64,000 bases of DNA. Origin: Streptomyces violaceusniger Tu 4113. GTDB lineage: Bacteria > Actinomycetota > Actinomycetes > Streptomycetales > Streptomycetaceae. The DNA is taken from assembly GCF_000147815.2 (NCBI RefSeq), contig NC_015957.1, positions 5,084,001 to 5,148,000 of the forward strand, read 5' to 3'. The position numbers and the translations under genes were made by a program. Position 1 is the stretch's first letter, and every line of letters begins with the position of its first letter. Positions 1 through 64,000 of this stretch are shown piece after piece. The notes beneath the pieces were generated by a model. It was given only the letters and a program-made list of their open reading frames with translations. It had not been told where the DNA came from and did no database searches.

Positions 1-280
1 GCGGCGAGAGCCCGTTGCGTGCAAGCGGGGAGAACGAGGAGGTCCCGTGTGCGCTGCACCGGCACATCGCCGTCGCGCTGCGCAATGGTGACCCGGGTGC
101 GATCCGCGCAGCCCTTGCTGCTCACCAGCCGGGCCTTGCTGGAGAATGGGGGCGGGGCGGCTGCGGGCCTGATGCAGCCCGGTACCGGAGAATGGGGTGC
201 GGCTGGTCAGCGGGAGATCCGCGGCCGGCCCCACCGGCTGCCGTTGTGCGGTCGTGGCCGGTGGGGCCCTGGTGGTTGGT

Positions 281-1639
281 TCAGCGGGGCAGTGGTTGTC
301 CCTTGGTCTCCGGTCCGACGAACCAGACGGCGGCGATCGCGATGAGGTACGGCACGACTCCGACGATGGTGGCGGCGGTGGTGATCCCGCCGAGCAGGCT
401 GATGAGCATTCCGGTGCCGAGGACGACCAGTGCGCCGGCGAGTCGGGCGGAGTTGAACACCGACGAGATCGCGGTGGCCCGGCCCGAGGTGGGGAACAGT
501 TCCGGCATGTAGATGGGCATCCAGGCGAACTGGCCCAGGATGAAGAATCCGGCGGCCGCGGCCACGACCAGTGCCATCTGCGGGGTGTGGACGGCGAAGA
601 AGAAGACCGGGACGACTGCCGCGGAGCCGATGTAGTAGAGGAGCATGGTGGGTTTTCGGCCCCAGCGGTCGGCCAGGTAGCCGAGCAGAAGGTATCCGGG
701 TACGGATGCTGCGTTGAACACCAGGCCGGCGTTGGCGCCCCATCGGGTGCCCGTCTCGCCTGCCTCCCTGGCGAGTTCGATGGTGTAGTCGGGGATCCAG
801 GCCGATACGGCGTACAGGCCGATGACCGATACCACGGTCAGTACCAGCAGCCGCAGTCCGCGGCGGCGCAGGTGGGGTTCGCTGAAGACAGCGGTGAAGG
901 GGGAGCGCAGGAGTTCCCTGTCGGCGGCTGTGGCGGTGCCGGCGTCGTAGGCGGCCTTGGCCTTGAGCCGGCGATCGCGGGCGGAGATCCACATCTCCGG
1001 GTCACGGACAGCCCGCCGGACGTAGAGAACGATGAGCGCCGGGAGCGTGCCGACGAGGAAGAGATAGCGCCAGGCGTTGTCGCCGACGGGCTGGAGCAGG
1101 AACCAGGCCAGCGCGGCGATGACCGCGCCGACGCCGAAGCCTGACTGGAGGAACGCGGCGGCCCGTCCGCGTGAGCGGTTCGGCCAGAGCTCGCCGATCA
1201 GGGCGGTGGCGCTGCCCCATTCCGCTCCCAGTCCCATGCCGGTGATGAACCGCAGGACGAGCAGCCACCAGTAGTCGGGCGCGAGAGCGGTCAGGCCGGT
1301 GAAGAGCGCGTACCAGAAGATGGAGATGATGAGTGTGCGCCGGCGGCCGAGCCGGTCTGCTGCGAATCCGGCGAGGATCCCGCCGAGCGCCCAGCCGGCG
1401 AGGGTCGCCGCGATCAGGCCGCTGACGTAGGCGGGGAGGTCTGCCAGCTGGGCGTCGGTGCCCACTGCCGTGACGGCCGCAGGGCCGACCAGGACGAGGG
1501 CGTAGGTCTCGAAGCCGTCGAAGGTCCATCCCAGCCAGGACGCGAACAGCGCCCGGCGGCTGTTCTTGTCGATACGGCGCACGGTCGGGGACGGGCCCAG
1601 GGTTGTGGGGGGCGGCACGTCGTTCTTCAGGTCGGACAT
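281..1639 (-). CDS. MFS transporter, aromatic-acid/sugar porter type
   Basis: A 452-residue polytopic membrane protein of the major facilitator superfamily, most likely a proton-coupled importer for the compound degraded by the divergent operon. The opening segment reads LGWTFDGFETYALVLVG, the acidic first-helix signature of aromatic-acid and metabolite:H+ symporters. An MFS loop motif (GFAADRLGRRR) follows helix 2, and a second copy (GYLADRWGRKP) lies in the C-terminal half, giving the usual two six-helix bundles. I chose the ATG at 1639 because a strong AAAGGAG ribosome site lies just upstream; an in-frame ATG 33 bases earlier has none. The gene follows the ABM gene on the same strand and is probably co-transcribed with it from the divergent promoter near 2.05 kb. 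The substrate cannot be read from sequence. Confidence 0.9.
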   Translation of the reverse strand: MSDLKNDVPPPTTLGPSPTVRRIDKNSRRALFASWLGWTFDGFETYALVLVGPAAVTAVGTDAQLADLPAYVSGLIAATLAGWALGGILAGFAADRLGRRRTLIISIFWYALFTGLTALAPDYWWLLVLRFITGMGLGAEWGSATALIGELWPNRSRGRAAAFLQSGFGVGAVIAALAWFLLQPVGDNAWRYLFLVGTLPALIVLYVRRAVRDPEMWISARDRRLKAKAAYDAGTATAADRELLRSPFTAVFSEPHLRRRGLRLLVLTVVSVIGLYAVSAWIPDYTIELAREAGETGTRWGANAGLVFNAASVPGYLLLGYLADRWGRKPTMLLYYIGSAAVVPVFFFAVHTPQMALVVAAAAGFFILGQFAWMPIYMPELFPTSGRATAISSVFNSARLAGALVVLGTGMLISLLGGITTAATIVGVVPYLIAIAAVWFVGPETKGQPLPR

Positions 1640-1685
1640 TTTGCTCTCCTTTGAGCGGTCGCGCGACGTCATGACGTGCCCGTCG

Positions 1686-1997
1686 TCAGCCGATCACGTT
1701 GACCGGGGTGAGGACGGAGACGTCCACCGGCTTGGCGAGCAGGCCGGGCAGCTGGGCGCGGTACGCCTTGTAGTGCGCCGTCGCGCGGTGCGCCTCCAGG
1801 GCCGCGGTGTCCTCGTAGCGCTCCAGGAGGACGAAGTCCAAGACCTCTGCCTGGGTGGTGTAGAGGTCGTAGGAGCGGCAGCCCGGCTCTGAGCGGGTCG
1901 GGGCGGTCATCCATTCCAGCAGGGCCTGCAGCTGCGGAGCGCGGTCTGCGACCGGGGTGAAGCGGGCGATCACGGTTACATGGTTCTGGTCTGGCAC
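1686..1997 (-). CDS. Antibiotic biosynthesis monooxygenase (ABM) domain protein
   Basis: A 103-residue single-domain protein of the dimeric alpha/beta-barrel ABM family (YgiN/ActVA-Orf6 type). Members are cofactor-independent quinone-forming monooxygenases or small stress proteins. Family features are the opening strand HVTVIARFTPV, the helix QLQALLEWMTAPTRSEPGCRSYDLY, and the closing block FVLLERYEDTAALEAH with FxLLExY. The start is GTG, supported by AAAGGAG about eight bases upstream. It is the first gene of the leftward transcript with the MFS transporter, directly across from the GntR regulator and its palindrome. A role oxidising a phenolic or hydroquinone intermediate of the locus is inferred. 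Confidence 0.85.
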   Translation of the reverse strand: MPDQNHVTVIARFTPVADRAPQLQALLEWMTAPTRSEPGCRSYDLYTTQAEVLDFVLLERYEDTAALEAHRATAHYKAYRAQLPGLLAKPVDVSVLTPVNVIG

Positions 1998-2044
1998 CGG
2001 AGGCTCCTTTGGTCCTGGGCGAGGCGACTTGCATCCACCCGTGG

Positions 2045-2066
2045 TAAGACGTTATAAAACGTCTTA
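2045..2066. promoter_or_regulatory. Perfect inverted repeat, likely GntR operator
   Basis: TAAGACGT, six bases (TATAAA), then ACGTCTTA form a perfect 8+6+8 inverted repeat in the gap between the ABM gene and the GntR regulator. Related single copies of ACGWCTTATGR occur at 2152-2162 (overlapping the chosen GntR start) and, on the other strand, at 7532-7541 downstream of the operon. GntR-family proteins bind such short palindromes, so autoregulation and control of both divergent units is the simplest reading. This is not proven. Confidence 0.65.
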
Positions 2067-2158
2067 TGGAGCGCGTCAAGGGTTCGGTGATCCCGCCGGC
2101 CGCAGCGCCCGAAGGCGGTGGTATCCGCCGGGGTGCGCGGCCGGGTTCAATACGACTT

Positions 2159-2989
2159 ATGACATCTGACATGGGTAACGAACCCCGCTTCGACCTACCG
2201 GCCGCCGGAATCCGGATCGAGCGGGGCCGGACATCGGCGACGACGCAGCTGGCCGAGCAGATCAAGGCACTGATCCTCAAGCAGCAGCTGCCGCCGGGGA
2301 CGCGCCTGCCCACGGAACGGGAGCTGATGGCGGAGACCGGCCTGAGCCGTATCACGGTGCGTGCTGCAGTGGGCGCGCTGGAGTCACAGGGCTGGGTGGT
2401 GCGCAAGCAGGGGCTGGGCACCTTCGTCTCGGAACCGGTCGACCAAGAGCTGTCCTCCGGCGTGCACACCATCACCGAGGTGCTGCTCGGGCAGGGCGTC
2501 ACCCCGCACATCGACGTCCTGAGCTTCGGGACCGAACCCGCTCCGCCCCAGGTCGCGCAGCTCCTCGGCGAACCCGAGGTGCTGACGATCCGGCGCCGGT
2601 ACGGAGACGGAGAGAAACCGGTCGCGCTCGTCACGATCCACCTCCCGACGCGAGTACGGGAGGCGGCCGGGCCGCTGCGCTCCGGTGAACCAGTCACCGA
2701 GACCACGTACACGATGTGGGAGCAGCGCCTGGGCGTGCGCATCGCCGAGGCCCGGCACCAGATCCACGCAGCCGGCGCCTCCCCGGACGTCGCCGCGGCA
2801 CTGGAGATCGACGAGTCCGCGCCCGTGCTCGTCCTGGAGCGGGTCAGCTACGACCACGACGACCGCCCGCTGGAAGTCGTGGTCTTCCACTACCGCCCGG
2901 AACGCTACGGCTTCACCGTAACGCTTCCCCGCGCCGTCTCGGGCGCCCCGGTCGGCATGACAGACATGACAGAAAGGCGACGTCCATGA
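2159..2989 (+). CDS. GntR family regulator, HutC/UTRA subfamily
   Basis: A 276-residue DNA-binding regulator. The N-terminal winged helix is clear: TTQLAEQIKALILKQQLPPGTRLPTERELM, then TGLSRITVRAAVGALESQGWVVRKQGLGTFV. From about residue 100 a UTRA ligand-binding domain runs to the end, containing VLTIRRRYGDGEKPVALVTIHLP and the closing VLVLERVSYDHDDRPLEVVVFHYRPERYGF. HutC-type regulators normally release DNA on binding the pathway substrate. I preferred the ATG at 2159 because upstream residues look non-coding and cross the palindrome; an ATG at 2171 is also possible. No good ribosome site precedes either, so a leaderless message is conceivable. Its stop overlaps the next start (ATGA), so it is the first gene of the catabolic operon. 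Confidence 0.9.
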   Translation: MTSDMGNEPRFDLPAAGIRIERGRTSATTQLAEQIKALILKQQLPPGTRLPTERELMAETGLSRITVRAAVGALESQGWVVRKQGLGTFVSEPVDQELSSGVHTITEVLLGQGVTPHIDVLSFGTEPAPPQVAQLLGEPEVLTIRRRYGDGEKPVALVTIHLPTRVREAAGPLRSGEPVTETTYTMWEQRLGVRIAEARHQIHAAGASPDVAAALEIDESAPVLVLERVSYDHDDRPLEVVVFHYRPERYGFTVTLPRAVSGAPVGMTDMTERRRP

Positions 2990-4047
2990 TCAACGACGAT
3001 CTCTCCGGCGCAGGCCCCGCCCACGAGACCGGGCCCCACATCGGGCTGATCCTGGCCCTGACCATCCGCGGCCTCGCCGTGGGCAACTACCCCGACATGA
3101 CCCGCGCCGCGCAGGCGGCCGAGTCCTACGGATTCGACTCCGTGTGGCTGTGCGACCACTTCCTGACCCTCAGCCCCGACGACTACGTCCGCGACGCGGG
3201 CATCACGGCCGGACCCGAGACGGACACCGACGACCAGCAGAGCCGGTCGTCATCCCTTCCGCTGCTCGAATGCTGGACCGCACTGTCGGCCCTGTCCCGC
3301 GACACCACCACCGTGCGCCTGGGCACCAGCGTGCTGTGCAACTCCTACCGCTACCCTGCCGTGCTCGCCAAGATGGCCGCCACCCTCGATGTCATCTCCG
3401 GCGGCCGGCTGGACCTGGGCATGGGAGCGGGCTGGTTCCAGCAGGAGTACGAGGCATACGGCATCCCCTTCCCCTCGACCGGGGACCGGGTCACCGCGCT
3501 CGGCGAATCACTGCAGGTGATGCGCCAGGTGTGGACAGAGCCACACCCCACCTTCCACGGCGACTTCTACAGCATCGACGGCGCGGTCTGCGACCCGCCC
3601 CCGCTCCAGCAGCCCCATCCGCCGCTGTGGGTGGGCGGCGAGGGACTACGTGTCCACCGCATCGCCGCACGGCACGCAAACGGCGTCAACGTCCGCTGGT
3701 GGCCCGCCGAGAAGTGCGCCGAGCGCCGAGCGCTTTTGGACCGTGAGTGCGAGGCGATCGGCCGCGACCCCGCATCACTGAGGCTGTCGATCACCACTCT
3801 GCTCGCACCGACCGACTCCGCCGCGGAACAGGACGAACTACGGGCCCGGTTCAAGTCGATCCCGGACACCGGGCTCATCACCGGAACACCGCAGGCCTGC
3901 ATCGAACGGATCCGCGCGTACCAGGACGCGGGCATCGACCACTTCCTGTTCACCATCCCCGACGTCGCGGACTCCACCTACCTCGACACCGTCGGGGAAC
4001 AGATCCTGCCCCACATCAAGCCCGCACGGCACACGCAACCCGCCTGA
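2986..4047 (+). CDS. Luciferase-like, probably F420-dependent oxidoreductase (TIGR03560-like LLM class)
   Basis: A 353-residue TIM-barrel protein of the luciferase-like monooxygenase class, whose members use F420H2 or FMN to reduce or oxidise organic substrates. Signature stretches are AAQAAESYGFDSVWLCDHF, VRLGTSVLCNSYRYPAVLAKMAATLDVISGGRLDLGMGAGW and PHPPLWVGGEGLRVHRIAARHANGVN, the usual barrel strands around the flavin/deazaflavin site. It starts within the stop codon of the GntR gene. The presence four genes later of an NADPH:F420 reductase is the main argument for F420 rather than FMN as cofactor. The substrate is unknown. A second, unrelated LLM protein lies at 55.1 kb. Confidence 0.88.
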   Translation: MINDDLSGAGPAHETGPHIGLILALTIRGLAVGNYPDMTRAAQAAESYGFDSVWLCDHFLTLSPDDYVRDAGITAGPETDTDDQQSRSSSLPLLECWTALSALSRDTTTVRLGTSVLCNSYRYPAVLAKMAATLDVISGGRLDLGMGAGWFQQEYEAYGIPFPSTGDRVTALGESLQVMRQVWTEPHPTFHGDFYSIDGAVCDPPPLQQPHPPLWVGGEGLRVHRIAARHANGVNVRWWPAEKCAERRALLDRECEAIGRDPASLRLSITTLLAPTDSAAEQDELRARFKSIPDTGLITGTPQACIERIRAYQDAGIDHFLFTIPDVADSTYLDTVGEQILPHIKPARHTQPA

Positions 4048-4101
4048 TCCAGCCGCACGACCCCAAACGCCAGTGACTCAACGTCAACGAAGGGCTCATC
4101 C

Positions 4102-4827
4102 GTGACCTCCGAGACCACCACTGCCGACAAGGCGTACCTCCAGCCGACCGCCTACATCGACTCCGACCACCCGATCGTCCTCACCACCGCACGCGAGCTG
4201 ACCGACGGCGCCACCACCGAAACCGAACGGCTGGGCCGCATCTACCACTACGTCCGAGACATGCCCTACGACATCCTCGCCTCCTTCCGCTACCTCGCCC
4301 ATGGCGAATCGGCGGCCAGCGACGTCCTCGCCCACGGCATCGGGTTCTGCATGGGCAAAGCCAGCTCCTTCGTCGCTCTGTCCAGGGCCGCCGGAATCCC
4401 CGCCCGCATCGCGTTCCAGGCACTCGACGCCCCGAAGATGGAATTCCTCTCGCCGGAGGTCCGCACCCTGTGGGGTGGACCGGTCGGACGCCCACTGCCC
4501 TGGCACTCGCTCGGCGAAGCCTTCCTCGACGGCCGGTGGATCAAGCTGGACGCGACCATCGACGCTCCCACCGCGACCCGCCTGGGCAAGCCCTACACCG
4601 TGACCTACGACGGCCGCACGGACATCCCGACCGTCGAGGGGCCCGTACTGCGGGATAACGGCAGCTACGCCGACTACCCCGCCGCAGTGGCCCAGTGGTA
4701 CGAGCAGGTCGCCCACGAAGTCCTCGAAGCACTGGACTCGGAAGCCGCTCATGCGCGGGTCGCAGGCGACGACGTCCTGTGGAGCGGCCCCGACCCGGAA
4801 CTGGTCCGCCGCAGTTCCGTCGCCTGA
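4102..4827 (+). CDS. Transglutaminase-like (papain-fold) protein
   Basis: A 241-residue protein with a GTG start and a transglutaminase-like core. The catalytic triad can be placed: Cys83 in HGIGFCMGKASSF, His135 in PWHSLGEAFLDGRW, and Asp150 in IKLDATID. The order and spacing match the bacterial transglut_core family, most of whose characterised members act as proteases, amidases or hydrolases rather than cross-linkers. No signal peptide or membrane segment is seen, so it is cytosolic. It sits between the LLM oxidoreductase and an aldehyde dehydrogenase in one operon. I infer that it hydrolyses an amide or thioester in the pathway; nothing in the sequence fixes the substrate. Confidence 0.85.
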   Translation: MTSETTTADKAYLQPTAYIDSDHPIVLTTARELTDGATTETERLGRIYHYVRDMPYDILASFRYLAHGESAASDVLAHGIGFCMGKASSFVALSRAAGIPARIAFQALDAPKMEFLSPEVRTLWGGPVGRPLPWHSLGEAFLDGRWIKLDATIDAPTATRLGKPYTVTYDGRTDIPTVEGPVLRDNGSYADYPAAVAQWYEQVAHEVLEALDSEAAHARVAGDDVLWSGPDPELVRRSSVA

Positions 4828-4921
4828 GCCGGCCACACCACGGGCACCCCGGGAGAACGACCGCCGGACCTGCCTGCCCCCCCGCAGCACCATCACGTCT
4901 ACCCAGGGAGCGAAACCGACC

Positions 4922-6331
4922 ATGGCCGTCCGCCAGATCAACTCCGTCAACCCGGCCACCGGGGACGTCGTCGCCCGGTTCGACCCACACTCACCGGCAG
5001 GCATCGACGCGGCACTTGAGCATGCATCCGTCGCGGCCGGGCAGTGGCGGTCGATGCCGGTGCCGGCGCGCGCCGAACACCTCAAGCGGGCCGCCGCACT
5101 GCTGCGCGCCGAACGGGACCGGCTCGCCGCGCTCATCACCGAGGAGATGGGCAAGCCCATCGCCGAAGCGGAAGCCGAGATCGACAAGTCCGCATGGTGC
5201 TGCGAGTACTACGCCACCAAGGGCCCGGAACAGCTGCTCCACCAGCCCGTGGCGACCGGGGCCGCCCGCAGCCACATCGCGTTCGATCCGCTGGGCCTTG
5301 TCCTCGCGGTCATGCCCTGGAACTACCCGCTCTGGCAGGTGTTCCGCTTCGCGCCGCCCGCACTGCTGTCAGGCAACGGGATCGTGCTCAAGCACGCCTC
5401 GAACGTCCCGCGCTGCGCCCTGGCGATCGCGGACATCTGGAACCGGGCCGGCTGCCCGTCCGAGCTGTTCACCACACTGCTCGTCGGCCCTGACGCGGTA
5501 CCGGACCTCATCGCCGACCCACGCATCCACGCCCTGACCCTCACAGGCTCGACCGAAGTGGGCTCCACCGTCGCCGCGATGGCCGCCCGACACCTCAAGC
5601 CTCAGGTCCTCGAACTCGGTGGCTCCGACCCCTTCATCGTCCTCGCGGACGCGGACATCCCGGCCGCCGCGGCGGCAGCGGTCAGCGCGCGCATGCTCAA
5701 CACCGGGCAGAGCTGCATCTCCGCCAAGAGGTTCATCGTCGAGGAAGCAGTCGCCGAGGAGTTCACCGACGCCTTCGCTGCCGGTGTCGCCGCACTGACC
5801 GTGGGCGACCCCTTCCGCCGCGACGTGCGGATCGGCCCCCTCGCCCGGTCCAGCCTCCGCGACGACCTCGTCGACCAGGTCCAGCGCAGTACTGCAGCGG
5901 GCGCCCGTATCGTCACCGGCGGCACGGTCCTCGACGGCCCTGGCTACTTCTACGTGCCCGCTGTCCTGGACCAGGTCACCCCCACGATGGCCGTCGCGGC
6001 GGAGGAGACGTTCGGACCGGTGGCAGCCGTCGTCTCCGCGAAGGACTGCACGCAGGCCGTCGAGATCGCCAACACCACCGAATTCGGGCTCGGCGCCGCG
6101 CTCTGGACAACCGACCTCGAACGCGCCGACCGCTTGATCCCCGGCATCGAGGCCGGCGCGGTGTTCGTCAACGGGATCGTCGCCTCCGACCCCCGCCTGC
6201 CGTTCGGCGGCATCAAGCGCAGCGGCTACGGGCGCGAGCTGGGCGTCTTCGGACTCCGCCAATTCACCAACGTCAAGAGCGTGTGGATCGGACCCGCACG
6301 CAACGAGCAGCCCTACCCCCTCAGCGAATGA
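4922..6331 (+). CDS. NAD(P)-dependent aldehyde dehydrogenase, succinate-semialdehyde dehydrogenase-like
   Basis: A 469-residue aldehyde dehydrogenase, normal length for the family. It oxidises an aldehyde to the acid with NAD(P)+. Visible landmarks are MPWNYPLWQVFRFAPPAL (cofactor region), the Rossmann GSTEVGSTVA, the general base Glu231 in LELGGSDPF, the nucleophile Cys265 in NTGQSCISAKR, and EETFGPVAAV. The closing PFGGIKRSGYGRELG is typical of the succinate-semialdehyde branch. The ATG at 4922 starts the conserved INSVNPATGDV; upstream sequence in frame is not conserved-looking. It lies 94 bases after the transglutaminase-like gene. Its job is probably to oxidise the aldehyde formed upstream in this pathway. 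Confidence 0.92.
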   Translation: MAVRQINSVNPATGDVVARFDPHSPAGIDAALEHASVAAGQWRSMPVPARAEHLKRAAALLRAERDRLAALITEEMGKPIAEAEAEIDKSAWCCEYYATKGPEQLLHQPVATGAARSHIAFDPLGLVLAVMPWNYPLWQVFRFAPPALLSGNGIVLKHASNVPRCALAIADIWNRAGCPSELFTTLLVGPDAVPDLIADPRIHALTLTGSTEVGSTVAAMAARHLKPQVLELGGSDPFIVLADADIPAAAAAAVSARMLNTGQSCISAKRFIVEEAVAEEFTDAFAAGVAALTVGDPFRRDVRIGPLARSSLRDDLVDQVQRSTAAGARIVTGGTVLDGPGYFYVPAVLDQVTPTMAVAAEETFGPVAAVVSAKDCTQAVEIANTTEFGLGAALWTTDLERADRLIPGIEAGAVFVNGIVASDPRLPFGGIKRSGYGRELGVFGLRQFTNVKSVWIGPARNEQPYPLSE

Positions 6332-6375
6332 CCGGCCCCGCCCCGGTCCCGCAAACAGCGAACGAAGGCAATCCC

Positions 6376-7104
6376 ATGACAGGCACTCAACTGGACCTGC
6401 CCACCGACGCGAGTACAGGCCACGACAGCACCGTCGCCATCGTCGGCGGCACGGGCGCCCTCGGTCTCGGACTCGCCACCCGGTGGGCCCACTCGGGCAT
6501 CAACGTCCGCATCGGGTCCCGGCGCGCAGACGCGGCGAAGACCTGCGCGGACGGACTCCCCGAAGCAGTCGGCGGAGACAACACCGCAATGATCGAAGGC
6601 GCCGCGGTGGTGGTCGTCACCGTGCCCTTCAGCGCTCACGTCGAAACGATGCGCTCCATCGCGAAAGTCATCCAGCCGGGACAACTGCTCATCGACACCA
6701 CAGCCCCCCTCATGCCCGTCGGCCCCCGGGGCCTGCGCCCGATCGTCCCCTGGGCGGGTTCGGCCGCCGAGCAGGCCCAGGCCCTGCTGCCCGACGACAT
6801 AGGAATGGTCTCGGCCCTCCAGACGGTCAGCGCCGCCACACTGCAGGACGCCGAACGCCGACTCGACGAGGACGTACTGATCTGCGGCGACCACAGGGCC
6901 GACAAAGCCGTGGCCGCGGCCCTCATCAACCGCATCCCCGGTCTGCGCGCCGTCGACTGCGGCCCGTTGGACATGAGCGGTGTCTGCGAGCAGATCACCG
7001 CCCTGCTGATCGGGGTCAACAGGCGCTACAAGACCCACGCCGGCATCCGGCTGGCCGGGCTCCCCGCAACTGCCGCCCCCTCAGGACCTGGCCTCCCGGT
7101 GTGA
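6376..7104 (+). CDS. NADPH:F420 oxidoreductase-like protein (F420 reductase family)
   Basis: A 242-residue Rossmann-fold protein of the coenzyme F420:NADP+ oxidoreductase family. It opens with VAIVGGTGALGLGLATRWAHSG followed by VRIGSRR, the NADP-binding GxGxxG plus a basic motif preferring the 2'-phosphate. The middle VVVVTVPFSAHVETMRSI and the closing PLDMSGVCEQITALLIGVNRRYKTHAGIRL match the family's F420 domain. Start choice: ATG 6376 with GAAGG nearby; an ATG overlapping the ALDH stop at 6328 is less likely. Its neighbour, the LLM oxidoreductase, would consume F420H2, so this enzyme plausibly supplies it. It is the last gene of the operon. Confidence 0.88.
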   Translation: MTGTQLDLPTDASTGHDSTVAIVGGTGALGLGLATRWAHSGINVRIGSRRADAAKTCADGLPEAVGGDNTAMIEGAAVVVVTVPFSAHVETMRSIAKVIQPGQLLIDTTAPLMPVGPRGLRPIVPWAGSAAEQAQALLPDDIGMVSALQTVSAATLQDAERRLDEDVLICGDHRADKAVAAALINRIPGLRAVDCGPLDMSGVCEQITALLIGVNRRYKTHAGIRLAGLPATAAPSGPGLPV

Positions 7105-8161
7105 ACCGGCCATAGCCCCGCAAGCCGCGCCCTCCGCGCGACCGCGTACGACGCGACGCAGGTACGCGCCTCGCCCCCGGAGACGCTCGGCCCACGAGGC
7201 CCGCGCACACGGGCAGGACACCGGCCCTGTACCTTGCCGACACGTCGGGCAGGCGCACAGCCGCACACAGGCCCAATGGGCCAGGGCGCAGCCGGTGCCT
7301 TGTCGCGCGGCTCTCTGACGTGGCAAGCCTTGCTTCTCCACGACCGGAGCCCGGCGAAGGGCTCCGGTCACACCCATGCCCCGCTGCCTGCGTGAGACCT
7401 CGTGCCCCAAGGCCACCCAGCGGCCGGGCGGGCCGCTGCGGTGGCCAGCGCAGACAGGCGAGAAAGACGCACCACCTCGCCGTTCCGGCCCTGTGACGGC
7501 CCTCATGGCTCAGTTACCTTGACCTGGTGGTCATAAGACGTCATAGCGCAAGTGGCCGATGCAAGCCATACGTTGACCTTCACGAATCCGTCCGGGTGCC
7601 TTCCACGAAGAACACAGACGGCGGGCAGCCCGGGGGCGGCGAGAGGAGCTTGCCCATCCGTCCGTCCACCTGCGAACCCGCCCGTGAACTGCTCAGCAGA
7701 CACCAGGCAAGCGCGACACCACGCCCGCGGCACCAGCCACGCGGATCCTTGAACGGGTGCGCCGGACAATACTTCTGACCCTGTCCCTCGCGATGCGTCT
7801 CCCAGACACGGCAGAGGCGGCGCTCGCGCGTCCGGAACGACCGGCGTTGAGGGACGACGACTTCCGAGCCATACGCACCTCGCCCACGCCAGCGGCCAGG
7901 CACGCCCCCCGCCGGTCCGTCACCGTAGCGGCACCCCGAACGGCACCCCCCGGCCTGCGCAACTGCGCGCGCGAACGGGATGCCGCCAGGACAGCGGCGG
8001 TGTGAACGCGCACCCTTTTTCTGATCGTCACGTCTTGAACCATGCGCCGCAGAACCGTCCGCGAAAGAGAGGGAGATGTTCCACCCGCGGTCACTCATCA
8101 CTGTATGCCACCAGTCCGGCAGGTGACGGCACACGGAGACCGGCAGGAACCGAGCAACAGT
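7105..8161. other. Intergenic stretch without a convincing gene
   Basis: About 1 kb between the F420 operon and the truncated group II intron. Several reading frames stay open, as expected at this GC content, but none has family-like sequence or a convincing ribosome site. The only notable element is CATAAGACGTC near 7532-7542, a copy of the half-site found in the GntR palindrome at 2045-2066. I searched both strands here by eye for the missing 3' half of the intron and of the interrupted transposase, and did not recognise either. Confidence 0.5.
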
Positions 8162-9052
8162 TCACCAGCACGACCACCCAGGACAAGGAGACCTTGCGCG
8201 GCAACGGCAAAGGCAGGTTCCGGGACAGCGAGCCGCTTCCCGCCATGCCGGGGTCATCTCGGTGTCCCAGATCCGCGCGAAGTGCCTGTCCAGGACAGTG
8301 AGATAGATGTTGGCCAACAGCGGGGAGACGACTCCTCCTTGCGGAGTACCGGTGAGGGTCTCCGCAAGGCCACCATGCAACTCGACAACCCCGGCCCGCA
8401 GAAATGAGGTGACCAGCCGTAAGGCCTTGCGGTCCTTGATGCGCTCGGCCACCAGGCCCATGAGGACGTGGTGGTCGACATTGTCGAAGCAAGCCTTGAT
8501 GTCGCCCTCGATGACCCACTCGTAGTGCGACGGCCTGCTGGTGCAGTGGTGGATTTCGGCGATGGCATCCTGGGCCCGACGTCCCGGCCGATACCCGTAG
8601 CTGGACGGGTAGAAATCGACCTCGAAGATCGGCTCCAGGATCAGCTTGAGGGCCATCTGCGCAACCCGGTCACGCAGAGTCGGGATGCCCAAGTAACGAA
8701 CCCTTCCGTTCTTCTTGGGGATCACCGCTTGCTTGACCGGTAACGCCGTGAAGGACCCGTCCCTGAGTGAAGAGCGAAGCTCCTCCAGGAGCGGAATCAC
8801 TCCCAGGCGTTCCTCAATGTGGTACCGGGTGACCCCGTCCACGCCCGCTGTTCTGGCACCCTGGTTGCCGGACACCCGTTCCCAGGCCACCAACAACGTG
8901 GCCCGGTCACAAATCAAGTTGAATACATCGCTGAACCGGCGATCCGGTTCATTTCTTGCCCATCGGTGCAGCTTGAGCTGATGATCGAGTACCCGCCGTT
9001 CGGCCGCCATACTGCCCGGCCACGATATCGGCGGCGCGTCGTTGTTCAACAA
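8162..9052 (-). pseudogene. Group II intron reverse transcriptase/maturase, truncated
   Basis: The open frame gives 296 residues, against roughly 450-550 for a full intron-encoded protein. The N-terminal reverse transcriptase blocks are intact: GNQGARTAGVDGVT, PVKQAVIPKKNGRVRYLGIPTLRDRVAQMAL, SYGYRPGRRAQDAI, the palm aspartate in EGDIKACFDNVDH, and TGTPQGGVVSPLLANIYL. After DTEMTPAWRE the protein becomes arginine/cysteine-rich noise, so the YADD catalytic motif, the X maturase domain and any HNH endonuclease are missing. The break at about 8238 therefore looks like a deletion rather than a point frameshift. It could at most bind its own intron RNA. Confidence 0.85.
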
Positions 9053-9656
9053 CGTCCCTCCCCGACAGCAGCCCTGCCGCTATCACGCTGTCGCCCTTTC
9101 CCGTGTGACTGGCTTTCCCAGCCTCTGAGTACTACGGCGACTCCGCCACGATCCGGCGTCATCAGCGGGCGTCGCGCCTGCCCGCCGCCCGGCCGGCTGC
9201 CAGACGGGAAGGGCGATGCCAGATCGCTTCCCACGTTCACTGAGAATCTCTACGACGGCTTTGGTGCCCGGCTTTACCCCGGCAGCATCGCCACGGACCG
9301 CACATCGCAGTCTTGGTCCGGGCCTCCCGGCGCCCACAGGCTAAAGACACCGGAAGAGGAGAGGCCACCGGATAGAGCACTCTCCAGCACTGCGGCGCGG
9401 CCCATCCACCAGATTCGGCAGGCCGCTGACGATTCACGGGGCTTCAACCACCGGTTCAGTTTCCTTACACCCATTCCGTCTTCGCTTGCGGGCACGAACC
9501 GTCTGGTGGTGTCGGTTCGCCCCTACGTTCTCGAGGCCGCTTCCAGCTTTGCCCTCAACCCAGGGCTCCGCCTGCCTCCAGCTTCAACTGGTCACTGCGA
9601 TGACCAGCGGCGGGCTCCTCCTCCCGCTCGATTCCTCAGCGCCTCGTGGCGTACAC
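8238..9656 (-). mobile_element. Group II intron, 3' truncated
   Basis: The minus strand carries a bacterial group II intron with its reverse transcriptase. The proposed 5' end, GTGTACGCC at 9656, follows directly after codons for VDDTG of an IS701-type transposase, so the intron sits inside that gene. About 600 bases of 5' structured RNA precede the reverse transcriptase, as is normal. The reading frame leaves the family at about 8238, and neither the catalytic YADD region, the maturase domain nor a domain V/VI hairpin is seen further left. The element must therefore be immobile on its own. Both boundaries are by eye. Confidence 0.7.
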
Positions 9657-9967
9657 CCGGTGTCGTCCACGATCAGTACACCGTCAGGTCGGCCGAGCCG
9701 CTCGGCACCGTAATCCTGCAGGTCATCACGAATCTCGTCTGGATCCCACTGGTACCACGACAGCAGCCGCTGCAGGCCATACGGGGTGGCATGGCCGGCA
9801 TGCTCAGCGAGCTGCCATCTGTTCTTCCGGCCCACCGGGCCGAGCAGCCCGCGCACGTAGTCCTGCATCCGACGCCGCGGCTCGATGCGGCCGAACCGCT
9901 GGCCCACCCGCAGCAGCAACGACTCCAACTCCGTGGCCCACAGCCCTGCTTCGATATTCGGCTCCAT
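9657..9967 (-). pseudogene. IS701-family transposase, N-terminal fragment
   Basis: About 103 codons with the IS701-family start: LWATELESLLLRVGQRFGRIEPRRRMQDYVRGLLGPVGRKN, WQLAEHAGHATPYGLQRLLSW, DPDEIRDDL and the first catalytic aspartate in VLIVDDTG. The gene stops matching exactly where the group II intron begins. The remaining three quarters, with the second and third acidic residues, are not found on the other side of the truncated intron. This is an inactive remnant and the intron's original home. Confidence 0.85.
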
Positions 9968-10155
9968 GGCAGGCTCAACGCACCCCGATCGGGTGGGTCA
10001 CGAACCACAGCCTCCCTGATTCAGCGTCAGCTCACTAGACTCGAAGCAGGCACGGTGACCAGGACACATGGAGAAGCGCAACTGGAGTACTAGGGCTAGG
10101 CGGGTCGGTAGAATGGGCTCGAACCACTCGCCGGGACGCAGATTGGCCGGCCCCA

Positions 10156-10648
10156 TCACCGCGACGAACGCCTCTTCGTTCTCGATCCGTCGAGCTCCGG
10201 GTCATACAGCCACTCGTGGTCGGCGTCCGGAAGCAGCATGTCGTACAGACCATGAAGGTTGTGCGAGCCCGGAAGGCTGCACACCCACGCCGCGAGCTCT
10301 GGGCCACTCGCGTCCTCGAGATCTGTCTCCGTCTCTTCCGCCTCGGAGATCACCGCGCCGAGGGCGATCTGCTCGGCCATGTTCTGCAGGTTGAGCCGTC
10401 CCGCGATTGCGATGCGCTCGGCCAGATTGCCCATGACCCCGACCATCCGGGCGATCAGGTCGGGGTTCGGGAGGGGCAATCTGCGGCAGCCAGTCCTCGG
10501 CGGTGTCGGGGGTGTTGTCAGGGGTGTCTGCGGACCAGGATGCGGCGAGGTAGAGCCGCCCCGCCTGGGCCGCGGAGATCAAGCCGTTCTCCTCGTCCCC
10601 GCGGCCGCAGAGCGTTGCGAGGTCTGGATAGGACTCTCCCCGGGCCAT
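10156..10648 (-). pseudogene. Hypothetical protein, frameshifted
   Basis: Two overlapping reading frames together give one plausible protein of about 150 residues. The first part (from 10648) reads MARGESYPDLATLCGRG and ends near EDWLPQIA. A different frame then takes over around 10470 with LPNPDLIARMVGVMGN, continuing through LQNMAEQIALGAVISEAEE to ADHEWLYDPELDGS. The acidic, well-behaved composition of both halves contrasts with the arginine-rich shadows in other frames. I do not recognise the family. A one-base indel near 10470, or a sequencing error, would explain the break. Confidence 0.5.
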
Positions 10649-10920
10649 GCTGCCGCCTATCGCTGCGTAGCGGTGATCATCATGCCCTGCGCGCAGCGAC
10701 CGCGCCGACGTCGAGCGCGAGGCGCTGGCCTCCTACGACTCTCCGACTCTGTTCGACCTGGGCCCACACCCGTTCCTGACGTTGACGCTCTTCATCGGGA
10801 TCTTCGGGCGCGACCACGAGCCCATGGGGCTTCCAGGCCGAGTACGCCCGCCGACTCGCGGCTTGCACCATGCCCTACCCGGAGATCGCCACGTGAATGC
10901 GCCGGTACAGGGGACCGGCC

Positions 10921-11619
10921 TCAGCCGCGGGCACGTGCGACGGGCCCGTCCCCAACGACGCTGATGAGCAGCTGGGCCGTGTGGGCGATGTGCTCGCGAA
11001 GCAACCGTGCCGCGAGGTCGGGCTGCCTCCCGACCGCGGCCTCGAGCAAGGCACGGTGCTCCGCGACTAGGTCGCGATGGGGTTCCTGGCCGAACGAGAC
11101 CGACCACTGCCGGTACAGCTCAGCCTCCTCTCGGTACGCGCGGGCGGTATCGAGCAGCCGGCGATTCGTGCAGCCGTCGAGCAAGGCGAGATGGAACGCG
11201 GCGTGCGCGGCGGCCCATTCGTCCGTTGGATGGGCTGGATCGTCCGGGCTGAGGAAGAGCGCACGTTCGAGCACGTGGTGGGCGGCGACCGCGCGAGACT
11301 CCCACTGCACGTCACCTTCGAGCACAGACAGCCTCAGCACCAGCGACTCGATCTCGACCCGGGCGCGCGTGAGATCCGCGAGATCCTCATAGGACAGCGG
11401 CGTCACCATGTAGCCCTGGTGCGGCTGGGTCTTGACCAGACCCTCCGACGTCAGCCGGGTCAACGCCTCGCGCGCCGCGCCCACGCTGACCCCGTACTGC
11501 TCGCAGAGATCAGGGAACTTCAGGCGCGCTCCGGGCACCAGGCGTCCGCCGAGGATGTCGTTCCGCAGTCGACGGTGCACCTCGGCGGTCCGTGTCCCGG
11601 ACGTTCCCTGTCTGGCCAT
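10921..11619 (-). CDS. GntR family regulator, FadR/FCD subfamily
   Basis: A 232-residue regulator with an N-terminal winged helix (VHRRLRNDILGGRLVPGARLKFPDLCEQYGVSVGAAREALTRLTSEGLVK, about residues 14-62). An all-helical FCD ligand domain follows, with the metal-type histidine pattern of the VanR/FadR group: WAAAHAAFHLALLDGCTNRRLL, and HRDLVAEHRALLEAAVGRQ followed by LREHI. Such proteins normally repress a divergent catabolic operon until an acid or aromatic ligand binds. The ATG at 11619 starts the conserved region, and a perfect palindrome lies six bases upstream. It diverges from the FAH-led operon, whose regulator it probably is. Confidence 0.9.
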   Translation of the reverse strand: MARQGTSGTRTAEVHRRLRNDILGGRLVPGARLKFPDLCEQYGVSVGAAREALTRLTSEGLVKTQPHQGYMVTPLSYEDLADLTRARVEIESLVLRLSVLEGDVQWESRAVAAHHVLERALFLSPDDPAHPTDEWAAAHAAFHLALLDGCTNRRLLDTARAYREEAELYRQWSVSFGQEPHRDLVAEHRALLEAAVGRQPDLAARLLREHIAHTAQLLISVVGDGPVARARG

Positions 11620-11624
11620 GGTTC

Positions 11625-11640
11625 TTACCGTACACGGTAA
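11625..11640. promoter_or_regulatory. Palindrome TTACCG-N4-CGGTAA, likely FCD-GntR operator
   Basis: A perfect inverted repeat with a four-base centre (TACA) lies immediately upstream of the GntR start and 32 bases before the -35 box of the divergent operon. Size and position are typical of GntR-family sites, so negative autoregulation is expected. A second perfect 12-bp palindrome, ACTTTCGAAAGT at 11657-11668, lies between this site and that -35 box and could be a further regulator site. Confidence 0.6.
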
Positions 11641-11671
11641 TACGAACGATGGACGAACTTTCGAAAGTATC

Positions 11672-11700
11672 TTGACGCTTCGATCGGCGAGGCGTAGACA
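11672..11700 (+). promoter_or_regulatory. Sigma-70-like promoter of the aromatic catabolic operon
   Basis: TTGACG and TAGACA are separated by exactly 17 bases, close to the housekeeping consensus of actinobacteria. Transcription would start near 11707, leaving a leader of about 70 bases before the GTG of the FAH gene. The two palindromes just upstream are well placed for regulation. The prediction is by eye only. Confidence 0.45.
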
Positions 11701-11776
11701 TGGCAAACCGACACCGAAGCCGGTCGCGGTCGCCGCCCCGTCGGGCACGGCGACCCCATTCTCGAGGAGTAGTTGC

Positions 11777-12622
11777 GTGCGTTTCGCCACCATCTCCGGT
11801 CGACTCCACCAGGTCGTCAGCCCCGGCCGAGTCGTCGACCTGAACTCCGCCAGCGGGGGCCGCCTGCCAGCCGACCCGCAAGAGGCCTATCTGCGCTGGG
11901 ACGAGGTCCTCGAGTTCGCGGCAACGGGATCTGCCCAGCCGACCGAGGTCGACGAGCAGGACTTCGGCAACCCCGTGCCGACGCCGCGTCAGGTCTTCGC
12001 CATCGGCCTGAACTACTCGGACCACGCCGCAGAATCGAACTTCGCCGTCCCCGATCACCCGCCGGTCTTCACCAAGTTCGTCACCTCGCTGACCGGCCCG
12101 TTCGGTGAGATCGCGGTGCCACCCGGGCATGTCGACTGGGAGGTCGAGCTCGTCGTGGTCATCGGTCGGCACGCGCACCGCGTCGCCGCCCAGGACGCGT
12201 GGTCCCACGTCGCCGGTCTCACGGTCGGGCAGGACATCAGCGAGCGGATCCTGCAGTCCTCCGGACCCGCACCGCAGTTCAGCCTGGGCAAGTCCCACCC
12301 CGGGTTCGGCCCCCTCGGACCCGTCCTGGTCACCCCGGACGAGCTGCCCGACCGCGACGATCTCGAGCTCGGGTGCCTGGTCAACGGCGAGCAGATGCAG
12401 AAGGGGCGGACCAGGGACATGGTCTTCCCGGTATCCGAACTGATCGCCCGGCTCTCGGCGGTGACCCCGCTGCTCCCCGGCGACGTGATCTTCACGGGGA
12501 CTCCGTCGGGCGTCGGTCTCGGCCGAACTCCGCAGTGCTGGCTGCAGGCGGGCGACGAGCTGGTCACCTATGTCCGGGGGATCGGCGAGATGCGCCACCG
12601 ACTGGTCGCCCCCGCAGCCTGA
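11777..12622 (+). CDS. Fumarylacetoacetate hydrolase (FAH) family protein
   Basis: A 281-residue FAH-fold enzyme. The family hydrolyses C-C bonds of acylpyruvates or isomerises/decarboxylates ring-cleavage products, using a divalent metal held by acidic residues. Here the metal ligands are seen in VDWEVELVVVIG (the E-x-E pair) and TVGQDIS. The substrate loop is SLGKSHPGFGPLGP, and the end has GDVIFTGTPSGVG. It starts at a GTG preceded by GAGGAG. As the first gene of the operon and neighbour of an extradiol dioxygenase, it probably cleaves the ring-opened product to pyruvate or fumarate plus an acid, as in gentisate or homoprotocatechuate catabolism. Confidence 0.9.
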   Translation: MRFATISGRLHQVVSPGRVVDLNSASGGRLPADPQEAYLRWDEVLEFAATGSAQPTEVDEQDFGNPVPTPRQVFAIGLNYSDHAAESNFAVPDHPPVFTKFVTSLTGPFGEIAVPPGHVDWEVELVVVIGRHAHRVAAQDAWSHVAGLTVGQDISERILQSSGPAPQFSLGKSHPGFGPLGPVLVTPDELPDRDDLELGCLVNGEQMQKGRTRDMVFPVSELIARLSAVTPLLPGDVIFTGTPSGVGLGRTPQCWLQAGDELVTYVRGIGEMRHRLVAPAA

Positions 12623-12656
12623 CCCCCCGACCCCGGTAGCGGAAAGGACGGTAACG

Positions 12657-13580
12657 ATGCCGCTCCACCGACTGAACGCGATCACGATCGGCGTCCCGAA
12701 CGTCGAAGCGACCGTCGCCTACTACACTGACTTCGGCCTCACACCGGAGGCGGACGGCTGGCTGAGCAGCACGGACGGCGGCCGACAGCTGCGCATCGTC
12801 CGCAGCGGGGTGCGCAGGCTCGTCGAGGTCGGGATCGGCGCCGAGCACCTTGACGACGCCGCCGCCGTGGTGCACCGCCTGCGCGCCGCCGACCTCCCGG
12901 TCGAGCACGAAGGGACCGGGCTGACCACCGTCGAGCCCGTCACCGGCACGCGGGTCTCGGTGCGGGTGGCCGAGCCGATCCGCCAACAGCTGGTCCCTCC
13001 GAGCGTCTACAACGGACCCGGGCGTGCCGAACGGGGCACCGGCCGGGCGCCCGGTGTGCTGCGCACGAACGCGGTGCGCCCGCGCAAGCTCGGCCACGTG
13101 GTGCTCGGGTCGACCGACTACGAGGCGACCATCCGGTTCTTCACCGACCTGATCGGGTTCAAGGTCAGCGACCGGATCGCCGGCCACGGCGCCTTCCTGC
13201 GCTGCTCCACAGACCATCACAACGTCCTGGTGCTCAACGCGCCGGTCGCGTTCCTGCACCACAGTTCGTGGCAGGTCGACGACGTCGACGAGGTCGGCCG
13301 CGGCGCCTCCGCGATGCTCGAGGGTCGGCCCGATCGCCACGTCTGGGGCCTCGGCCGACACCACGCCGGATCGAACTTTTTCTGGTACCTCAAGGACCCC
13401 GCGGGGAACTTCTCCGAGTACTACTCCGACATGGACTGCATCCTCGACGATCAGCTCTGGTCGCCGGAGACCCTCGAGGGTGCGCGCGGGCTGTTCAACT
13501 GGGGTCCGCCGCCGCCCCCGTCCTTCCTCGCCCCCGACGACCTCGCCGAGATGATGACGGGCGCCCACCAGCCCGGCTGA
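12657..13580 (+). CDS. VOC-family extradiol dioxygenase (catechol 2,3-dioxygenase-like)
   Basis: A 307-residue protein with two vicinal-oxygen-chelate modules, the layout of type I extradiol dioxygenases. The N-terminal module (from HRLNAITIGVPNVEATVAYYTDFGL) looks structural. The C-terminal module carries the likely iron ligands: His in KLGHVVLGSTDYEATIRFF, His in DHHNVLVLNAP, and Glu in GNFSEYYSDMD. Conserved HHAGSNFFWYLKDPAGN lies just before the glutamate. It would open a catechol-type ring next to the hydroxyls. A good GGAAAGGA site precedes the ATG. Position between the FAH hydrolase and the FAD hydroxylase supports a ring-cleavage role. Confidence 0.87.
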   Translation: MPLHRLNAITIGVPNVEATVAYYTDFGLTPEADGWLSSTDGGRQLRIVRSGVRRLVEVGIGAEHLDDAAAVVHRLRAADLPVEHEGTGLTTVEPVTGTRVSVRVAEPIRQQLVPPSVYNGPGRAERGTGRAPGVLRTNAVRPRKLGHVVLGSTDYEATIRFFTDLIGFKVSDRIAGHGAFLRCSTDHHNVLVLNAPVAFLHHSSWQVDDVDEVGRGASAMLEGRPDRHVWGLGRHHAGSNFFWYLKDPAGNFSEYYSDMDCILDDQLWSPETLEGARGLFNWGPPPPPSFLAPDDLAEMMTGAHQPG

Positions 13581-13644
13581 CCGGCCCACTCCACCGACCC
13601 CGCCGCGCCGTTCGCGCGACCCACTGGAAAGGACGCATCACGCC

Positions 13645-15510
13645 ATGCTGCCCAAGGAAGTTTCCGTCCTCATCGTCGGAGGCGGTGGGAGCGGCCTCTC
13701 GTCGTCGATCTTCCTGTCCGACCTCGGCGTCGACTCCCTGCTGGTCGAGCGGCGCCCCGCCACGTCGCACATGCCGAAGGCGGGCGCCCACAACCAGCGC
13801 ACGATGGAGATCTTCCGACGCCACGGGATCGCCGAGCAGATCCAGGCGATCGGTGCACCCGCGGAGGCCCGGATCCGTGCCTCGTGGATGACCTCGCTGG
13901 GCGGGGACGACGAGCTCGACCGCAAGCACCTCTTCAGTATCGACGTCAACGGCGAGGGGATCTACCGCGACATCTTCGAGAAGGACAGCCCCGAGCTCTC
14001 CGCGGGTCTGGGGCAGTACCTCCTCGAGCCGCTCCTCCAGCGCAACGCCGAGGAGCGCAACCCGGGTGGGGTCCGCTTCGGCTTCGAGCTGATCTCCCTG
14101 GCCCAGGAGGGCGACTGGGCGATCGCGGAGGTCCGCGAGCGCGAGTCTGAGCAGGTTCACACGGTCCGCGCCCGCTACGTCATCGCAGCGGACGGTGGTC
14201 GGGCCGTCGGACCGATGTTCGACGTCACGATGGTCGGGCAGACCGGCCTCGCGACGATGACCAGCTTGTACTTCCGGGCGGACCTCTCCGCCTACGTCAA
14301 CGACGACGTGATGGTCCACTGGTTCGTCGGCCCACGGTTTGGATCGTGGGCCGGTGGATGTCTGGTAAAGGCCGGCCCGAAGAACTGGGACAGCCACTCC
14401 GAGACCTGGACCATCCACCTGATGATCCCGCCGGACGACCCCGACGCCCAGAACCTCACCAACGAGCGCGCCCTGGCCCGTCTGCGGGAGGTGCTCAACC
14501 TCCCCGACCTCGACGCGGAGATCCTCGGCGTCAGCCCCTGGCACATCGAGTCCGTCCACATTGAGAAGAGCCGCATCGGCAACATCTTCTTCATCGGTGA
14601 CGCGGCGCACCGCCAGCCGCCCACCTCCGGGCTCGGCCTGCAGTCGGCGATCCAAGATGCCGACAACCTGGCATGGAAGCTCGCCGCGGTGCTCAAGGGG
14701 TGGGCGGACCCGTCCATCCTGGACACGTACGAGACCGAGCGCAGGCCCGTCATCCAGGACAATATCGAATACGCGCTCTTCGCCTTCCAGAACCAGTTCG
14801 CCTTTGAAGCAGGCATGGGACTTACTCACGCCCGGACGCCCGAGGAGCGCAGGACCGTGCTGCTCAAGTACCTCGAGGACAGCCCCATGGGGCGAACACG
14901 ACGGGCAGTGGGCCACGAGGTGTTCAACACCGGGCGCATGGAGCTCGACCCCCATGACCGCGAGATCGGCTTCCACTACGAGGAAGGGGTCGTTCTCCCC
15001 GACGGGACCGCGGCCCCGTCCAGAGATCCGATGGGGGTCATCTACACCCCGACGACGCGGCCGGGCCACCGGCTTCCCCACGCTTGGCTGAACGACCGCG
15101 GCAAGCGACTTTCCACCCATGACATCGGCGGCATCGGGACTTTCATCCTGCTCACCGGTCCCGACGGCGCAGCCTGGTGCGAAGCCGCCGAGCGCCTGTC
15201 GGCCAGCTCGGGCGTTCCCATCGAGGCCTATCGCATTGCCCCAGGTGGCGACTTCGGCGATCCGGCACGCTCGTGGTCCGCTCTGAGCGAGATCGAGGCC
15301 GACGGCGCGCTCCTCGTGCGACCTGACCGCTACATTGCCTGCCGTTTTCAATCAGGGCCGGCAGATCCGTACGCGACGCTCGAGAGCGCTCTTGCGAAGC
15401 TCCTGAACCCTTCACCGCAGCAACGGACCGACGACGCCGCTCAAGTCGGCGTGCCGGTCGATGTTGAGCAACTACGACCTCACAATGACATCCCCGCGCT
15501 CAGGCAGTAA
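13645..15510 (+). CDS. FAD-dependent aromatic hydroxylase (phenol/2,4-dichlorophenol hydroxylase family)
   Basis: A 621-residue class A flavoprotein monooxygenase. The N-terminal FAD site VLIVGGGGSGLSSSIFLSDLG, the second FAD motif YVIAADGGRA, and the third NIFFIGDAAHR with PPTSGLGLQSAIQDADNLAWKLAAVL are all present. The length and a thioredoxin-like C-terminal region place it with PheA/TfdB/MhpA-type hydroxylases, which add a hydroxyl ortho to an existing phenolic OH using NAD(P)H. It follows the dioxygenase by 64 bases and lies just before the OYE gene, so it probably produces the dihydroxylated ring for extradiol cleavage. Codon use becomes less GC-biased towards the 3' end. Confidence 0.9.
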   Translation: MLPKEVSVLIVGGGGSGLSSSIFLSDLGVDSLLVERRPATSHMPKAGAHNQRTMEIFRRHGIAEQIQAIGAPAEARIRASWMTSLGGDDELDRKHLFSIDVNGEGIYRDIFEKDSPELSAGLGQYLLEPLLQRNAEERNPGGVRFGFELISLAQEGDWAIAEVRERESEQVHTVRARYVIAADGGRAVGPMFDVTMVGQTGLATMTSLYFRADLSAYVNDDVMVHWFVGPRFGSWAGGCLVKAGPKNWDSHSETWTIHLMIPPDDPDAQNLTNERALARLREVLNLPDLDAEILGVSPWHIESVHIEKSRIGNIFFIGDAAHRQPPTSGLGLQSAIQDADNLAWKLAAVLKGWADPSILDTYETERRPVIQDNIEYALFAFQNQFAFEAGMGLTHARTPEERRTVLLKYLEDSPMGRTRRAVGHEVFNTGRMELDPHDREIGFHYEEGVVLPDGTAAPSRDPMGVIYTPTTRPGHRLPHAWLNDRGKRLSTHDIGGIGTFILLTGPDGAAWCEAAERLSASSGVPIEAYRIAPGGDFGDPARSWSALSEIEADGALLVRPDRYIACRFQSGPADPYATLESALAKLLNPSPQQRTDDAAQVGVPVDVEQLRPHNDIPALRQ

Positions 15511-15512
15511 CA

Positions 15513-16688
15513 ATGTCCGAGATCGATCTGTCTCCGCTCTTCACGCCACACACCATAAGGTCGCTCACTCTTGCTGGTCGTTTCGTGGTCCCGGGGATGC
15601 AGCGCGCCATGTGCAAGGATGGTTCACCCCTCCCGTCACTGGCCCAGTACTACAGGAGACGGGTAGAAGGCGGATTCGGTCTGATTATAAGCGAATCCAC
15701 TGCAATCGACCACGAGTCCGCCACGAGGCAGCCGGCGGCCGCGTGGATACGGCCTGATACGGCCGAGAGTTGGCGGCATTGCGTCAAGGAGGTGAAGAGC
15801 GCCGGAGGGCACCTGCTGCTGCAACTCTGGCATGAGGGCGCCATGCGTGCGGCAGAAGGCGACGACGCTTGGTCGACGTATCCGACAATCAGCCCTTCGG
15901 GTCTGACGCAAAAGGGAAAAGTCAACGGTCGCGCCGCTACGACGGAAGACTTGCGCTCTCTTCGTGAAGCCTACGTCAGATCGGCATTGTTGGCGCAGGA
16001 GATCGGGTTCAGCGGCGTCGAGATCCACGCGGCGCATGGATACTTGCTCGACCAGTTCCTGTGGGCAGAGACCAACCTCCGCGCCGATGGCTACGGCGGC
16101 CCGGATATACAAGATCGGGCGCGGTTTCCCGCGGAGGTCGTCGCCGCCGTTCGAGCCGATGTGCGACACGACTTCATCATAAGTTTCAGACTCTCCCAAT
16201 GGAAAACCACCGACTTCGAAGCCAGCATCGTCCGCAGTCCTGACGAACTAGAACTCTTGCTTGCGCTCATCAGGCATGCCGGTGCTGATATTTTCAACAT
16301 CTCTACGCGTCGGTTCGATCGGCCGGAGTGGTCAGGCGACTTGAGCTTGGCAGGCTGGGCGAAGAAATTCACTGACGCCACGGTCATGGCGGTCGGCGGT
16401 GTGGGGATAAAAGGCGACATCACCGACATGCTGTTGGGGCGGGAATCTTCTCCGCGCCTGATGGCCAGCCTCATGGCGGTGCGGCGACGCTTTCTGGCGG
16501 GGGAATTCGACTTGCTGGCGATCGGACGCAGCAGTATAGCTGACGCGGATTTTGCCACCAAGATTCGGCAGAGTCGATTCGATGAGATCCGGCCGTTCTC
16601 ACTGGCGCTACTCAAGGAGCATATGGACAGTTGGGGCTCCACCTCGGAGCGCAAGGACGCAGTCATCGCGGACGACACGACGCCATGA
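15513..16688 (+). CDS. Old yellow enzyme family NADH:flavin oxidoreductase
   Basis: A 391-residue FMN TIM-barrel of the OYE family. The hallmark HAAHGYLLDQFLW supplies the substrate-binding histidine pair, GGHLLLQLWHEGAM gives the flavin-contacting Gln, and FRLSQW the conserved arginine. A C-terminal phosphate-binding stretch AVGGVGIKG also fits. It starts two bases after the preceding stop. OYEs reduce activated C=C bonds or oxidise or demethylate amines; here reduction of an enone is the simplest guess. It has clearly lower GC and uses more A/T-ending codons than the genes around it, suggesting a different origin. Confidence 0.88.
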   Translation: MSEIDLSPLFTPHTIRSLTLAGRFVVPGMQRAMCKDGSPLPSLAQYYRRRVEGGFGLIISESTAIDHESATRQPAAAWIRPDTAESWRHCVKEVKSAGGHLLLQLWHEGAMRAAEGDDAWSTYPTISPSGLTQKGKVNGRAATTEDLRSLREAYVRSALLAQEIGFSGVEIHAAHGYLLDQFLWAETNLRADGYGGPDIQDRARFPAEVVAAVRADVRHDFIISFRLSQWKTTDFEASIVRSPDELELLLALIRHAGADIFNISTRRFDRPEWSGDLSLAGWAKKFTDATVMAVGGVGIKGDITDMLLGRESSPRLMASLMAVRRRFLAGEFDLLAIGRSSIADADFATKIRQSRFDEIRPFSLALLKEHMDSWGSTSERKDAVIADDTTP

Positions 16689-16838
16689 GTAACGACGTTG
16701 AACGTCTTTGCAACCCTGTGCGAGGCCGCATGCTTTCCATCGCGGCGGCATCGCATCAATCCGCATTCTTGACAAATGAGAAGCGGTGCGTGACTCGCCA
16801 GGTGCGGCTTCGCACGATGAGCAAATGAGAGGATGAGG

Positions 16839-18041
16839 ATGAGTCAGCGACCAGACAGCGATGCCACGGCGACGCCCGCCCGCCGTGTCGAGGATCCGCT
16901 CGAGATGCGAGATCTCGACGAGATGTACCAGCTCTACGGCGAGCTTCGGTCCTGCCCAGTGAGCCACAGCGAGGCGCAGGGAGGCTTCTACTGGCTGTCT
17001 CGCTACCAGGACGTTCGCGCCGCGGCGCTCGACTACAAGCAGTTCTCCTCCGGGCTCAAGGGCGTCCGGCTGCCGGCGGACGTCTCCACAGGGAGGCTGC
17101 CGTCCATCGAGATGGACCCGCCCGAACAGGGGTTCTGGCGGCGCCTCTACATGGAGGCGGTCACGCCCGCCAAGCTCAAGTGGGTGGTACCGCGCCTGGA
17201 GGCGCTGGCGGACGGCCTCATCGACCGGTTCGCCAGCGCGGGGGAGTGTGACCTGGTCCAGGAGTTCACCAGGCCGCTGCCGGTGCTGGGCATCTGCGAG
17301 ACCATCGGGATGACCGGCGTGTCGGTCGAGCGCATCCACGAGCTCGCCGACCGGTTCACCCAGTCCGACGTGGCGACCCAGGGCGCCGTCATGCAGCAGA
17401 TCGGCATGACGGTGCTCCAGGAGATCACCGAGCGGCGGGAGCGGCCGCGGGAGGACTACCTGACGCGGATCGCGCAGGTGGAGTTCGAGGGGCGGCTGCT
17501 CACCGACGGCGAGCTGGCGACCTTCATGACCGGCTTCTTCGTGGCGGGCCACGAGACAACCACGTCCGCCCTGGGCACGCTCCTGCTCCACACGTTGCCG
17601 AACCCCGACCTGCGGGCTCGGATGCTGGCCGACGACAAGGTGATGACCGCGGCGATCGAGGAGTCCGTGCGACTGTTCTCGCCGTTCCAGGCCTTCCACC
17701 GCACGACGACGGCGCAGGGCGAGGTCGGCGAGGCCACCATCCCGGCCGACGAGACGGTCCGGCTGTGCTGGGGGGCCGCGAACCGGGACCCCGAGGTCTT
17801 CGACCGGCCCGAGGAGTTCGACCCGGACCGCGCGTTCACCACCCATCTCGGCTTCGGCTTCGGGCGCCACGTCTGCCTCGGGGCGCCGCTCGCCCGCGTC
17901 GAGATGACGATCGCCTTCCGGCAGCTGCTGCGTCGGCTGCCGGACGTCCAGCTCGTCGAGTCCGGCCCCGACTACCACGTCGAGGCCGGAACCCTGATCG
18001 CCCCCAAGACCTGCCGCGTGACCTTCACCCCGAAGCCATGA
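16839..18041 (+). CDS. Cytochrome P450
   Basis: A 400-residue soluble bacterial P450. The haem ligand is Cys346 in FGFGRHVCLGAPLARVE, the I-helix oxygen-activation motif is FVAGHETTTSA, and the K-helix ExxR is EESVRL. It has the length of class I bacterial enzymes fed by a ferredoxin and a ferredoxin reductase, both of which are encoded three and two genes downstream. I chose the second ATG (16839) because GAGAGG lies at proper distance; an ATG six bases earlier sits on that site. The formaldehyde-disposal genes later in the operon suggest O- or N-demethylation, an inference from context. Confidence 0.93.
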   Translation: MSQRPDSDATATPARRVEDPLEMRDLDEMYQLYGELRSCPVSHSEAQGGFYWLSRYQDVRAAALDYKQFSSGLKGVRLPADVSTGRLPSIEMDPPEQGFWRRLYMEAVTPAKLKWVVPRLEALADGLIDRFASAGECDLVQEFTRPLPVLGICETIGMTGVSVERIHELADRFTQSDVATQGAVMQQIGMTVLQEITERRERPREDYLTRIAQVEFEGRLLTDGELATFMTGFFVAGHETTTSALGTLLLHTLPNPDLRARMLADDKVMTAAIEESVRLFSPFQAFHRTTTAQGEVGEATIPADETVRLCWGAANRDPEVFDRPEEFDPDRAFTTHLGFGFGRHVCLGAPLARVEMTIAFRQLLRRLPDVQLVESGPDYHVEAGTLIAPKTCRVTFTPKP

Positions 18042-18090
18042 CCACGACGATTCGCCCGGGTGGCGCGTCTTTCGGCGAGAGGACGATGTG

Positions 18091-19812
18091 ATGTCAGGTG
18101 CGGACGAGTCCTTCGACGTCGTGGTGGTCGGCTCCGGTGGCGCCGGTGTCGCGGCGGCGCTGAGCGCGCGGCACCACGGCGTGACCGCAGTGGTGCTGGA
18201 GCGTAGCGACAAGCTGGGGGGCACCACCGCCGTCTCGGCCGGTGTCCCGTGGATCCCGAACAACCACCACATGGACGAGATTGGGTCGAGCGACTCCCGC
18301 GAGCAGGCGCTCACCTACCTGCGGGCCCTGTCCCTGGGCGGGATGGACCTGGAGCTGGCGGAGGTCTACGTCGACGAGGCGCCGGAGCTCCTCCAGTTCC
18401 TGGAGACCGAGACCCCCCTGTCCTTCAGCGCGATCAGCCTGCCCGACTACCACCCCGAGAAGCCCGGCGGCACGGCTGGGCGGTCGGTGGAGCCCGCGCT
18501 CTTCCCGGTCGGCGAGCTCGGCGACCTGCGTCCCCACCTGCGGTCGACGCCCTGCATCCCGATCCCGCTGTGCTGGCAGGACCTGCAGGACGGCTTCGAC
18601 TCGCTCGACCTCCAAGCCGTCGGCGACCGCATCGCCAAGGGACTGGTCGGGACCGGCGAGGCGCTCATGGCGGGACTGATCAAGGGGGCCGTGGACAAGG
18701 GGGTCGAGTTCCGCCGCAACGCGCGGGCCCGCCGCCTCGTGATCGAGGACGGCACGGTCGTCGGGCTGGAATACGAGGCCGGGGGCAAGACCCGGACCAT
18801 CGCCGCCCGCCGCGCGGTGATCCTGGCCAGCGGGGGGTTCGAGTGGAACGAGGAGCTGGTGAAGGACCATGTCGCCGGCCCGGTCGAGGCGTCGCTGAGC
18901 CCGCCGTTCAACGAGGGGGATGGTCTCATCATGGCGATGGAGGCCCGGGCGGCCATCGCCAACACGAAGGAGGCCTACTGGATGCCTGCTCTCGGCATCC
19001 CCGGCGAGGAGTACGACGGGCGGCAGCTCTACCGACTGACCGCTGGCGAGCGGGCCGACCCCCGGTCGATCATGGTCAACCGGGCGGGGAAGCGCTTCGT
19101 CAACGAGGCGCACAACTACAGCGACGTCGGGCGTGCCATGCACAACTTCGACGAGATGGCCTTCGACTACCCGAACCTGCCCGCCTGGATCGTCGTCGAC
19201 GACGACTTCATGAAGCGGTACCCCTTCGGTCCGCGGCTGCCCGGCGAGCCCGTTCCCGACTGGCTGGAGACGGGGGCGACCCTGCGCGAGCTCGCCGGGA
19301 GGATCGGGGTTGACCCGGACGGTCTGGAGGCGACCGTCGAGCGGTTCAACGACCATGTGGCGAGGGGGTGGGATCCCGACTTCGGTCGCGGCACCAGCCG
19401 CTACGACCTCGCCTTCGCGGACCGTTCCCGCCGGGGCGCGCTGCAGACCCTCGGCCCAATCGAGAACGCGCCGTTCTACGCCTGTCGCGTCTACTCGGGT
19501 GTCCTGGGGACCAAGGGCGGAGCCAAGATCAATGCCCGGTCGGAGGTGCTCGACACGCGAGGTGAGCCCATCGACGGTCTCTACGCGGCCGGCAACGTCA
19601 GCGCCGGGTTCACTGGGATGGCCTACCCCGGCGGTGGCGGAACCGTGGGGCCGGCGCTCGTCTTCGGACACATCGCCGGTCGCAACGCCGCGGCGAGAGA
19701 GAACGCGTTCCAGGGCCGGCCCCGCACGCCGCCCGTTCCTGCCCATCCGTGCTCACCCGTGGCGACACCCGGTGTCCGCCCGTCACCTCGAGGATCGAAA
19801 GCTGACCGATGA
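18091..19812 (+). CDS. FAD-dependent oxidoreductase, 3-ketosteroid dehydrogenase/fumarate reductase type
   Basis: A 573-residue flavoprotein. The N-terminus [22 protein letters not shown] followed by [17 protein letters not shown] is the FAD site of the fumarate reductase/3-ketosteroid-delta1-dehydrogenase group. The C-terminal [34 protein letters not shown] is the matching second half of that site. These enzymes desaturate cyclic ketones or reduce C=C bonds. An ATG and a GTG overlap at 18088-18093; GAGAGGAC upstream fits the ATG. The gene overlaps the ferredoxin start by four bases. Together with the OYE it suggests that the substrate passes through an alicyclic enone stage; no steroid-specific genes accompany it. 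Confidence 0.88.
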
Positions 19813-20129
19813 GTGTTGAGATCACTGTGACCACCCGCACGGGCGACGTCCGCCTGATCGAGGGGGATGAGGGCATCAGCCTCATGGAGGCGATCCGCGA
19901 CTCCGGCATCGACGAGCTGGACGCGCTGTGTGGCGGATGCTGCTCGTGCGCGACCTGCCACGTCTACGTCGACACCGAGTCCGCACACGAGCTGCCGCCG
20001 CTGACCGACGACGAGAACGACCTGCTCGACAGTACCGAGCACCGGGGGGAGACCTCGCGGCTGTCGTGTCAGATCCTGCTGTCGGCGAAGGTCGCGGGTC
20101 TGAAGGTGCAGATCGCCGAGGAGGAATGA
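19809..20129 (+). CDS. [2Fe-2S] ferredoxin, adrenodoxin/putidaredoxin type
   Basis: A 106-residue ferredoxin. The cluster ligands are in [15 protein letters not shown] plus a final cysteine in SRLSCQI, the C-x5-C-x2-C-xn-C arrangement of the P450-type ferredoxins. The tail LKVQIAEE is typical. It starts inside the stop codon of the KstD-like gene and overlaps the reductase start. It would carry electrons from the downstream reductase to the P450 at 16.8 kb. Confidence 0.95.
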
Positions 20130-21469
20130 GCGCCATGTCTGAGGGAGTGTCCGGTCACTCGGACGTCCTGATCGTCGGTGGCGGCCATGCCGGCGCCAAC
20201 GCCGCGTTGTCGTTGCGCCAGCAGGGGTTCTCCGGCACGGTCACGATCGTCGGGCGCGAGCACGAGCCGCCCTACCAACGCCCACCGCTGAGCAAGGAGT
20301 ACCTCGCCGGGGACAAGGCGTTCGAGCGGTTGCATCTCCGTCCGCGTGAGGTCTGGGGTGAGAAGGACATCGACCTCCGCCTCGGCCAGACGGTCGTCGA
20401 GGTCGACGCGGCCACGAAGACGGTGACGCTCGACGACGGCGCCCGGGTGGGCTTCGGGACGCTGATCTGGGCTGCGGGCGGAGACGCCCGCCGCCTGGTC
20501 TGCGAAGGCGCGGAGCTCGCGGGCGTGCACACGGTGCGGCACCGTGCCGATGTCGACGGGCTGATGGCGGCGATCGAGGCCGGAGCCCGGCGGGTGGTCA
20601 TCGTCGGGGGTGGCTACATCGGGCTGGAGGCGGCGGCGGTACTCACAAAGCTCGGCCTCTCGGTGACACTCCTCGAGGCCCTGCCCCGTGTCCTGGCGCG
20701 CGTGGCGGGGGAGGAGCTGTCCTCCTTCTACGAGGCTGAGCACCGCTCCAGGGGCGTCGACTTGCGCACCGGGGCGGTGGTCGACCGGATCGAGGGCCGG
20801 GACACGGTCACGGGCGTCCGGCTCTCCGACGGATCCGTCCTGGAGTGCGACATCGTCGTCGTCGGCATCGGTATCGTGCCCTCCGTCGGGCCCCTGCTCG
20901 AGGCCGGTGCCGCCGGTGGGGTCGGTGTTGACGTCGACGGGGAGTGCCGCACGTCGTTGCCCGACGTCTACGCCATCGGCGACTGCGCGGCCCATGCGAA
21001 CAGTTTCGCCGACGGCGCGGTCATCCGGCTTGAATCGGTGCAGAATGCGAACGACATGGCCGTGGTCGCCGCGAAGTCGATCTGCGGGAAGCCCGAAGAA
21101 TACACCGCGATGCCGTGGTTCTGGTCGAATCAGTACGATCTGAAGCTTCAGACGATAGGACTGTCTACGAGTTTCGATACGACGGTCGTACGGGGCGACC
21201 CGGCACAGCGCTCATTCTCGGTAATCTATCTCCGGAATGGGCGGGTCATCGCTCTGGACTGTGTCAACGCGGTGAAGGACTTCGTCCAGGGCAGGAAACT
21301 GATCGAAAAGGCGTCCGCGGTGGCGCCGGCCCTCTTGGCCGACACGTCGTCGGCCCCTCAAGGACCTGCCCGCGGGGCTGGTTGGCCCCGTAGCCGGTCG
21401 CTCCCCTCGTCATTGGAAGGTGTCGATGTCTCAAAAGGTCCGTGGGGTCGTCTCTCTGAAGAAGAGTGA
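20126..21469 (+). CDS. NAD(P)H:ferredoxin reductase, FAD-dependent
   Basis: A 447-residue flavoprotein of the putidaredoxin reductase/BphA4 family. Two Rossmann sites are visible: [21 protein letters not shown] for FAD and [22 protein letters not shown] for NAD(P)H. The FAD-binding [11 protein letters not shown] and the C-terminal [16 protein letters not shown] are diagnostic. It starts at an ATG overlapping the ferredoxin stop; an ATG nine bases later is also possible. The last 40 or so residues look unnatural and run into the next gene. In another frame near 21352 the expected ending PLKDLPAG appears, so a small frameshift (or sequencing error) may extend the annotated end. Confidence 0.92.
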
Positions 21470-22514
21470 GCCGGTTACCGTCGAGACGATCGTCGTCCCG
21501 GACCCGGGTCCGGGCGAGGCCGTCGTCCAGGTGCAGGCCTGCGGGGTGTGCCACACCGACCTGCACTACCGCGAGGGCGGGATCAACGACGAGTTCCCGT
21601 TCCTGCTCGGCCACGAGGCCGCCGGGGTCGTGGAGTCCGTCGGTGAGGGCGTCACCGAGGTCGCCCCGGGCGACTTCGTCATCCTGAACTGGCGTGCGGT
21701 GTGCGGACAGTGTCGGGCCTGTCGGAAGGGCAAGCCCTGGTACTGCTTCAACACCCACAACGCCACCCAGAAGATGACCCTGCAGTCCGGGCGGGAGCTG
21801 TCCCCCGCCCTCGGGATCGGCGCATTCGCCGAGAAGACCCTCGTCGCCGCCGGACAATGCACCAAGGTCAACCCCGCGGTGAAGCCCCAGGTCGCGGGCC
21901 TGCTCGGCTGCGGCGTGATGGCCGGCATCGGCGCCGCGATCAACACCGGCGGCATCGGCCGCGGCGACTCCATCGCCGTCATCGGCTGCGGCGGGGTCGG
22001 GGACGCGGCCATCGCGGGCGCCCAGCTCGCCGGCGCCTCCACGATCATCGCCGTGGACACCGACGACCGGAAGCTGGAGCTGGCCAAGGGCTTCGGCGCC
22101 ACGCACACCGTGAACGCGAAGGAGACCGACGCGGTCGAGGCCATCCAGGCCGCCACCGACGGGTTCGGCGCGGACCTCGTGGTCGACGCCGTCGGGCGGC
22201 CGGAGACCTGGAAGCAGGCCTTCCTCGCCCGCGACCTCGCCGGCACCGTCGTCCTGGTCGGCGTCCCGACGCCGGACATGACCGCCCCGGAGCTGCCGCT
22301 GATCGAGTACTTCGGCCGCGGCGGCGCGCTCAAGTCCAGCTGGTACGGCGACTGCCTGCCCTCGCGGGACTTCCCGATGCTCGTCGACCTGCACCTGCAG
22401 GGCCGGCTGCCGCTGGAGAAGTTCGTCTCCGAGACCATCGGGCTGGACGACATCGAGACCGCCTTCGCCAAGATGCACCACGGGGACGTGCTGCGCTCGG
22501 TCGTGGTGTTCTGA
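21426..22514 (+). CDS. mscR: S-(hydroxymethyl)mycothiol dehydrogenase (mycothiol-dependent formaldehyde dehydrogenase)
   Basis: A 362-residue zinc alcohol dehydrogenase of the class III group. The catalytic zinc site is CGVCHTD with [15 protein letters not shown], and the structural zinc site is [16 protein letters not shown]. The NAD site is [20 protein letters not shown] followed by the Asp of VDTDD. The overall sequence is that of MscR, which oxidises the adduct of formaldehyde with mycothiol, a thiol found only in actinobacteria. The next gene encodes a metallo-hydrolase, the usual mscR neighbour. Its place in this operon suggests that the P450 releases formaldehyde. The start at 21426 lies inside the annotated 3' end of the reductase gene. 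Confidence 0.88.
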
Positions 22515-23140
22515 TGGCGGGCATCGATCATGTGCTCACCTCGGGGACGTTCTCGCTGGACGGGGGCACTTGGGACGTCGACAACAACGTCTGGATCGTC
22601 GGTGACGACACTGAGGTGATCATCGTCGACGCCGCGCACGACGCGGAGGCCATCGCGGCCGCCGTCGGGGACCGGCGGGTGAAGGCGATCGTCTGCACCC
22701 ACGCGCACGACGACCACGTCAACCAGGCCCCCGCGCTGGCGGACCGCTTCTCCGCGCCGATCCTGCTGAACCCGGCCGAGGCCCCGCTGTGGGAGATGAC
22801 CTGGCTGGACCACAAGCCGGACGAAAGCATCGCGCACGGGCAGATCCTCACGGTGGGCGGCATCGAGATCGAGGCCCTGCTGACGCCCGGCCATTCGCCC
22901 GGCTCGACCTGTCTGTACATCCCCGAGCTGGGCACAGTCCTCACGGGCGACACCCTGTTCGCCGGCGGTCCCGGGGCCACCGGCCGCTCCTACTCGAGCT
23001 TCGACACGATCATCGACTCGATTAGTGGGACCCTCTTGACGCTCCCCGGCGACACCGTGGTCCGGACCGGACACGGCGACGCCACCGCCATCGGCGCCGA
23101 GGCTCCCCACCTCGAGGAATGGGTCGCCCGCGGCCACTGA
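22514..23140 (+). CDS. Metallo-beta-lactamase-fold hydrolase (mscR partner)
   Basis: A 208-residue MBL-fold protein. The binuclear metal site is seen in CTHAHDDHVNQAPAL (HxHxDH), LLTPGHSPGSTCLYI, LTGDTLFAGG and VRTGHGDATAIG. It overlaps the mscR stop (TGATG). MBL proteins beside mscR are thought to hydrolyse the S-formyl thiol or to salvage the thiol; for this copy that is inference. It is glyoxalase II-like in size and cytosolic, with no signal peptide. Confidence 0.88.
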   Translation: MAGIDHVLTSGTFSLDGGTWDVDNNVWIVGDDTEVIIVDAAHDAEAIAAAVGDRRVKAIVCTHAHDDHVNQAPALADRFSAPILLNPAEAPLWEMTWLDHKPDESIAHGQILTVGGIEIEALLTPGHSPGSTCLYIPELGTVLTGDTLFAGGPGATGRSYSSFDTIIDSISGTLLTLPGDTVVRTGHGDATAIGAEAPHLEEWVARGH

Positions 23141-23208
23141 GCGCTCGACGATCCGGGCTCATCCAGGCCCGACGCGCGCCGGGACGTTCGACGCAGGACG
23201 GAGAGGAC

Positions 23209-24210
23209 ATGCGGATCATCGCCATCGAGGAACACTTCCTCGATCTCGACATCGCGCGGGCGAGCAGGCCCGAGGCTGAGCGGCTCAGCCCCGCCTTCGC
23301 CGCGGCGTACGGCGCCGGCCAGGGGTACAACTACTCGCCAGCGCCCGAGGTGCTCCTCGACCTGGAGGAGGGGCGGGTCGCCGACATGGACGCCCACGGC
23401 ATCTCCATGCAGGTCCTGTCCAGCCTTTCCACGCAGCAGCTGCCTGCCGACGTCGCCGTGGAGCTCGTCCGGAAGGTCAACGACCGCGCGGCGGCGGCCG
23501 TCGCGGCGCGCCCGGACCGCTTCGCCGCCTTCGCCGCGCTGCCGACGACCGTGCCGGAGGCCGCGGCCGACGAGCTCGACCGCGCGGTCGGTGAGCTCGG
23601 CTTCGTCGGGTCCATGATCAACGGCCGGACCGGGGACGCGTTCCTCGACGCGCCCCGGTTCGACGCCGTCCTGCGCCGGTCAGCGGAGCTGCGGGTGCCC
23701 GTCTATCTGCACCCGGGCGTCCCGCCGGTCGAGACCTCACGGTCGAACTACGAGGGTGGCCTCGACCCGATCGTCACTGCCCGCCTGCAGACGAGCGCCT
23801 GGGGCTGGCACGTCGAGACGGGCATCCACTTCCTGCACCTCGTCCTCGCCGGGGTGTTCGATCGGTACCCGGACCTGCAGGTCATCCTCGGCCACTGGGG
23901 CGAGATGGTTCCCTTCTTCCTCGAGCGCATCGAGGAGGCCCTGCCGCAGCAGATCACACACCTCGACCGCCCGGTCGGGGCCTACTTCCGCGAGAACGCC
24001 CACATCACGCCGAGTGGGATGTTCAGCCAGGCCCAGCTCCAGTTCTGCGTGGAGACGGTCGGGATCGAACGGATCATGTTCAGTGTCGACTACCCGTTCC
24101 TGGGCAATGACGGCGCGGAGGCGTTCCTCCGTCAGGCGAACCTGCCCCCGCTCGCCACGGAGAAGATCGCCCATCTCAACGCCGAGCGTCTGCTGGCGCT
24201 GCCGAGCTGA
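23209..24210 (+). CDS. Amidohydrolase-family decarboxylase/hydrolase (ACMSD / gamma-resorcylate decarboxylase type)
   Basis: A 333-residue TIM-barrel metalloenzyme of the amidohydrolase_2 group. Expected metal ligands are seen in IAIEEHFLD (the E-x-H variant used by resorcylate decarboxylases), VYLHPGVPP, LGHWGEMVPF and the aspartate in FSVDYPF. The family decarboxylates phenolic acids such as gamma-resorcylate or 5-carboxyvanillate, or hydrolyses related bonds. The ATG at 23209 has GGAGAGG upstream, 68 bases after the MBL gene. It is the last gene of the rightward operon and could remove a ring carboxyl before or after demethylation. Confidence 0.88.
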   Translation: MRIIAIEEHFLDLDIARASRPEAERLSPAFAAAYGAGQGYNYSPAPEVLLDLEEGRVADMDAHGISMQVLSSLSTQQLPADVAVELVRKVNDRAAAAVAARPDRFAAFAALPTTVPEAAADELDRAVGELGFVGSMINGRTGDAFLDAPRFDAVLRRSAELRVPVYLHPGVPPVETSRSNYEGGLDPIVTARLQTSAWGWHVETGIHFLHLVLAGVFDRYPDLQVILGHWGEMVPFFLERIEEALPQQITHLDRPVGAYFRENAHITPSGMFSQAQLQFCVETVGIERIMFSVDYPFLGNDGAEAFLRQANLPPLATEKIAHLNAERLLALPS

Positions 24211-24216
24211 GCGCGG

Positions 24217-24648
24217 TCAGATCTCCTGCCAGTCCCGGCTGACGGTGAGCGACTGCAGCGCCACCTGCACGGTGGTGGAGCCTGGGCCGTCGACGCAGGC
24301 GAACCCGGCGGTGTAGTCACCGAGGGCGACCAGCCGAGGTGGGGCCTCGTCGAGCGACCACCGTTGGTACGTCGCGCGGGCGCGCAGCAGGGTCGGGTTC
24401 TCGTCGTCGACGTCGACGTGGACGGCGAAGAGCAGGTGTCGGGTGGCGCGGCCGGCGGCGAACACGCCGCCGTAGGTGGTCGCCAGATCGTCGCGCCCCC
24501 GGGTCGGGCCGCCGCCGAAGCCGACCGTGGCGTGCTCGAGGACGGCCAGGACGCCCTCGAGGCCGCGGGCGTCGACCGCGGCCAGGTACCGGGTGAGCGC
24601 GTTCTCGACGGCGTGGCGCGCGGCGGGGAGATGCTCGTGCAGGATCAC
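24217..24648 (-). CDS. SnoaL/NTF2-like protein
   Basis: A 143-residue protein with the small alpha+beta-cone fold typical of SnoaL-like or ketosteroid-isomerase-like proteins: an N-terminal helix (HAVENALTRYLAAVDARGLEGVLAVLEHATVGFGGG), then RGRDDLATTYGGVFAAGRATRHLLFAVHVDVDDENPTLLRARATYQRWSL. The family includes ring-hydroxylase small-subunit relatives, isomerases and cyclases. Start is uncertain: GTG 24648 has GAGG nearby, while the frame is open for 20 more codons. It faces the catabolic operon tail to tail, only six bases apart, so it may serve the same pathway while being separately transcribed. Confidence 0.7.
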   Translation of the reverse strand: MILHEHLPAARHAVENALTRYLAAVDARGLEGVLAVLEHATVGFGGGPTRGRDDLATTYGGVFAAGRATRHLLFAVHVDVDDENPTLLRARATYQRWSLDEAPPRLVALGDYTAGFACVDGPGSTTVQVALQSLTVSRDWQEI

Positions 24649-24799
24649 GTGGGAACCTCGGGCGTCGGCAGGGTGCGGGCGCTGCGCGTCCTCACGCCCG
24701 GAGGGCACATCGCGTTCTGCGACATGCCCTCCGAGCCGTGACGACGCATCGATGTCGGGTGCCGGCCGGACTCAGGCCGGCTCGGCGGCCCTGGACCTG

Positions 24800-25500
24800 C
24801 GGGGCGGTCGTGGCGAGGACCTGCCGCACGCCCGGGGGTCCCCATGACCGTGTCGCGCACGGGCTGGTCGTGGGCGGTGAGCTGGCGCAGGTCGGCACTG
24901 ATGGCGTGAGGGGGTGGGGAAGTGCTCCCGCGGGTCGAGCGCGATGGTGGCGTGCTGCAGCACGTTGGCCCGCCCACCCTCGTCCTCGTCCTTGTCGTGC
25001 AGGCGGCCGGCGGACACCACGGTGCCGTCGGCCATCGCCTGGGTGAGGATCCGGTCCAGACGGGAGTCCCCTCCGCAGCAGTGCTCGCGCACCTTCCCCT
25101 GGGTGTCGCGCACGGTGGTCTGCTGCGGTGGTCTGCCGCGGCGGCCGGTCCTCGCGCGGTCGGCGGGCGGCGGGCGCGGAGGAGGCCGTCGACCATGTCG
25201 TCGAGTAATTCGTGGTGTCCTGGCCGACGGTGCTGGCCCAGTCGGCGCCCGGCCCGTGCGCGTGGAAGGCGGCCAGGGAGCCCCTGCCTCCAGGCGCTGC
25301 ATGTAGTCGTCTCCGCTCGTCTCGGCGTCCGTCCCGGCGCCCGTGCCCGTGCCCGTGCCTGGGCCCAGGTCGGTGCCCTTCCCGGCGCCCGTGCCTGTGT
25401 CTGTCCGGCCGGAGTGGCTTCGCTGGGCGCTCTGGCGCTTCCTTGCGAGTCTGCGTCGAGGCTGGGGCACGGGTCCGGCCTGCCTGGCGAATGATCACGG
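24800..25500 (-). pseudogene. Unrecognised gene broken by several frameshifts
   Basis: On the minus strand, natural-looking protein segments occur in three different frames in a consistent order: SGDDYMQRLEAG, then GSLAAFHAHGPGADWASTVGQ, then HELLDDMVDGLLRAR, then TQGKVREHCCGGDSRLDRILTQ and GRANVLQHATIALDPREHFP, and finally ISADLRQLTAHDQPVRDTVMG. Between them the reading is arginine/proline noise. This pattern is best explained by one decayed gene of roughly 230 codons. Upstream of it (25.3-25.45 kb) a GC-rich stretch repeats a glycine/threonine-alternating coding pattern. I do not recognise the family. Confidence 0.4.
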
Positions 25501-25639
25501 CCGCGCTGCCGCACTCTGCCACAACGGGCCTTACTCCATGGTGTGGTTCGGGCTGAACGGGGGGCTGGCACGCTCGTGGCCGGTGGGGGCCGGGGCATCT
25601 TCGCGGTGGGCCGTGTCCCGCACCACCGGCATGGTGGCC

Positions 25640-25830
25640 GGCGCGCAGCGGTGATCGTGGTGCGGTGGTGATCGTGGTGCGGCGTGGCAGGAGTGGTTCC
25701 TCCAGGACGCCGGCGTGGCGCGGGTTTTCCGGCGTGGTGGTCTCTGGGAGCTGGGGTGGGGGGTGTTGCTGGCCCCCTTGGGGGTGCTGGGGTTGGCCCC
25801 CGGTGTGGCGGGGGTGTTGGCGCCATGGCG
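25640..25830. repeat. G-rich low-complexity tract
   Basis: Runs such as GGGGGGTGTTG, TTGGGGGTGCTGGGGTTGG and GGCGGGGGTGTTGG alternate over about 190 bases on the plus strand just before the desaturase gene. No protein-like frame is evident. The clustered G runs could form quadruplexes or simply be decayed sequence. Confidence 0.4.
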
Positions 25831-25901
25831 CAGCATGACCCCTGGTCCGTACGTTTGAGCAGGTCAGTGCGTTGTTGGCCGATTCAGGACCGGAGTCTTC
25901 C

Positions 25902-26954
25902 ATGTCTGAGACCGTCGCGCTGTCTGTGTCCACCGCACCCGGTGGCGCCGCCGGGCAGCGGGGGAGTGAGTTCACTGCGCTGCTGCGGAAGGTCAGGGGG
26001 CGGGGGCTGTTGGAGCGTCGCAGGGGCTGGTACGCGCGGATGATCGCCGTGAACCTCCTGGTCCTGGCCGCGGTGGTGACGGGGTTGGTCCTGGCCGGGG
26101 ACACCTGGTGGACGCTGTTGTTGGCTGTGCCGCTGGCCGTCTGGTCTGCCCGCACCGCTTACGTCGGCCACGATGCCGGGCACGCCCAGATCGCCGTGGG
26201 CCGCCGGGCGAATCGCGCTATCGGACTGCTCCACGGCAATCTGCTTCTGGGCATGAGTTACGCGTGGTGGAACGACAAGCACAACCGGCACCACGCCAAC
26301 CCCAATCACATCGAGAAGGACCCGGACGTCGGCGCCGGCGCGCTGGTGTGGACTGCGGAGCAGGCGGCTGTGCGCCGCGGGTTCGCCCGTTGGGTCACCC
26401 GCCACCAGGCGTGGCTGTTCTTCCCGATGCTGCTGCTGGAAGGCATTGCCCTGAAGGTGAGCAGTGTGAAGGACCTGTGGCGGCAGCCGGTGGGCGGGCG
26501 GGCTGTGGAGGGCGTGCTGCTGGCGCTGCATGCGGCCGGTTACGGTGCCCTGCTGCTGACCTGCCTGCCGGTGGGGAAGGCGGTGGTGTTCGGGCTGCTT
26601 CATCAGGCGCTTTTCGGGCTCCATCTGGGAATGGCTTTCGCGCCCAATCACAAGGGCATGGAGATGCCCGGCCCGGCGGGGGAGCGGTGGGGTCATCTGC
26701 GCCGTCAGGTCCTGACTTCGCGTAACGTGCGGGGCGGGCCGGTCACGGACTGGCTTCTGGGCGGGCTGAACTACCAGATCGAGCACCATCTCTTCCCGAA
26801 CATGCCCAGGTGTCACCTTGGGCTCGTACAGCCTCTGGTGCGGGAACACTGCCGCAGTCTCGGGCTCCCGTATGCCGAGACCGGGCTGCTGGACTCCTAT
26901 CGGCAAGGGCTGCGGCACATGCACGCGGTCGGCGGTGCGGCCCGGCCCGAGTGA
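25902..26954 (+). CDS. Membrane fatty-acid desaturase
   Basis: A 350-residue integral-membrane desaturase of the acyl-lipid/acyl-CoA (delta-6/DesA3-like) type. The three histidine boxes binding the di-iron centre are present: VGHDAGHAQIAVG, NDKHNRHHANPN and NYQIEHHLFPNMPR (the Q-x-x-H-H form). Two hydrophobic hairpins surround them (for example MIAVNLLVLAAVVTGLVLAG and a pair after VEGVLLALHAAGYGALLLT). It introduces a double bond into fatty acyl chains, using a ferredoxin or similar donor. It stands alone, flanked by decayed genes; an ATG at 25902 starts the normal N-terminus. Its 3' end runs to the edge of a decayed transposase on the other strand. Confidence 0.92.
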   Translation: MSETVALSVSTAPGGAAGQRGSEFTALLRKVRGRGLLERRRGWYARMIAVNLLVLAAVVTGLVLAGDTWWTLLLAVPLAVWSARTAYVGHDAGHAQIAVGRRANRAIGLLHGNLLLGMSYAWWNDKHNRHHANPNHIEKDPDVGAGALVWTAEQAAVRRGFARWVTRHQAWLFFPMLLLEGIALKVSSVKDLWRQPVGGRAVEGVLLALHAAGYGALLLTCLPVGKAVVFGLLHQALFGLHLGMAFAPNHKGMEMPGPAGERWGHLRRQVLTSRNVRGGPVTDWLLGGLNYQIEHHLFPNMPRCHLGLVQPLVREHCRSLGLPYAETGLLDSYRQGLRHMHAVGGAARPE

Positions 26955-26989
26955 GAGCGCGGGCGGCTGCGGGGACACCGGAGCCGGTC

Positions 26990-28105
26990 CGGGCGCGTGG
27001 CGGCCGGCGCGGGGTGGACGGGGTGACCACCACGGCGCCGTCCTCGTCCGCCCGGACGTGGCCGGCGGGTTGAGCGATGACCTGTCCGGGCTGGAGACCC
27101 GCTCGGGTGCAACGGGTCACGCAGCCCGTCGTGTTCGCGGTTTTGCCACGTGGCGGCAAGCCATTCGTCGAGAAGTTCCTGCAGCTGGGGCAGCGACCAG
27201 AGCGGTTGCTTGTCCAGGTTGCGGCCGCGGTGGTCGGCACTGCGTCCGGTGTGGCCCGCGCGGCGAACTGAGCGAAGAGCGTGCCGACGGAGTCAGGCAT
27301 CTTCTCCACGTGCCCCTTCTGGAACGGGGACGCCGTGTGCGTGGGCTGGAAGTCGGTCTCCAGGAAGCGGCAGGACGCCTTGACGTGCCGGGGAGATGAA
27401 CGCTTTGCCGTGATCGCAGACGATCATCTCTGGCACGATCACCGGCCTCGCGGCAGCGTGTTCCAGGCGTTCATCGATGTCCAGCAGCCGCCGGTGCGGC
27501 AGCACCGATCGCGACATCCGCAGGGCGTCGGCCCGGCCCGGCCGCATCAGTTCCGGGGTGACCGTGCGGGCCGGCGGCACGCTTGTGTCGACCGCCTTCG
27601 TGGTGGGCCGCAGCACCGCTGCGGTCACCGTCCTGGTCGTGACATCGACCATGCCAGTTGAGTTCGACTTTTCCGACCCCCCCGTCATCGAGGCGGACCA
27701 GCACGTCCAGCGGAGTGGAGTCGATCTGCACCACCTCGCCCGGCGCGAACACCGTCCACTGCCCGAACGGGGCCTTCGCCCCGTGGGCGCGCGAGCGCCG
27801 GTCGCGGGCCGTTCCCGAGACGGGACTGCCCTGCGACAGCTTGGCCAGCAGTCGGCAGAGCGTTGCTCGAGACGGCAGCCCAGCCGTCTCACCCTTCTCC
27901 CGCAGGATTTCGCCGGTCCGCCAGATGATGTAGGTGCCGGTGCGGGTGGAGTCGTCCTCGCCCTCTTTGATCGCCTTCCGCATGGCCTCGACCACCGCGT
28001 CATCGACTGTGCCGGACTGCGGCTTCCTGCGCACCGGGCGCCGGTCGGCCGGCCCCAGCAGCCCTTCGGCCTGGTAGCGACGGCGGAAGTTGCCGACCGT
28101 ACTCC
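26990..28105 (-). pseudogene. Mu/TnsB-type DDE transposase, decayed
   Basis: One transposase can be pieced together from three frames on the minus strand. It begins with TVGNFRRRYQAEGLLGPADRR and VDDAVVEAMRKAIKEGEDDSTRTGTYI, then the catalytic region AHGAKAPFGQWTVFAPGEVVQIDSTPLDVLVRLDDG with the first Asp. A frame change follows, then GMVDVTTRTVTAAVLRPTTKAVD and VIVPEMIVCDHGKAFIS with the second Asp. After another change come the remnants GHVEKMPDSVGTLFAQF and further pieces of the C-terminal domain. At least three frameshifts make it inactive. The 5' end is cut by the junction with a GNAT remnant near 28105. Confidence 0.8.
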
Positions 28106-28287
28106 TGCACGCCGAGCTCCTCAAGGCCATCGCCCCGGAGTGGGCGTCCTTGCTCGCGCTGCCCTCCAACCGGCGCGGCCAGGACCTGTACGCCCGGCTC
28201 GGCTAGGAGTATGCCGGCCCCTACCGCAACACCGCCGACGGCCCCGAGTTCGGCCTGCTCCTCCTCAAGGTCGAGGACGCAGCCTGA
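28106..28287 (+). pseudogene. GNAT acetyltransferase, C-terminal remnant
   Basis: About 60 codons on the plus strand read LLHAELLKAIAPEWASLLALPSNRRGQDLYARLG, then an in-frame TAG, then EYAGPYRNTADGPEFGLLLLKVEDAA and a stop. LYARLG*EYAG is the familiar end of a GNAT acetyltransferase with the expected Tyr or Phe replaced by a stop. The 5' part is missing, cut at the junction with the decayed transposase. Confidence 0.6.
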
Positions 28288-29346
28288 CCCCCTCCAGTAC
28301 CGATGTTCACGAGAGGCGCTTCACCGCGGGCCGGGCGGCCCCTGCCGGTCCAGCTCCTCCTGGAGCCAGTCAGGCAGCTCAGCGCGGTCGGCCGGAGGGC
28401 TGGGGCTTGCAGTGTGCTGCGCGGAGAGCTCCCGCCCGGCACGGGGAGCTGGGTGGGAGCGGTACCGTCCCCTCCAGCCGTTCTTCAGCACAAGGGGACA
28501 GCGTTGCCTTCCAGGGAGGTCACCGGGCCCAATGAGCACACCGCCCTTCTGCGCACGCTCATCCAGTAATCGGCCGGTTCCAGTGGTGCCGGTGCCTTTC
28601 AGGCCTGACGGTCAGTGGAGGCACTCCCACTCGACGATCATCGCGCGCAGGTCGGCGCGATCGGTCCGTACCGGAAGGCTCGTGCCCGGCCGGACCTCGG
28701 CGGCGTGGTTGAACGGCACGCGCACGTGCCGGGTGACCCAAACTGGACTCTCTGCATGGCTCCTACTCGACCCCGAAGAGCCCCGTGAGTTCAGCGAAAC
28801 TGAAGCCTGTTCAGCGGGAACTCGCGGGTCGGTCCGTGTGCATCAGCTGGGAGTGTCGGCCGGTTCGGTGGGAACGCGGGAGTTCATAGCTGCGAGGTGG
28901 CGGCCTTCCACGTGAACTGCGAGTGCTCGTGCCGCGGCTTCCTGGCCGACATCGCTGGCGGTCGCATAGAAGTTGAGGCCGAGCTCCTCCAGCGCTTCGG
29001 GAGCAACTCGTGCAGGGTCGTAGCCTGCTTCGGCGCAATGATCGAGCCAACTTTGCGATGTGATGGCGCATTTGTGGCTACATGCTGCTCACAGCCCCAT
29101 AAACCTGACACCGCTGTGACCTGCGAGATCGCCAAAAGCCTGCGAAGAAAGTTACAGGAACCAGCGAGGGATTCACTGGAACCCGCGACATTTTCGCAGG
29201 TGAGAGGCGTATTGAGGATTTCTCTCGCTGCCGGAAAGCAGCTAGAGCCGGGCTCGTCGCCTTCGTCGGATGGATCGACGGGACACCCGAAAACACGGCC
29301 GGGTGTCCTGCGGATCTCTTCGCCGTGCAGCAGGAGGTGGCACGCG
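28288..29346. other. Stretch with no supported gene
   Basis: About 1 kb between the GNAT remnant and a small gene at 29347. A short minus-strand segment ending ELPDWLQEELDRQG near 28325-28380 looks protein-like but has no plausible start. The rest shows lower GC around 29.0-29.25 kb and no family-like sequence on either strand. Confidence 0.4.
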
Positions 29347-29493
29347 ATGCCTGAGAGTCAGCAGTCGGCCCGGGAGCCCGAGTCGGAAAGCGCAGATCAG
29401 GCGGAGCGTCGCAAGAACCGGCGCCACGAGCTGTGGCTCAAGGTGCTGGACGTGGCGGGGAAGGTTGCAGGCAAGGCCCTCGACCAGCGGTAA
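29347..29493 (+). CDS. Small charged protein, 48 residues
   Basis: An ATG preceded by a near-perfect AGGAGG ribosome site (eight bases upstream) opens a 48-residue protein starting MPESQQSAREPE. It has an acidic N-terminal half and a basic C-terminal helix ERRKNRRHELWLKVLDVAGKVAGKALDQR that could be amphipathic and bind membrane or nucleic acid. The frame is open far upstream, but that part looks random. A strong hairpin 18 bases after the stop supports a short independent transcript. I do not recognise the family. Confidence 0.55.
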   Translation: MPESQQSAREPESESADQAERRKNRRHELWLKVLDVAGKVAGKALDQR

Positions 29494-29505
29494 CCCCCGG
29501 ACATG

Positions 29506-30669
29506 TCAAAGGCCCGGAGGAAGCCGGGCCCTGACCATGCGATGCACGCAATGAGTGGGTTCGTCCCGAGTTCTCTGGTTTGCAGACCAGAGGACAGCGT
29601 ACTGATATTGCCCCACCTTGATCCTGCTGGTGGGGTTGCGAAAGATCAGCCCGGCCCGCTTGGCCCAGGCGAACAGCGAACGCAGGGCGACGAGTTGATC
29701 GTGGCGCTGGCGCCCGTGCAGCGTCTGGGCGTGGGCGAGGACGTCGTCGCGGGTCACCTCTCGCAGGTGGTCGTAGCGGTTCGACCACTCCAGCAAGGCT
29801 GGTCGGACCCGGTTGAGGTGGAGCCAGACCGTGCCTGATTGCCGCGGGAGGCTGCGGGGACCGCCATCGCGTAGGACTCGGGTCCACCGCTCGGCCTCCG
29901 AGCGGATGCCGGGTGCGAGGCCCTCCAGTCTCTCGGCGAGCCAGCGTTCGAAGGAGGGTTCGCTGTCGTCCTCGAAGATCCCCATCTCCTCCAGGACTGT
30001 GACTGTGTGGAGGACGGGAAGATCGCGGGTCCGGAGCAGGGCGAAGATCTCGCTGTGTCGGATGACGTCGCCCTCGACGTACCCGGTGAGGACGAGGGCC
30101 AGGCCGCGGTTGACGGCGAAGCGGATGTCGCGTCCCCAGCCCCGGGCCTCGGCAAGCTGGTGAGCGAGGTACTTCGCCCAGGCCAGCCAGGGGCTGACCA
30201 GGTCGGCGACGGCCGGGTCGAGTCGGCTGTAGTCCCGCGGGATCTGCTCGAACAGCGGCAGCTGCCTCCAGCCAGGATTCGGCCTCCAGGCCGGTGCGGG
30301 CGGCGGCTTGCACGAGGCACCCCACCGTCCTCCGTGCGGCCGAGGGGTGGGTACCGATCCGTGGCGGTGGTGCATGCCCATGAAAAACAGCTGGTGGTGC
30401 CGGACGGCGCCGAGCCGGTCCCTCACGTCCGCCTCGTCTGCTTGTTGGCCGGCGACGGCCTTGGCACTGAAGCGGGCCTGGCACCAGCACAGACGGCAGT
30501 AGTCCCACTTCAGCGGTTGGACACGGCGGCAGCCGACGCAGGCGGCTGTCTTGTGGCTGCGGCCGAACATGTAGCAGGCAGGGCAGAGGCGTCCGCTGAA
30601 GTTCCCCCAGGCCAGACAGCTGCCGCAGGAGTCGGTGGGCTTGCGATGGCCCTTCGGATACCGGCTCAT
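29506..30669 (-). pseudogene. Zinc-ribbon site-specific integrase, C-terminally truncated
   Basis: The reading frame gives 387 residues of a large integrase-like family. The N-terminus has treble-clef zinc ribbons: CGSCLAWGNFSGRLCPACYM, CVGCRRVQPLKWDYCRLCWCQ. The core-binding-like segment is LEWSNRYDHLREVTRDDVLAHAQTLHGRQRHDQLVALRSLFAWAKRAGLIFRNP. Right after TSRIKVGQ the sequence becomes random and ends, so the tyrosine-recombinase-like catalytic half is missing. A second, longer copy at 49.9-53.3 kb keeps counterparts of the lost part. Its start overlaps the XRE stop (ATGA), making it the third gene of a tightly coupled trio. Confidence 0.75.
29511..29530 (+). terminator. Hairpin GGCCCGG-N6-CCGGGCC
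   Basis: A perfect seven-base-pair GC stem with a six-base loop lies 18 bases after the stop of the small gene. There is no U-tract, as is common for actinobacterial terminators. It also overlaps the 3' end of the convergent integrase gene and may serve both directions. Confidence 0.5.
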
Positions 30670-30995
30670 GCTGGCGGCAGCGACCGGCCGTCGCGGCGCT
30701 TGGGGACCACCGCCGGGGCGACGGTTCTGGAGCCGACCGCGGCTTGGCCGACATCCTCTCGCCCGGGGCGGTTGACCTTCTCCGGCTCGGGAATCAGCAG
30801 GTCACCGATCTCGCAGCCGAGCACGACGCAGATGACATCCAGGTCCTCCAGCTTGAGGGAGACCGGCTGACCGGACCACAGCCCGGACATCTTCCCCGCC
30901 GAGATCACCAACCCGTGTTCGGCCAGGCTTCGTTGGAGCTCGGACGCCTTCCAGATACCCTTGTTCGCGGCGGTCAGCCGCAGGTTCCACCTCAT
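30666..30995 (-). CDS. XRE/Cro-type helix-turn-helix protein of the integrase trio
   Basis: A 109-residue DNA-binding protein starting MRWNLRLTAANKGIWKASELQRSLAEHGLVIS. The helix-turn-helix lies at about residues 16-62 with KMSGLWSGQPVSLKLEDLDVICVVLGCEIGDLLIPEP, the Cro/C1-like ending. It overlaps both neighbours by four bases, so all three proteins are probably made together. It may regulate the recombinases or guide them to a site. A related XRE gene with the same partner lies at 49.6 kb. Confidence 0.8.
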   Translation of the reverse strand: MRWNLRLTAANKGIWKASELQRSLAEHGLVISAGKMSGLWSGQPVSLKLEDLDVICVVLGCEIGDLLIPEPEKVNRPGREDVGQAAVGSRTVAPAVVPKRRDGRSLPPA

Positions 30996-32071
30996 CGGAC
31001 CAGCCCTTCCAGCCGCTTCGCGGCCCGCTCGGTCCCGGCGACCCAGGCGTCCTCGACCCGGGTCTGCTGGACGTGGACGTATCGCATCGTCGTGGCGATC
31101 CAGGAATGTCCCAGAACCTCCTGAATTGCGAGCAGGTCCAGCCCGTTCGCATAGAGCTGGGATGCACAGAAATGCCGCAGGACGTGCGGCGTCAGCTTCT
31201 CGCCCCAGCCCGGCAGATGCGCCTTGGCCGCCCCCTTGAGCCCGCCGCGCAGGGCGTCGTCGCCCACCCGGCGCGAGGAGCCGTCGGCGCATCTGCGCTC
31301 GGAGGGGAACAGCGGGGCGCCGGGGCGGGTGTGGTCGTCGTCGAACTGGCCCCACACGTCCTCGATGAACCATCGCAGCGTGCGGTCGGCGCCGTTGATC
31401 AGCGGCACCATGCGCTCGCGCGGCCCAGATCCGCGGGCGCCCTTGCCGTGGCGGACGTGGAGCTTGCCGAAGCGGCCCAGGTCCCACTTAATGTCGGCCA
31501 AGTCGAGCTTGCACGCTTCGCTCACCCGCAGGCCGACCTGTGACATCAGCTTCGAGGCCGTGTAGTTCCGGGCGGTCGGGGCGAACTTGCGGCAGGTGGC
31601 CAGCTCGCCGCCCCAGCCGGTGAACAGTGTCTCGACCTCCGGCTCGCTCGGAGGGATCCGCAGCTGGGCGTCCTTGGCGCCTCGCGGCCGGTTCATCTCG
31701 TCGATCGGGCACTCGACTACCCGGCCGGTCATCCGGTGGATTTCGACCTTGTGCCGCAGCTCCAGGAACATGAAGTACGTGCTCAGTGCCTGTGACCGGC
31801 CCAGCCGAGTGCCGCTGGGCGAGTGCCGCAGCACCTTCCCGAAGTACGCGTCCGCGTCGGCAGGCTCCATGTCCCACAGGGGCCGGCCGAACCAGGTCCT
31901 GATCTGGTCCAGGTGCCCGACGTCCCCGCGGATCGTGCCGTCCGCCAGGCCGGCCGAGGCCCGCGCGAGGACGAACCCGGACAGCACGTCGGTCTCGAAC
32001 CGCTCCAGTTCCTCCGCCGTCGCGGGCGCCCAGCGCTCACGCAGGTCCCGTACGACTGCCAGCGCCGCCAA
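30992..32071 (-). CDS. Tyrosine recombinase (phage-type integrase)
   Basis: A 359-residue tyrosine recombinase with all catalytic residues visible: Arg182 in GLRVSEACKLDLADI, Lys210 in RHGKGARGS, His296 and Arg299 in PHVLRHFCASQL, His322 in GHSWIATTMR and the nucleophile Tyr331. A SAM-like core-binding domain occupies the first 115 or so residues. It is the first gene of a leftward three-gene unit (recombinase, XRE, zinc-ribbon integrase), each overlapping by ATGA. No adjacent tRNA or obvious attachment site is seen. It appears intact, although its third partner is truncated. Confidence 0.9.
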   Translation of the reverse strand: MAALAVVRDLRERWAPATAEELERFETDVLSGFVLARASAGLADGTIRGDVGHLDQIRTWFGRPLWDMEPADADAYFGKVLRHSPSGTRLGRSQALSTYFMFLELRHKVEIHRMTGRVVECPIDEMNRPRGAKDAQLRIPPSEPEVETLFTGWGGELATCRKFAPTARNYTASKLMSQVGLRVSEACKLDLADIKWDLGRFGKLHVRHGKGARGSGPRERMVPLINGADRTLRWFIEDVWGQFDDDHTRPGAPLFPSERRCADGSSRRVGDDALRGGLKGAAKAHLPGWGEKLTPHVLRHFCASQLYANGLDLLAIQEVLGHSWIATTMRYVHVQQTRVEDAWVAGTERAAKRLEGLVR

Positions 32072-32529
32072 CCCGAGCCTCCTCGCCTTCGGCCCGACTG
32101 CGGAGGTCGGACACGGTGAGAACGCTTCAAGAATCCCGAAGTTACGTCACAAGACCACAGAGCACACGAAGGAGGAAGAACCCCCTGGCCACAGGGGCAA
32201 GGACTCAGCGGGGCTCAGGGGAACTCCCGGGATGTCGCACACCATGAGGTCGGCCCGGGTCCCGCTGGCCGCCGCGCACGCGACGACGGGGCTGCACACG
32301 CTGCTCGGCGTGATCTCCGCCAGCCAGGACGCGGTCGCTACCGGAGACGTGGACACGCTGGCGGCGCAGGCGGGGCAGCTGGAGGCGGCCCGGGAGCCGT
32401 TGCAGAACGCGATGAACCCCCCTCCTGCCCCCGGGACAGCGCCGGCGGCGGTGTGGACGGCGTGGCCAGCCATGACACGAGTTGGTCGATCGCTATGCTC
32501 GGCTTGGTATGAACGGGGTGGGGGTAGGA

Positions 32530-32913
32530 ATGGCTTCCGATGTAGAGCTGACGATCACGACGGGCACGGCGAAGTTCGCTCTGGAGGACCAGCGCTGGTT
32601 AGATCAAGTAGCGACACTGCACGCCGCCCTGCGCGGGGAGGCCGGGACAATATCCCGGCGAGGTGTCCCGGAGCCAGGCGCGAAGGGTGCTGTGGAGGCC
32701 GTGATCCTCGCCCTGGGCTCGTCCGGCGCGTTGACCGCTGCGGTGGCGTGCTTCCGGACCTGGCTGGCGCGGGACAAGACACGGGCCCTGACGGTGACGT
32801 GGACCGATGACCAGGGCGCCGAGCAGACGCTGACGGTCACCGGCAACAACGTCGATCAAGCATCATTCCAGGCCCTGGCGGAGGGCGTCGGCAGGCGTCT
32901 CGGAGCCGACTGA
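32530..32913 (+). CDS. Effector-associated constant component EACC1-like protein
   Basis: A 127-residue protein that fits the EACC1 pattern: an N-terminal strand VELTITTG, LHAALRGEAGTISRRG, a hydrophobic glycine-containing helix region AVEAVILALGSSGALTAAVACFRTWLARDKTRALTVTW, then a C-terminal beta segment AEQTLTVTGNNVDQASFQALAEGV. EACC1 proteins are described as constant partners of variable effectors in bacterial conflict systems. The ATG at 32530 has a purine-rich leader; an ATG at 32509 is an alternative. Its stop overlaps the caspase gene start (TGATG), so the two are translated together. Confidence 0.8.
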   Translation: MASDVELTITTGTAKFALEDQRWLDQVATLHAALRGEAGTISRRGVPEPGAKGAVEAVILALGSSGALTAAVACFRTWLARDKTRALTVTWTDDQGAEQTLTVTGNNVDQASFQALAEGVGRRLGAD

Positions 32914-34352
32914 TGCCGGCCGACCCGCACTACCGCGCGTTGCTGATCGGAAACGCTACTTTCCCTCGCGACCCCCATGCGCTGCTGACTCTGCGCGGAC
33001 CGTTGGTCGACATCGAGAAACTCGGACAAGCACTGACCGATGACAAGGTCGGGCTGTTCCCTCCTGACAACGTCCTGTCCCTGCCGGACAAGGGAGTTCA
33101 GGAACTGCGGGAAGAGCTAGACCAATTCTTCACCACTGCAGGGCGCGAGGACGTGCTGCTGCTGTATTACAGCGGCCACGGCCAGCTCGATGAACACGGG
33201 CGCCTGTACCTGTGCGCCGGCGACACCACGCCGGACCGGCTCCGCGCCACGACGCTGAGCGCCGCGGAGATCAACAACATGATCGACAGCTCAGCCGCCG
33301 CGACCACTATCATCGTGCTCGACTGCTGCCACAGCGGCACGTTCAAGACAGGCGCCAGCCTGGCCTCTCCGGTGGCAGGCAAGGGCCGGTACGTCCTGGC
33401 CAGCAACAGGGCCACGCAGCTCGCACGCGATGCCGAAGTAGAGGGGCAGCCCAGCCCATTCACCGGAATGCTCGTGCACGGCCTGCGGCACGCCCAGTCC
33501 ACCAGCTACCTCACGGTCCGTGAGCTCTACGACCAGGTGCACCACTGGATGACCAAGAGCACCCCCCTGCCCCCACAGCTGAGCTTCGCCGGGGAGGGCG
33601 ACGTCGCCATCGCCCGCCGAAAGAAGAACCGTCCTCGGCCAAGACCCGCGATCCCCCCAGCGCCTGACCTCCTGCGCGCCCCCCTTGCCGGCATCAGGAA
33701 GAAGCCGACTGCCGAACCCGCCACCCAGACGCCCTCCCCGCGTCACCTCGAATCCGACCCGCCGCCGACCACGCGCGGATCAGTGACACTCATCGAAGGG
33801 CGCGGAAGCACAATCTGGGAGTGGGCCGGCAACTGGGGCTATGCCGGCCCCTGGAGCATCCTGTTGCTGGTGATACCCGCGTACTACCAGTTTTTGGCGT
33901 ACCACATGGTGCCTACTGTGTGGGACTTTCTCGGCATAAAGTTTAATGGCCCGGACGAAAACCTGTCCGGGGGGATCGGGCTGCAAGCCGTACAGCTCGT
34001 TCTCTTCCTCACCCTGATATTTGGTCCCTGTACGGTCGTCCTGGGGGTCATTGGTGGACTCATAGGAGTTTTGGCGTCGCCGTTGAGGCTGCAGGTCGAT
34101 GGTGTCGCCCTCTCCAAACTCGGGCGCGGCGGGAAGGTGGTGGACCGAAGCTGGGACGACATCACCAAGGTATACGTGAAGGCCGGCACGAAGGCACTCA
34201 CCGTGCGCATCGCTCCGGGGACCAAGCAAGCAGACTTCGACAGCTGGGATATTCGCCCCGCTAACCCGCTGGCGGCGAGAGAGTTCATCCGTCTCGTCCG
34301 GTTCTATGCCTCCTCGAAGTTCGAAGACCCAAAGCCGGACAGCAGCAAGTAG
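32913..34352 (+). CDS. Membrane-anchored caspase-family (C14) peptidase
   Basis: A 479-residue protein with an N-terminal caspase-like peptidase domain (about residues 5-235). The catalytic dyad is His89 in LLYYSGHG and Cys139 in VLDCCHSG. A basic/proline-rich linker follows (236-300), then two hydrophobic segments (about 312-333 and 356-388), then a beta-rich C-terminal domain (390-460, LRLQVDGVALSKLGRGGKVVDRSWDDITKVYVKAG) resembling bacterial PH-like domains. The order suggests a cytosolic protease tethered to the membrane. With the overlapping EACC1 gene it forms a two-gene conflict module. I infer that it cleaves host or invader proteins on infection. The activating signal is unknown; no STAND NTPase is encoded nearby. 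Confidence 0.88.
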   Translation: MPADPHYRALLIGNATFPRDPHALLTLRGPLVDIEKLGQALTDDKVGLFPPDNVLSLPDKGVQELREELDQFFTTAGREDVLLLYYSGHGQLDEHGRLYLCAGDTTPDRLRATTLSAAEINNMIDSSAAATTIIVLDCCHSGTFKTGASLASPVAGKGRYVLASNRATQLARDAEVEGQPSPFTGMLVHGLRHAQSTSYLTVRELYDQVHHWMTKSTPLPPQLSFAGEGDVAIARRKKNRPRPRPAIPPAPDLLRAPLAGIRKKPTAEPATQTPSPRHLESDPPPTTRGSVTLIEGRGSTIWEWAGNWGYAGPWSILLLVIPAYYQFLAYHMVPTVWDFLGIKFNGPDENLSGGIGLQAVQLVLFLTLIFGPCTVVLGVIGGLIGVLASPLRLQVDGVALSKLGRGGKVVDRSWDDITKVYVKAGTKALTVRIAPGTKQADFDSWDIRPANPLAAREFIRLVRFYASSKFEDPKPDSSK

Positions 34353-34925
34353 GCCCCGGATTCCGCCCAGTCGTGCCGGGGCCCCTTGTGAGAATGCTCG
34401 CCGTGCCGACGCCCCGTCCCGGGGCCAGCTGTTGGAAACGCGCTCAGTGCTGCACCTGGTGACCCTCGGCGCCGAAAGCGGCGAGTACGGCAAGATTCAT
34501 ACCAACTGGGGCCTTGAGTACGGCGCCGTCACCACTGCCCAGATCATCCGCGGCTGACCCCTGCCCTCACCCGCGGCGCCCTGCCCCGATTCAGACACCC
34601 GGGGGCAGCCCTTGGGACAGCAGCAGTCCGCCCTTCAGGGTGATGCCGCGGCGATCCGGTCGGAGTATGTCGCGGTGCGCCTTGCGCCCGGCCGGGGTGG
34701 AGCTGTCGTCGGCGAGGGGATGCACTGCTCCAAAGCGGCATGGTGGAGCGCGAGCGAGGCGGTGACACGCACCGAGTAGCCCTGCCCCTGGTGCTCACCG
34801 CCGAATGCATCGCTCCTACCCCAACACCAAGATCAAGGAGTTCCGGAGGACAGGCCGATGGCCCGAACGCCGGCGGGCACCACGATGAGCCTCAGGCAAG
34901 CAGGCCCTGTGAGAGGCCGGGGTGG
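34353..34925. other. Stretch with no supported gene
   Basis: About 570 bases between the caspase gene and the IS3 left end. One plus-strand frame ends with a protein-like run (TLGAESGEYGKIHTNWGLEYG, stop near 34557), but it has no acceptable start or ribosome site and is at best the tail of a lost gene. Nothing else is recognised. Confidence 0.4.
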
Positions 34926-34994
34926 GGTGAAGCTTCCCCTGGTGACTGGACACCTGGAGACTGGAACATGAGGTTCCGGAGGAAGTAGTGCCAG

Positions 34995-35293
34995 GTGGGT
35001 AGTCAGTACTCGAAGCGGTATTCGGAGGAGTTCAAGCGGGACGCGATCGCGTTGGCCCGTTCCTCCAGCAAGACGATCACGGAGGTCGCGCGGGATCTGG
35101 GGTGAGCCCTGAGAGCCTGCGCGGCTGGGTCAAGCGTGACCGGATCGACCGTGGTGAGAGCGGGGCGGGTGAGCTGACCAGCGCCGAGCGCGAAGAGCTC
35201 AAGCAGTTGCGCAGGCAGAATGTCGAGCAGCAGAAGACGATCGAGATCCTGAAAAAAGCTGCGGCCTTCTTCGCCCAGGACAGCGACCGGTGA
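34995..35293 (+). pseudogene. IS3 transposase OrfA, frameshifted
   Basis: The first frame reads VGSQYSKRYSEEFKRDAIALARSS followed by KTITEVARDLG and a stop at 35103. The next frame continues immediately with VSPESLRGWVKRDR, then ELKQLRRQNVEQQKTIEILKKAAAFFA, the OrfA leucine zipper. The break falls in a run of four Gs where a fifth G would restore one OrfA of about 100 residues with its N-terminal helix-turn-helix. It is either a real one-base deletion or a homopolymer sequencing error. Confidence 0.8.
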
Positions 35294-36188
35294 ACGAGGT
35301 CTGCCGGTTCATCGCTGCGGAGAAGGCCACGTATCCGGTGGCCCTGCCGTGCCGTGCCGTGCCGTGTCCTGGCTGTGGCCCGCTCCTTATGCCTGGCTGG
35401 AGGCCGAGGAGGCGCGGCAGGAACGCGAGCGCGCGGATGAGGCCCTGGCCCACGAGATCACAGTGATCCACCTCGCTTCGAAGGGTGCCTACGGTGTCCC
35501 GCGCGTGCACGCCGAGCTGCGGCGACTGGGCCGGACCATCAACCGCAAGCGGGTTGAGCGGATCATGCGCGAACGCCGGATCACCGGTGTCACGCGCCGA
35601 AAACGCCGCTCGCTGACCCGCCCCGACCGGCAGGCACGGCCGGCCCCAGACCTGATCGGGCATGATTTCACCGCCACCCGGCCAGGCACCCGGCTGGTCG
35701 GGGACATCACGTACCTGCCCACCCGCGAGGGCTGGCTGTACCTGGCCTGCTGGCTGGACCTGGCTACGCGCGAGGTGGTCGGCTACGCGATGGCCGACCA
35801 CCACCGCGCCTCCCTGGTAGTCGACGCGCTGCGGACGGCCCACGGCCGGGGCGACCCATAACCCGGCCGCATCATGCACAGCGACCGCGGTAGCGAATAC
35901 ACCTCGGCTGAATTCCGGGCCGAGATAAGCAGGTTGGGACTTCGGCAAAGCACCGGCCGGACCGGCTCATGCTTTGACAACGCCGCAGCCGAGAGCTTCT
36001 GGGCCGTACTCAAGGAAGAGATCGGCATCCGGCTCTGGCCCGACCGGGCCACCGCCCGCGCCGAGGCCTTCGCCTTCATCGAGACCTTCTACAACCGGCG
36101 CCGCCTCCGCAAGCACCCTCTCTTCGGGTACCTCACACCCCACGAGACGCGACAGCGGTTCCGTAACGACCACGTACTCGCAGCGTAG
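35290..36188 (+). pseudogene. IS3 transposase OrfB (rve integrase core), frameshift plus stop
   Basis: OrfB starts at a GTG overlapping OrfA (VNEVCRFIAAEKATYPVAL), then loses its frame in a short tandem of TGCCG units near 35345-35368. The main part runs in another frame: GAYGVPRVHAELRRLGRTINRKRVERIMRER, the first catalytic Asp in TRLVGDITYLPTREGWLYLACWLDLATREVVGYAM, then an in-frame TAA at 35859-35861. It continues with the second Asp in IMHSDRGSEYTS and the Glu in NAAAESFWAVLKEE. Two independent defects make the transposase inactive. Confidence 0.85.
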
Positions 36189-36208
36189 AAGAAGAGTGTC
36201 CAGGACCA

Positions 36209-37987
36209 CGACCCTGCTGGCCAATTCACATGGCGGCTGCGAGTTCGCGGCGGAGGCGCGTGAGGCGTGAGGTCCAGGCTCCGGAGGGTGGGATACCGGC
36301 GAGCCAGGCGTCGGTGCGGACGAGGTTGAGGGCGGTCGCAGTCAGCATGTGCTGGAGATGAGTGCGGGCGAGCCCGCGGTAACGGGCCCGGTGGACATCA
36401 CAGCGGCTGGACGCCTGGGCCATGGTGCTCTCGACGCCGGCCCGCAGCGCATAGCGCTCCTTCCACGCGTCGGTGGCCTGCTCGGCGCGGATCCGCTGCT
36501 GTGTCTCCAACTGCTCACGGGGCCGGAAAGTCATGGCGCGCGCGTTGCGCTCGGAGCGGGTGCAGCGGGATCGGTCCGGGCAGGTGGTGCAGTCCGGGAG
36601 ACGGAAGGTGACCTGGATGATGGGGAGTCCGTCGCGGCTGTGGGCTTCGCGCCAGTACCGGCTCTGTTTGCCGTTGGGGCAGGTGACGTGCCGGTTGTCG
36701 AAGTCGATGGTGAAGTCGCGCAGGTCGAACGCGTCGGGGTCGCGGGCCTGCCAGCCCGAGTCGGGTGGGAGCGGCCCGGTCAGAGTGATGCCGTTGTTCG
36801 CGGCGGTGATGACGTGGTCGACGCTGACGTAGGCGGCGTCCACGAGTTCCTCCTTGGGCGCCCGCCCGGCGGCCGTGAGGGCCTGGTGGCGTCCAGCGGT
36901 GGTCTCCACGTCCGCGCGGCTGGCCTCGGTGGTCTCGACGTGCACGATCAGGCGGGGCTTGTCGGGCGTGGCGGTCTCGGTGAAGTGGGCCTTGTAGCCG
37001 CGCCAGGCCATGCCCCGCTTGATGCTGTAGCGGGCCTCGGTGTCGTACGGGCTGCCGATCGAGAGCGATCCCGGCGGCAGGTCCTTGGCTGCCCGCAGCA
37101 CGCAGGCCCCGTTGTCGGCGCACTGGTACTGCTGGACCCAGACCTGTCGCAGCACCTGTACGGCGGGAACTTCCCGGATCCAGCCCGGCGCATGCGCCGC
37201 GTAGGCGGCGGCCAGCAGGCGCCGGCCATCCTGGCCGACCGTGCGGGCGAGCGCATCACGGGTGGCCTCGGTCCTCGGCAGCCGATAGTCGCTGGCCCGC
37301 CGCTCGTAACGGTCCCACCAGTCGAGCGAGGTGTGCAGGATCAGCCACCCAGGCGCGGCTGCCGCCAGGGCCTCCAGCGCGGCCCGCATGGTCTCCACCA
37401 CGAGCTCCAGCCGGTTAAGCAACCGGATATTCGCCACCACGTGCGTGGCATCGGTGCGCTGCACACCCCCGGCCCCGAGCAGCTGCCGTTCGGCGAGCAA
37501 CTCAAGGGTCCGCTCCAGAAGACGGCCCGCGGACTCCTGCTCGACCAGGCGGGTACGGAACTCGCTGAGCACGGAAGAGTCGAAGCCGGCATCGGTCAAC
37601 TCCAGCCCCAGACAGTACTTCCAGTCGATCCTGCCGCGTACCGCGTCGGCGGCCTGCCGGTCGGTCAGTCCCTCGGCGTACTGCAGAACCGCTACCATCC
37701 CCAGGAACCCCGGCGACAAGGCCGGATGCCCTCGTCGCGCAAACAGATCGGCGAACTGCGCATCCGTGAAGATCTCACCCAGCGCGTCCCGGACCCGCAT
37801 CGCGAACGTCCCACGCGGGAAGGCGGCACGAGCCACCACAGCCGTCCACTCCGGAACCTCACGCACAGACCGCGGCCACATAGACATCGAGGAACCCCGT
37901 TCATCGGCTCCCCGCGCCAGACTTACGCATCCGTGATCCCCCGTCGAAGAACAGCTGAACCGCCATGTGAATTGGCCAGCAGGGTCG
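36209..37987 (-). mobile_element. IS1182-family element, complete, with 4-bp target duplication
   Basis: The two ends are perfect 28-bp inverted repeats (36209-36236 and 37960-37987, starting CGACCCTGCTGGCC at the outer edge). They are flanked by the direct repeat ACCA at 36205-36208 and 37988-37991. It contains one intact transposase. The insertion lies inside the right inverted repeat of the older IS3-type element. Confidence 0.92.
36226..37887 (-). CDS. IS1182-family transposase
   Basis: A 553-residue DDE transposase. The N-terminal part (MSMWPRSVREVPEWT, then FARRGHPALSPGFLGMVAVLQYAEGLTDRQAADAVRGRIDWKYCLGL) and ELVDAAYVSVDHVITAANNGITLTGP are typical of IS1182. The zinc-like cluster CTTCPDRSRCTRSE and the C-terminal RYALRAGVESTMAQASSRCDVHRARYRGLARTHLQHMLTATALNLVR carry the last catalytic glutamate. 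No stop or frameshift is seen, and the stop codon lies within the terminal repeat. A degraded relative of the C-terminus is found at 58.6-58.8 kb. Confidence 0.92.
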   Translation of the reverse strand: MSMWPRSVREVPEWTAVVARAAFPRGTFAMRVRDALGEIFTDAQFADLFARRGHPALSPGFLGMVAVLQYAEGLTDRQAADAVRGRIDWKYCLGLELTDAGFDSSVLSEFRTRLVEQESAGRLLERTLELLAERQLLGAGGVQRTDATHVVANIRLLNRLELVVETMRAALEALAAAAPGWLILHTSLDWWDRYERRASDYRLPRTEATRDALARTVGQDGRRLLAAAYAAHAPGWIREVPAVQVLRQVWVQQYQCADNGACVLRAAKDLPPGSLSIGSPYDTEARYSIKRGMAWRGYKAHFTETATPDKPRLIVHVETTEASRADVETTAGRHQALTAAGRAPKEELVDAAYVSVDHVITAANNGITLTGPLPPDSGWQARDPDAFDLRDFTIDFDNRHVTCPNGKQSRYWREAHSRDGLPIIQVTFRLPDCTTCPDRSRCTRSERNARAMTFRPREQLETQQRIRAEQATDAWKERYALRAGVESTMAQASSRCDVHRARYRGLARTHLQHMLTATALNLVRTDAWLAGIPPSGAWTSRLTRLRRELAAAM

Positions 37988-38006
37988 ACCACGGGGAAAC
38001 TTCACC

Positions 38007-38289
38007 TGTGCCCCGGTGCTGAGGTGGTACTGGTGCGCCAGGATCCGCACCTTGGCGGGGTGACCGTCGCAGCGGTTGTCCGCGACCGACATGCTGACCC
38101 TGGCGGAGTAGTGGCTCTGGAAGGTGACGGTCGCGCTGCCGCAGGCCCCGGAGAAGCAGATGTCCCGGCGTTGTGCCGCGGCCTGGGTCTGGGCGGACGG
38201 CTGGTCGGCCTGCGCCGACGCGGTCCGGACAGCCCGGCGCCCAACGCCACGGCCGCTGCTGTGAGTGCGAGCCGCTTGTGCATGCTCAT
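38007..38289 (-). pseudogene. Small secreted protein, frameshifted and cut by the IS3 element
   Basis: An ATG at 38289 with AAGGGAA upstream opens a Sec signal peptide: MSMHKRLALTAAAVALGAGLSG. The frame then turns to arginine/proline noise, while another frame continues as a mature protein: ASAQADQPSAQTQAAAQRRDICFSGACGSATV, then HYSARVSMSVADNRCDGHPAKVRILAHQYHLSTG. So one indel lies near 38240. The coding sequence ends exactly at the outer end of the IS3-type element, so the C-terminus is lost. The mature part with paired cysteines resembles small actinobacterial exported proteins of unknown role. Confidence 0.65.
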
Positions 38290-38575
38290 ATCCGATTCCC
38301 TTCTGTGTTCGGCTTCGTCATCCATCTCAGCGGCTGGTGATAAGGGACCAATCAATCTCTTCTCACTGCGGCCAGTCACACCGGATTCGTTCCTGTCGCA
38401 GGTGTCCAAGCTCTGGCAAGCATGGACGGCTTGCCGCTGGCAGCAGCGACGTGCAAGGCCGCCGGGCGACCGGACTTTGAGGCGGACTTTCGGCTGGTTG
38501 TTCTGGCCGTGAGCGGTATTACTCCGGGCTACGGTGTGTTCTTGGCATGACGGCCGGGGCGGGAGGGCAGCGGAG

Positions 38576-38830
38576 ATGAAGCAGGCAGTCTTCGTGCAGG
38601 CCTGCGAGGAGCGCCAGTGGGGTCAGCCTGCGGTCTTCCTCGAGGCATATATGCAGCGGTGGCCGAGCGGTTGGGAGAGCCGCAGAAGGTCACCTCGCGG
38701 CAGTTTCATCGGTGGCGGCAGCCCGATCCGCCGTGTCCACGGCCCTCGAGTCAGCGTGTACTGCAAGAGATGTTCGGAATGCCGCTCGAACAGCTTGGCT
38801 TCACTGTCCCCCCCCCCGCCGGCGACCCGC
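38576..38830 (+). pseudogene. Helix-turn-helix regulator, N-terminal fragment, frameshifted
   Basis: ATG 38576, with GGAGGG upstream, starts MKQAVFVQACEERQWGQPAVFLEAY. Around 38647 the frame shifts to AAVAERLGEPQKVTSRQFHRWRQPDPPCPRPSSQRVLQEMFGMPLEQLGF. Together this is the N-terminal DNA-binding segment seen on many Streptomyces tetratricopeptide or regulatory proteins. The rest of the gene is missing, replaced within about 100 bases by the SARP remnant. Confidence 0.6.
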
Positions 38831-38939
38831 GGCTACATCTCCTGCCGTGTCCGGCACCTCAAGGACGGCAGGTCCGCAAAGACCGGGGCAGGACAGCCCG
38901 CCCCGTCAGTCCGCCCCGCCCCACAAAGAATCTTCTGCC

Positions 38940-39858
38940 CTGCTGCGCTTCGCAGTGCTGGGCCCGGTGCGGGTCTGGCGCGGAAAGCGGATGCTGCCGC
39001 CCGGCCAGCCGCAAGAGCGCGCTGTGCTGTGTGCGCTGCTGCTGCGCCAGGGTCGGACGGCGACCTCAGACGAGTTGGTGGACGCGGTGTGGGGGGAACA
39101 CTCACCGCGTCGCGCGATCGCCGCACTGCGCACGTACGCTTTCCGGCTGCGCAAGGTGCTTGGCCCCGACCTGGTGGTTTCTGATGCCGGTGGCTACGCG
39201 GTCCGTATACCACCCCAAGCACTGGACTCACCGAATGCGAGGCATACGAGGCGGCCGCGAAGCGCGCCAGAGCAGAAGGCGACCTATCCGGCGCCCAGAA
39301 CCTCCTGCGCCGGGCGGCGGCCTTATGGAGCGGTGAGCCGCTCGCTGGGGTCCCTGGCCCCTACGCGTACACCCAGCGCAGCCGCCTTGCACAGCGGCGC
39401 TTGGCGCTTCTGGAAGCTGGCGTAGAACTCGACCTCGAACTGGGCCTGCACACAGAGGCCGTCTCAGAACTCACCACGCTATGTGCCGAAGGCCCTATGC
39501 GGGAACGACCGCGCGCACTGCTGATGCTGGCCCTGTACCGCAGCGGACGACGAACCGAGGCACTCGGCGTGTACAACGACACCCGCCGCATCCTCGCCGA
39601 CGAACTCGGCTTGGACCCAAGCCCCGAACTCGCGCGACTTCATCAACGTATCCTGCGCGCAGACCCCACCCTCGCCGCCCCCCAGGGAGACCCGGCCAGC
39701 GGGGGAACCGCGTGCCCGGCCATGCCGCGCCCGGCACAGCTCCCGGCAGCACTGACCGACTTCACAGGCCGCACCACCATCATGGAGACCATCCGGGAAC
39801 GGCTGCTGCAGGCTGTACCTGGGCGCCTTTGGACTGCCGCAGGCGGCTCCCGGTAGCC
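38940..39858 (+). pseudogene. SARP/AfsR-family regulator, frameshifted and truncated
   Basis: The first frame carries an OmpR-type winged helix: LRFAVLGPVRVWRGKRML, PQERAVLCALLLRQGRTATSDELVDAVWGEHSPRRAIAALRTYAFRLRKVLG. A one-base loss near 39228 moves the continuation (LTECEAYEAAAKRARAEGDLSGAQNLLRRAAALWSGEPLAGV) into a second frame. A bacterial transcriptional activation domain follows there (ELDLELGLHTEAVSELTTLCAEGPMRERPRALLMLALYRSGRRTEALGVYNDTRRILADELGLDPSPEL). After FTGRT, where an AfsR-type NTPase would begin, the sequence ends. SARPs activate antibiotic clusters; this one is dead. Confidence 0.8.
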
Positions 39859-40121
39859 ATCGGGAGTGGCAAGTCCTACTGGCCGATGCACAGAACCGGG
39901 GCCAGGCGGTCGCCGGAACCGTGTTCTTCGCCTGCACGAGCTGACGGCAGGCCACAAGGTGCAATCGCTGCTCAGGAAATACGGCATGAGGCGCGGGCGG
40001 CGTGAAACCGTTTCGGCTGACAGGCTTCCCTGAACGTTAGGCCACATCTCAGCATGATGGCCGCGGAGTGCTTCCGGAGAACCACTCACATGAGCAGGAA
40101 GCCGAGCAGTCGGGAGACGAG

Positions 40122-41493
40122 GGGACTGTAAAACGTTCGGTGTAACTCCCGATCATGGAAGATACATCGATGACCAGTGAGAACGTGTCCGGCTCTGTCG
40201 AGCCCGTGGAGGCTGTGCCGGCGAAGGCCGTGGACGACCAGTTGATCGACGAGCTGGTGGGCCGGGCCCAGGCCGGGGGTCTGCAGTTGACTGGTGAGGG
40301 CGGGCTGCTGCAGCAGCTGACCAAGCGGCTGTTGGAGTCCGCCCTGGAGGGTGAAATCACCGACCACCTCGGCTATGACAAGCACGACCCGGCGGGCAAG
40401 AACGGCGGCAACTCCCGCAACGGCAAACGCTCCAAGACAGTCCTGACCGACGTCGGACCTGTGGAGATAACCGTGCCCCGCGACCGCGACGGCTCCTTCG
40501 AGCCGAAGATTGTCAAGAAGCGGCAGAAGCGTCTGACCGGCGTCGATGAGATGGTCATCTCGCTGGCCGCGAAGGGCCTGACCACCGGCGAGGTCCAGGC
40601 CCACCTGGCGGAGGTCTATGGTGCCGAGGTCTCCCGCCAGACAATCTCCACCATCACGGACAAGGTGCTGGAGGGCATGGCCGAATGGCAGAGCCGCCCC
40701 CTCGACGCCGTCTATCCGGTGGTCTTCATCGACGCCATCCACGTGAAGATCCGCGACGGCGCGGTCGCCAACCGGCCCGTCTACGTGGCCCTGGCCGTCA
40801 CCGCCGAGGGCCGGCGCGACATCCTGGGACTATGGGCCGGCGACGGCGGCGAGGGCGCCAAGCACTGGCTGCACATCCTCACCGAAATCAAGAACCGCGG
40901 CGTCAGTGATGTGCTCATGCTCGTCTGCGACGGGCTCAAGGGCCTGCCCGAGGCAGTGGAGACCCTCTGGCCGCGGACGATCGTGCAGACCTGCGTGGTG
41001 CACCTGCTGCGGAACTCCTTCCGCTATGCCGCCCGCCAGGACTGGGACAAGATCGCCAAGCTTCTGAAGCCCGTCTACACGGCGCCGACCGAAGAGGCCG
41101 CCCTGGAGCGGTTCGCCGAGTTCGCCGATGCCTGGGGCCGGAAGTATCCGGCGATCGTGAAGCTGTGGGAGAACGCCTGGGAGGAGTTCATCCCGTTCCT
41201 GCGGTTCGACACCGAGATCCGCCGCATCGTCTGCACGACGAACGCGATCGAGTCGGTCAACGCCCGCATCCGCCGGGCGGTCAAGGCTCGCGGCCACTTC
41301 CCCAACGAGCAGGCCGCCCTGAAGTGCGTCTACATGGCGATCATGTCCCTCGACCCCACCGGCAAGGGCCAGGCACGCTGGACCATGCGTTGGAAGACCG
41401 CGCTGAACGCCTTCGACATCACCTTCGACGGCCGCCTCTCCGCAGCCCGTCAGTAACCATCAGCCCCAGTTACACCACTCGTTTGACAGACCC
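40122..41493 (+). mobile_element. IS256-family element with 8-bp target duplication
   Basis: The ends are imperfect inverted repeats sharing the outer GGG-CTGT-AAAC and inner GGTGTAACT blocks. A perfect 8-bp direct repeat GAGACGAG flanks the element at 40114-40121 and 41494-41501, the duplication size expected for IS256. One uninterrupted transposase fills it. It looks recent and potentially active. Confidence 0.92.
40155..41456 (+). CDS. IS256-family transposase
   Basis: A 433-residue mutator-type DDE transposase. Characteristic parts are LESALEGEITDHLGYDKHDPAGKNGGNSRNGKRSKTVLTDVGPVEITVPRDRDGSFEP, the first aspartate in YPVVFIDAIHVKIRDG, the second in VSDVLMLVCDGLKGLPEAVE, the CxxH-like QTCVVHLLRNSFRY, and the C-terminal TTNAIESVNARIRRAVKARGHFPNEQAALK with the catalytic glutamate. 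It is full length for the family. An alternative start at the methionine six codons in (MTSEN) is possible. Confidence 0.95.
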   Translation: MEDTSMTSENVSGSVEPVEAVPAKAVDDQLIDELVGRAQAGGLQLTGEGGLLQQLTKRLLESALEGEITDHLGYDKHDPAGKNGGNSRNGKRSKTVLTDVGPVEITVPRDRDGSFEPKIVKKRQKRLTGVDEMVISLAAKGLTTGEVQAHLAEVYGAEVSRQTISTITDKVLEGMAEWQSRPLDAVYPVVFIDAIHVKIRDGAVANRPVYVALAVTAEGRRDILGLWAGDGGEGAKHWLHILTEIKNRGVSDVLMLVCDGLKGLPEAVETLWPRTIVQTCVVHLLRNSFRYAARQDWDKIAKLLKPVYTAPTEEAALERFAEFADAWGRKYPAIVKLWENAWEEFIPFLRFDTEIRRIVCTTNAIESVNARIRRAVKARGHFPNEQAALKCVYMAIMSLDPTGKGQARWTMRWKTALNAFDITFDGRLSAARQ

Positions 41494-41565
41494 GAGACGA
41501 GCCGTCGGCCCTGACCACAAGGCGGTCGACCTGCTCGATATCGACGACGACACCGTCACTGCGGT

Positions 41566-42180
41566 TCAGCTCGCAGACTGCTGCTCCGCCGACTTCTCCT
41601 CCGTGGCAGTTCCGGGAGCCTCTGGGGCGGTGTAGAAGACGGACGCGCCCTGCTTGGTGCGCTGGGCCTGGTTCTTGGCCACGAGGTTTTCGAGCGTGGT
41701 GCGCACGACGGTGGTCTTGACGTTGCGCTCGGGGTGCTGCTTGTCGAGCGCGGCGGTGATTTCGGCTGCGGAGCGAGGCTCGCCCTGGCCTGTCAGGTGC
41801 TCGCGGACCAAGCCGACGAGGGTGGGCTGGGCCGATCGTGCGGCGGATGCCTCGGACGCGTTCTGCTGGCGGGCCGGGTTGGCGGACTTCTTTGCCCGGG
41901 GCTGCTTGTCGGCCTTCGACGCCGCAGTCTTCTTCTTGCGGGGCGCGCGCACTGCTGTGCTGGACTCGGATACAGCGGGCGCTGATGCTGAGGTCCCGAT
42001 GGCCTGCTGGATGTTCACCAGGACGGTGTGGTCCTGCTTCAGAGCGATCAACTGTGCTTTCAGCGCGTCGATTTCACCGCTGATTCGTTCCTGTTCCTTG
42101 AGGTTGCGCTTGAGGTCATCCGCAACCTGCGTGCTGTACTGCGAGGTCAACTGGGTGGGCGGAGCAGTGGTTTCGGGCAT
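41566..42180 (-). CDS. Coiled-coil protein with C-terminal winged-helix-like domain
   Basis: A 204-residue protein of unknown function. The N-terminal third forms a coiled coil (STQVADDLKRNLKEQERISGEIDALKAQLIALKQDHTVLVNIQQAI). The middle is a lysine/alanine-rich, disordered, H1-like linker (RAPRKKKTAASKADKQPRAKKSANPARQ). The end looks like a winged helix: LVGLVREHLTGQGEPRSAAEITAALDKQHPERNVKTTVVRTTLENLVAKNQAQRTKQGASVFYTA. The layout suggests a dimeric or tetrameric DNA-binding protein. The start has AAAGGGATG upstream. The 3' end lies 72 bases from the IS256 element, which did not cut it. Confidence 0.75.
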   Translation of the reverse strand: MPETTAPPTQLTSQYSTQVADDLKRNLKEQERISGEIDALKAQLIALKQDHTVLVNIQQAIGTSASAPAVSESSTAVRAPRKKKTAASKADKQPRAKKSANPARQQNASEASAARSAQPTLVGLVREHLTGQGEPRSAAEITAALDKQHPERNVKTTVVRTTLENLVAKNQAQRTKQGASVFYTAPEAPGTATEEKSAEQQSAS

Positions 42181-42921
42181 GTGCTTACATCCCTTTCTGG
42201 GTGCCACGGCCGACGAGACGCAGCTCGTGGCGTAGGCGCATCTCATGCGTGTGCTGTGGGGCCTGCTGCCAGGTGTGCCGGGAGCAGGTACTCCCGCACG
42301 GCAATGTCGTAGTGATAGTACGGAAAAGGCATGTGTTTTGCTCTGCCGCGTGACGCAGACGCAGCGGGTCCGAAGTCTGGTGATGGTCAGCACGCACCTG
42401 CGACGGCATGCCGGTGAGGAGCCAGGCAGGCTGACGGGGGCAGCTCATCGGCGTCTCGCAGACGATTCCGGCGCAGAGTGTGCCTCATTCACTGCTGCAC
42501 AGCCGGCCTGCTCCAAAGGTTGCCTTCTTCCCGGCACCGGACGCCAGGGCCCCATCTGCAGGCGCTCGCACGACTCGGGCGGCGACGGCACAGCCGCGTT
42601 GCACACTGAGGCGTGCGTAGCGAAGATCGTGGACGCCGTGTGCCGCCTGGAGGCCGCCACCGACGACGACTACGGACTCGTCCCCCGGCCCGACCCAGCC
42701 CTCGCCGCCGAATTCGAAGAACACTCGCGTAGCCAAGAAGAAGTTCGCGGAGCGAGGCCCGTCTTACCTCTCTCGACCTGCCGACCAAGCCCGCCACCGC
42801 CCGGAGACGCTGGCGGTGGTTCAACAAACCCACCAACGCGGTTACACGGTGACGCGCCGCCGGGCCTCTCAACATGTGCCGGGCTGCGGTGGTCCGGCAC
42901 ATTTCTGGGAGGGCAACCGGG
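42181..42921. other. Gap with a sigma-factor-like remnant
   Basis: About 740 bases. The only protein-like run is on the plus strand at roughly 42600-42740: DAVCRLEAATDDDYGLVPRPDPALAAEFEEHSRSQEEVR. It parallels the linker of the sigma gene at 43.2-43.7 kb (PVDALPESTSLVPKPDALAEFEARHEMLQ). It has no start, and the frame is lost on both sides, so it is probably a decayed duplicate of a similar gene. Confidence 0.45.
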
Positions 42922-43167
42922 TTGGATACAGCAACCGTCATCCTGACGATCGCCTCGATCGTCACCGGCAAGGTCTGTCTGCTCGTCGGGGTGTGGCTTC
43001 GTCTGCGGTGGCGGACTCGGCACGAGCATGTACAACGCGAGCACCTCACCTCGTTGACCCGGTCGATCGTGCAAGGTGGTCAAGGGGAGGTCGTGGAGCA
43101 GCGGCCCGACGGACACAGGGTCCGCATCAAGATCACCAGGGGTTCGGTGGAGAAGAACGCGGCGTGA
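42922..43167 (+). CDS. Small single-span membrane protein
   Basis: An 81-residue protein from a TTG start with GGAGGG upstream. Residues about 5-26 form one hydrophobic span (TATVILTIASIVTGKVCLLVGVWL), followed by a basic stretch RLRWRTRHEHVQREH and a cytosolic tail with a beta-like ending VVEQRPDGHRVRIKITRGS. The stop overlaps the sigma-factor GTG (GTGA), so it is the first gene of a three-gene operon. The family is not recognised. A role in membrane signalling to the sigma factor is a guess from context. Confidence 0.6.
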   Translation: MDTATVILTIASIVTGKVCLLVGVWLRLRWRTRHEHVQREHLTSLTRSIVQGGQGEVVEQRPDGHRVRIKITRGSVEKNAA

Positions 43168-43684
43168 GTATCCATGACCGTGGTGCTGAGCGGGCAGCGG
43201 CCCCACAGGCCTTTTCTGCGTTCTACCGTGACACATCAAGCCGTTGATCGCGTATGTGATCGTCAGCGGCGCGCCTGCGGCGATCGCTGCGGAAACCGCC
43301 CAGGACTGCATGATCGAGCTGTTCAAACGGTGGGAGCGCGTCAGTCATCCGCGGGCTTACGTCTACAAGGCTGCGGTACGGATGTGGGGCCGTCGGGCCG
43401 CGAAGGTGCGGATGGAAGCGCCCGTCGACGCGTTACCCGAGTCGACGTCCCTGGTGCCCAAGCCCGATGCGCTGGCGGAGTTCGAAGCCCGGCACGAGAT
43501 GCTGCAGGTGCTGAAAGCCTTGCCCCCACGGCAACGGCAGGTCCTGCTGTTGACACTTCAAGAATTCACTCCGGCCGAGATCGCAGAGCAACTGGAGCTG
43601 GACGCAGGAACGGTCCGCGCCCACCTGATGAGAGCCAGCCGAGCCGCTGCTGCCCGTTTCGAGGAGGGGGAGGAGGAGCAGTGA
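43164..43684 (+). pseudogene. ECF-like sigma factor, frameshifted near its N-terminus
   Basis: From a GTG overlapping the previous stop, the frame reads VSIHDRGAERAAAPQAFSAFYRDTSSR and hits a stop. The +1 frame continues without a gap as LIAYVIVSGAPAAIAAETAQDCMIELFKRWERVSHPRAYVYKAAVRMW (sigma region 2). After a linker it reaches LKALPPRQRQVLLLTLQEFTPAEIAEQLELDAGTVRAHLMRASR (region 4.2). The break near 43240 falls between the first and second helices of region 2. It could be a mutation, a sequencing error or, less likely, programmed frameshifting; translation from the TTG at 43244 would give a shortened sigma. Confidence 0.7.
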
Positions 43685-44268
43685 CCGACAACCAGCGTGT
43701 CTATCTGCACGCGGAGCTCGAGGGTCAAGGCAATCAGCCGCTGGTACGTCCGAAGGACGGGACTAGCGGCCGGACCCGGCGGCGCTACCAGGTCGCTATC
43801 GAGGCCCTGGTGAGCACAACGGCCGACCCTGCTCAGGTCGCAGATCTGCTTCCCGGTCAGCAGCGCATCTGCGACCTGTGCCGGGAGGTCAAGTCGGTGG
43901 CCGAGGTGTCGGCGCTCCTGTCGATTCCGCTCGGAGCCACCCGCCTCCTCGTCGCCGAACTCGCTGCGGCTGGCCTGGTGGCCGTCCACCAGGCGGGCGA
44001 CGGCAACGCCAGCGGCCCACCAGAGGTGACGCTACTCGAACGGGTGCGCAACGGGCTCCGCAACGACGAAGCAGTGGAGCGGTGGCTCGCGGATAGCTGC
44101 CAAGCGGTGGTCGAGGACCTCGGCCACGCCCTGGACACAGAGGCAGGCCTTCGTGAGGTGCTGCTTCAGCACCACCACGACGCCGCCGTTGACAGTCTCG
44201 AGGATGTTCTGGACATCGAGGCCGGACTGCGCGAGGCCTTGGGAGTTCAAACCGATCTCGACAGCTGA
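43681..44268 (+). CDS. DUF742 protein with C-terminal extension
   Basis: A 195-residue protein. Residues about 18-105 match DUF742 (conservon CvnC-like): VRPKDGTSGRTRRRYQVAIEALVSTTADPAQ, then LLPGQQRICDLCREVKSVAEVSALLSIPLGATRLLVAELAAAGLVAVHQ, a winged-helix-like domain. The extension from 110 is helical and holds two similar copies of a motif (DTEAGLREVLLQ and DIEAGLREALGV). It overlaps the sigma gene by GTGA. DUF742 proteins usually belong to G-protein-like conservons; here the partner is a sigma factor instead, an unusual pairing. Confidence 0.75.
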   Translation: MTDNQRVYLHAELEGQGNQPLVRPKDGTSGRTRRRYQVAIEALVSTTADPAQVADLLPGQQRICDLCREVKSVAEVSALLSIPLGATRLLVAELAAAGLVAVHQAGDGNASGPPEVTLLERVRNGLRNDEAVERWLADSCQAVVEDLGHALDTEAGLREVLLQHHHDAAVDSLEDVLDIEAGLREALGVQTDLDS

Positions 44269-44903
44269 GAGACCTGACCCGGTCAGCAGCGGTCCGCGAG
44301 GTGAAGGCGGTCTGGGACGGGGTGATGTCAGCTCCACGGCTACCGCCGTCTGCCGGGGGAGCGGCATCTGGGTGGGCGGTGGTTGACGGTGGAGCAGGCT
44401 GCTGTCGGGGGTGTCGTGGTGGCGAGGCGCGCAGCGGGCAGAGGGCGTCTCCGCAGAGCGATTCGTGGTTCATTCGGCGGACTGTGTAGCTGACGGCGGC
44501 TTACCGTCGCGGGCTGGCGGGTCGGCCCGCCTGGCGGCCGCTCCAGGTCGCCGAACCACAGCTCCGCGAGGGCCGCCCTTACGCCCTAGCCGTCGTCGCT
44601 CTGGGGTCAGCGTGGTTCCGCGCCATCACCACCCCTGCTCCGGGCTCTTCTCGTCACCCGCGAGAGTGAAACGCGGAGCAATTGATTGACGGACAGCGAG
44701 CCAATCGGTCGCAGTCTGCCGCCCGGGGGCCGACCGTGGGAGGGCTTGTGACCAGCGTCGATGTTGCTGCGGCCGCTCTAGCTGTCGGGCGGTGGGGATC
44801 ACCGGCGGACTGCGTGCCCTGTCAGACCCGCTCCGTACGTTTCTGCCGCCAGCGCGCCACACACCGTGAGGCGCTACCGCATCAAGCGAGGAAAGAGATC
44901 ACT
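44269..44903. other. Stretch with no supported gene
   Basis: About 630 bases between the DUF742 gene and the next hypothetical gene. Open frames are arginine-rich and lack ribosome sites. I see no repeat, hairpin or family-like sequence here. Confidence 0.4.
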
Positions 44904-45869
44904 GTGGATGAGCCGACTGTCACCGTGGACAATCTGCCGGACTTCATCAAGCAATGGGCCGCAGACCACGACGGGTTCCTGCTGCCCGCGTTATCGGCGT
45001 CGGACAGCCAGTACGCAGTGCAGCTTGGTCCTCAGGACATGGGCATCGAAGGCTTCTGCCACCTGGCATCCACTCTCGGAGTACGTGTCCTCTACCAGGA
45101 CATCGACTGCTTCGACGTCGGCGAACACGTCGACTGTTACACCGCCCCCAACGTACACACCGACAGCGAGAAGCAGGAAGACAAGCCCTTGGACGATGCT
45201 GTCCAGCAGGCCCTGACTACCATCCGGACCAAGGCCCGCCCATACGACGGCAAGACCGCCCGTGTCGAGGTGAGTTTCGTGCACGGCGCCGTCGCCCACA
45301 TCTGGGAAGCGGTAGCACCCTGGTACACCGCATTAGTCGCCGAGTGTGACGACGTCCATGTGCTGCAGCGCAGCGCCCAACAGGAACAGTACGAGGACCG
45401 GCACCAGGCCAGGGTGGCAGAGCGGCAGGCAGACGAAGAGCAGCAGGCAACCATGGCCGCGCTCCTGGCTGAACGCCCCGATTTCCGCTCGGCCAAGAAC
45501 GCAGGAGCACGCCGCGAGATTGCGGAACACGTCTTCCCCAAGCCGCAGGACAGCGAAGATTACCGTCACTCCTTCCGGCTCAACCGCGCTCTCGCGACCG
45601 CCCACGCCGCCGTCCAGGCAGCCGCCCGGGGGGTCTACGCGGAATATGAGTGTCGCCTCGATGAGTTGGCCGAGGAGCTGCTGGTCAGTGGCAAGCTTGA
45701 TCAGGCAACGGGTGCAGGGCCTCGTAGAATCCTGGCAGCCGACTTCCTCACTGAGCGCTCTGGGGGATACCCGCCGCCCGGCCGCACAGTGACGCTCTTG
45801 CTCGCCCGGCCGCCGCTGAAGCCGGGCAAGGCCCCGTCCTCCAGCGCGCTCTCATTGCCGCTGACCTGA
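44904..45869 (+). CDS. Hypothetical protein, 321 residues
   Basis: A 321-residue protein from a GTG with GAGGAAAG upstream; the frame is open further left, but that part looks random. The N-terminal half (DEPTVTVDNLPDFIKQWAADHDGFLLPALSASDSQYAVQLG and GVRVLYQDIDCFDVGEH) is acidic and globular. The middle carries a long charged helix, probably a coiled coil: LQRSAQQEQYEDRHQARVAERQADEEQQATMAALLAERPDFRSAKNAGARREIAEHVFP. The helical AHAAVQAAARGVYAEYECRLDELAEELL follows. No membrane segment or catalytic motif is visible. I do not recognise the family. It stands alone in a gene-poor stretch. Confidence 0.65.
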   Translation: MDEPTVTVDNLPDFIKQWAADHDGFLLPALSASDSQYAVQLGPQDMGIEGFCHLASTLGVRVLYQDIDCFDVGEHVDCYTAPNVHTDSEKQEDKPLDDAVQQALTTIRTKARPYDGKTARVEVSFVHGAVAHIWEAVAPWYTALVAECDDVHVLQRSAQQEQYEDRHQARVAERQADEEQQATMAALLAERPDFRSAKNAGARREIAEHVFPKPQDSEDYRHSFRLNRALATAHAAVQAAARGVYAEYECRLDELAEELLVSGKLDQATGAGPRRILAADFLTERSGGYPPPGRTVTLLLARPPLKPGKAPSSSALSLPLT

Positions 45870-47366
45870 GACAGGGAGCAGCTTGCGGTGGCCGCCGCCG
45901 GAAAACGCAGCCAAGGACCGGCGGTGGCCATAGCCGTCGGGCTGGCCTGTATGTATGCGCGCATACAGCGCCTCGGATGTACGCCGGACGTGGGTGCGGC
46001 GACGTCGACGAGGGCACCGGGACCCCGGGAGCGAGCAACCGGGCCAGTGATGCGCCGTCCGCCACGGTCAGGGCGAGTCGGCGCCCGGCACGGGTGCCGA
46101 GCGACGAATGCGAGGGTGTCGCGGCGACCCCGGTCCTGATCGTGTATCAGTGCGCTGCGGAACGCCGGTTTCCCGCGCTTCATATACAAAGCGCACCGTT
46201 TACGGATCACCTCCCGTGGCACGAAAACAGACCGATGCAGCCATTGACCTTGGTGGGGCCGCTGAAAGCTGCCCCGGCCACCCGGGTGTCCGACAGTTCG
46301 CCCACGCGCCGCTGCCGCTGGACCTCGATACGCCACACCGCCTGCCTGTGCACGGAGGTGGCACCGCGCAGGCCGGGCCACCTCGGGTCGGCCATCCGCT
46401 GGGCCCGCAGCGTTTCGTGATGGGCCGATGGGCTTTGACTCGTGGCTGCGGCCGGGGAAAGCGGTGTCGGGCGGGGCGGAGGTGAGTTGAACGCAATTCT
46501 CGCTGGCTCTCGGGCGCGCCAGTCCAAAACTTCTACACCGGGCCACCAGTGCCCGAACGTCGGGCGTCCGCATACAAGCGGGCCCGTACCCCTGGTTCAC
46601 CCGCGAGGCGCCGCACCGGTCCGATGCCGGATGTCGCCCACAGCTCATCCAGTCGGGACGTCACTGCCCTTACGGTGTCCTCGTCTGGGCCGTGATGTCG
46701 AGGACGACCAGGCCTGGCTCGCATACGTGCACTCGTCGATGTGGTCCATGCCTTACGTGATGTTGCCGGCGCGAGGCTGGTTCACCGGCAGCATGCACAC
46801 CACTCGTACGGGCGACATCGTGTAGGACGGGGCTTACGAGCCCGATCGGCTTCCAAAGTGTGAGTGGCTCGGCGGCCGGCGGTCCGCCGCTGCTGATCGT
46901 GTTACGCGGTGTGCCGCTGTACAGGCCGCTTCCCAAGGAGTGTGGGTGCTGTCACGAGCACCCGGACATGAAACCTCGGGGCAGGCGCAGGCAGTCCGGA
47001 AGATGCAGCTCGCCGCGTGATGGGAGTGCGAGGTGAGATCAGACGCGCAGGGGTTCTCGCCGTTGGCGCCTGATGCTCGAAGTCGTCCCCGGCTGCTTTT
47101 CCGAGGGACCAGGAAACCGACCGTCTGGCACCGCTGTGCGAGGAGATCGGCGACCCCGACCACGGGCTGGCTGTCCACCGCCTACGCACCAGCCGCTGCC
47201 GTGCCCTCCCCAGCATCGCTCTCTGCCCCTGCCGGGCTCCAGGCTCATCAGCCTGTGTCCGGGATGACGATCGCTCCGGAGCGGCGCCATTAGATCATGC
47301 AAATTAGCGCCCAATATTTGCCTAAGTGATCTCCAGTCTATGCCTAGGCGGATGTAACCTTGAGGT
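45870..47366. other. 1.5-kb gene-free stretch with palindromes
   Basis: No frame on either strand looks like a protein, and no ribosome site decides one. Two structures stand out: a 16-bp perfect palindrome centred on GCGC (TGTATGCG-CGCATACA, 45952-45967), and an AT-rich interrupted palindrome at 47293-47331 just before the Tap-like gene. The region could hold regulatory or replication sequences of the downstream pair, but this is only suggested by position. Confidence 0.4.
47293..47331. promoter_or_regulatory. AT-rich inverted repeat upstream of the Tap-like gene
   Basis: GATCA and TGATC bound the element, and inside them GCAAAT and ATTTGC form a second pair of arms, 11 bases apart. The repeat lies 35 bases before the ATG of a gene with an N-terminal XRE helix-turn-helix, in a conspicuously AT-rich patch. 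Autoregulatory operator is the likeliest role; a replication-protein binding site is possible. Confidence 0.45.
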
Positions 47367-48911
47367 ATGAGCGATGAGCAATTCGACAGTGTGGAGGCAT
47401 TGTTGGAGGAGGCACGGCTGACGGCGCGTATGCCGGACCCGGCCGAGCGTCTGCGGCTGCGTCAGGCAGCCGGTCTTTCCCGTGCCCAGGTGGCGGCAGC
47501 GGTGGGGGTCGGTCGGCAGACGGTCGCCAACTGGGAGGACGGCACCACCGATCCGCAGCCGCCGGGACGCTTTAAGTACCTGCGGCTGCTGGAGGGCCTG
47601 GCCCAGATCCACCCCGCCCCCGCCCCGGCCCAAGGACCCGCCGAGACGGCCGCCCCGAGTGGCGCCCCGGTCGCAGGATCCGCTGTTCCGGAGACCGCGT
47701 GGGGCCCCGACGGGCTGGCCGTGCAGGGCGAGGGCTCCTGTCTCCGCTGCGGCGTTACGACGCCCTATAAGGCCACCGACGGCCGTTCCCTGCACCCCGG
47801 TGCCATGTGCCAGCCCCCAGCCGCCGTGGCGCCGCCTCAGGCCGCCGCCACGCCCGCCCCGGTCAGCGCACCCTCACCGCCTCCCGCGCTGGCTCCCTCG
47901 CGGCCGCAGCGCCGGGCGAAGGCCGCGGCCCGCGCGCAGGCGGAGACCGCCGGCCTCATCGGCCAGGCCGTGCACGAAGAGCTGGAACGCGCTCAAGGCG
48001 ACGCCGACGCCGCGATGAAGGCCCTGGTCAAGCGTGCCATCCCGGACGTCATGCGCCTGTTCGAGGAAACCCGGGCCACCGCCCGCTATACCTACACCGC
48101 CTACCCGGCCCTGCCCGACATCCTCAAGAAGCCCTCGAAGAAGGAGCCGGACCAGATCTGGGAGGCCCGCCCCAACTTCCACCACCCCGACTACTCCCTC
48201 AAAAGCCGTGGGAGCATCGCGGTCACCGCCCTGGACGTCAACGCCGCCTACCTCTCCGCCCTCAAAGTCTGGCTGCCGATCGGGAAACTGGAACACTCCA
48301 CCGGCACGGACGGCGTGGACCCCAAGCGCTCCGGAGTCCACCTGATCACCCCCTCACCCTGGCACCACCCCCACCTGCCCGACCCCCTCGGCGACCGCGA
48401 CCAGCCCGGCCCCGTATGGGTCACCAACGCCACCCTGCGCCTCCTGCTGCGCCTATCCGGGCCGAAGCACGGGCTTCTCGACCCGCCGGTCATCCACGAA
48501 TCGTGGACGTCCGGCGCGACCGAGAATTTCCTGGACGCCCTGCGAAAGACGCTCACTGCCACGCGGGAGACGGCTATCTCCGAGCACGACACCATCACTC
48601 TGGAATACATCAAGGCGATGTACTCGAAGTTCATCTCCACGATGGGCGAGTCGGTTCATAACCGCGAGATGGTGCGCCCGGACTGGATGCACATCATCCA
48701 CAGCCAGGCGTACGCCAACCTCTGGGGCAAGGCATACAAGGCCCACCAGGCCGGTCTGGACGTCATCGCCATGATGGGCACCGACGAGCTGCACGTCACC
48801 GGCGACTGGCGGCAAGTCTTCCCCGAGGGACGGGGCGTCGCCCAGATGAAGATCAAGCACAGCGAGGCCAAGGCGTCCGGTGAGTACACCGTCGGCACGG
48901 CGGCCCGCTGA
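47367..48911 (+). CDS. XRE/zinc-finger/polymerase-like protein, candidate telomere-associated protein (Tap/Tac-like)
   Basis: A 514-residue protein. Residues 25-75 form an XRE helix-turn-helix (LRQAAGLSRAQVAAAVGVGRQTVANWEDGT). Residues 125-148 form a CxxC...HxxxxC zinc knuckle (SCLRCG, LHPGAMC). A proline/alanine linker leads to a C-terminal domain (about 200-500) with features recalling family B polymerases: ALDVNAAYLSAL (motif A-like, Asp290), YIKAMYSKFISTMGES (motif B-like), and MMGTDELHVTGD (motif C-like, Asp473). HTH plus polymerase-like architecture, and an overlapping small partner gene, resemble the Tap and Tac proteins that recruit terminal protein to linear Streptomyces telomeres. 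This identification is by pattern, not by alignment. Confidence 0.65.
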   Translation: MSDEQFDSVEALLEEARLTARMPDPAERLRLRQAAGLSRAQVAAAVGVGRQTVANWEDGTTDPQPPGRFKYLRLLEGLAQIHPAPAPAQGPAETAAPSGAPVAGSAVPETAWGPDGLAVQGEGSCLRCGVTTPYKATDGRSLHPGAMCQPPAAVAPPQAAATPAPVSAPSPPPALAPSRPQRRAKAAARAQAETAGLIGQAVHEELERAQGDADAAMKALVKRAIPDVMRLFEETRATARYTYTAYPALPDILKKPSKKEPDQIWEARPNFHHPDYSLKSRGSIAVTALDVNAAYLSALKVWLPIGKLEHSTGTDGVDPKRSGVHLITPSPWHHPHLPDPLGDRDQPGPVWVTNATLRLLLRLSGPKHGLLDPPVIHESWTSGATENFLDALRKTLTATRETAISEHDTITLEYIKAMYSKFISTMGESVHNREMVRPDWMHIIHSQAYANLWGKAYKAHQAGLDVIAMMGTDELHVTGDWRQVFPEGRGVAQMKIKHSEAKASGEYTVGTAAR

Positions 48912-49501
48912 TGGCCGGCACCAGCGGCCGGTGGAGGGACCTGGGCGCCTTCCGCGCCCGAGGCGTCCACGGGGGAGTGGCCCTGGCCGAAGGCATCGAC
49001 CGGATGGTCACCGGCATCGAGTCCCCCGTCGGCTCCGAGCGCGGTCTGGCCGCCCGCCTGCGCTACCTCACCGCCAGCAACGCCGGCTACGAGGCCATGG
49101 ACCGCGCGGGCATCCACGTCAGACCCCGCACCCTCATCGCCTGGCTGGCCGGGGAACAGACCCCCAGCAAGGCCAACCTCGCCCGCCTGGACGCCGCGTA
49201 CTGGGACCTGCGCCGCCGCAGCGTCGCCGCCGGCCTCAAGCGTCGGCTCAACAACCACGGCCGCGGAACCCGCATCGAGATCGACCCCGTCGACCAGTCC
49301 CGCGTCCAACATGGACACCAGCGCGACCTGCGGACCCGCAACATCAACGTACGCGGCGCCGTCTGGGACCGCGCTGTCGACGCCTGGATCACCGAAGACA
49401 CGCAGGAACTCGAAGCCATCTGGGACGACATCATCCAAAGCGCCCTCGGCACCGATTGGGACGCCTACACCCACGTCTCCTCCATCGGCTGGGCCGCCTG
49501 A
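48911..49501 (+). CDS. Candidate terminal protein (Tpg/Tpc-like)
   Basis: A 196-residue protein whose start overlaps the Tap-like stop (TGATG). An N-terminal HTH-like segment (about residues 70-100: GIHVRPRTLIAWLAGEQTPSKANLARLDAAYWDLRRR) precedes a basic region (AAGLKRRLNNHGRGTRIEIDPVDQSRV) and an acidic helical end (ITEDTQELEAIWDDIIQSALGTDWDAYTHV). Size, order (HTH, basic block, acidic tail) and the overlapping Tap-like partner match Streptomyces terminal proteins, which are covalently linked to telomere 5' ends through a hydroxyl residue. Direct similarity to classical Tpg is weak by eye, so it may be a non-archetypal type. Alternatively it is a transfer or partition protein. Confidence 0.55.
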   Translation: MAGTSGRWRDLGAFRARGVHGGVALAEGIDRMVTGIESPVGSERGLAARLRYLTASNAGYEAMDRAGIHVRPRTLIAWLAGEQTPSKANLARLDAAYWDLRRRSVAAGLKRRLNNHGRGTRIEIDPVDQSRVQHGHQRDLRTRNINVRGAVWDRAVDAWITEDTQELEAIWDDIIQSALGTDWDAYTHVSSIGWAA

Positions 49502-49596
49502 GCCTCACTTCCACGACTACGCGCTCGGGCAGCCTCATCCCCGAGCCCTGCGGCGCACGCTCGCGATGGCCATCGCCCAGCGCCCGACACGGCCTG

Positions 49597-49932
49597 ATGG
49601 CCGTGAAACTGCACCTCAAGCATGTCAGCGTCGCCGGACCGCGGGATGTTCTCCACCACCGACCTCACCCGCCGCTGAAGGAACGCGGCATCACGCTGTC
49701 GTCGAGCCAGGTCTACCGGCTCGTCGTCGAGCGACCGGAGCGACTGAGTCCGAAGATCCTCATGGCCCTGCTCGACATCCTCGACTGCACCATGGACGAC
49801 CTCATCGAGCCCATCGCCGTGGCCGGCTCCGCGACGAAGCCGAAGGAGGCTGCTGCGGGCGGGACTTCGGTCTCCGAAGGAGTCGGTGACCTGCGGCCCC
49901 GGCGGGCCCGGATCAGCGGAGTCGAGCGGTGA
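49597..49932 (+). CDS. XRE-type helix-turn-helix protein, second integrase-associated copy
   Basis: A 111-residue protein. The core LKERGITLSSSQVYRLVVERPERLSPKILMALLDILDCTMDDLIEPI is a Cro/C1-type domain with the typical ILGCTxxDL-like end. The preceding stretch PRDVLHHRPHPP is odd: the alternative frame encodes a more natural GMFSTTDLTRR. So two compensating indels seem to have altered residues about 14-27 while keeping the end in frame. Its stop overlaps the GTG of the zinc-ribbon integrase, the same arrangement as at 30.7 kb. Confidence 0.7.
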   Translation: MAVKLHLKHVSVAGPRDVLHHRPHPPLKERGITLSSSQVYRLVVERPERLSPKILMALLDILDCTMDDLIEPIAVAGSATKPKEAAAGGTSVSEGVGDLRPRRARISGVER

Positions 49933-51485
49933 CCGGTCTTGCCGGGGAAGTCCTCGCGGATCCGGTCGGCCTGGCCGTGCGTCTGGTGGGGGAACGTCGA
50001 AAAGCACCTGCCCGCCGAGCAGGTCCGCGACATCGTCCTCGGGGTCGAACGCGCACGCGTCGGCCGCCGCAGCCTCGCCCAGGCTCTGCACGACGACCCG
50101 TCGCTGTTGCGGACCGGGCAGCCGCCGGCGCCCTACTGCGTCGCCAAACTCCTCATGGCCCTGCACGACGCCGGTGCCCAGGACATCGCACTGCCCCGCT
50201 GCGGCGAGTGCGGCCGCGCATGCCGCTACGTCGGCAGCGGCACCGGAGGAGGACGGTGGGGATGCTCGCCCTGCTTCGACAAACCGGCCGTCTGCGCGGG
50301 GTGCCACGAAGAACGACGCGTCACCAGCCGGGACCGCAACGGGGAAATCCCGTTGCGCGAACTGCCCCGGCACCGACGGCGATCCACTTCAGGAGCTCAC
50401 CGAACTCGTCACGGTCCTGGATCCTGCCCTCGATGCCAATGCGGTCCTGGCCGCGCTCGGACGCGCCACGGTCCGGCCCGCCGGGCAGCGTCGCCTGGCC
50501 TGGGCCGTCCTCGCTCGCCCCGAGCTGCTGACCGGCGCTGGTTACGAAGCCCCCGCCCCGGCCGTCCTGCGGTTCATCAACGAGCTCGCCGAGGCCGGGG
50601 CGACCAAGGTCGTCCGTCCCGCCTGTCCGCGCTGCCACGAAGTGAAAGCGCTGTCCAAGTTGGCGGAGGGCAAGAGGATCTGCCGGGCCTGCTCTGCCCA
50701 CCACGCGGCTGTCCCCTGCTTCGGCTGCGGCGCCGTGCGCGAGCCCGCCACCCGCGACGCCGAAGGCCGGCCGTTGTGTCCGAACTGCATGATCAGGCAG
50801 CCCGATAACCTGGAGAAATGCGTCGGCTGCGGTCGGCGCAAGCCCGTTGCGAACCGGCTGCCCGACGGCCCGCGCTGCCAGAACTGCCGGCCCCGGATCA
50901 CCGCGGAGTGCGGCATCTGCGGGCGGACAGCACTCTGCGACATATCCCGGGCCACCGGCCAGCCCTGGTGCGACCGCTGCCAGCAACGGTGGGTGGCCTG
51001 CAGCGGCTGCGGCACCGTCGCCCAGGCCCGCAGCGGCACCTGGGAGGCGCCGTTGTGCGCGAAGTGCACCAACCCCGACCCAGACTTCTGGGGCCGCTGC
51101 CCGGTCTGCACCACCACCTGGCAGCTGAGCACCCGCCCCTGTCGGCGATGCGTCCTCGACCAGCGAGTACGTGACCTCCTAGGCGACGACACTGGGGCTC
51201 TCCGCCCCGAACTCGCCCCGTCCCACGAGGCATTGACGACCGCCGAACGCCCGGACGCCGCCTTCGCTTGGGTCTCCCGCTCGAAGGCCCGAGACCTCCT
51301 GGAGCACATAGGACGCGACGAGCGGCCCGTCACCCATGGGGTTCTCGACGAACTGCCCCCGGGCAAAGTGCTGGCTCACCTGCGCAGTGTCCTGGTCGCG
51401 ACCGGTGCCCTCGCGCCCCGCGACGAACGGCTCATTGCCCTGGAGAAATGGAGCGCCGAAACGGTCCAGGCCCGCACTGATCTAG

Positions 51486-52426
51486 GGCGTGTTGCGAAAG
51501 TTGATCTTGCTCGTTGTTGATCATGTCTTGTGGGACGTGGGGATTTGACGAATGGCCAGTGGGCCCGGCTTGAGCCGCTGCTGCCGCGGGGCATCAAGTC
51601 GGGCCGTCCGCAGGTGTGGACGCGGCGGCAGCTGATAGACGGCATACGGTGGCGGACCCGCACCGGTGCTCCCTGGCGTGATGTGCCGGAACGTTACGGG
51701 CCGTGGGACCGGGTCTATGACCTGTTCCGGCGCCGGCAGCGAGACGGAACGTGGGCTCGGATCGTCATGCAGCTCCAGGCCGAGGCCGACGCGAAGGGCC
51801 TGATCACCTGGGACGTGAACGTCGACTCCACGGTCTGCCGTGCCCACCAGCACGCCGCTGGGGCGGCGAAAAGGGGGACCTTCAGAAGGAACCGCCCGGC
51901 GGGATCATCGTCGAGCCGGCCGACCACGGGCTCGGACGCTCCCCGGGGCGGACTGACCAGCAAGGTTCACCTCGCGGCCGAGCAGGGCCAGAAGCCGTTG
52001 TCGGTGGTGATCACCGCGGGGCAGCGGGGCGATTCCGCTCAGTTCGAGCCTGTCCTGGAAGCGATCCGGGTGCCCAGGCGTGGCCGGGGACGGCCACGCA
52101 AGAGGCCGGATCGAGTGCGCGCCGACAAGGCGTACGACTCCCGCAAGAATCGCTCCTACCTGCGCAGACGCGGCATCAAAGCGACGATACCGGTCCCTGC
52201 GGACCGCGTCCGCAACCGGCAGAAGCGCGGCTCGCGCGGCGGACGGCCGCCGAGGTTCGACAAAACCGACTACAAGCATCGGCACGCGGTCGAGTGCGGA
52301 ATCAACCGACTCAAGCGGCACCGCGCGGTCGCCACGAGATACGACAAACTCGCCGTCCGCTACGAAGCAACCGTGCTGGTCGCAGTCCTCAACGAGTGGC
52401 TGTGACCAGCACTTTCGCAACAGACC
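51486..52426 (+). mobile_element. IS5-family (IS427-like) element at CTAG target
   Basis: Terminal repeats start GGCGTGTTGCGAAAGT on the left and GGTCTGTTGCGAAAGT (complement) on the right. The palindromic target CTAG flanks both ends (51482-51485 and 52427-52430), as expected for the IS427 group. Deleting the element and one CTAG joins ARTDL directly to AERRIL in the same frame of the host integrase gene, confirming the boundaries. Confidence 0.92.
51530..52405 (+). CDS. IS5-family transposase, internally scrambled
   Basis: A 291-residue DDE transposase. The N-terminus [22 protein letters not shown], the first Asp in [19 protein letters not shown], the second in [22 protein letters not shown], and the Glu in [41 protein letters not shown] are present. 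Between them about 25 residues ([19 protein letters not shown]) are unlike the family. The expected [10 protein letters not shown] segment is encoded in the neighbouring frame, so a pair of compensating indels has rewritten this loop. Whether the enzyme still works is open. Confidence 0.8.
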
Positions 52427-53313
52427 CTAGCCGAGCGCCGGATCCTGCACGGCTACGCGGTCTGGCACCACATGCGCCGACTCCGACGACGCCTCGGCGA
52501 AGGCCACACCACCCGGCTCCAAGGACCTGAACGTGCGCTGTCACGTCACCGCAGCCGACAACTTCCTCACCTGGCTCACCGGCGAAGGACTCACGCTGGG
52601 AACCTGCACCCAGCCGGACCTGGAACGGGGGATGGCCGATGCCACGGTCAGCTACCGCGACGAGACCGGCCACTTCGTCCGCTGGTCGGTACAGCACCGG
52701 CATGCCCGCGGGCTCACCTACGGCACCGTCCGATGGACCGGCCCGCAGGGCACCGTCGACAGCGAGAAGCGCTGGGCCGGCGCCCGGCGCCTCCTCAACG
52801 ACGACACATTGCCGACCCCGGACCGCGTCGCCGGACTGCTGCTGATCCTCTACGCGCAGAAGATCTCCATCATCAGCCAACTCGCCGTCGACGATGTCCA
52901 CTTCGACGGCGACACCGTCACGATCACGTTCGGCAGCTCGCCGATCGTCCTCCCCGCACCGCTGGCCAGCCTGGTCCGCGAGCTCATCGTGACCCGCCGC
53001 GGCAAGGCCAAGATCGGCACTCCAGACGACGTCGCATGACTCTTCCCTGGAGGGCGCCCCGGACAGCCCCTCGGCGACGACCGGATCGGCGAGCGCCTCC
53101 ACAAGATCGGAATAAGGCCCAAACAGGGTCGACAGCACTGTTCACCCTCGCCACCGACCCCCCCGCCGCGATCCTCGCCCGGATGCTCGGCGTCCACATC
53201 AAGGTCGCCGTCCAGTGGCAGAAAGCATCAGCCGGGGACTGGGCCGCCTACGCCGCCGATGTCAGCCGCCGCAATGCATCGCCCCAACCGGTCCACGAAC
53301 CAGGAGCGACACC

Positions 53314-53598
53314 ATGAGAGGGGACGACCACCGTGTCGTCATCACGGCCGCCGGCCGCGACTTCGATTACGTGAGACACAACCTCGCGCACTCCCGCCGA
53401 CGTGGGCGGCAAACCGTCAGGCGCACAGTCGACATCGATCGACCGGACACGTCTCATGCCCGGCTATCGGGCGTAATCGATCTTGATTTCGATGCGGACG
53501 AGCGGCTCTGCGCCGAGGAAGTCTTGGCGGTCGGCCGGTTCGAGGGCGGCCATGCCCCGGGCCATGTCAGAAAACGGTCGTCTCAGGTCGTTGAATGA
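53314..53598 (+). CDS. Small hypothetical protein
   Basis: A 94-residue basic then acidic protein (MRGDDHRVVITAAGRDFDYVRHNLAHSRRRG). The ATG overlaps the end of the integrase reading frame (ATGA) and has AGGAG eight bases upstream, so it was probably translated with the integrase. The C-terminal half (ARLSGVIDLDFDADERLCAEEVLAVGRFEGG) looks globular. No family is recognised. With the integrase dead, its expression is uncertain. Confidence 0.5.
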   Translation: MRGDDHRVVITAAGRDFDYVRHNLAHSRRRGRQTVRRTVDIDRPDTSHARLSGVIDLDFDADERLCAEEVLAVGRFEGGHAPGHVRKRSSQVVE

Positions 53599-53846
53599 CC
53601 CAGGTTCACGATGGAATTCTTGAAGGCTCTTCGGGTCCGGGCGGCCTCACAGAGCGATCTTCAGCTGGCGAAGGTTTTTGAAGACCAACGCCACCGGCTA
53701 TCCTGGCAGACGGCGGCAGACCCCGACGGGTAGCCGCGCGGCGGTGGGGCCCGCCGTACCCGAACCGCAGCAGCGCTGCCGCCAACGGTCCCTGCTTGTG
53801 ACTACACGCGCCGACAATCTGTGGGCGCCGCACGAGTAGGAGAGGT

Positions 53847-54338
53847 ATGTCCCCATCACCCCCCCGTCCTCATACGGCCGAACCGGGTGCCCCCTTCACC
53901 GGACCGCCTGTGCCTGCCCGGCGGCCTGGCACGCCGCTGCACGGGCAGTGGCCGGTAGCGGCCGTGGTCGCGGCCGGCGGCGCGCTCGGGGCCTGTGCCC
54001 GCTATGGATTGGGACTGCTGTGGCCCACCGCGCCGGACGCGTTCCCCTGGACGACGCTGGGTGTCAATGTGGTCGGCTGCGCGGTGGTCGGCGTGTTCAT
54101 GGTGATCATCACCGAAGTGTGGGCAGCCCATCGGCTGGTGCATCCGTTCTTCGGCACCGGCGTGCTGGGCGGCTTCACCACATTTTCCACCCACGCGGTC
54201 GACGTCCAGCACTTGGTCCAGGAGGGACACGCGCGCATGGGCCTGGCCTACCTCGCGCTGACTATGGCCGCAGCGCTGGCTGCGGTGTGGTGTGCGGCCG
54301 CCGCAACCCGCCGCCTGATCGTCTGGAGGCAGGCATGA
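53847..54338 (+). CDS. crcB: Fluoride exporter subunit CrcB/FluC (1)
   Basis: A 163-residue protein with a proline-rich N-terminal extension of about 35 residues and four membrane helices. Family hallmarks are [11 protein letters not shown], the Asn in [14 protein letters not shown] and the selectivity motif [20 protein letters not shown]. FluC proteins form dual-topology dimers that export fluoride. In actinobacteria two unequal copies often pair as a heterodimer, and a second copy lies 350 bases downstream. The start is ATG with AGGAGAGG upstream. No fluoride riboswitch was recognised in the leader. Confidence 0.93.
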
Positions 54339-54688
54339 GACGGCTGCACGGCGCCTCACTGCGAGTGATGATTTTCATCGGGGAAAGCGATACCCGGCAC
54401 CACAAGCCGCTCTACGGCGAGATCGTCCACCGGGCCCACCAGGCAGGGCTGGCCGGGGCAAGCGTCTACCGCGGCGTCGAGGGCTTCCGCGCCTCTTTGC
54501 CGGTCCACACCAGCCGACCGCTGCCACCAAGCGAAGACGTGCCGGTGGCGGTCGTCATCGTCGACGAGGTTGCCCGCATCCGCGCGTTCCTGCCACAGCT
54601 GGACGAACTGGTGGAGGAGGAACTGGTCATCCTCGACGAGGTCGAGGCCATCCGCTGCATCGGCCGGGACGGAAAGGACAAGCGGTGA
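54335..54688 (+). CDS. DUF190 protein
   Basis: A 117-residue protein of the DUF190 family, a ferredoxin-fold, PII-like small protein commonly encoded with crcB. Signature parts are [43 protein letters not shown] and [40 protein letters not shown]. It overlaps both flanking crcB genes by four bases. It probably modulates the exporter; the family's exact role is unsettled. Confidence 0.9.
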
Positions 54689-55059
54689 ACTGGCTGCTCG
54701 TCGTCGCCGGTGCCGCGGTCGGGGCGCCACTGAGATATCTGACCGACCGTGCCGTCCAGGCCCGCCACGACAGCGTCTTCCCCTGGGGTACTTTGATGGT
54801 CAACCTGGTTGGCTCCTTGGTCCTTGGCACGCTGACCGGCGCGGTCACCTACGGCGCCGCCTCCCGCTTTGTACAACTGCCGATCGGCACCGGGTTGTGC
54901 GGGGCGCTTACCACGTACTCGACCTTCTCCTTCGAGACACTGCGGCTGGCCGAGACCGGCGCGAAGTTCTTTGCCGCCGTCAACATCATCGCCAGTGTGG
55001 TCACCGGCCTGGGGGCCGCGTTCACCGGCACGGCCCTCGCGCAGGCCATCTGGGCTTGA
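54685..55059 (+). CDS. crcB: Fluoride exporter subunit CrcB/FluC (2)
   Basis: A 124-residue four-helix protein from a GTG start overlapping the DUF190 stop. Motifs are [34 protein letters not shown] and [19 protein letters not shown], which supply the pore-lining Asn and the Phe/Thr/Ser track. It lacks the N-terminal extension of the first copy, as expected for a heterodimer partner. It is the last gene of the three-gene fluoride operon; a luciferase-like enzyme follows 67 bases later. Confidence 0.93.
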
Positions 55060-55126
55060 CTGTCCAAGACCATTGCCTTGGGTCAAAACCTCCGACCACG
55101 ACGAAGAACACAGAAGTGGGAAATTG

Positions 55127-56086
55127 ATGAAATTCGGAATACACTTGGGGCTTCCGTACACGACGCCGGCCGAGGTCAAGGACCTTGCACAGCAGATCGA
55201 GGATCTCAACTTCGACTGGATCTCGATCTTCGACCACATGTACTCAAGTAATGGTACCTCCGATCGTCACTGCCTCGAGGCAGTGACGATGCAGACATTC
55301 TTAGCGACGGTCACGAAGCGGGTGCGTATCGGTTGCCTGGTGTATGTAGCCGGCTACCGCCCGCCGGGCACGCTCGCCAAGTCGATCGCGACAATGGACC
55401 AAATCAGCGGCGGTCGGATCACGCTTGGGCTTGGCGCCGGATGGAACCGCAGAGAATTTTCTTCATTTGGGCTGCCGTTTCTTCCCCCTGTCGAGCGCAG
55501 TAACCAGCTGGAAGAGTATGTCGCAGTTGTCCGGTCGCTCCTGAGCAGCAACGACCCGGTCACCTTCACAGGTTCGCACTTCTCTACAGACGCGGCCGTC
55601 TGCGAACCTCAGCCCGTGCAGTCGCGACTGCCGATCTGGATAGGTGGCACCGGTGAACGTCGGACGCTGCCCATGGCTGCCCGGCTGGCGGACGGCTGGA
55701 ATGCGCCTTTTCTGTCTCCCGAGATGTGCGCGAAGAAGCGATCGGTACTGGCCGAGGCCTGCGAATTTGCCGGCAGGGATATCAGTGAGGTCATGTGCTC
55801 GGTCAACATTGGTTTGGCCTGGTCCGAAGAATCGCTGGTCGGCCAGTTCGGTCGCCGGGCAGATGAAATCCGCAAGGCGACGCTGTTCGGAAACCAAGAC
55901 GAGATGAGCGATCTTATTGAGCGCTACAGAGAGGCCGGAGTGGATCAGTTGAACATCTCGCTCCGCGCAAAGGCGTTGCACCGGGCCGAGGGACGTGTTC
56001 ATGACTTTGAGGGGCTGACTCGCTTGGCGGATTTCCTGCCATTGGAGTCGCTCACCCCGGACCCACCGATCGGTAATGCCGGGTGA
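55127..56086 (+). CDS. Luciferase-like (LLM) oxidoreductase, probably F420-dependent
   Basis: A 319-residue TIM-barrel protein of the luciferase-like class. MKFGIHLGLPYTTPAEVKDLAQQIEDLNFDWISIFDHMY, RVRIGCLVYVAGYRPPGTLAKSIATMDQISGGRITLGLGAGWNRREFSSFGLPF and LPIWIGGTGERRTLPMAARLADGWNAPF are the usual strands. It is clearly lower in GC than the fluoride genes before it and could have come separately. There is an ATG but only a weak ribosome site. It might be read from the crcB operon. If linked in function, it could act on a fluorinated compound, but that is speculation. Confidence 0.87.
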   Translation: MKFGIHLGLPYTTPAEVKDLAQQIEDLNFDWISIFDHMYSSNGTSDRHCLEAVTMQTFLATVTKRVRIGCLVYVAGYRPPGTLAKSIATMDQISGGRITLGLGAGWNRREFSSFGLPFLPPVERSNQLEEYVAVVRSLLSSNDPVTFTGSHFSTDAAVCEPQPVQSRLPIWIGGTGERRTLPMAARLADGWNAPFLSPEMCAKKRSVLAEACEFAGRDISEVMCSVNIGLAWSEESLVGQFGRRADEIRKATLFGNQDEMSDLIERYREAGVDQLNISLRAKALHRAEGRVHDFEGLTRLADFLPLESLTPDPPIGNAG

Positions 56087-56328
56087 TCGAGGCCGGGAAC
56101 GCGGAAGTGCCTTGTGGCCGGCGATTATGGGGTTTTCAGGCTTCCAGCACGCACGATCAGCACAGAGCCTCGGCAAAGTGTCGTGATGCCCGGTTCATGG
56201 CCATGTGAGCCCGAGAGGGCGAACGATCGGCGGGCATCGCGGGTGTTGTGCCGAAGTGTGATGGCTATGTTCGTCATGCCGGTGAGTAGGGTCGGGGCTG
56301 GCGCGGTGGCGGCAGCTCCGATTCCTGT

Positions 56329-57210
56329 CACTGAGCCCTTTCAGCGTTGACGCTCCAGGGTGGGGACGGCCTTGGCGATTGACGTCATTCGATTCGGGCT
56401 GCATCGCGCCTTGCGGAAGATCTTCCAGGTCTTGAGTCGGGCCGGGCCGCGCTCGACGGCTGCCCTGGTCCGCGACAGCGCTCGGTTGATGGTCTGCTGG
56501 GTCGGTGTCAGCTCCCCTCCGGGAGGGCGCCGTTGTGGGGTGGTGACCCAGGAGCCAGCCCCGATGTAGGCGCAGTCGGCCAGGATCGGGACGCCCTGGT
56601 GCTCGCAGATCCGGATGATCGGGTGGGTCCGGGCGGCCGGCGGGTCATGGGGGCGTCCGGGCAGAGCCGGGGAGATCCACAGCAGTCGTCCGTCCTGGTC
56701 GCTCACCAGATGGAAGTTCACTCCGTGCCGGCGGTGCTTGGCCCAGTTGTCGGCACGGCTGTCGTCGACCCGGTCGCACTCGGCGAGCGTTCCGTCGACC
56801 AGCACGTAGTCCGGGTCCGCCTCGCGCAGGGCCTTCAGCAGGCCCGGTGCTCGCCCGGCGGGCAGGCTGACGGCGGCCGAGGTGTAGGCGTGGGCCGTGC
56901 CGAGCGAGATCCCGAAGGCCGCGGCGATCTGTGCCAGGGGCTCGTGCTTGCGCAGGTAGACCAGAGCGACCAGCGCGCGCTGGGACGGGCGGAGCTTGCA
57001 GCGGCGGTCACTCTCGCGGGTGACGATGAGCATCGTGAGCCACTCGACGAGTGCATGCGGCAGGTCGAGGGCGGCAGGATGAGGAACCAACAGGGCTCCA
57101 GTGCTGGCGAGTTGAGACTTCGAACACCTCCCTCAACAGCACCGGGGCCCTGTCCGTTTCGCACCCTCAGTCCCTCACCCGATCGGTGGCCACTCTGAAA
57201 GGGCTCAGTG
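56329..57210 (-). mobile_element. IS5-like element with perfect 16-bp inverted repeats
   Basis: CACTGAGCCCTTTCAG at 56329-56344 and its exact complement at 57195-57210 bound an 882-bp element with one transposase on the minus strand. No target duplication is obvious at the ends. Confidence 0.85.
56341..57090 (-). CDS. DDE_Tnp_4-type transposase
   Basis: A 249-residue transposase. An N-terminal HTH ([50 protein letters not shown]) precedes the catalytic domain: the first Asp in [49 protein letters not shown], the second Asp in [13 protein letters not shown], and the Glu in [24 protein letters not shown]. The ending [14 protein letters not shown] is normal. It seems intact. The stop codon lies within the left terminal repeat. 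Confidence 0.85.
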
Positions 57211-57237
57211 CCGCTTCGAGTGAAGCGGGCCGCCGAC

Positions 57238-57420
57238 GAGGTACCCGTGGCTCGAGTCCTTTCCGGGACCGCTCGCGCCCACCACGACGCCGCCGGGATG
57301 CTCGTGGGGAACGACGTCATGGAGGCTCTTGAGGAGGTCGCCGCCGGACGTAAGCGTTCGGCCACTGCGTTCGCCCTGACAGCCGGGCAAGCCGCGGACA
57401 GCCCCCAAGCTCATGGTTGC
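57238..57420 (+). pseudogene. IS5-family transposase remnant
   Basis: The plus strand reads TARAHHDAAGMLVGNDVMEALEEVAAGRKRSATAFALTAGQAADSPQ. Two separate parts of the IS5 transposase (ARAHHHAAGM... and FVLTPGQAADSPR, compare the copy at 57.5-58.5 kb) are joined here with the middle deleted. It is an inactive scar. Confidence 0.6.
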
Positions 57421-57475
57421 GGCGCCAGGCACTCCCGGATGAGCCGGAAGGACTTGCGTCGCCCTTCCGCGGCAG

Positions 57476-58571
57476 CCAGGGCGTGTGCCGAGTTGAGATC
57501 TTCAGGCGGGCTGGAGGCTGCGGAGCCAGATGATGGCGCCGCGTAAGTGGAGTCCGGCCAGGTAGCTGGCCGGGGTCTTGTCGTAGCGGGTAGCGAGCCC
57601 GCGCCACTCCTTGATCTTGTTGATGCAGCGTTCGGCCGTGTTTCGCTCCTTGTACAGGGCCGCATCGTGGCTGACGGGGCGTCCACCACGCGAGCCGCGC
57701 TTGTTGCGGTTGGCGGCCTGGTCGGTCTTCTCCGGAATCACTGCCCGGATCTTGCGTCTACGCAGGCAGGCGCGGTTGGCGCGGGACGAATACGCCTTGT
57801 CCGCGGCGACGGCGCCGGGACGGGTGCGGGGGCGGCCCACCGGCCCGCGCACCCTGATGCGTTCCAGGACGGCGGTGAAGCGGGGGCTGTCGGCGGCCTG
57901 GCCGGGCGTGAGGACAAAGGACAGCGGACGGCAGCGGCGGTCTGCCGGCAGGTGCACCTTGCTTGTCAACCCGCCACGGGAGCGGTCCAGTTCGGCGGCG
58001 CGGAGACGGGCCTTGCGACGCCGGCGTAGGCGCCGACGCTCCTCGCGGGCCTCGTCCGGCGTCTCGTCCCGGTCGGCTACCGGGGTGTTTTGCCCCTTTG
58101 GGGAAGCCCCTTTTCCTCGGCGACGGCCTTCTCCAGCGTCTCCAGCAGCTCCGGGTCCAGGATCATCCCGGCGGCGTGGTGGTGGGCCCGGGCCGACGTG
58201 GAGTCCACGCTTACCAGCCCGAGCTCCGCCTGCCCCCACGCGGCGGCCTCGGCGATCACCGCTTCCATCAGCACCTGGAAGGTCCCCGCACCGGCCCACA
58301 GATGGAACCGCCCGTAGACGGTGGACCAGGAGCCGACCGCTCGGGCATGTCCCGCCACGGACTGCGCGTACGGAACCGCCACATCACACCGTTCACCAGT
58401 CGCCGCAGGCCAGGAATCGGGCCGCGCTCGCCCAGCGGCAGCAGCGGCTCGATCACCCCCCACTCGCCGTCGGTGAGATCACCCCGAGCCATCCCGCCTG
58501 TCCACCGCCCCGGACCCATCCGGGACAGCAGAACGACCAAACTCGTGATCTGAACTCGGCACACGCCCTGG
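57476..58571 (-). mobile_element. IS5-family element with 25-bp inverted repeats
   Basis: The ends at 57476-57500 and 58547-58571 are complementary over 25 bases with one mismatch (outer CCAGGGCGTGTGCCGAGTT, then AGATC). The element contains one frameshifted transposase and sits inside an older IS1182-like remnant, parts of which continue to 58.84 kb. Confidence 0.75.
57502..58492 (-). pseudogene. IS5-family transposase, two frameshifts
   Basis: The first frame starts MARGDLTDGEWGVIEPLLPLGERGPIPGLRRLVNGVMWRFRTRSPWRDMPER. A second frame continues SWSTVYGRFHLWAGAGTFQVLMEAVIAEA and the first Asp in LVSVDSTSARAHHHAAGM. A third carries [36 protein letters not shown], the second Asp in VAADKAYSSRANRACLRRRKIRAVIP and the Glu region NTAERCINKIKEWRGLATRYDKTPASYLAGLHL. 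Two indels (near 58330 and 58100) inactivate it. Confidence 0.85.
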
Positions 58572-58599
58572 TGGCTGGCCAGCGGGGGAACGGGAACTG

Positions 58600-58840
58600 T
58601 TCAGCCCAGGGGAGGGTACGTACCCGGGCCGGCGTCCAGGCCGTCCTCTCTCAGAACGTGCGCGCCTGCGGCCTGCGCCGGTCCCGCTGCCGTGGCCTGG
58701 CAGGAACCCACGTCCAGCATGTCGTGACCGCTCTGGCCCGAAATCTCATCCGCGTCCCCGACCGGATCGCCGGGCCGAGGACCGTCCGTCGCCGATCAAC
58801 ATGCTTCCACGCCCTCTGCACCGCCACCGCCACCGCATAA
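58600..58840 (+). pseudogene. IS1182-family transposase, C-terminal remnant
   Basis: The plus strand reads RTRAGVQAVLSQNVRACGLRRSRCRGLAGTHVQHVVTALARNLIRVPDRIAG and ends at a TAA. This matches the C-terminal RAGVEST...CDVHRARYRGLARTHLQHMLTATALNLVR of the intact IS1182 transposase at 36.2 kb. Upstream it is cut by the IS5-type element. Confidence 0.65.
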
Positions 58841-59148
58841 GCCCAAAAGATCAATAGCGGAGTCCCGGAATTTGAGGCCGGCAAAGACACTGATCAACCA
58901 CTTCGGGACCGACGCTGTCGACGGAATGCTCATCCCGCCCGCTCAGTGCCTCGACGGATGGCGCTGGTTCAGTCAGGGGTCCACTGATTCCCGCACTTGT
59001 CGCCGGGCACCGTTCCTGACAGTCACGGGCCGCCGCGGCGCGTACGAGCTCCCGCGTTCTTGCCGGGGAAGGATCAGCCTGGATACGCTGCTGACAGCCT
59101 CTTCGAAACCCTTCCACGTTTTTGATACTGCCTCAAATCAGGAACTGG
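58841..59148. other. Short gap before the methyltransferase
   Basis: About 300 bases between the IS1182 remnant and the O-methyltransferase gene. No gene is evident. It presumably holds the promoter of the rightward methyltransferase/transporter unit, but I cannot place one with confidence. Confidence 0.35.
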
Positions 59149-60216
59149 GTGAGCAAGGTGAATCCCAACGTCACGGGAAACCACACGCGACCGTCGATCG
59201 ATCCGGTATCGCTCTACCGCCTCCGGGAAGGCATTTACGCCACAGATCTGCTCATTGCGGCGATTGTGGAACTCGACCTCTTCACGTGGATCGGCCAGAC
59301 AGGGCCGGTGCGCGTCGCGGACATCGAGAAGGAGCTTCGGCTTGACCCGCGCGCGCTCGATGTGCTGATCACCTACCTCGTCGCTCTCGGGTTGCTCGAG
59401 CGCGGTCCGGGCGAGACGGTGCGGCTCACCCCACTGGCCGCCGAGCACCTGGTCGCCGACTCACCGTGGGACATGCGGGCATACTTCGGTTCTCTGAGCG
59501 AACGTCCCGGCTGCGTCGAGATGCTGACCGCCCTGCGCACGGGGAAGACTGCCTCATGGTCCAGTTCTCCCGATGACAGCCGGAACTGGTCAGACCGGCT
59601 GGTCGATCCGGGCTGGGCACGCCGCGTCGTCGCGGCCATGGACTCCCGCGGCCAGTTTCTCGGAGCGGAGTTCGCCGCCGCCCTGGACCAGCTCACCGGC
59701 ATCAGCCGGTCGCTGGACATCGGCGGTGACTCGGGCGTGTACTCGTGCGCCCTGGTCGACCGCAGACCCGAAGTGCGTGCCTCGATCTTAGAGCGCTCAC
59801 CGGTGGATCAGATAGCCCAGGAGTTGCTGGCCGAACGCGGCTACGCCGATCGGGTGAACGTCATCACCGGCGACATGTTCAACGGCCCGTTGCCCGCGGG
59901 ATTCGACCTGCATATCTACTCGCACGTCCTGCACGACTGGTCCGAGGAGCAGGTTCGCGGTTTGCTCGCCGCGTCGTACGCCGCGCTGGAGCCCGGCGGC
60001 TGGATCGTCGACCACGATGCGCACATCAACGCGGACAAGACCGGTCCACTTCCCGTGGCCGAGTACTCGGTGATGATGATGCATGGGACACAGGGCAAGT
60101 GCTGGGCCGTGTCGGAGCTGGGGACGATGCTTGCCGACAGCGGGTTTGTCGATGTCCGGTACAAGGACACCACCAGCGATCGGAGCGTGGTCATCGCGCG
60201 GAAGCCCGCCAAATGA
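59149..60216 (+). CDS. SAM-dependent O-methyltransferase (plant/secondary-metabolite type)
   Basis: A 355-residue methyltransferase. The N-terminal dimerisation winged helix is seen in LREGIYATDLLIAAIVELDLFTWIGQTGPVRVADIEKELRLDPRALDVLITYLVALGLLER. The SAM-binding motif is SRSLDIGGDSGVYSCALVDRRPEVRASILERSPV (near residue 190). The catalytic region IYSHVLHDWSEEQVRGLLAASYAALEPGGWIVDHDAHIN has the usual H-D-W. Such enzymes methylate hydroxyls of phenolic or polyketide products. The GTG at 59149 has AGGAA upstream; a TTG 27 bases earlier is less likely. The stop overlaps the transporter start (ATGA). Confidence 0.9.
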   Translation: MSKVNPNVTGNHTRPSIDPVSLYRLREGIYATDLLIAAIVELDLFTWIGQTGPVRVADIEKELRLDPRALDVLITYLVALGLLERGPGETVRLTPLAAEHLVADSPWDMRAYFGSLSERPGCVEMLTALRTGKTASWSSSPDDSRNWSDRLVDPGWARRVVAAMDSRGQFLGAEFAAALDQLTGISRSLDIGGDSGVYSCALVDRRPEVRASILERSPVDQIAQELLAERGYADRVNVITGDMFNGPLPAGFDLHIYSHVLHDWSEEQVRGLLAASYAALEPGGWIVDHDAHINADKTGPLPVAEYSVMMMHGTQGKCWAVSELGTMLADSGFVDVRYKDTTSDRSVVIARKPAK

Positions 60217-61571
60217 GGCGACGCGAAACGCTCGCGCGGCGGATGACGACGGCAAAGCCGTCGGGCAAGCCTGCCAATCATCCGTATGCGCGGCGTGCAG
60301 CCGTCGCCAGCATGGTGGGGGCGGTCTTCGAGTGGTACGACTTCTACCTGTACGGCATAGCCACCGCGCTGGTGTTCAACAAGATCTTCTTCACGGCCCT
60401 CGATCCCGCTGTCGGCCAACTGGCTGCCTTCGCCACCTACGCAGTCGGCTTTGTGGCCCGTCCACTCGGCGCCGTGCTCGCCGGCCAGATCGCAGATCGG
60501 CACGGCCGCCGACGCGTGCTCATCTTGTCACTGGTCATCATGGGCGTGGTCACCACTCTGGTCGGAGCACTGCCTACTTACCGTCAGGTGGGCGTGGCGG
60601 CACCGACCGCGTTGGTGCTCCTGCGCCTGATCCAGGGCCTGGCGGCCGGAGCTGAGCAGGGCGGGGCCGCAGTGTTCATGGTAGAGCACTCGGGTGCCCG
60701 CCAGCGCGGCATGTGGGGCAGCTTGGCAACCTCAGGGGCGGGACTGGGACTGCTGTTCGCCTCGGGCGCGTTCTTTCTGCTCCAGCACTTCGTCAGTACT
60801 CCAGACATAATGAGCGGCGCTTGGCGCATTCCGTTCCTGGTCAGCCCCGTGCTCATCATCATCGGGCTGATCATCCGAGCAAAGGTTCCGGAGCCGGAAG
60901 TCTTCGAGCGCACCCAGGAAGTGACCACGACCAGGCCGCACGTCCTCGTCGACCTCCTGCACAACCACCGGAAACAACTTGCGCTCGGCATCGGCCTACG
61001 GATCTCGCAGACCACCGCGTCGTACTTCTACACCGTGTTCTCGGTGTACTACGTCGGTGTGGTGCTGGGCAGGACCTCCTCAGTCGGGTCGGCCTCGGTA
61101 GCGGTCAGCTCGGCGCTGAGCCTGGTCAGCGCCCCCTTCTGGGGCGTGGTCTCGGACCGGGCCGGACGACGCCGCTGGTATCTGTTCGGCGCCATCGGCA
61201 GCGCGTTGTTCATCGTGCCCTTCTTCCTTCTCGTCGATACACGGTCGCCGGTGCTGATCGGATTGGGTGTGGTCTGCGGGCTCAACGTCTTCCATGACGC
61301 CATGTCCGCGCCCCAACCAGCCTGGCTCAGCGAACTGTTTCCCACCGTGGTACGAGGCAGTGGTGTGGGCATGAGCTATCAGATCGGTGCCGTGCTCGGC
61401 GGTGGGATCCTGCCACTTGTGGCGGTGTTCCTGCTGATGGCCGGCTCTGGCCGACCGTGGCTGATAGTCGTCTACTTCGGGGCACTGTCCGTACTGACCG
61501 TCACCGCCGCCTGCCTGGCCCCGGAGACTGGTGCCCAGGCGCTCGAACCGCTGGAGCAGGCTACGGTGTGA
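60213..61571 (+). CDS. MFS transporter, metabolite:H+ symporter (MHS) family
   Basis: A 452-residue, 12-helix transporter. The diagnostic FEWYDFYLYGIATALVFNKIFF of the MHS group (shikimate, proline/betaine, citrate, dicarboxylate carriers) is at the start of helix 1. The loop motif AGQIADRHGRRRVLILSL follows, and RLIQGLAAGAEQGGAAVFMVEH is the conserved helix 4-5 region. The ATG overlaps the methyltransferase stop; MTTAKPS ten codons later is an alternative start. It may import a precursor or export the methylated product; the family is mostly uptake. Confidence 0.9.
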   Translation: MRRRETLARRMTTAKPSGKPANHPYARRAAVASMVGAVFEWYDFYLYGIATALVFNKIFFTALDPAVGQLAAFATYAVGFVARPLGAVLAGQIADRHGRRRVLILSLVIMGVVTTLVGALPTYRQVGVAAPTALVLLRLIQGLAAGAEQGGAAVFMVEHSGARQRGMWGSLATSGAGLGLLFASGAFFLLQHFVSTPDIMSGAWRIPFLVSPVLIIIGLIIRAKVPEPEVFERTQEVTTTRPHVLVDLLHNHRKQLALGIGLRISQTTASYFYTVFSVYYVGVVLGRTSSVGSASVAVSSALSLVSAPFWGVVSDRAGRRRWYLFGAIGSALFIVPFFLLVDTRSPVLIGLGVVCGLNVFHDAMSAPQPAWLSELFPTVVRGSGVGMSYQIGAVLGGGILPLVAVFLLMAGSGRPWLIVVYFGALSVLTVTAACLAPETGAQALEPLEQATV

Positions 61572-61950
61572 GCCCCTCCGAGGGCCTCGGCCAGGTCGGG
61601 GACCGCGTGCACACCACCGACTGGCATTTCTTGCGATCTTGGGCGCTTGATCCTTTTGCCCGCGAGTGAAGGCAGCGCACCAACACGCCTTCGCGGCCCG
61701 GAGATCGTATGCCCAAGATCAGCAGGGACCTCACTGACGGGTCGGCGCCCGAAATTGCTCGAATATTATGTCGGGAGTGACACGTCTGGTGTAGATTAAC
61801 GCGCAACTTGATCTATGGCGATCAGGGGCGCTGCATGTCAGCAGGACTGGTGAGTAATACGGGGGTAGGTTTGTTGACGAACATGTCCGCTCCAGCTTAT
61901 TTACGTTGTCTTTTCCTGGAAGCGGACCACTCTGACACGGGCGTGCAGCC
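61572..61950. other. Intergenic region with a possible promoter
   Basis: About 380 bases, lower in GC than the flanking genes from 61.75 kb on. TTGACG at 61874-61879 and TATTTA at 61898-61903 are 18 bases apart and could be the promoter of the FemX-like gene, which starts about 45 bases further. No gene is evident in the gap. Confidence 0.4.
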
Positions 61951-63054
61951 GTGGACTTGAGCACAGTGCGACTCCCAGACGGTGTCCGTGCGGTACGACA
62001 TGCCGCAGCTCTTCCCCGGCAGAGGTGGGACGCGCTGACCCGTCCGTCCGACCTCTTCCTCACCACCCGTTGGCTGGACGTGGCGGAGAGCACGGCTGGG
62101 GCCCCCATGGCCTACCTATGGATCGAACGCGGGGGCCAACTCGTCGCGGGGCTTGCCACCGCCCTGGCCAGCGAAGTGGTGCCTTGGCCGCTTGGCCGTC
62201 CCGACCATGTCCTGAGGAAGAGCGTTGCGGCAGGGTTGCCCCATGCGGCGGATTTCCTCGCCGGTCTGCCGGAGGAGCCCACCGCGGCCCTGATGCCGTC
62301 GCTTCTGGCGGGTGGCCGTCATCTCGGTAACACCCGTGTCCTGTGCGGAGCACAGGCATCAGCCGATGACCTCGACACTCTCCTCGCCGCTGCGGAAGGC
62401 CTGGCCCGGACCACCGATGCGGCGAGCGTTGCCTTCCTGCACGTGGACGAGACGGATCACGAGCTGATGAGCGCTCTGGTCCGACGCGGGTACCGGCACT
62501 ACACGTCAGGGCGCTACAGCTCTCTGCGCGTACCAGCGGACGGATTCCCCGGGTACCTTGCCGCATTTCCACGCAAACGGCGCGTGTCCATCGCCGCTGA
62601 GCGCCGCAAGCTGTACGACGAGGGCTGCCGAATCTCCGTAAAGCCTTTCGGCGGCGCCGACCTTGTCCGCTTCGCCGAACTCGAAGCGGAGCTGATGCGT
62701 AAGTACGGCATCGAGTGGCGAGACGACCAGTCGTTGCCTACGTACACCCACATCCGAGACCGCTTCGGCGACGACGCCTTCGCGCTCGTCGCCCGGGCCG
62801 ACGGGCTGATCCGCGGGTTCGCCTTGATTCTGCGGCACAACGATCACTGGTACGCACGGCAGAGCGGCTTCGACTACGCGTACCAGCGACACAAGCGGCT
62901 GCCGCTGTACTTCGAGCTCCTCTACTACCGGCTCGTAGAGGAGGCCGCCGCGGCGGGCGTCACCACCGTCTACTACGGACACGGCAGCGAGGACACCAAG
63001 CGCTCACGCGGCTGCGTAGCCACCGATCAGTTCTGCTACGTGCTGAGCCTGTGA
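61951..63054 (+). CDS. FemX/GNAT-like (BioF2-type) acyl or aminoacyl transferase
   Basis: A 367-residue protein with two GNAT-like halves, as in FemABX peptidyltransferases. Recognisable parts are RWDALTRPSDLFLTTRWLDVAESTAGAPMAYLWIERGGQLVAGLATAL, then GRYSSLRVPADGFPGYLAAFPRKRRVSIAAERRKLYDEGCRISVKPFGGADLVRFAELEAELMRKYG. The acyl-CoA/aminoacyl-binding region is FALVARADGLIRGFALILRHNDHWYARQSGFDY, and the end is YYGHGSEDTKRSRGCVATDQFCYVLSL. In antibiotic loci such proteins add an amino acid from aminoacyl-tRNA or an acyl group. The start is a GTG. An ATP-grasp ligase follows 42 bases later, a common pair in peptide-like natural product clusters. Confidence 0.75.
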   Translation: MDLSTVRLPDGVRAVRHAAALPRQRWDALTRPSDLFLTTRWLDVAESTAGAPMAYLWIERGGQLVAGLATALASEVVPWPLGRPDHVLRKSVAAGLPHAADFLAGLPEEPTAALMPSLLAGGRHLGNTRVLCGAQASADDLDTLLAAAEGLARTTDAASVAFLHVDETDHELMSALVRRGYRHYTSGRYSSLRVPADGFPGYLAAFPRKRRVSIAAERRKLYDEGCRISVKPFGGADLVRFAELEAELMRKYGIEWRDDQSLPTYTHIRDRFGDDAFALVARADGLIRGFALILRHNDHWYARQSGFDYAYQRHKRLPLYFELLYYRLVEEAAAAGVTTVYYGHGSEDTKRSRGCVATDQFCYVLSL

Positions 63055-63096
63055 GGGCAGGCCATCTTGACAATTCAAAACACCGAAAGGGCCGGT

Positions 63097-64000
63097 GTGC
63101 CGCACAACAGCAAGCAACATGTGTTCGCAGTCATCGAAAGCTTCATGGGAGCCTTGGGGCGCACACCACTGCATGCGGCACGCGCCCAAGGACTGCACAT
63201 CGCATTCGTGACCCGCGATGTGTCCCGCTACACCCCGAACCGCCAGGCCCGTGAGGCGTTCGAGTCATGCGTCGACGATGTGATCGAGGCGGACGTACAC
63301 GACAGCGCCGCGGTGGTCACGGCTCTCGATCAGGCTTACGAGCGGAGTGATCTGCGCGGCGTCTACACAACCCTCGACCACTACGTCCCGGTCGTGGCTG
63401 AGGCCGCGCGCACTCTAGGACTGCCCGGGCTCAACCCCACCGCGGCCTACGCTTGCCGCAACAAGCTGCAGACAAGGCGAGCCGCGGAAGCGGACGGTGT
63501 GGGAGTCCCCGCGTGGGCCTGGGTTCGCTCGGAGGAGGAGGCCGTGACCACCGCCGAGCGCATCGGGCTGCCTTGCGTGGTCAAGCCGATGACAGACGGC
63601 GGCAGCCTGGACGTCAAACTGTGCCGCACAGCCGAGGAAGTGGCCGCGCAGTACCACTCCATCGCCTCGGTTCCCACCGACTACTTTGGCGGGCAGCGCA
63701 TTCCCGGGGCGCTGGTGGAGGAGTACCTCGTTGGGTTCGAAGTGAGCGTCGAGTGCTTTACCTTCCGCGGTGAGCGCACCCTGATCGGTGTGACCGACAA
63801 GGGGCTCGGTGCGCATCCCTACTTCGTCGAAGCCGGTGAAGTCTTTCCCTCGCTTCTTCCGCAGAGCGTCCAAAAGGAGTTAGTCAGCACGGCGTTCGCT
63901 GCGCTCGATGCCGTCGGACACGACTTCGGGTGCGCCCACGTCGAGGTCAGGATGACGGCTTCCGGCCCCAAGCTCATCGAGATCAACGCCCGAATGCCCG
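63097..64000 (+). CDS. ATP-grasp ligase, 3' end beyond window
   Basis: The first 301 codons of an ATP-grasp enzyme from a GTG with GAAAGG upstream; a TTG 30 bases earlier is in frame. The pre-ATP-grasp domain (HVFAVIESFMGALGRTPLHAARAQGLHIAFVTRDVSRYTPN) leads to the linker LGLPGLNPTAAYACRNKLQTRRAAEADGVGVPAWAWV. The nucleotide-binding strands are IGLPCVVKPMTDGGSLDVKLC and GALVEEYLVGFEVSVECFTFRGE, and the metal-binding region AHVEVRMTASGPKLIEINARMP lies at the window edge. It is of the carboxylate-amine ligase (L-amino-acid ligase, BacD-like) type, which forms an amide via an acyl phosphate. The open end is due to the window, not truncation. Confidence 0.85.
   Translation, partial: MPHNSKQHVFAVIESFMGALGRTPLHAARAQGLHIAFVTRDVSRYTPNRQAREAFESCVDDVIEADVHDSAAVVTALDQAYERSDLRGVYTTLDHYVPVVAEAARTLGLPGLNPTAAYACRNKLQTRRAAEADGVGVPAWAWVRSEEEAVTTAERIGLPCVVKPMTDGGSLDVKLCRTAEEVAAQYHSIASVPTDYFGGQRIPGALVEEYLVGFEVSVECFTFRGERTLIGVTDKGLGAHPYFVEAGEVFPSLLPQSVQKELVSTAFAALDAVGHDFGCAHVEVRMTASGPKLIEINARMP

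Follow-up and report, generated by a model that had tools for sequence, protein, structure and literature searches.

A TAP/TP gene pair with a predicted phi29-like polymerase domain as candidate end-patching system of Sg2247-type Streptomyces telomeres

The window analysed here is a stretch of 64,000 nucleotides from Streptomyces violaceusniger Tu 4113. It carries two overlapping genes for a putative telomere-associated protein (TAP) and a small terminal-protein-like product (TP), whose parts are collected in Table 1. The overlap is a single base, the A common to the TAP stop codon TGA (48909-48911) and the TP start codon ATG (48911-48913). A first-pass annotation had described overlapping frames of 514 and 196 residues and had placed an XRE helix-turn-helix, a zinc knuckle and polymerase-like motifs A (Asp290) and C (Asp473) in the larger protein. 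Both frames are present, and each of these parts held up: the helix-turn-helix by two Pfam matches, the knuckle by the conservation of its three cysteines and one histidine, and the motifs by their invariance in 36 sequences and by the fold search described below. The helix-turn-helix that it also assigned to the small protein stands only in part, with a weak profile match to the corresponding region of Tpg and no match in NCBIfam or Pfam.

Table 1. The TAP/TP pair and its parts, in positions of the window.
Feature	Position	Strand	Evidence or reading
TAP, telomere-associated protein, 514 aa	47367..48911	+	Intact ORF; proposed protein-primed family-B DNA polymerase with N-terminal DNA-binding part
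XRE/Cro-type helix-turn-helix of TAP, residues 30-76	47454..47594	+	Pfam HTH_31, E 2.8e-8; HTH_3, E 2e-7
Zinc-knuckle-like segment of TAP, Cys125-Cys128-His143-Cys148	47739..47810	+	At least 90% conserved in a 36-sequence alignment
C-terminal polymerase-like domain of TAP, residues 193-514	47943..48908	+	
Motif A-like TALDVNAAY of TAP, residues 287-295, including Asp290	48225..48251	+	D290, N292 and Y295 invariant (36 sequences); aligned with phi29 polymerase DVNSLYP
Motif B-like KAMYSKF of TAP, residues 416-422	48612..48632	+	K416, Y419 and K421 invariant (36 sequences); aligned with phi29 polymerase NSLYGKF
Motif C-like GTDELHVTG of TAP, residues 471-479, including Asp473	48777..48803	+	T472, D473, E474 and H476 invariant (36 sequences); aligned with phi29 polymerase DTDSIHLTG
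TP, terminal-protein-like gene, 196 aa	48911..49501	+	ORF; proposed protein primer

Across the 36-sequence alignment, motif A follows the pattern LDxNxAYLSA and motif C the pattern TDELH. Both genes bear the mark of purifying selection. Between the two copies in this genome, dN/dS was 0.25 for TAP and 0.54 for TP; against the copy on a Streptomyces antimycoticus plasmid, the values were 0.19 and 0.32 (custom Nei-Gojobori script).

The C-terminal half of TAP is predicted to adopt a family-B polymerase fold. A Foldseek search with the TAP model ranked phi29 DNA polymerase first, and a model of the archetypal Tap domain, built from a separate alignment, did the same. By TM-score the resemblance to phi29 polymerase is low, at 0.30-0.33 (by query length) for whole TAP and 0.36-0.40 for the Tap domain; the TAP model itself reaches middling confidence (pLDDT 66.7, pTM 0.45). 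Motifs A, LPxG, B and C of TAP align in register with those of phi29 polymerase. The structural match spans, among the phi29 matches, at most residues 133-548 of that enzyme. The motif C aspartate is, in the TAP and Tap models alike, the last residue ahead of the second hairpin strand. TAP has the motif A aspartate and the second motif C aspartate (D290 and D473), the catalytic positions of family-B polymerases.

Profile comparisons and motif details temper this picture. Profile-profile alignment of TAP with phi29-like polymerases gave E 0.0012 at a probability of 19%, a score equalled by none of 100 shuffles. The same hhalign comparison was not significant for archetypal Tap (31/100 shuffles), and a merged TAP and Tap profile did less well than TAP alone (E 0.015, motif A only). 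Searches of NCBIfam, Pfam, PHROGs and PDB sequences returned no polymerase match for the C-terminal half. Motif C reads GTD in TAP and HTD in some relatives rather than a complete DTD, the first aspartate of phi29 polymerase being replaced by glycine or histidine. Motif B departs from K-x3-NSxYG, with the lysine aligned to Leu412 and the asparagine to Lys416. Where phi29 polymerase has its N-terminal 3′-5′ exonuclease domain, TAP residues 1-192 comprise a helix-turn-helix, the zinc knuckle and a linker. TAP is moreover a cellular protein, whereas phi29 polymerase comes from a phage. The phi29 polymerase is the best structural match of both the TAP and Tap domains, and the use of a separate protein as primer may, by analogy, be common to TAP/TP and the phi29 system.

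Relation to the archetypal telomere proteins Tap and Tpg is apparent from the same operon order, with an N-terminal helix-turn-helix in the first product and a terminal-protein gene downstream, and from two profile matches. The NCBIfam model NF047542 (telomere_Tap) matches TAP residues 5-192, helix-turn-helix included, at E 2.4e-23, and the 82.8 bits of this match lie below the membership cut-off of 600 over the 695-position model. The C-terminal domains align in hhalign at E 3e-10 over 208 columns that cover motifs A and B. These matches bear out the first-pass reading of a non-archetypal Tap/Tpg-like pair; the shared C-terminal domain is, on profile evidence, domain homology with archetypal Tap and not membership of its family. 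The local profile match ends ahead of motif C, and in a global alignment Tap Asp348 faces Thr472, one column off Asp473. TAP differs from archetypal Tap in its length (514 residues against 695 model positions), in the telomere class to which TAP/TP is tied, and in a wider family that occurs mostly in genomes without Tap. Archetypal Tpg has as hallmarks a helix-turn-helix, an NLS and a primed residue, Thr114 or Ser114, with an acidic neighbour directly after it. TP residues 25-95 match the helix-turn-helix region of Tpg (E 6e-4, probability 28%), an alignment that equates no TP column with T114. The best-conserved hydroxyl residues of TP are Y52, Y97 and Y186 (69/69), T120 (68/69) and T54 (67/69), T120 being the best-conserved threonine of the C-terminal half.

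Two other pairs are likewise described for non-archetypal telomeres. Tac/Tpc of SCP1 has published priming activity (PMC4513846, in excerpt) and serves a different, SCP1-type telomere. GtpB/GtpA of S. griseus IFO 13350 also forms a TAP/TP operon (PMC7205883, in excerpt). Its Sg13350 telomere is a separate class in PMC8743542.

The TAP family is large and carries other names. Of 8000 scored database candidates, 1721 reach E <= 0.001 against TAP. No name among the matches listed (120 in each listing, names abbreviated) relates to telomeres, and most named relatives among them are called helix-turn-helix or DNA-binding/transcriptional regulators. In an evenly drawn sample of 392 Streptomyces genomes, mostly drafts, 159 encode a homologue of the TAP C-terminal domain (E <= 1e-10) and 140 a family member at E <= 1e-60. 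A class-wide sample yielded matches in 18/394 genomes, 17 of them Streptomyces and the other at E 1.6e-5; the plasmid collection added matches in Kitasatospora, Embleya and Streptantibioticus. Of 95 fetched loci that contain TAP, 84 also include a TP homologue; in the other 11 none was found, and a few of the loci stand for the same place. Archetypal Tap occurs in 276/392 genomes (E <= 1e-50), and the TAP family is found in 86 of the 116 genomes without Tap versus 54 of the 276 with it (Fisher p 3e-24, kinship ignored). On the S. cyaneochromogenes chromosome, family members are located 3.7 kb from each end, and in three further genomes (G064, G346 and G198) they occupy mirror-image places near both ends of a long contig (lengths rounded).

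A candidate DNA counterpart for these proteins is the Sg2247-type telomere, a class of DNA end in the accessible part of the 2021 Streptomyces telomere survey (PMC8743542), for which TAP/TP would be the proteins. As telomere probe we used the terminal 141 bases of pSGZL (CP003988), a plasmid listed in that class by the same source (PMC8743542, in excerpt) and itself a carrier of the TAP/TP pair; this single probe may miss a J1074-like subgroup. It matches 35 plasmid records, with the best place in each at most 30 bases from the record end. The TP search of the plasmid collection covered the best 60 of 152 records: 29 show at least 62% identity, followed by a partial match in CP108532 (70%) and then by a record at 56.3%. 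The Sg2247 telomere is present in 25 of the 29 close-TP records versus none of the 30 at ranks 31-60. Close-TP records without it are CP038146, CP108543, CP101398 and CP120984. The best place of TP falls within 20 kb of an end in 16/29 close-TP records and elsewhere in 13/29. By contrast, an archetypal telomere probe matches 110 plasmid records, and among the best 60 of these only CP101398 has a close TP (with an internal telomere match), besides the partial TP of CP108532. In the plasmid collection, the entries for pSGZL and pPZG101 carry a circular label.

The converse cases, telomere records without a close TP, number 10/35: CP108662, MZ502219, CP109406, CP109414, CP107900, CP109269, CP109284, CP109263, CP108371 and CP108453. 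In the CP107900 strain the pair sits on the sister plasmid CP107901, and in the CP108371 strain, taken as G334, on that genome's own contig C1. Over all 189,563 bases of the S. rimosus plasmid pPZG101 (MZ502219), no homologue of TAP was found. Two of its genes, which hold the position of the pair on the S. antimycoticus plasmid, were tried as TAP and TP and match neither. For these ten plasmids, pPZG101 included, supply in trans has to be assumed.

Genome sequences repeat the association. The telomere was found in 14/392 genomes, all 14 among the 140 with the TAP family, and archetypal Tap (E <= 1e-50) is missing from 9 of the 14. When loci were fetched from 30 of the 159 matching genomes, our own included, 20 genomes formed a clade with TP at 56% or more; 12 of these 20 have the telomere versus 2 of the other 372 (Fisher p 5e-16, kinship ignored). 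Most of the 392 genomes are drafts, so a missing telomere weighs little. The match reaches the end of the locus in 16 of 20 telomere loci, two of which repeat an end shown by another, and stops 6, 12, 13 and 105 bases short in the others. Co-occurrence with a specific palindromic telomere, as looked for in a TAP/TP system, is seen in plasmid records and genomes alike.

The telomere sequences also support a folded end. Alignment of 20 Sg2247 ends is consistent with five hairpins of three-base loops and 35 pairs, drawn manually on pSGZL. Across the aligned ends, 95.6% of the hairpin cells pair and two-sided changes occur at 20 pairs. The covariation score is 0.222, against 0.055 +/- 0.008 in shuffled alignments (0/500 reach it) and 0.050 at most when the partner is slid. 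The loops TCC and TAC are GGA and GTA on the opposite strand, the loops given for the Sg2247 class (PMC8743542, in excerpt). By eye, a similar frame recurs in four other ends (L059, L087, L100 and L103), each close to a TAP homologue with an identity in the range 52-66%. The frame consists of one palindrome, the sequence ACGACGC or something very close to it, and then a CCCTACGGG-like palindrome. The same inspection did not clearly reveal the frame at the ends L094 and L105/L106.

Within S. violaceusniger, the 11.14-Mb assembly has three contigs, C1 (290,055), C2 (191,151) and C3 (10,657,107). The window is C3 5084001-5148000, which puts its gene pair at 5.13 Mb of the 10.66-Mb contig. Since C3 begins at dnaA (by eye) and its antipode falls at 5.33 Mb, the window copy lies close to the point facing oriC, at which the two arms of a linear chromosome would come together. 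Scanning C3 from 5.064 to 5.510 Mb gave no Sg2247 telomere. The first-pass annotation finds support in its reading of a non-archetypal pair with polymerase-like motifs. Its conditional reading of the pair as the mark of a linear replicon and of a new telomere type does not stand in that form: the window copy does not of itself mark the end of a replicon, and the telomere class has already been named Sg2247 (PMC8743542, in excerpt). The palindrome-bearing neighbourhood holds 18 short pairs of inverted repeats across 11 kb, none of them a telomere of the Sg2247 type.

A second intact pair at C1:4750-6893, ~5 kb from the contig end, shares 91% identity with the window copy over whole TAP, 94% over the C-terminal part of TAP and 85% over TP. 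C1 is bounded by a terminal inverted repeat (~310 bp, 90%), and the subtelomeric DNA at its two ends also occurs in pSGZL (79% and 83% over ~110 bases). This makes C1 a probable linear plasmid that lacks its outermost bases; by eye, ~120-160 bases seem absent relative to the S. antimycoticus plasmid, and the telomere probe has no match in the genome. No copy of the C1 end was found on the chromosome. As this genome's linear replicon, C1 is more plausible than the chromosome contig. Beyond the pair itself, a search of this genome with a Tap profile turned up nothing but pieces of archetypal Tap; a linear chromosome with no other system would therefore require the pair. Possible targets of the window copy, working in trans, are C1, chromosome ends missing from the assembly, or both. 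Three other roles for the pair were tried and rejected: a transposase or integrase accessory protein; a toxin-antitoxin system, for which antitoxin-like helix-turn-helix matches were weak only; and a phage repressor, for which PHROGs gave helix-turn-helix matches only.

Several other readings compete with a telomere role for the window copy or for the family. In one, the pair is a genuine end-patching system and the window copy an inert relic of a linear plasmid segment, with the C1 copy doing the work; this has a fair chance, though a less than even one. The flanking DNA is of mixed origin: on the downstream side, 49635-53263 resembles (87%) a plasmid locus that comprises a helix-turn-helix gene and a site-specific integrase, and here the locus is interrupted by an IS5-family transposase gene at 51530-52405; the surrounding 5.064-5.510 Mb also gave no match to the telomere. 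Against decay, both frames are intact, dN/dS between the two copies points to constraint, and a chromosome that is linear, with Tap only in fragments and no other system, would depend on the pair. In another, the pair belongs to the GtpB/GtpA system already described from S. griseus 13350, which has a telomere class to itself; we consider this tentative alternative less likely than not. The accessible text of PMC7205883 gives GtpB/GtpA homologues at ~50% identity and telomeres with GGA loops, and the telomere frame is common to the four ends L059, L087, L100 and L103; PMC8743542 (in excerpt), however, treats Sg13350 and Sg2247 as distinct classes.

Two further alternatives strike us as improbable. 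The pair might be a plasmid-borne replication or regulatory operon that rides on Sg2247-ended linear plasmids and takes no part at telomeres, as the regulator names of most named relatives and the 13/29 records with a non-terminal TP would allow. Such an operon accounts poorly for a predicted polymerase fold with invariant aspartates, for domain homology to Tap, a published telomere protein, for the inverse distribution with Tap over 392 genomes, and for family members set symmetrically near both ends in S. cyaneochromogenes and three other genomes. Equally hard to credit is another fold for the C-terminal half, drawn towards phi29 polymerase by structure prediction and search. The middling model, the low TM-scores, the modest profile-profile match and the one-column shift of Tap motif C would fit it; the agreement of two models from separate alignments, the kept register of four motifs, the shuffle result and the shared placement of the motif C aspartate ahead of the second strand speak against it, as does the polymerase activity in print for Tap and Tac (PMC4513846, in excerpt).

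We favour TAP/TP as very probably the end-patching pair of Sg2247-type Streptomyces telomeres, with TAP as a small phi29-type family-B polymerase and TP as its primer. Computed support comes from the pair and its conservation, the telomere association, the hairpins, the predicted fold and motifs, and the homology to Tap; binding, priming, the primed residue and catalysis are ascribed to TAP/TP by analogy. In the priming model, taken over from Tap/Tpg (PMC4513846 and PMC3572947, both in excerpt), internally started replication would leave a 3′ overhang that folds into a row of hairpins. TAP would bind the folded telomere end together with TP, and a TP hydroxyl would be placed in the Asp290/Asp473 active site. 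TAP would then add the first nucleotides, a short oligonucleotide, to TP, leaving extension to other polymerases. TP would thereby become covalently joined to the 5′ DNA end.

Viruses and selfish elements are the main known sources of protein-primed family-B polymerases, so the upkeep of bacterial chromosomes by such enzymes would be a clear case of domestication. We think it likely that Tap, the TAP family and a third branch, which is joined to a DnaB-like helicase and is located a few kilobases from chromosome ends, make up one family of cellular protein-primed family-B polymerases, and that the TAP family serves Sg2247 telomeres and most of the sampled Streptomyces genomes without Tap. If so, linear bacterial chromosomes would be finished by domesticated relatives of phage phi29 and tectivirus polymerases. 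We found no earlier statement of this link between Tap and polymerase domestication in the open-licence literature; subscription journals fell mostly outside that scope, so a prior description is possible. The proteins that patch Sg2247 ends were called elusive in the 2021 survey (PMC8743542, in excerpt), and a study of S. albus J1074 presupposed a pair that was 'yet to be identified' (PMC3937824, in excerpt). TAP/TP now provides a named candidate pair for these ends, and the fold and motifs, obtained from predicted models in a wholly computational analysis, supply residues to mutate.

A distinct but related telomere variant lies at or near contig ends at three loci, L123 (genome G037), L126 (G166) and L130 (G125, contig C37), where a CTCCTCCGGAGAC palindrome is followed by ACGACGCG. 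All three genomes carry homologues of the telomere-associated protein TAP at 57–59% identity, ∼1.4 kb from the end in G125. These pairings suggest that TAP branches and telomere variants shift in concert.

Other TAP relatives (∼1010–1044 aa; 52% identity in the polymerase domain) carry an N-terminal DnaB-like helicase domain, matched by Pfam DnaB_C at E ∼1e-22. In the complete S. cyaneochromogenes chromosome, the fusion gene lies ∼4 kb from both ends (loci L105 and L106). An additional family, at locus L156 (G221, contig C15), matches the TAP polymerase domain at ∼29–34% in open frames of 844–872 aa. In the L156 frame the positions of motifs A and C each still hold an Asp, and the frame, judged by eye, starts with an ATPase-like region. 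Comparably weak matches occur in G011, G024, G094 and G291.

The S. violaceusniger Tu 4113 genome also holds three partial matches to archetypal Tap, two of them containing stops. A 10.7-kb segment of the window recurs ∼91 kb further on, inverted and 99.95% identical. A locus with an HTH gene and a site-specific integrase, common to several Streptomyces plasmids, occupies window positions 49635–53263 and is interrupted by an IS5-family element.

Coordinates of TAP relatives, archetypal Tap matches and the repeat
Feature	Location	Strand	Remark
TAP relative fused behind DnaB-like helicase domain	L106:7916-10945		S. cyaneochromogenes chromosome end; DnaB_C match
TAP relative fused behind DnaB-like helicase domain	L103:7814-10945		DnaB_C match
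Partial archetypal Tap match	G000:C3:5480531-5481223	-	
Partial archetypal Tap match	C1:20086-20367	-	
Partial archetypal Tap match	C2:137571-137966	+	
Second copy of 10.7-kb stretch	C3:5210979-5221683		inverted relative to window 25503-36208
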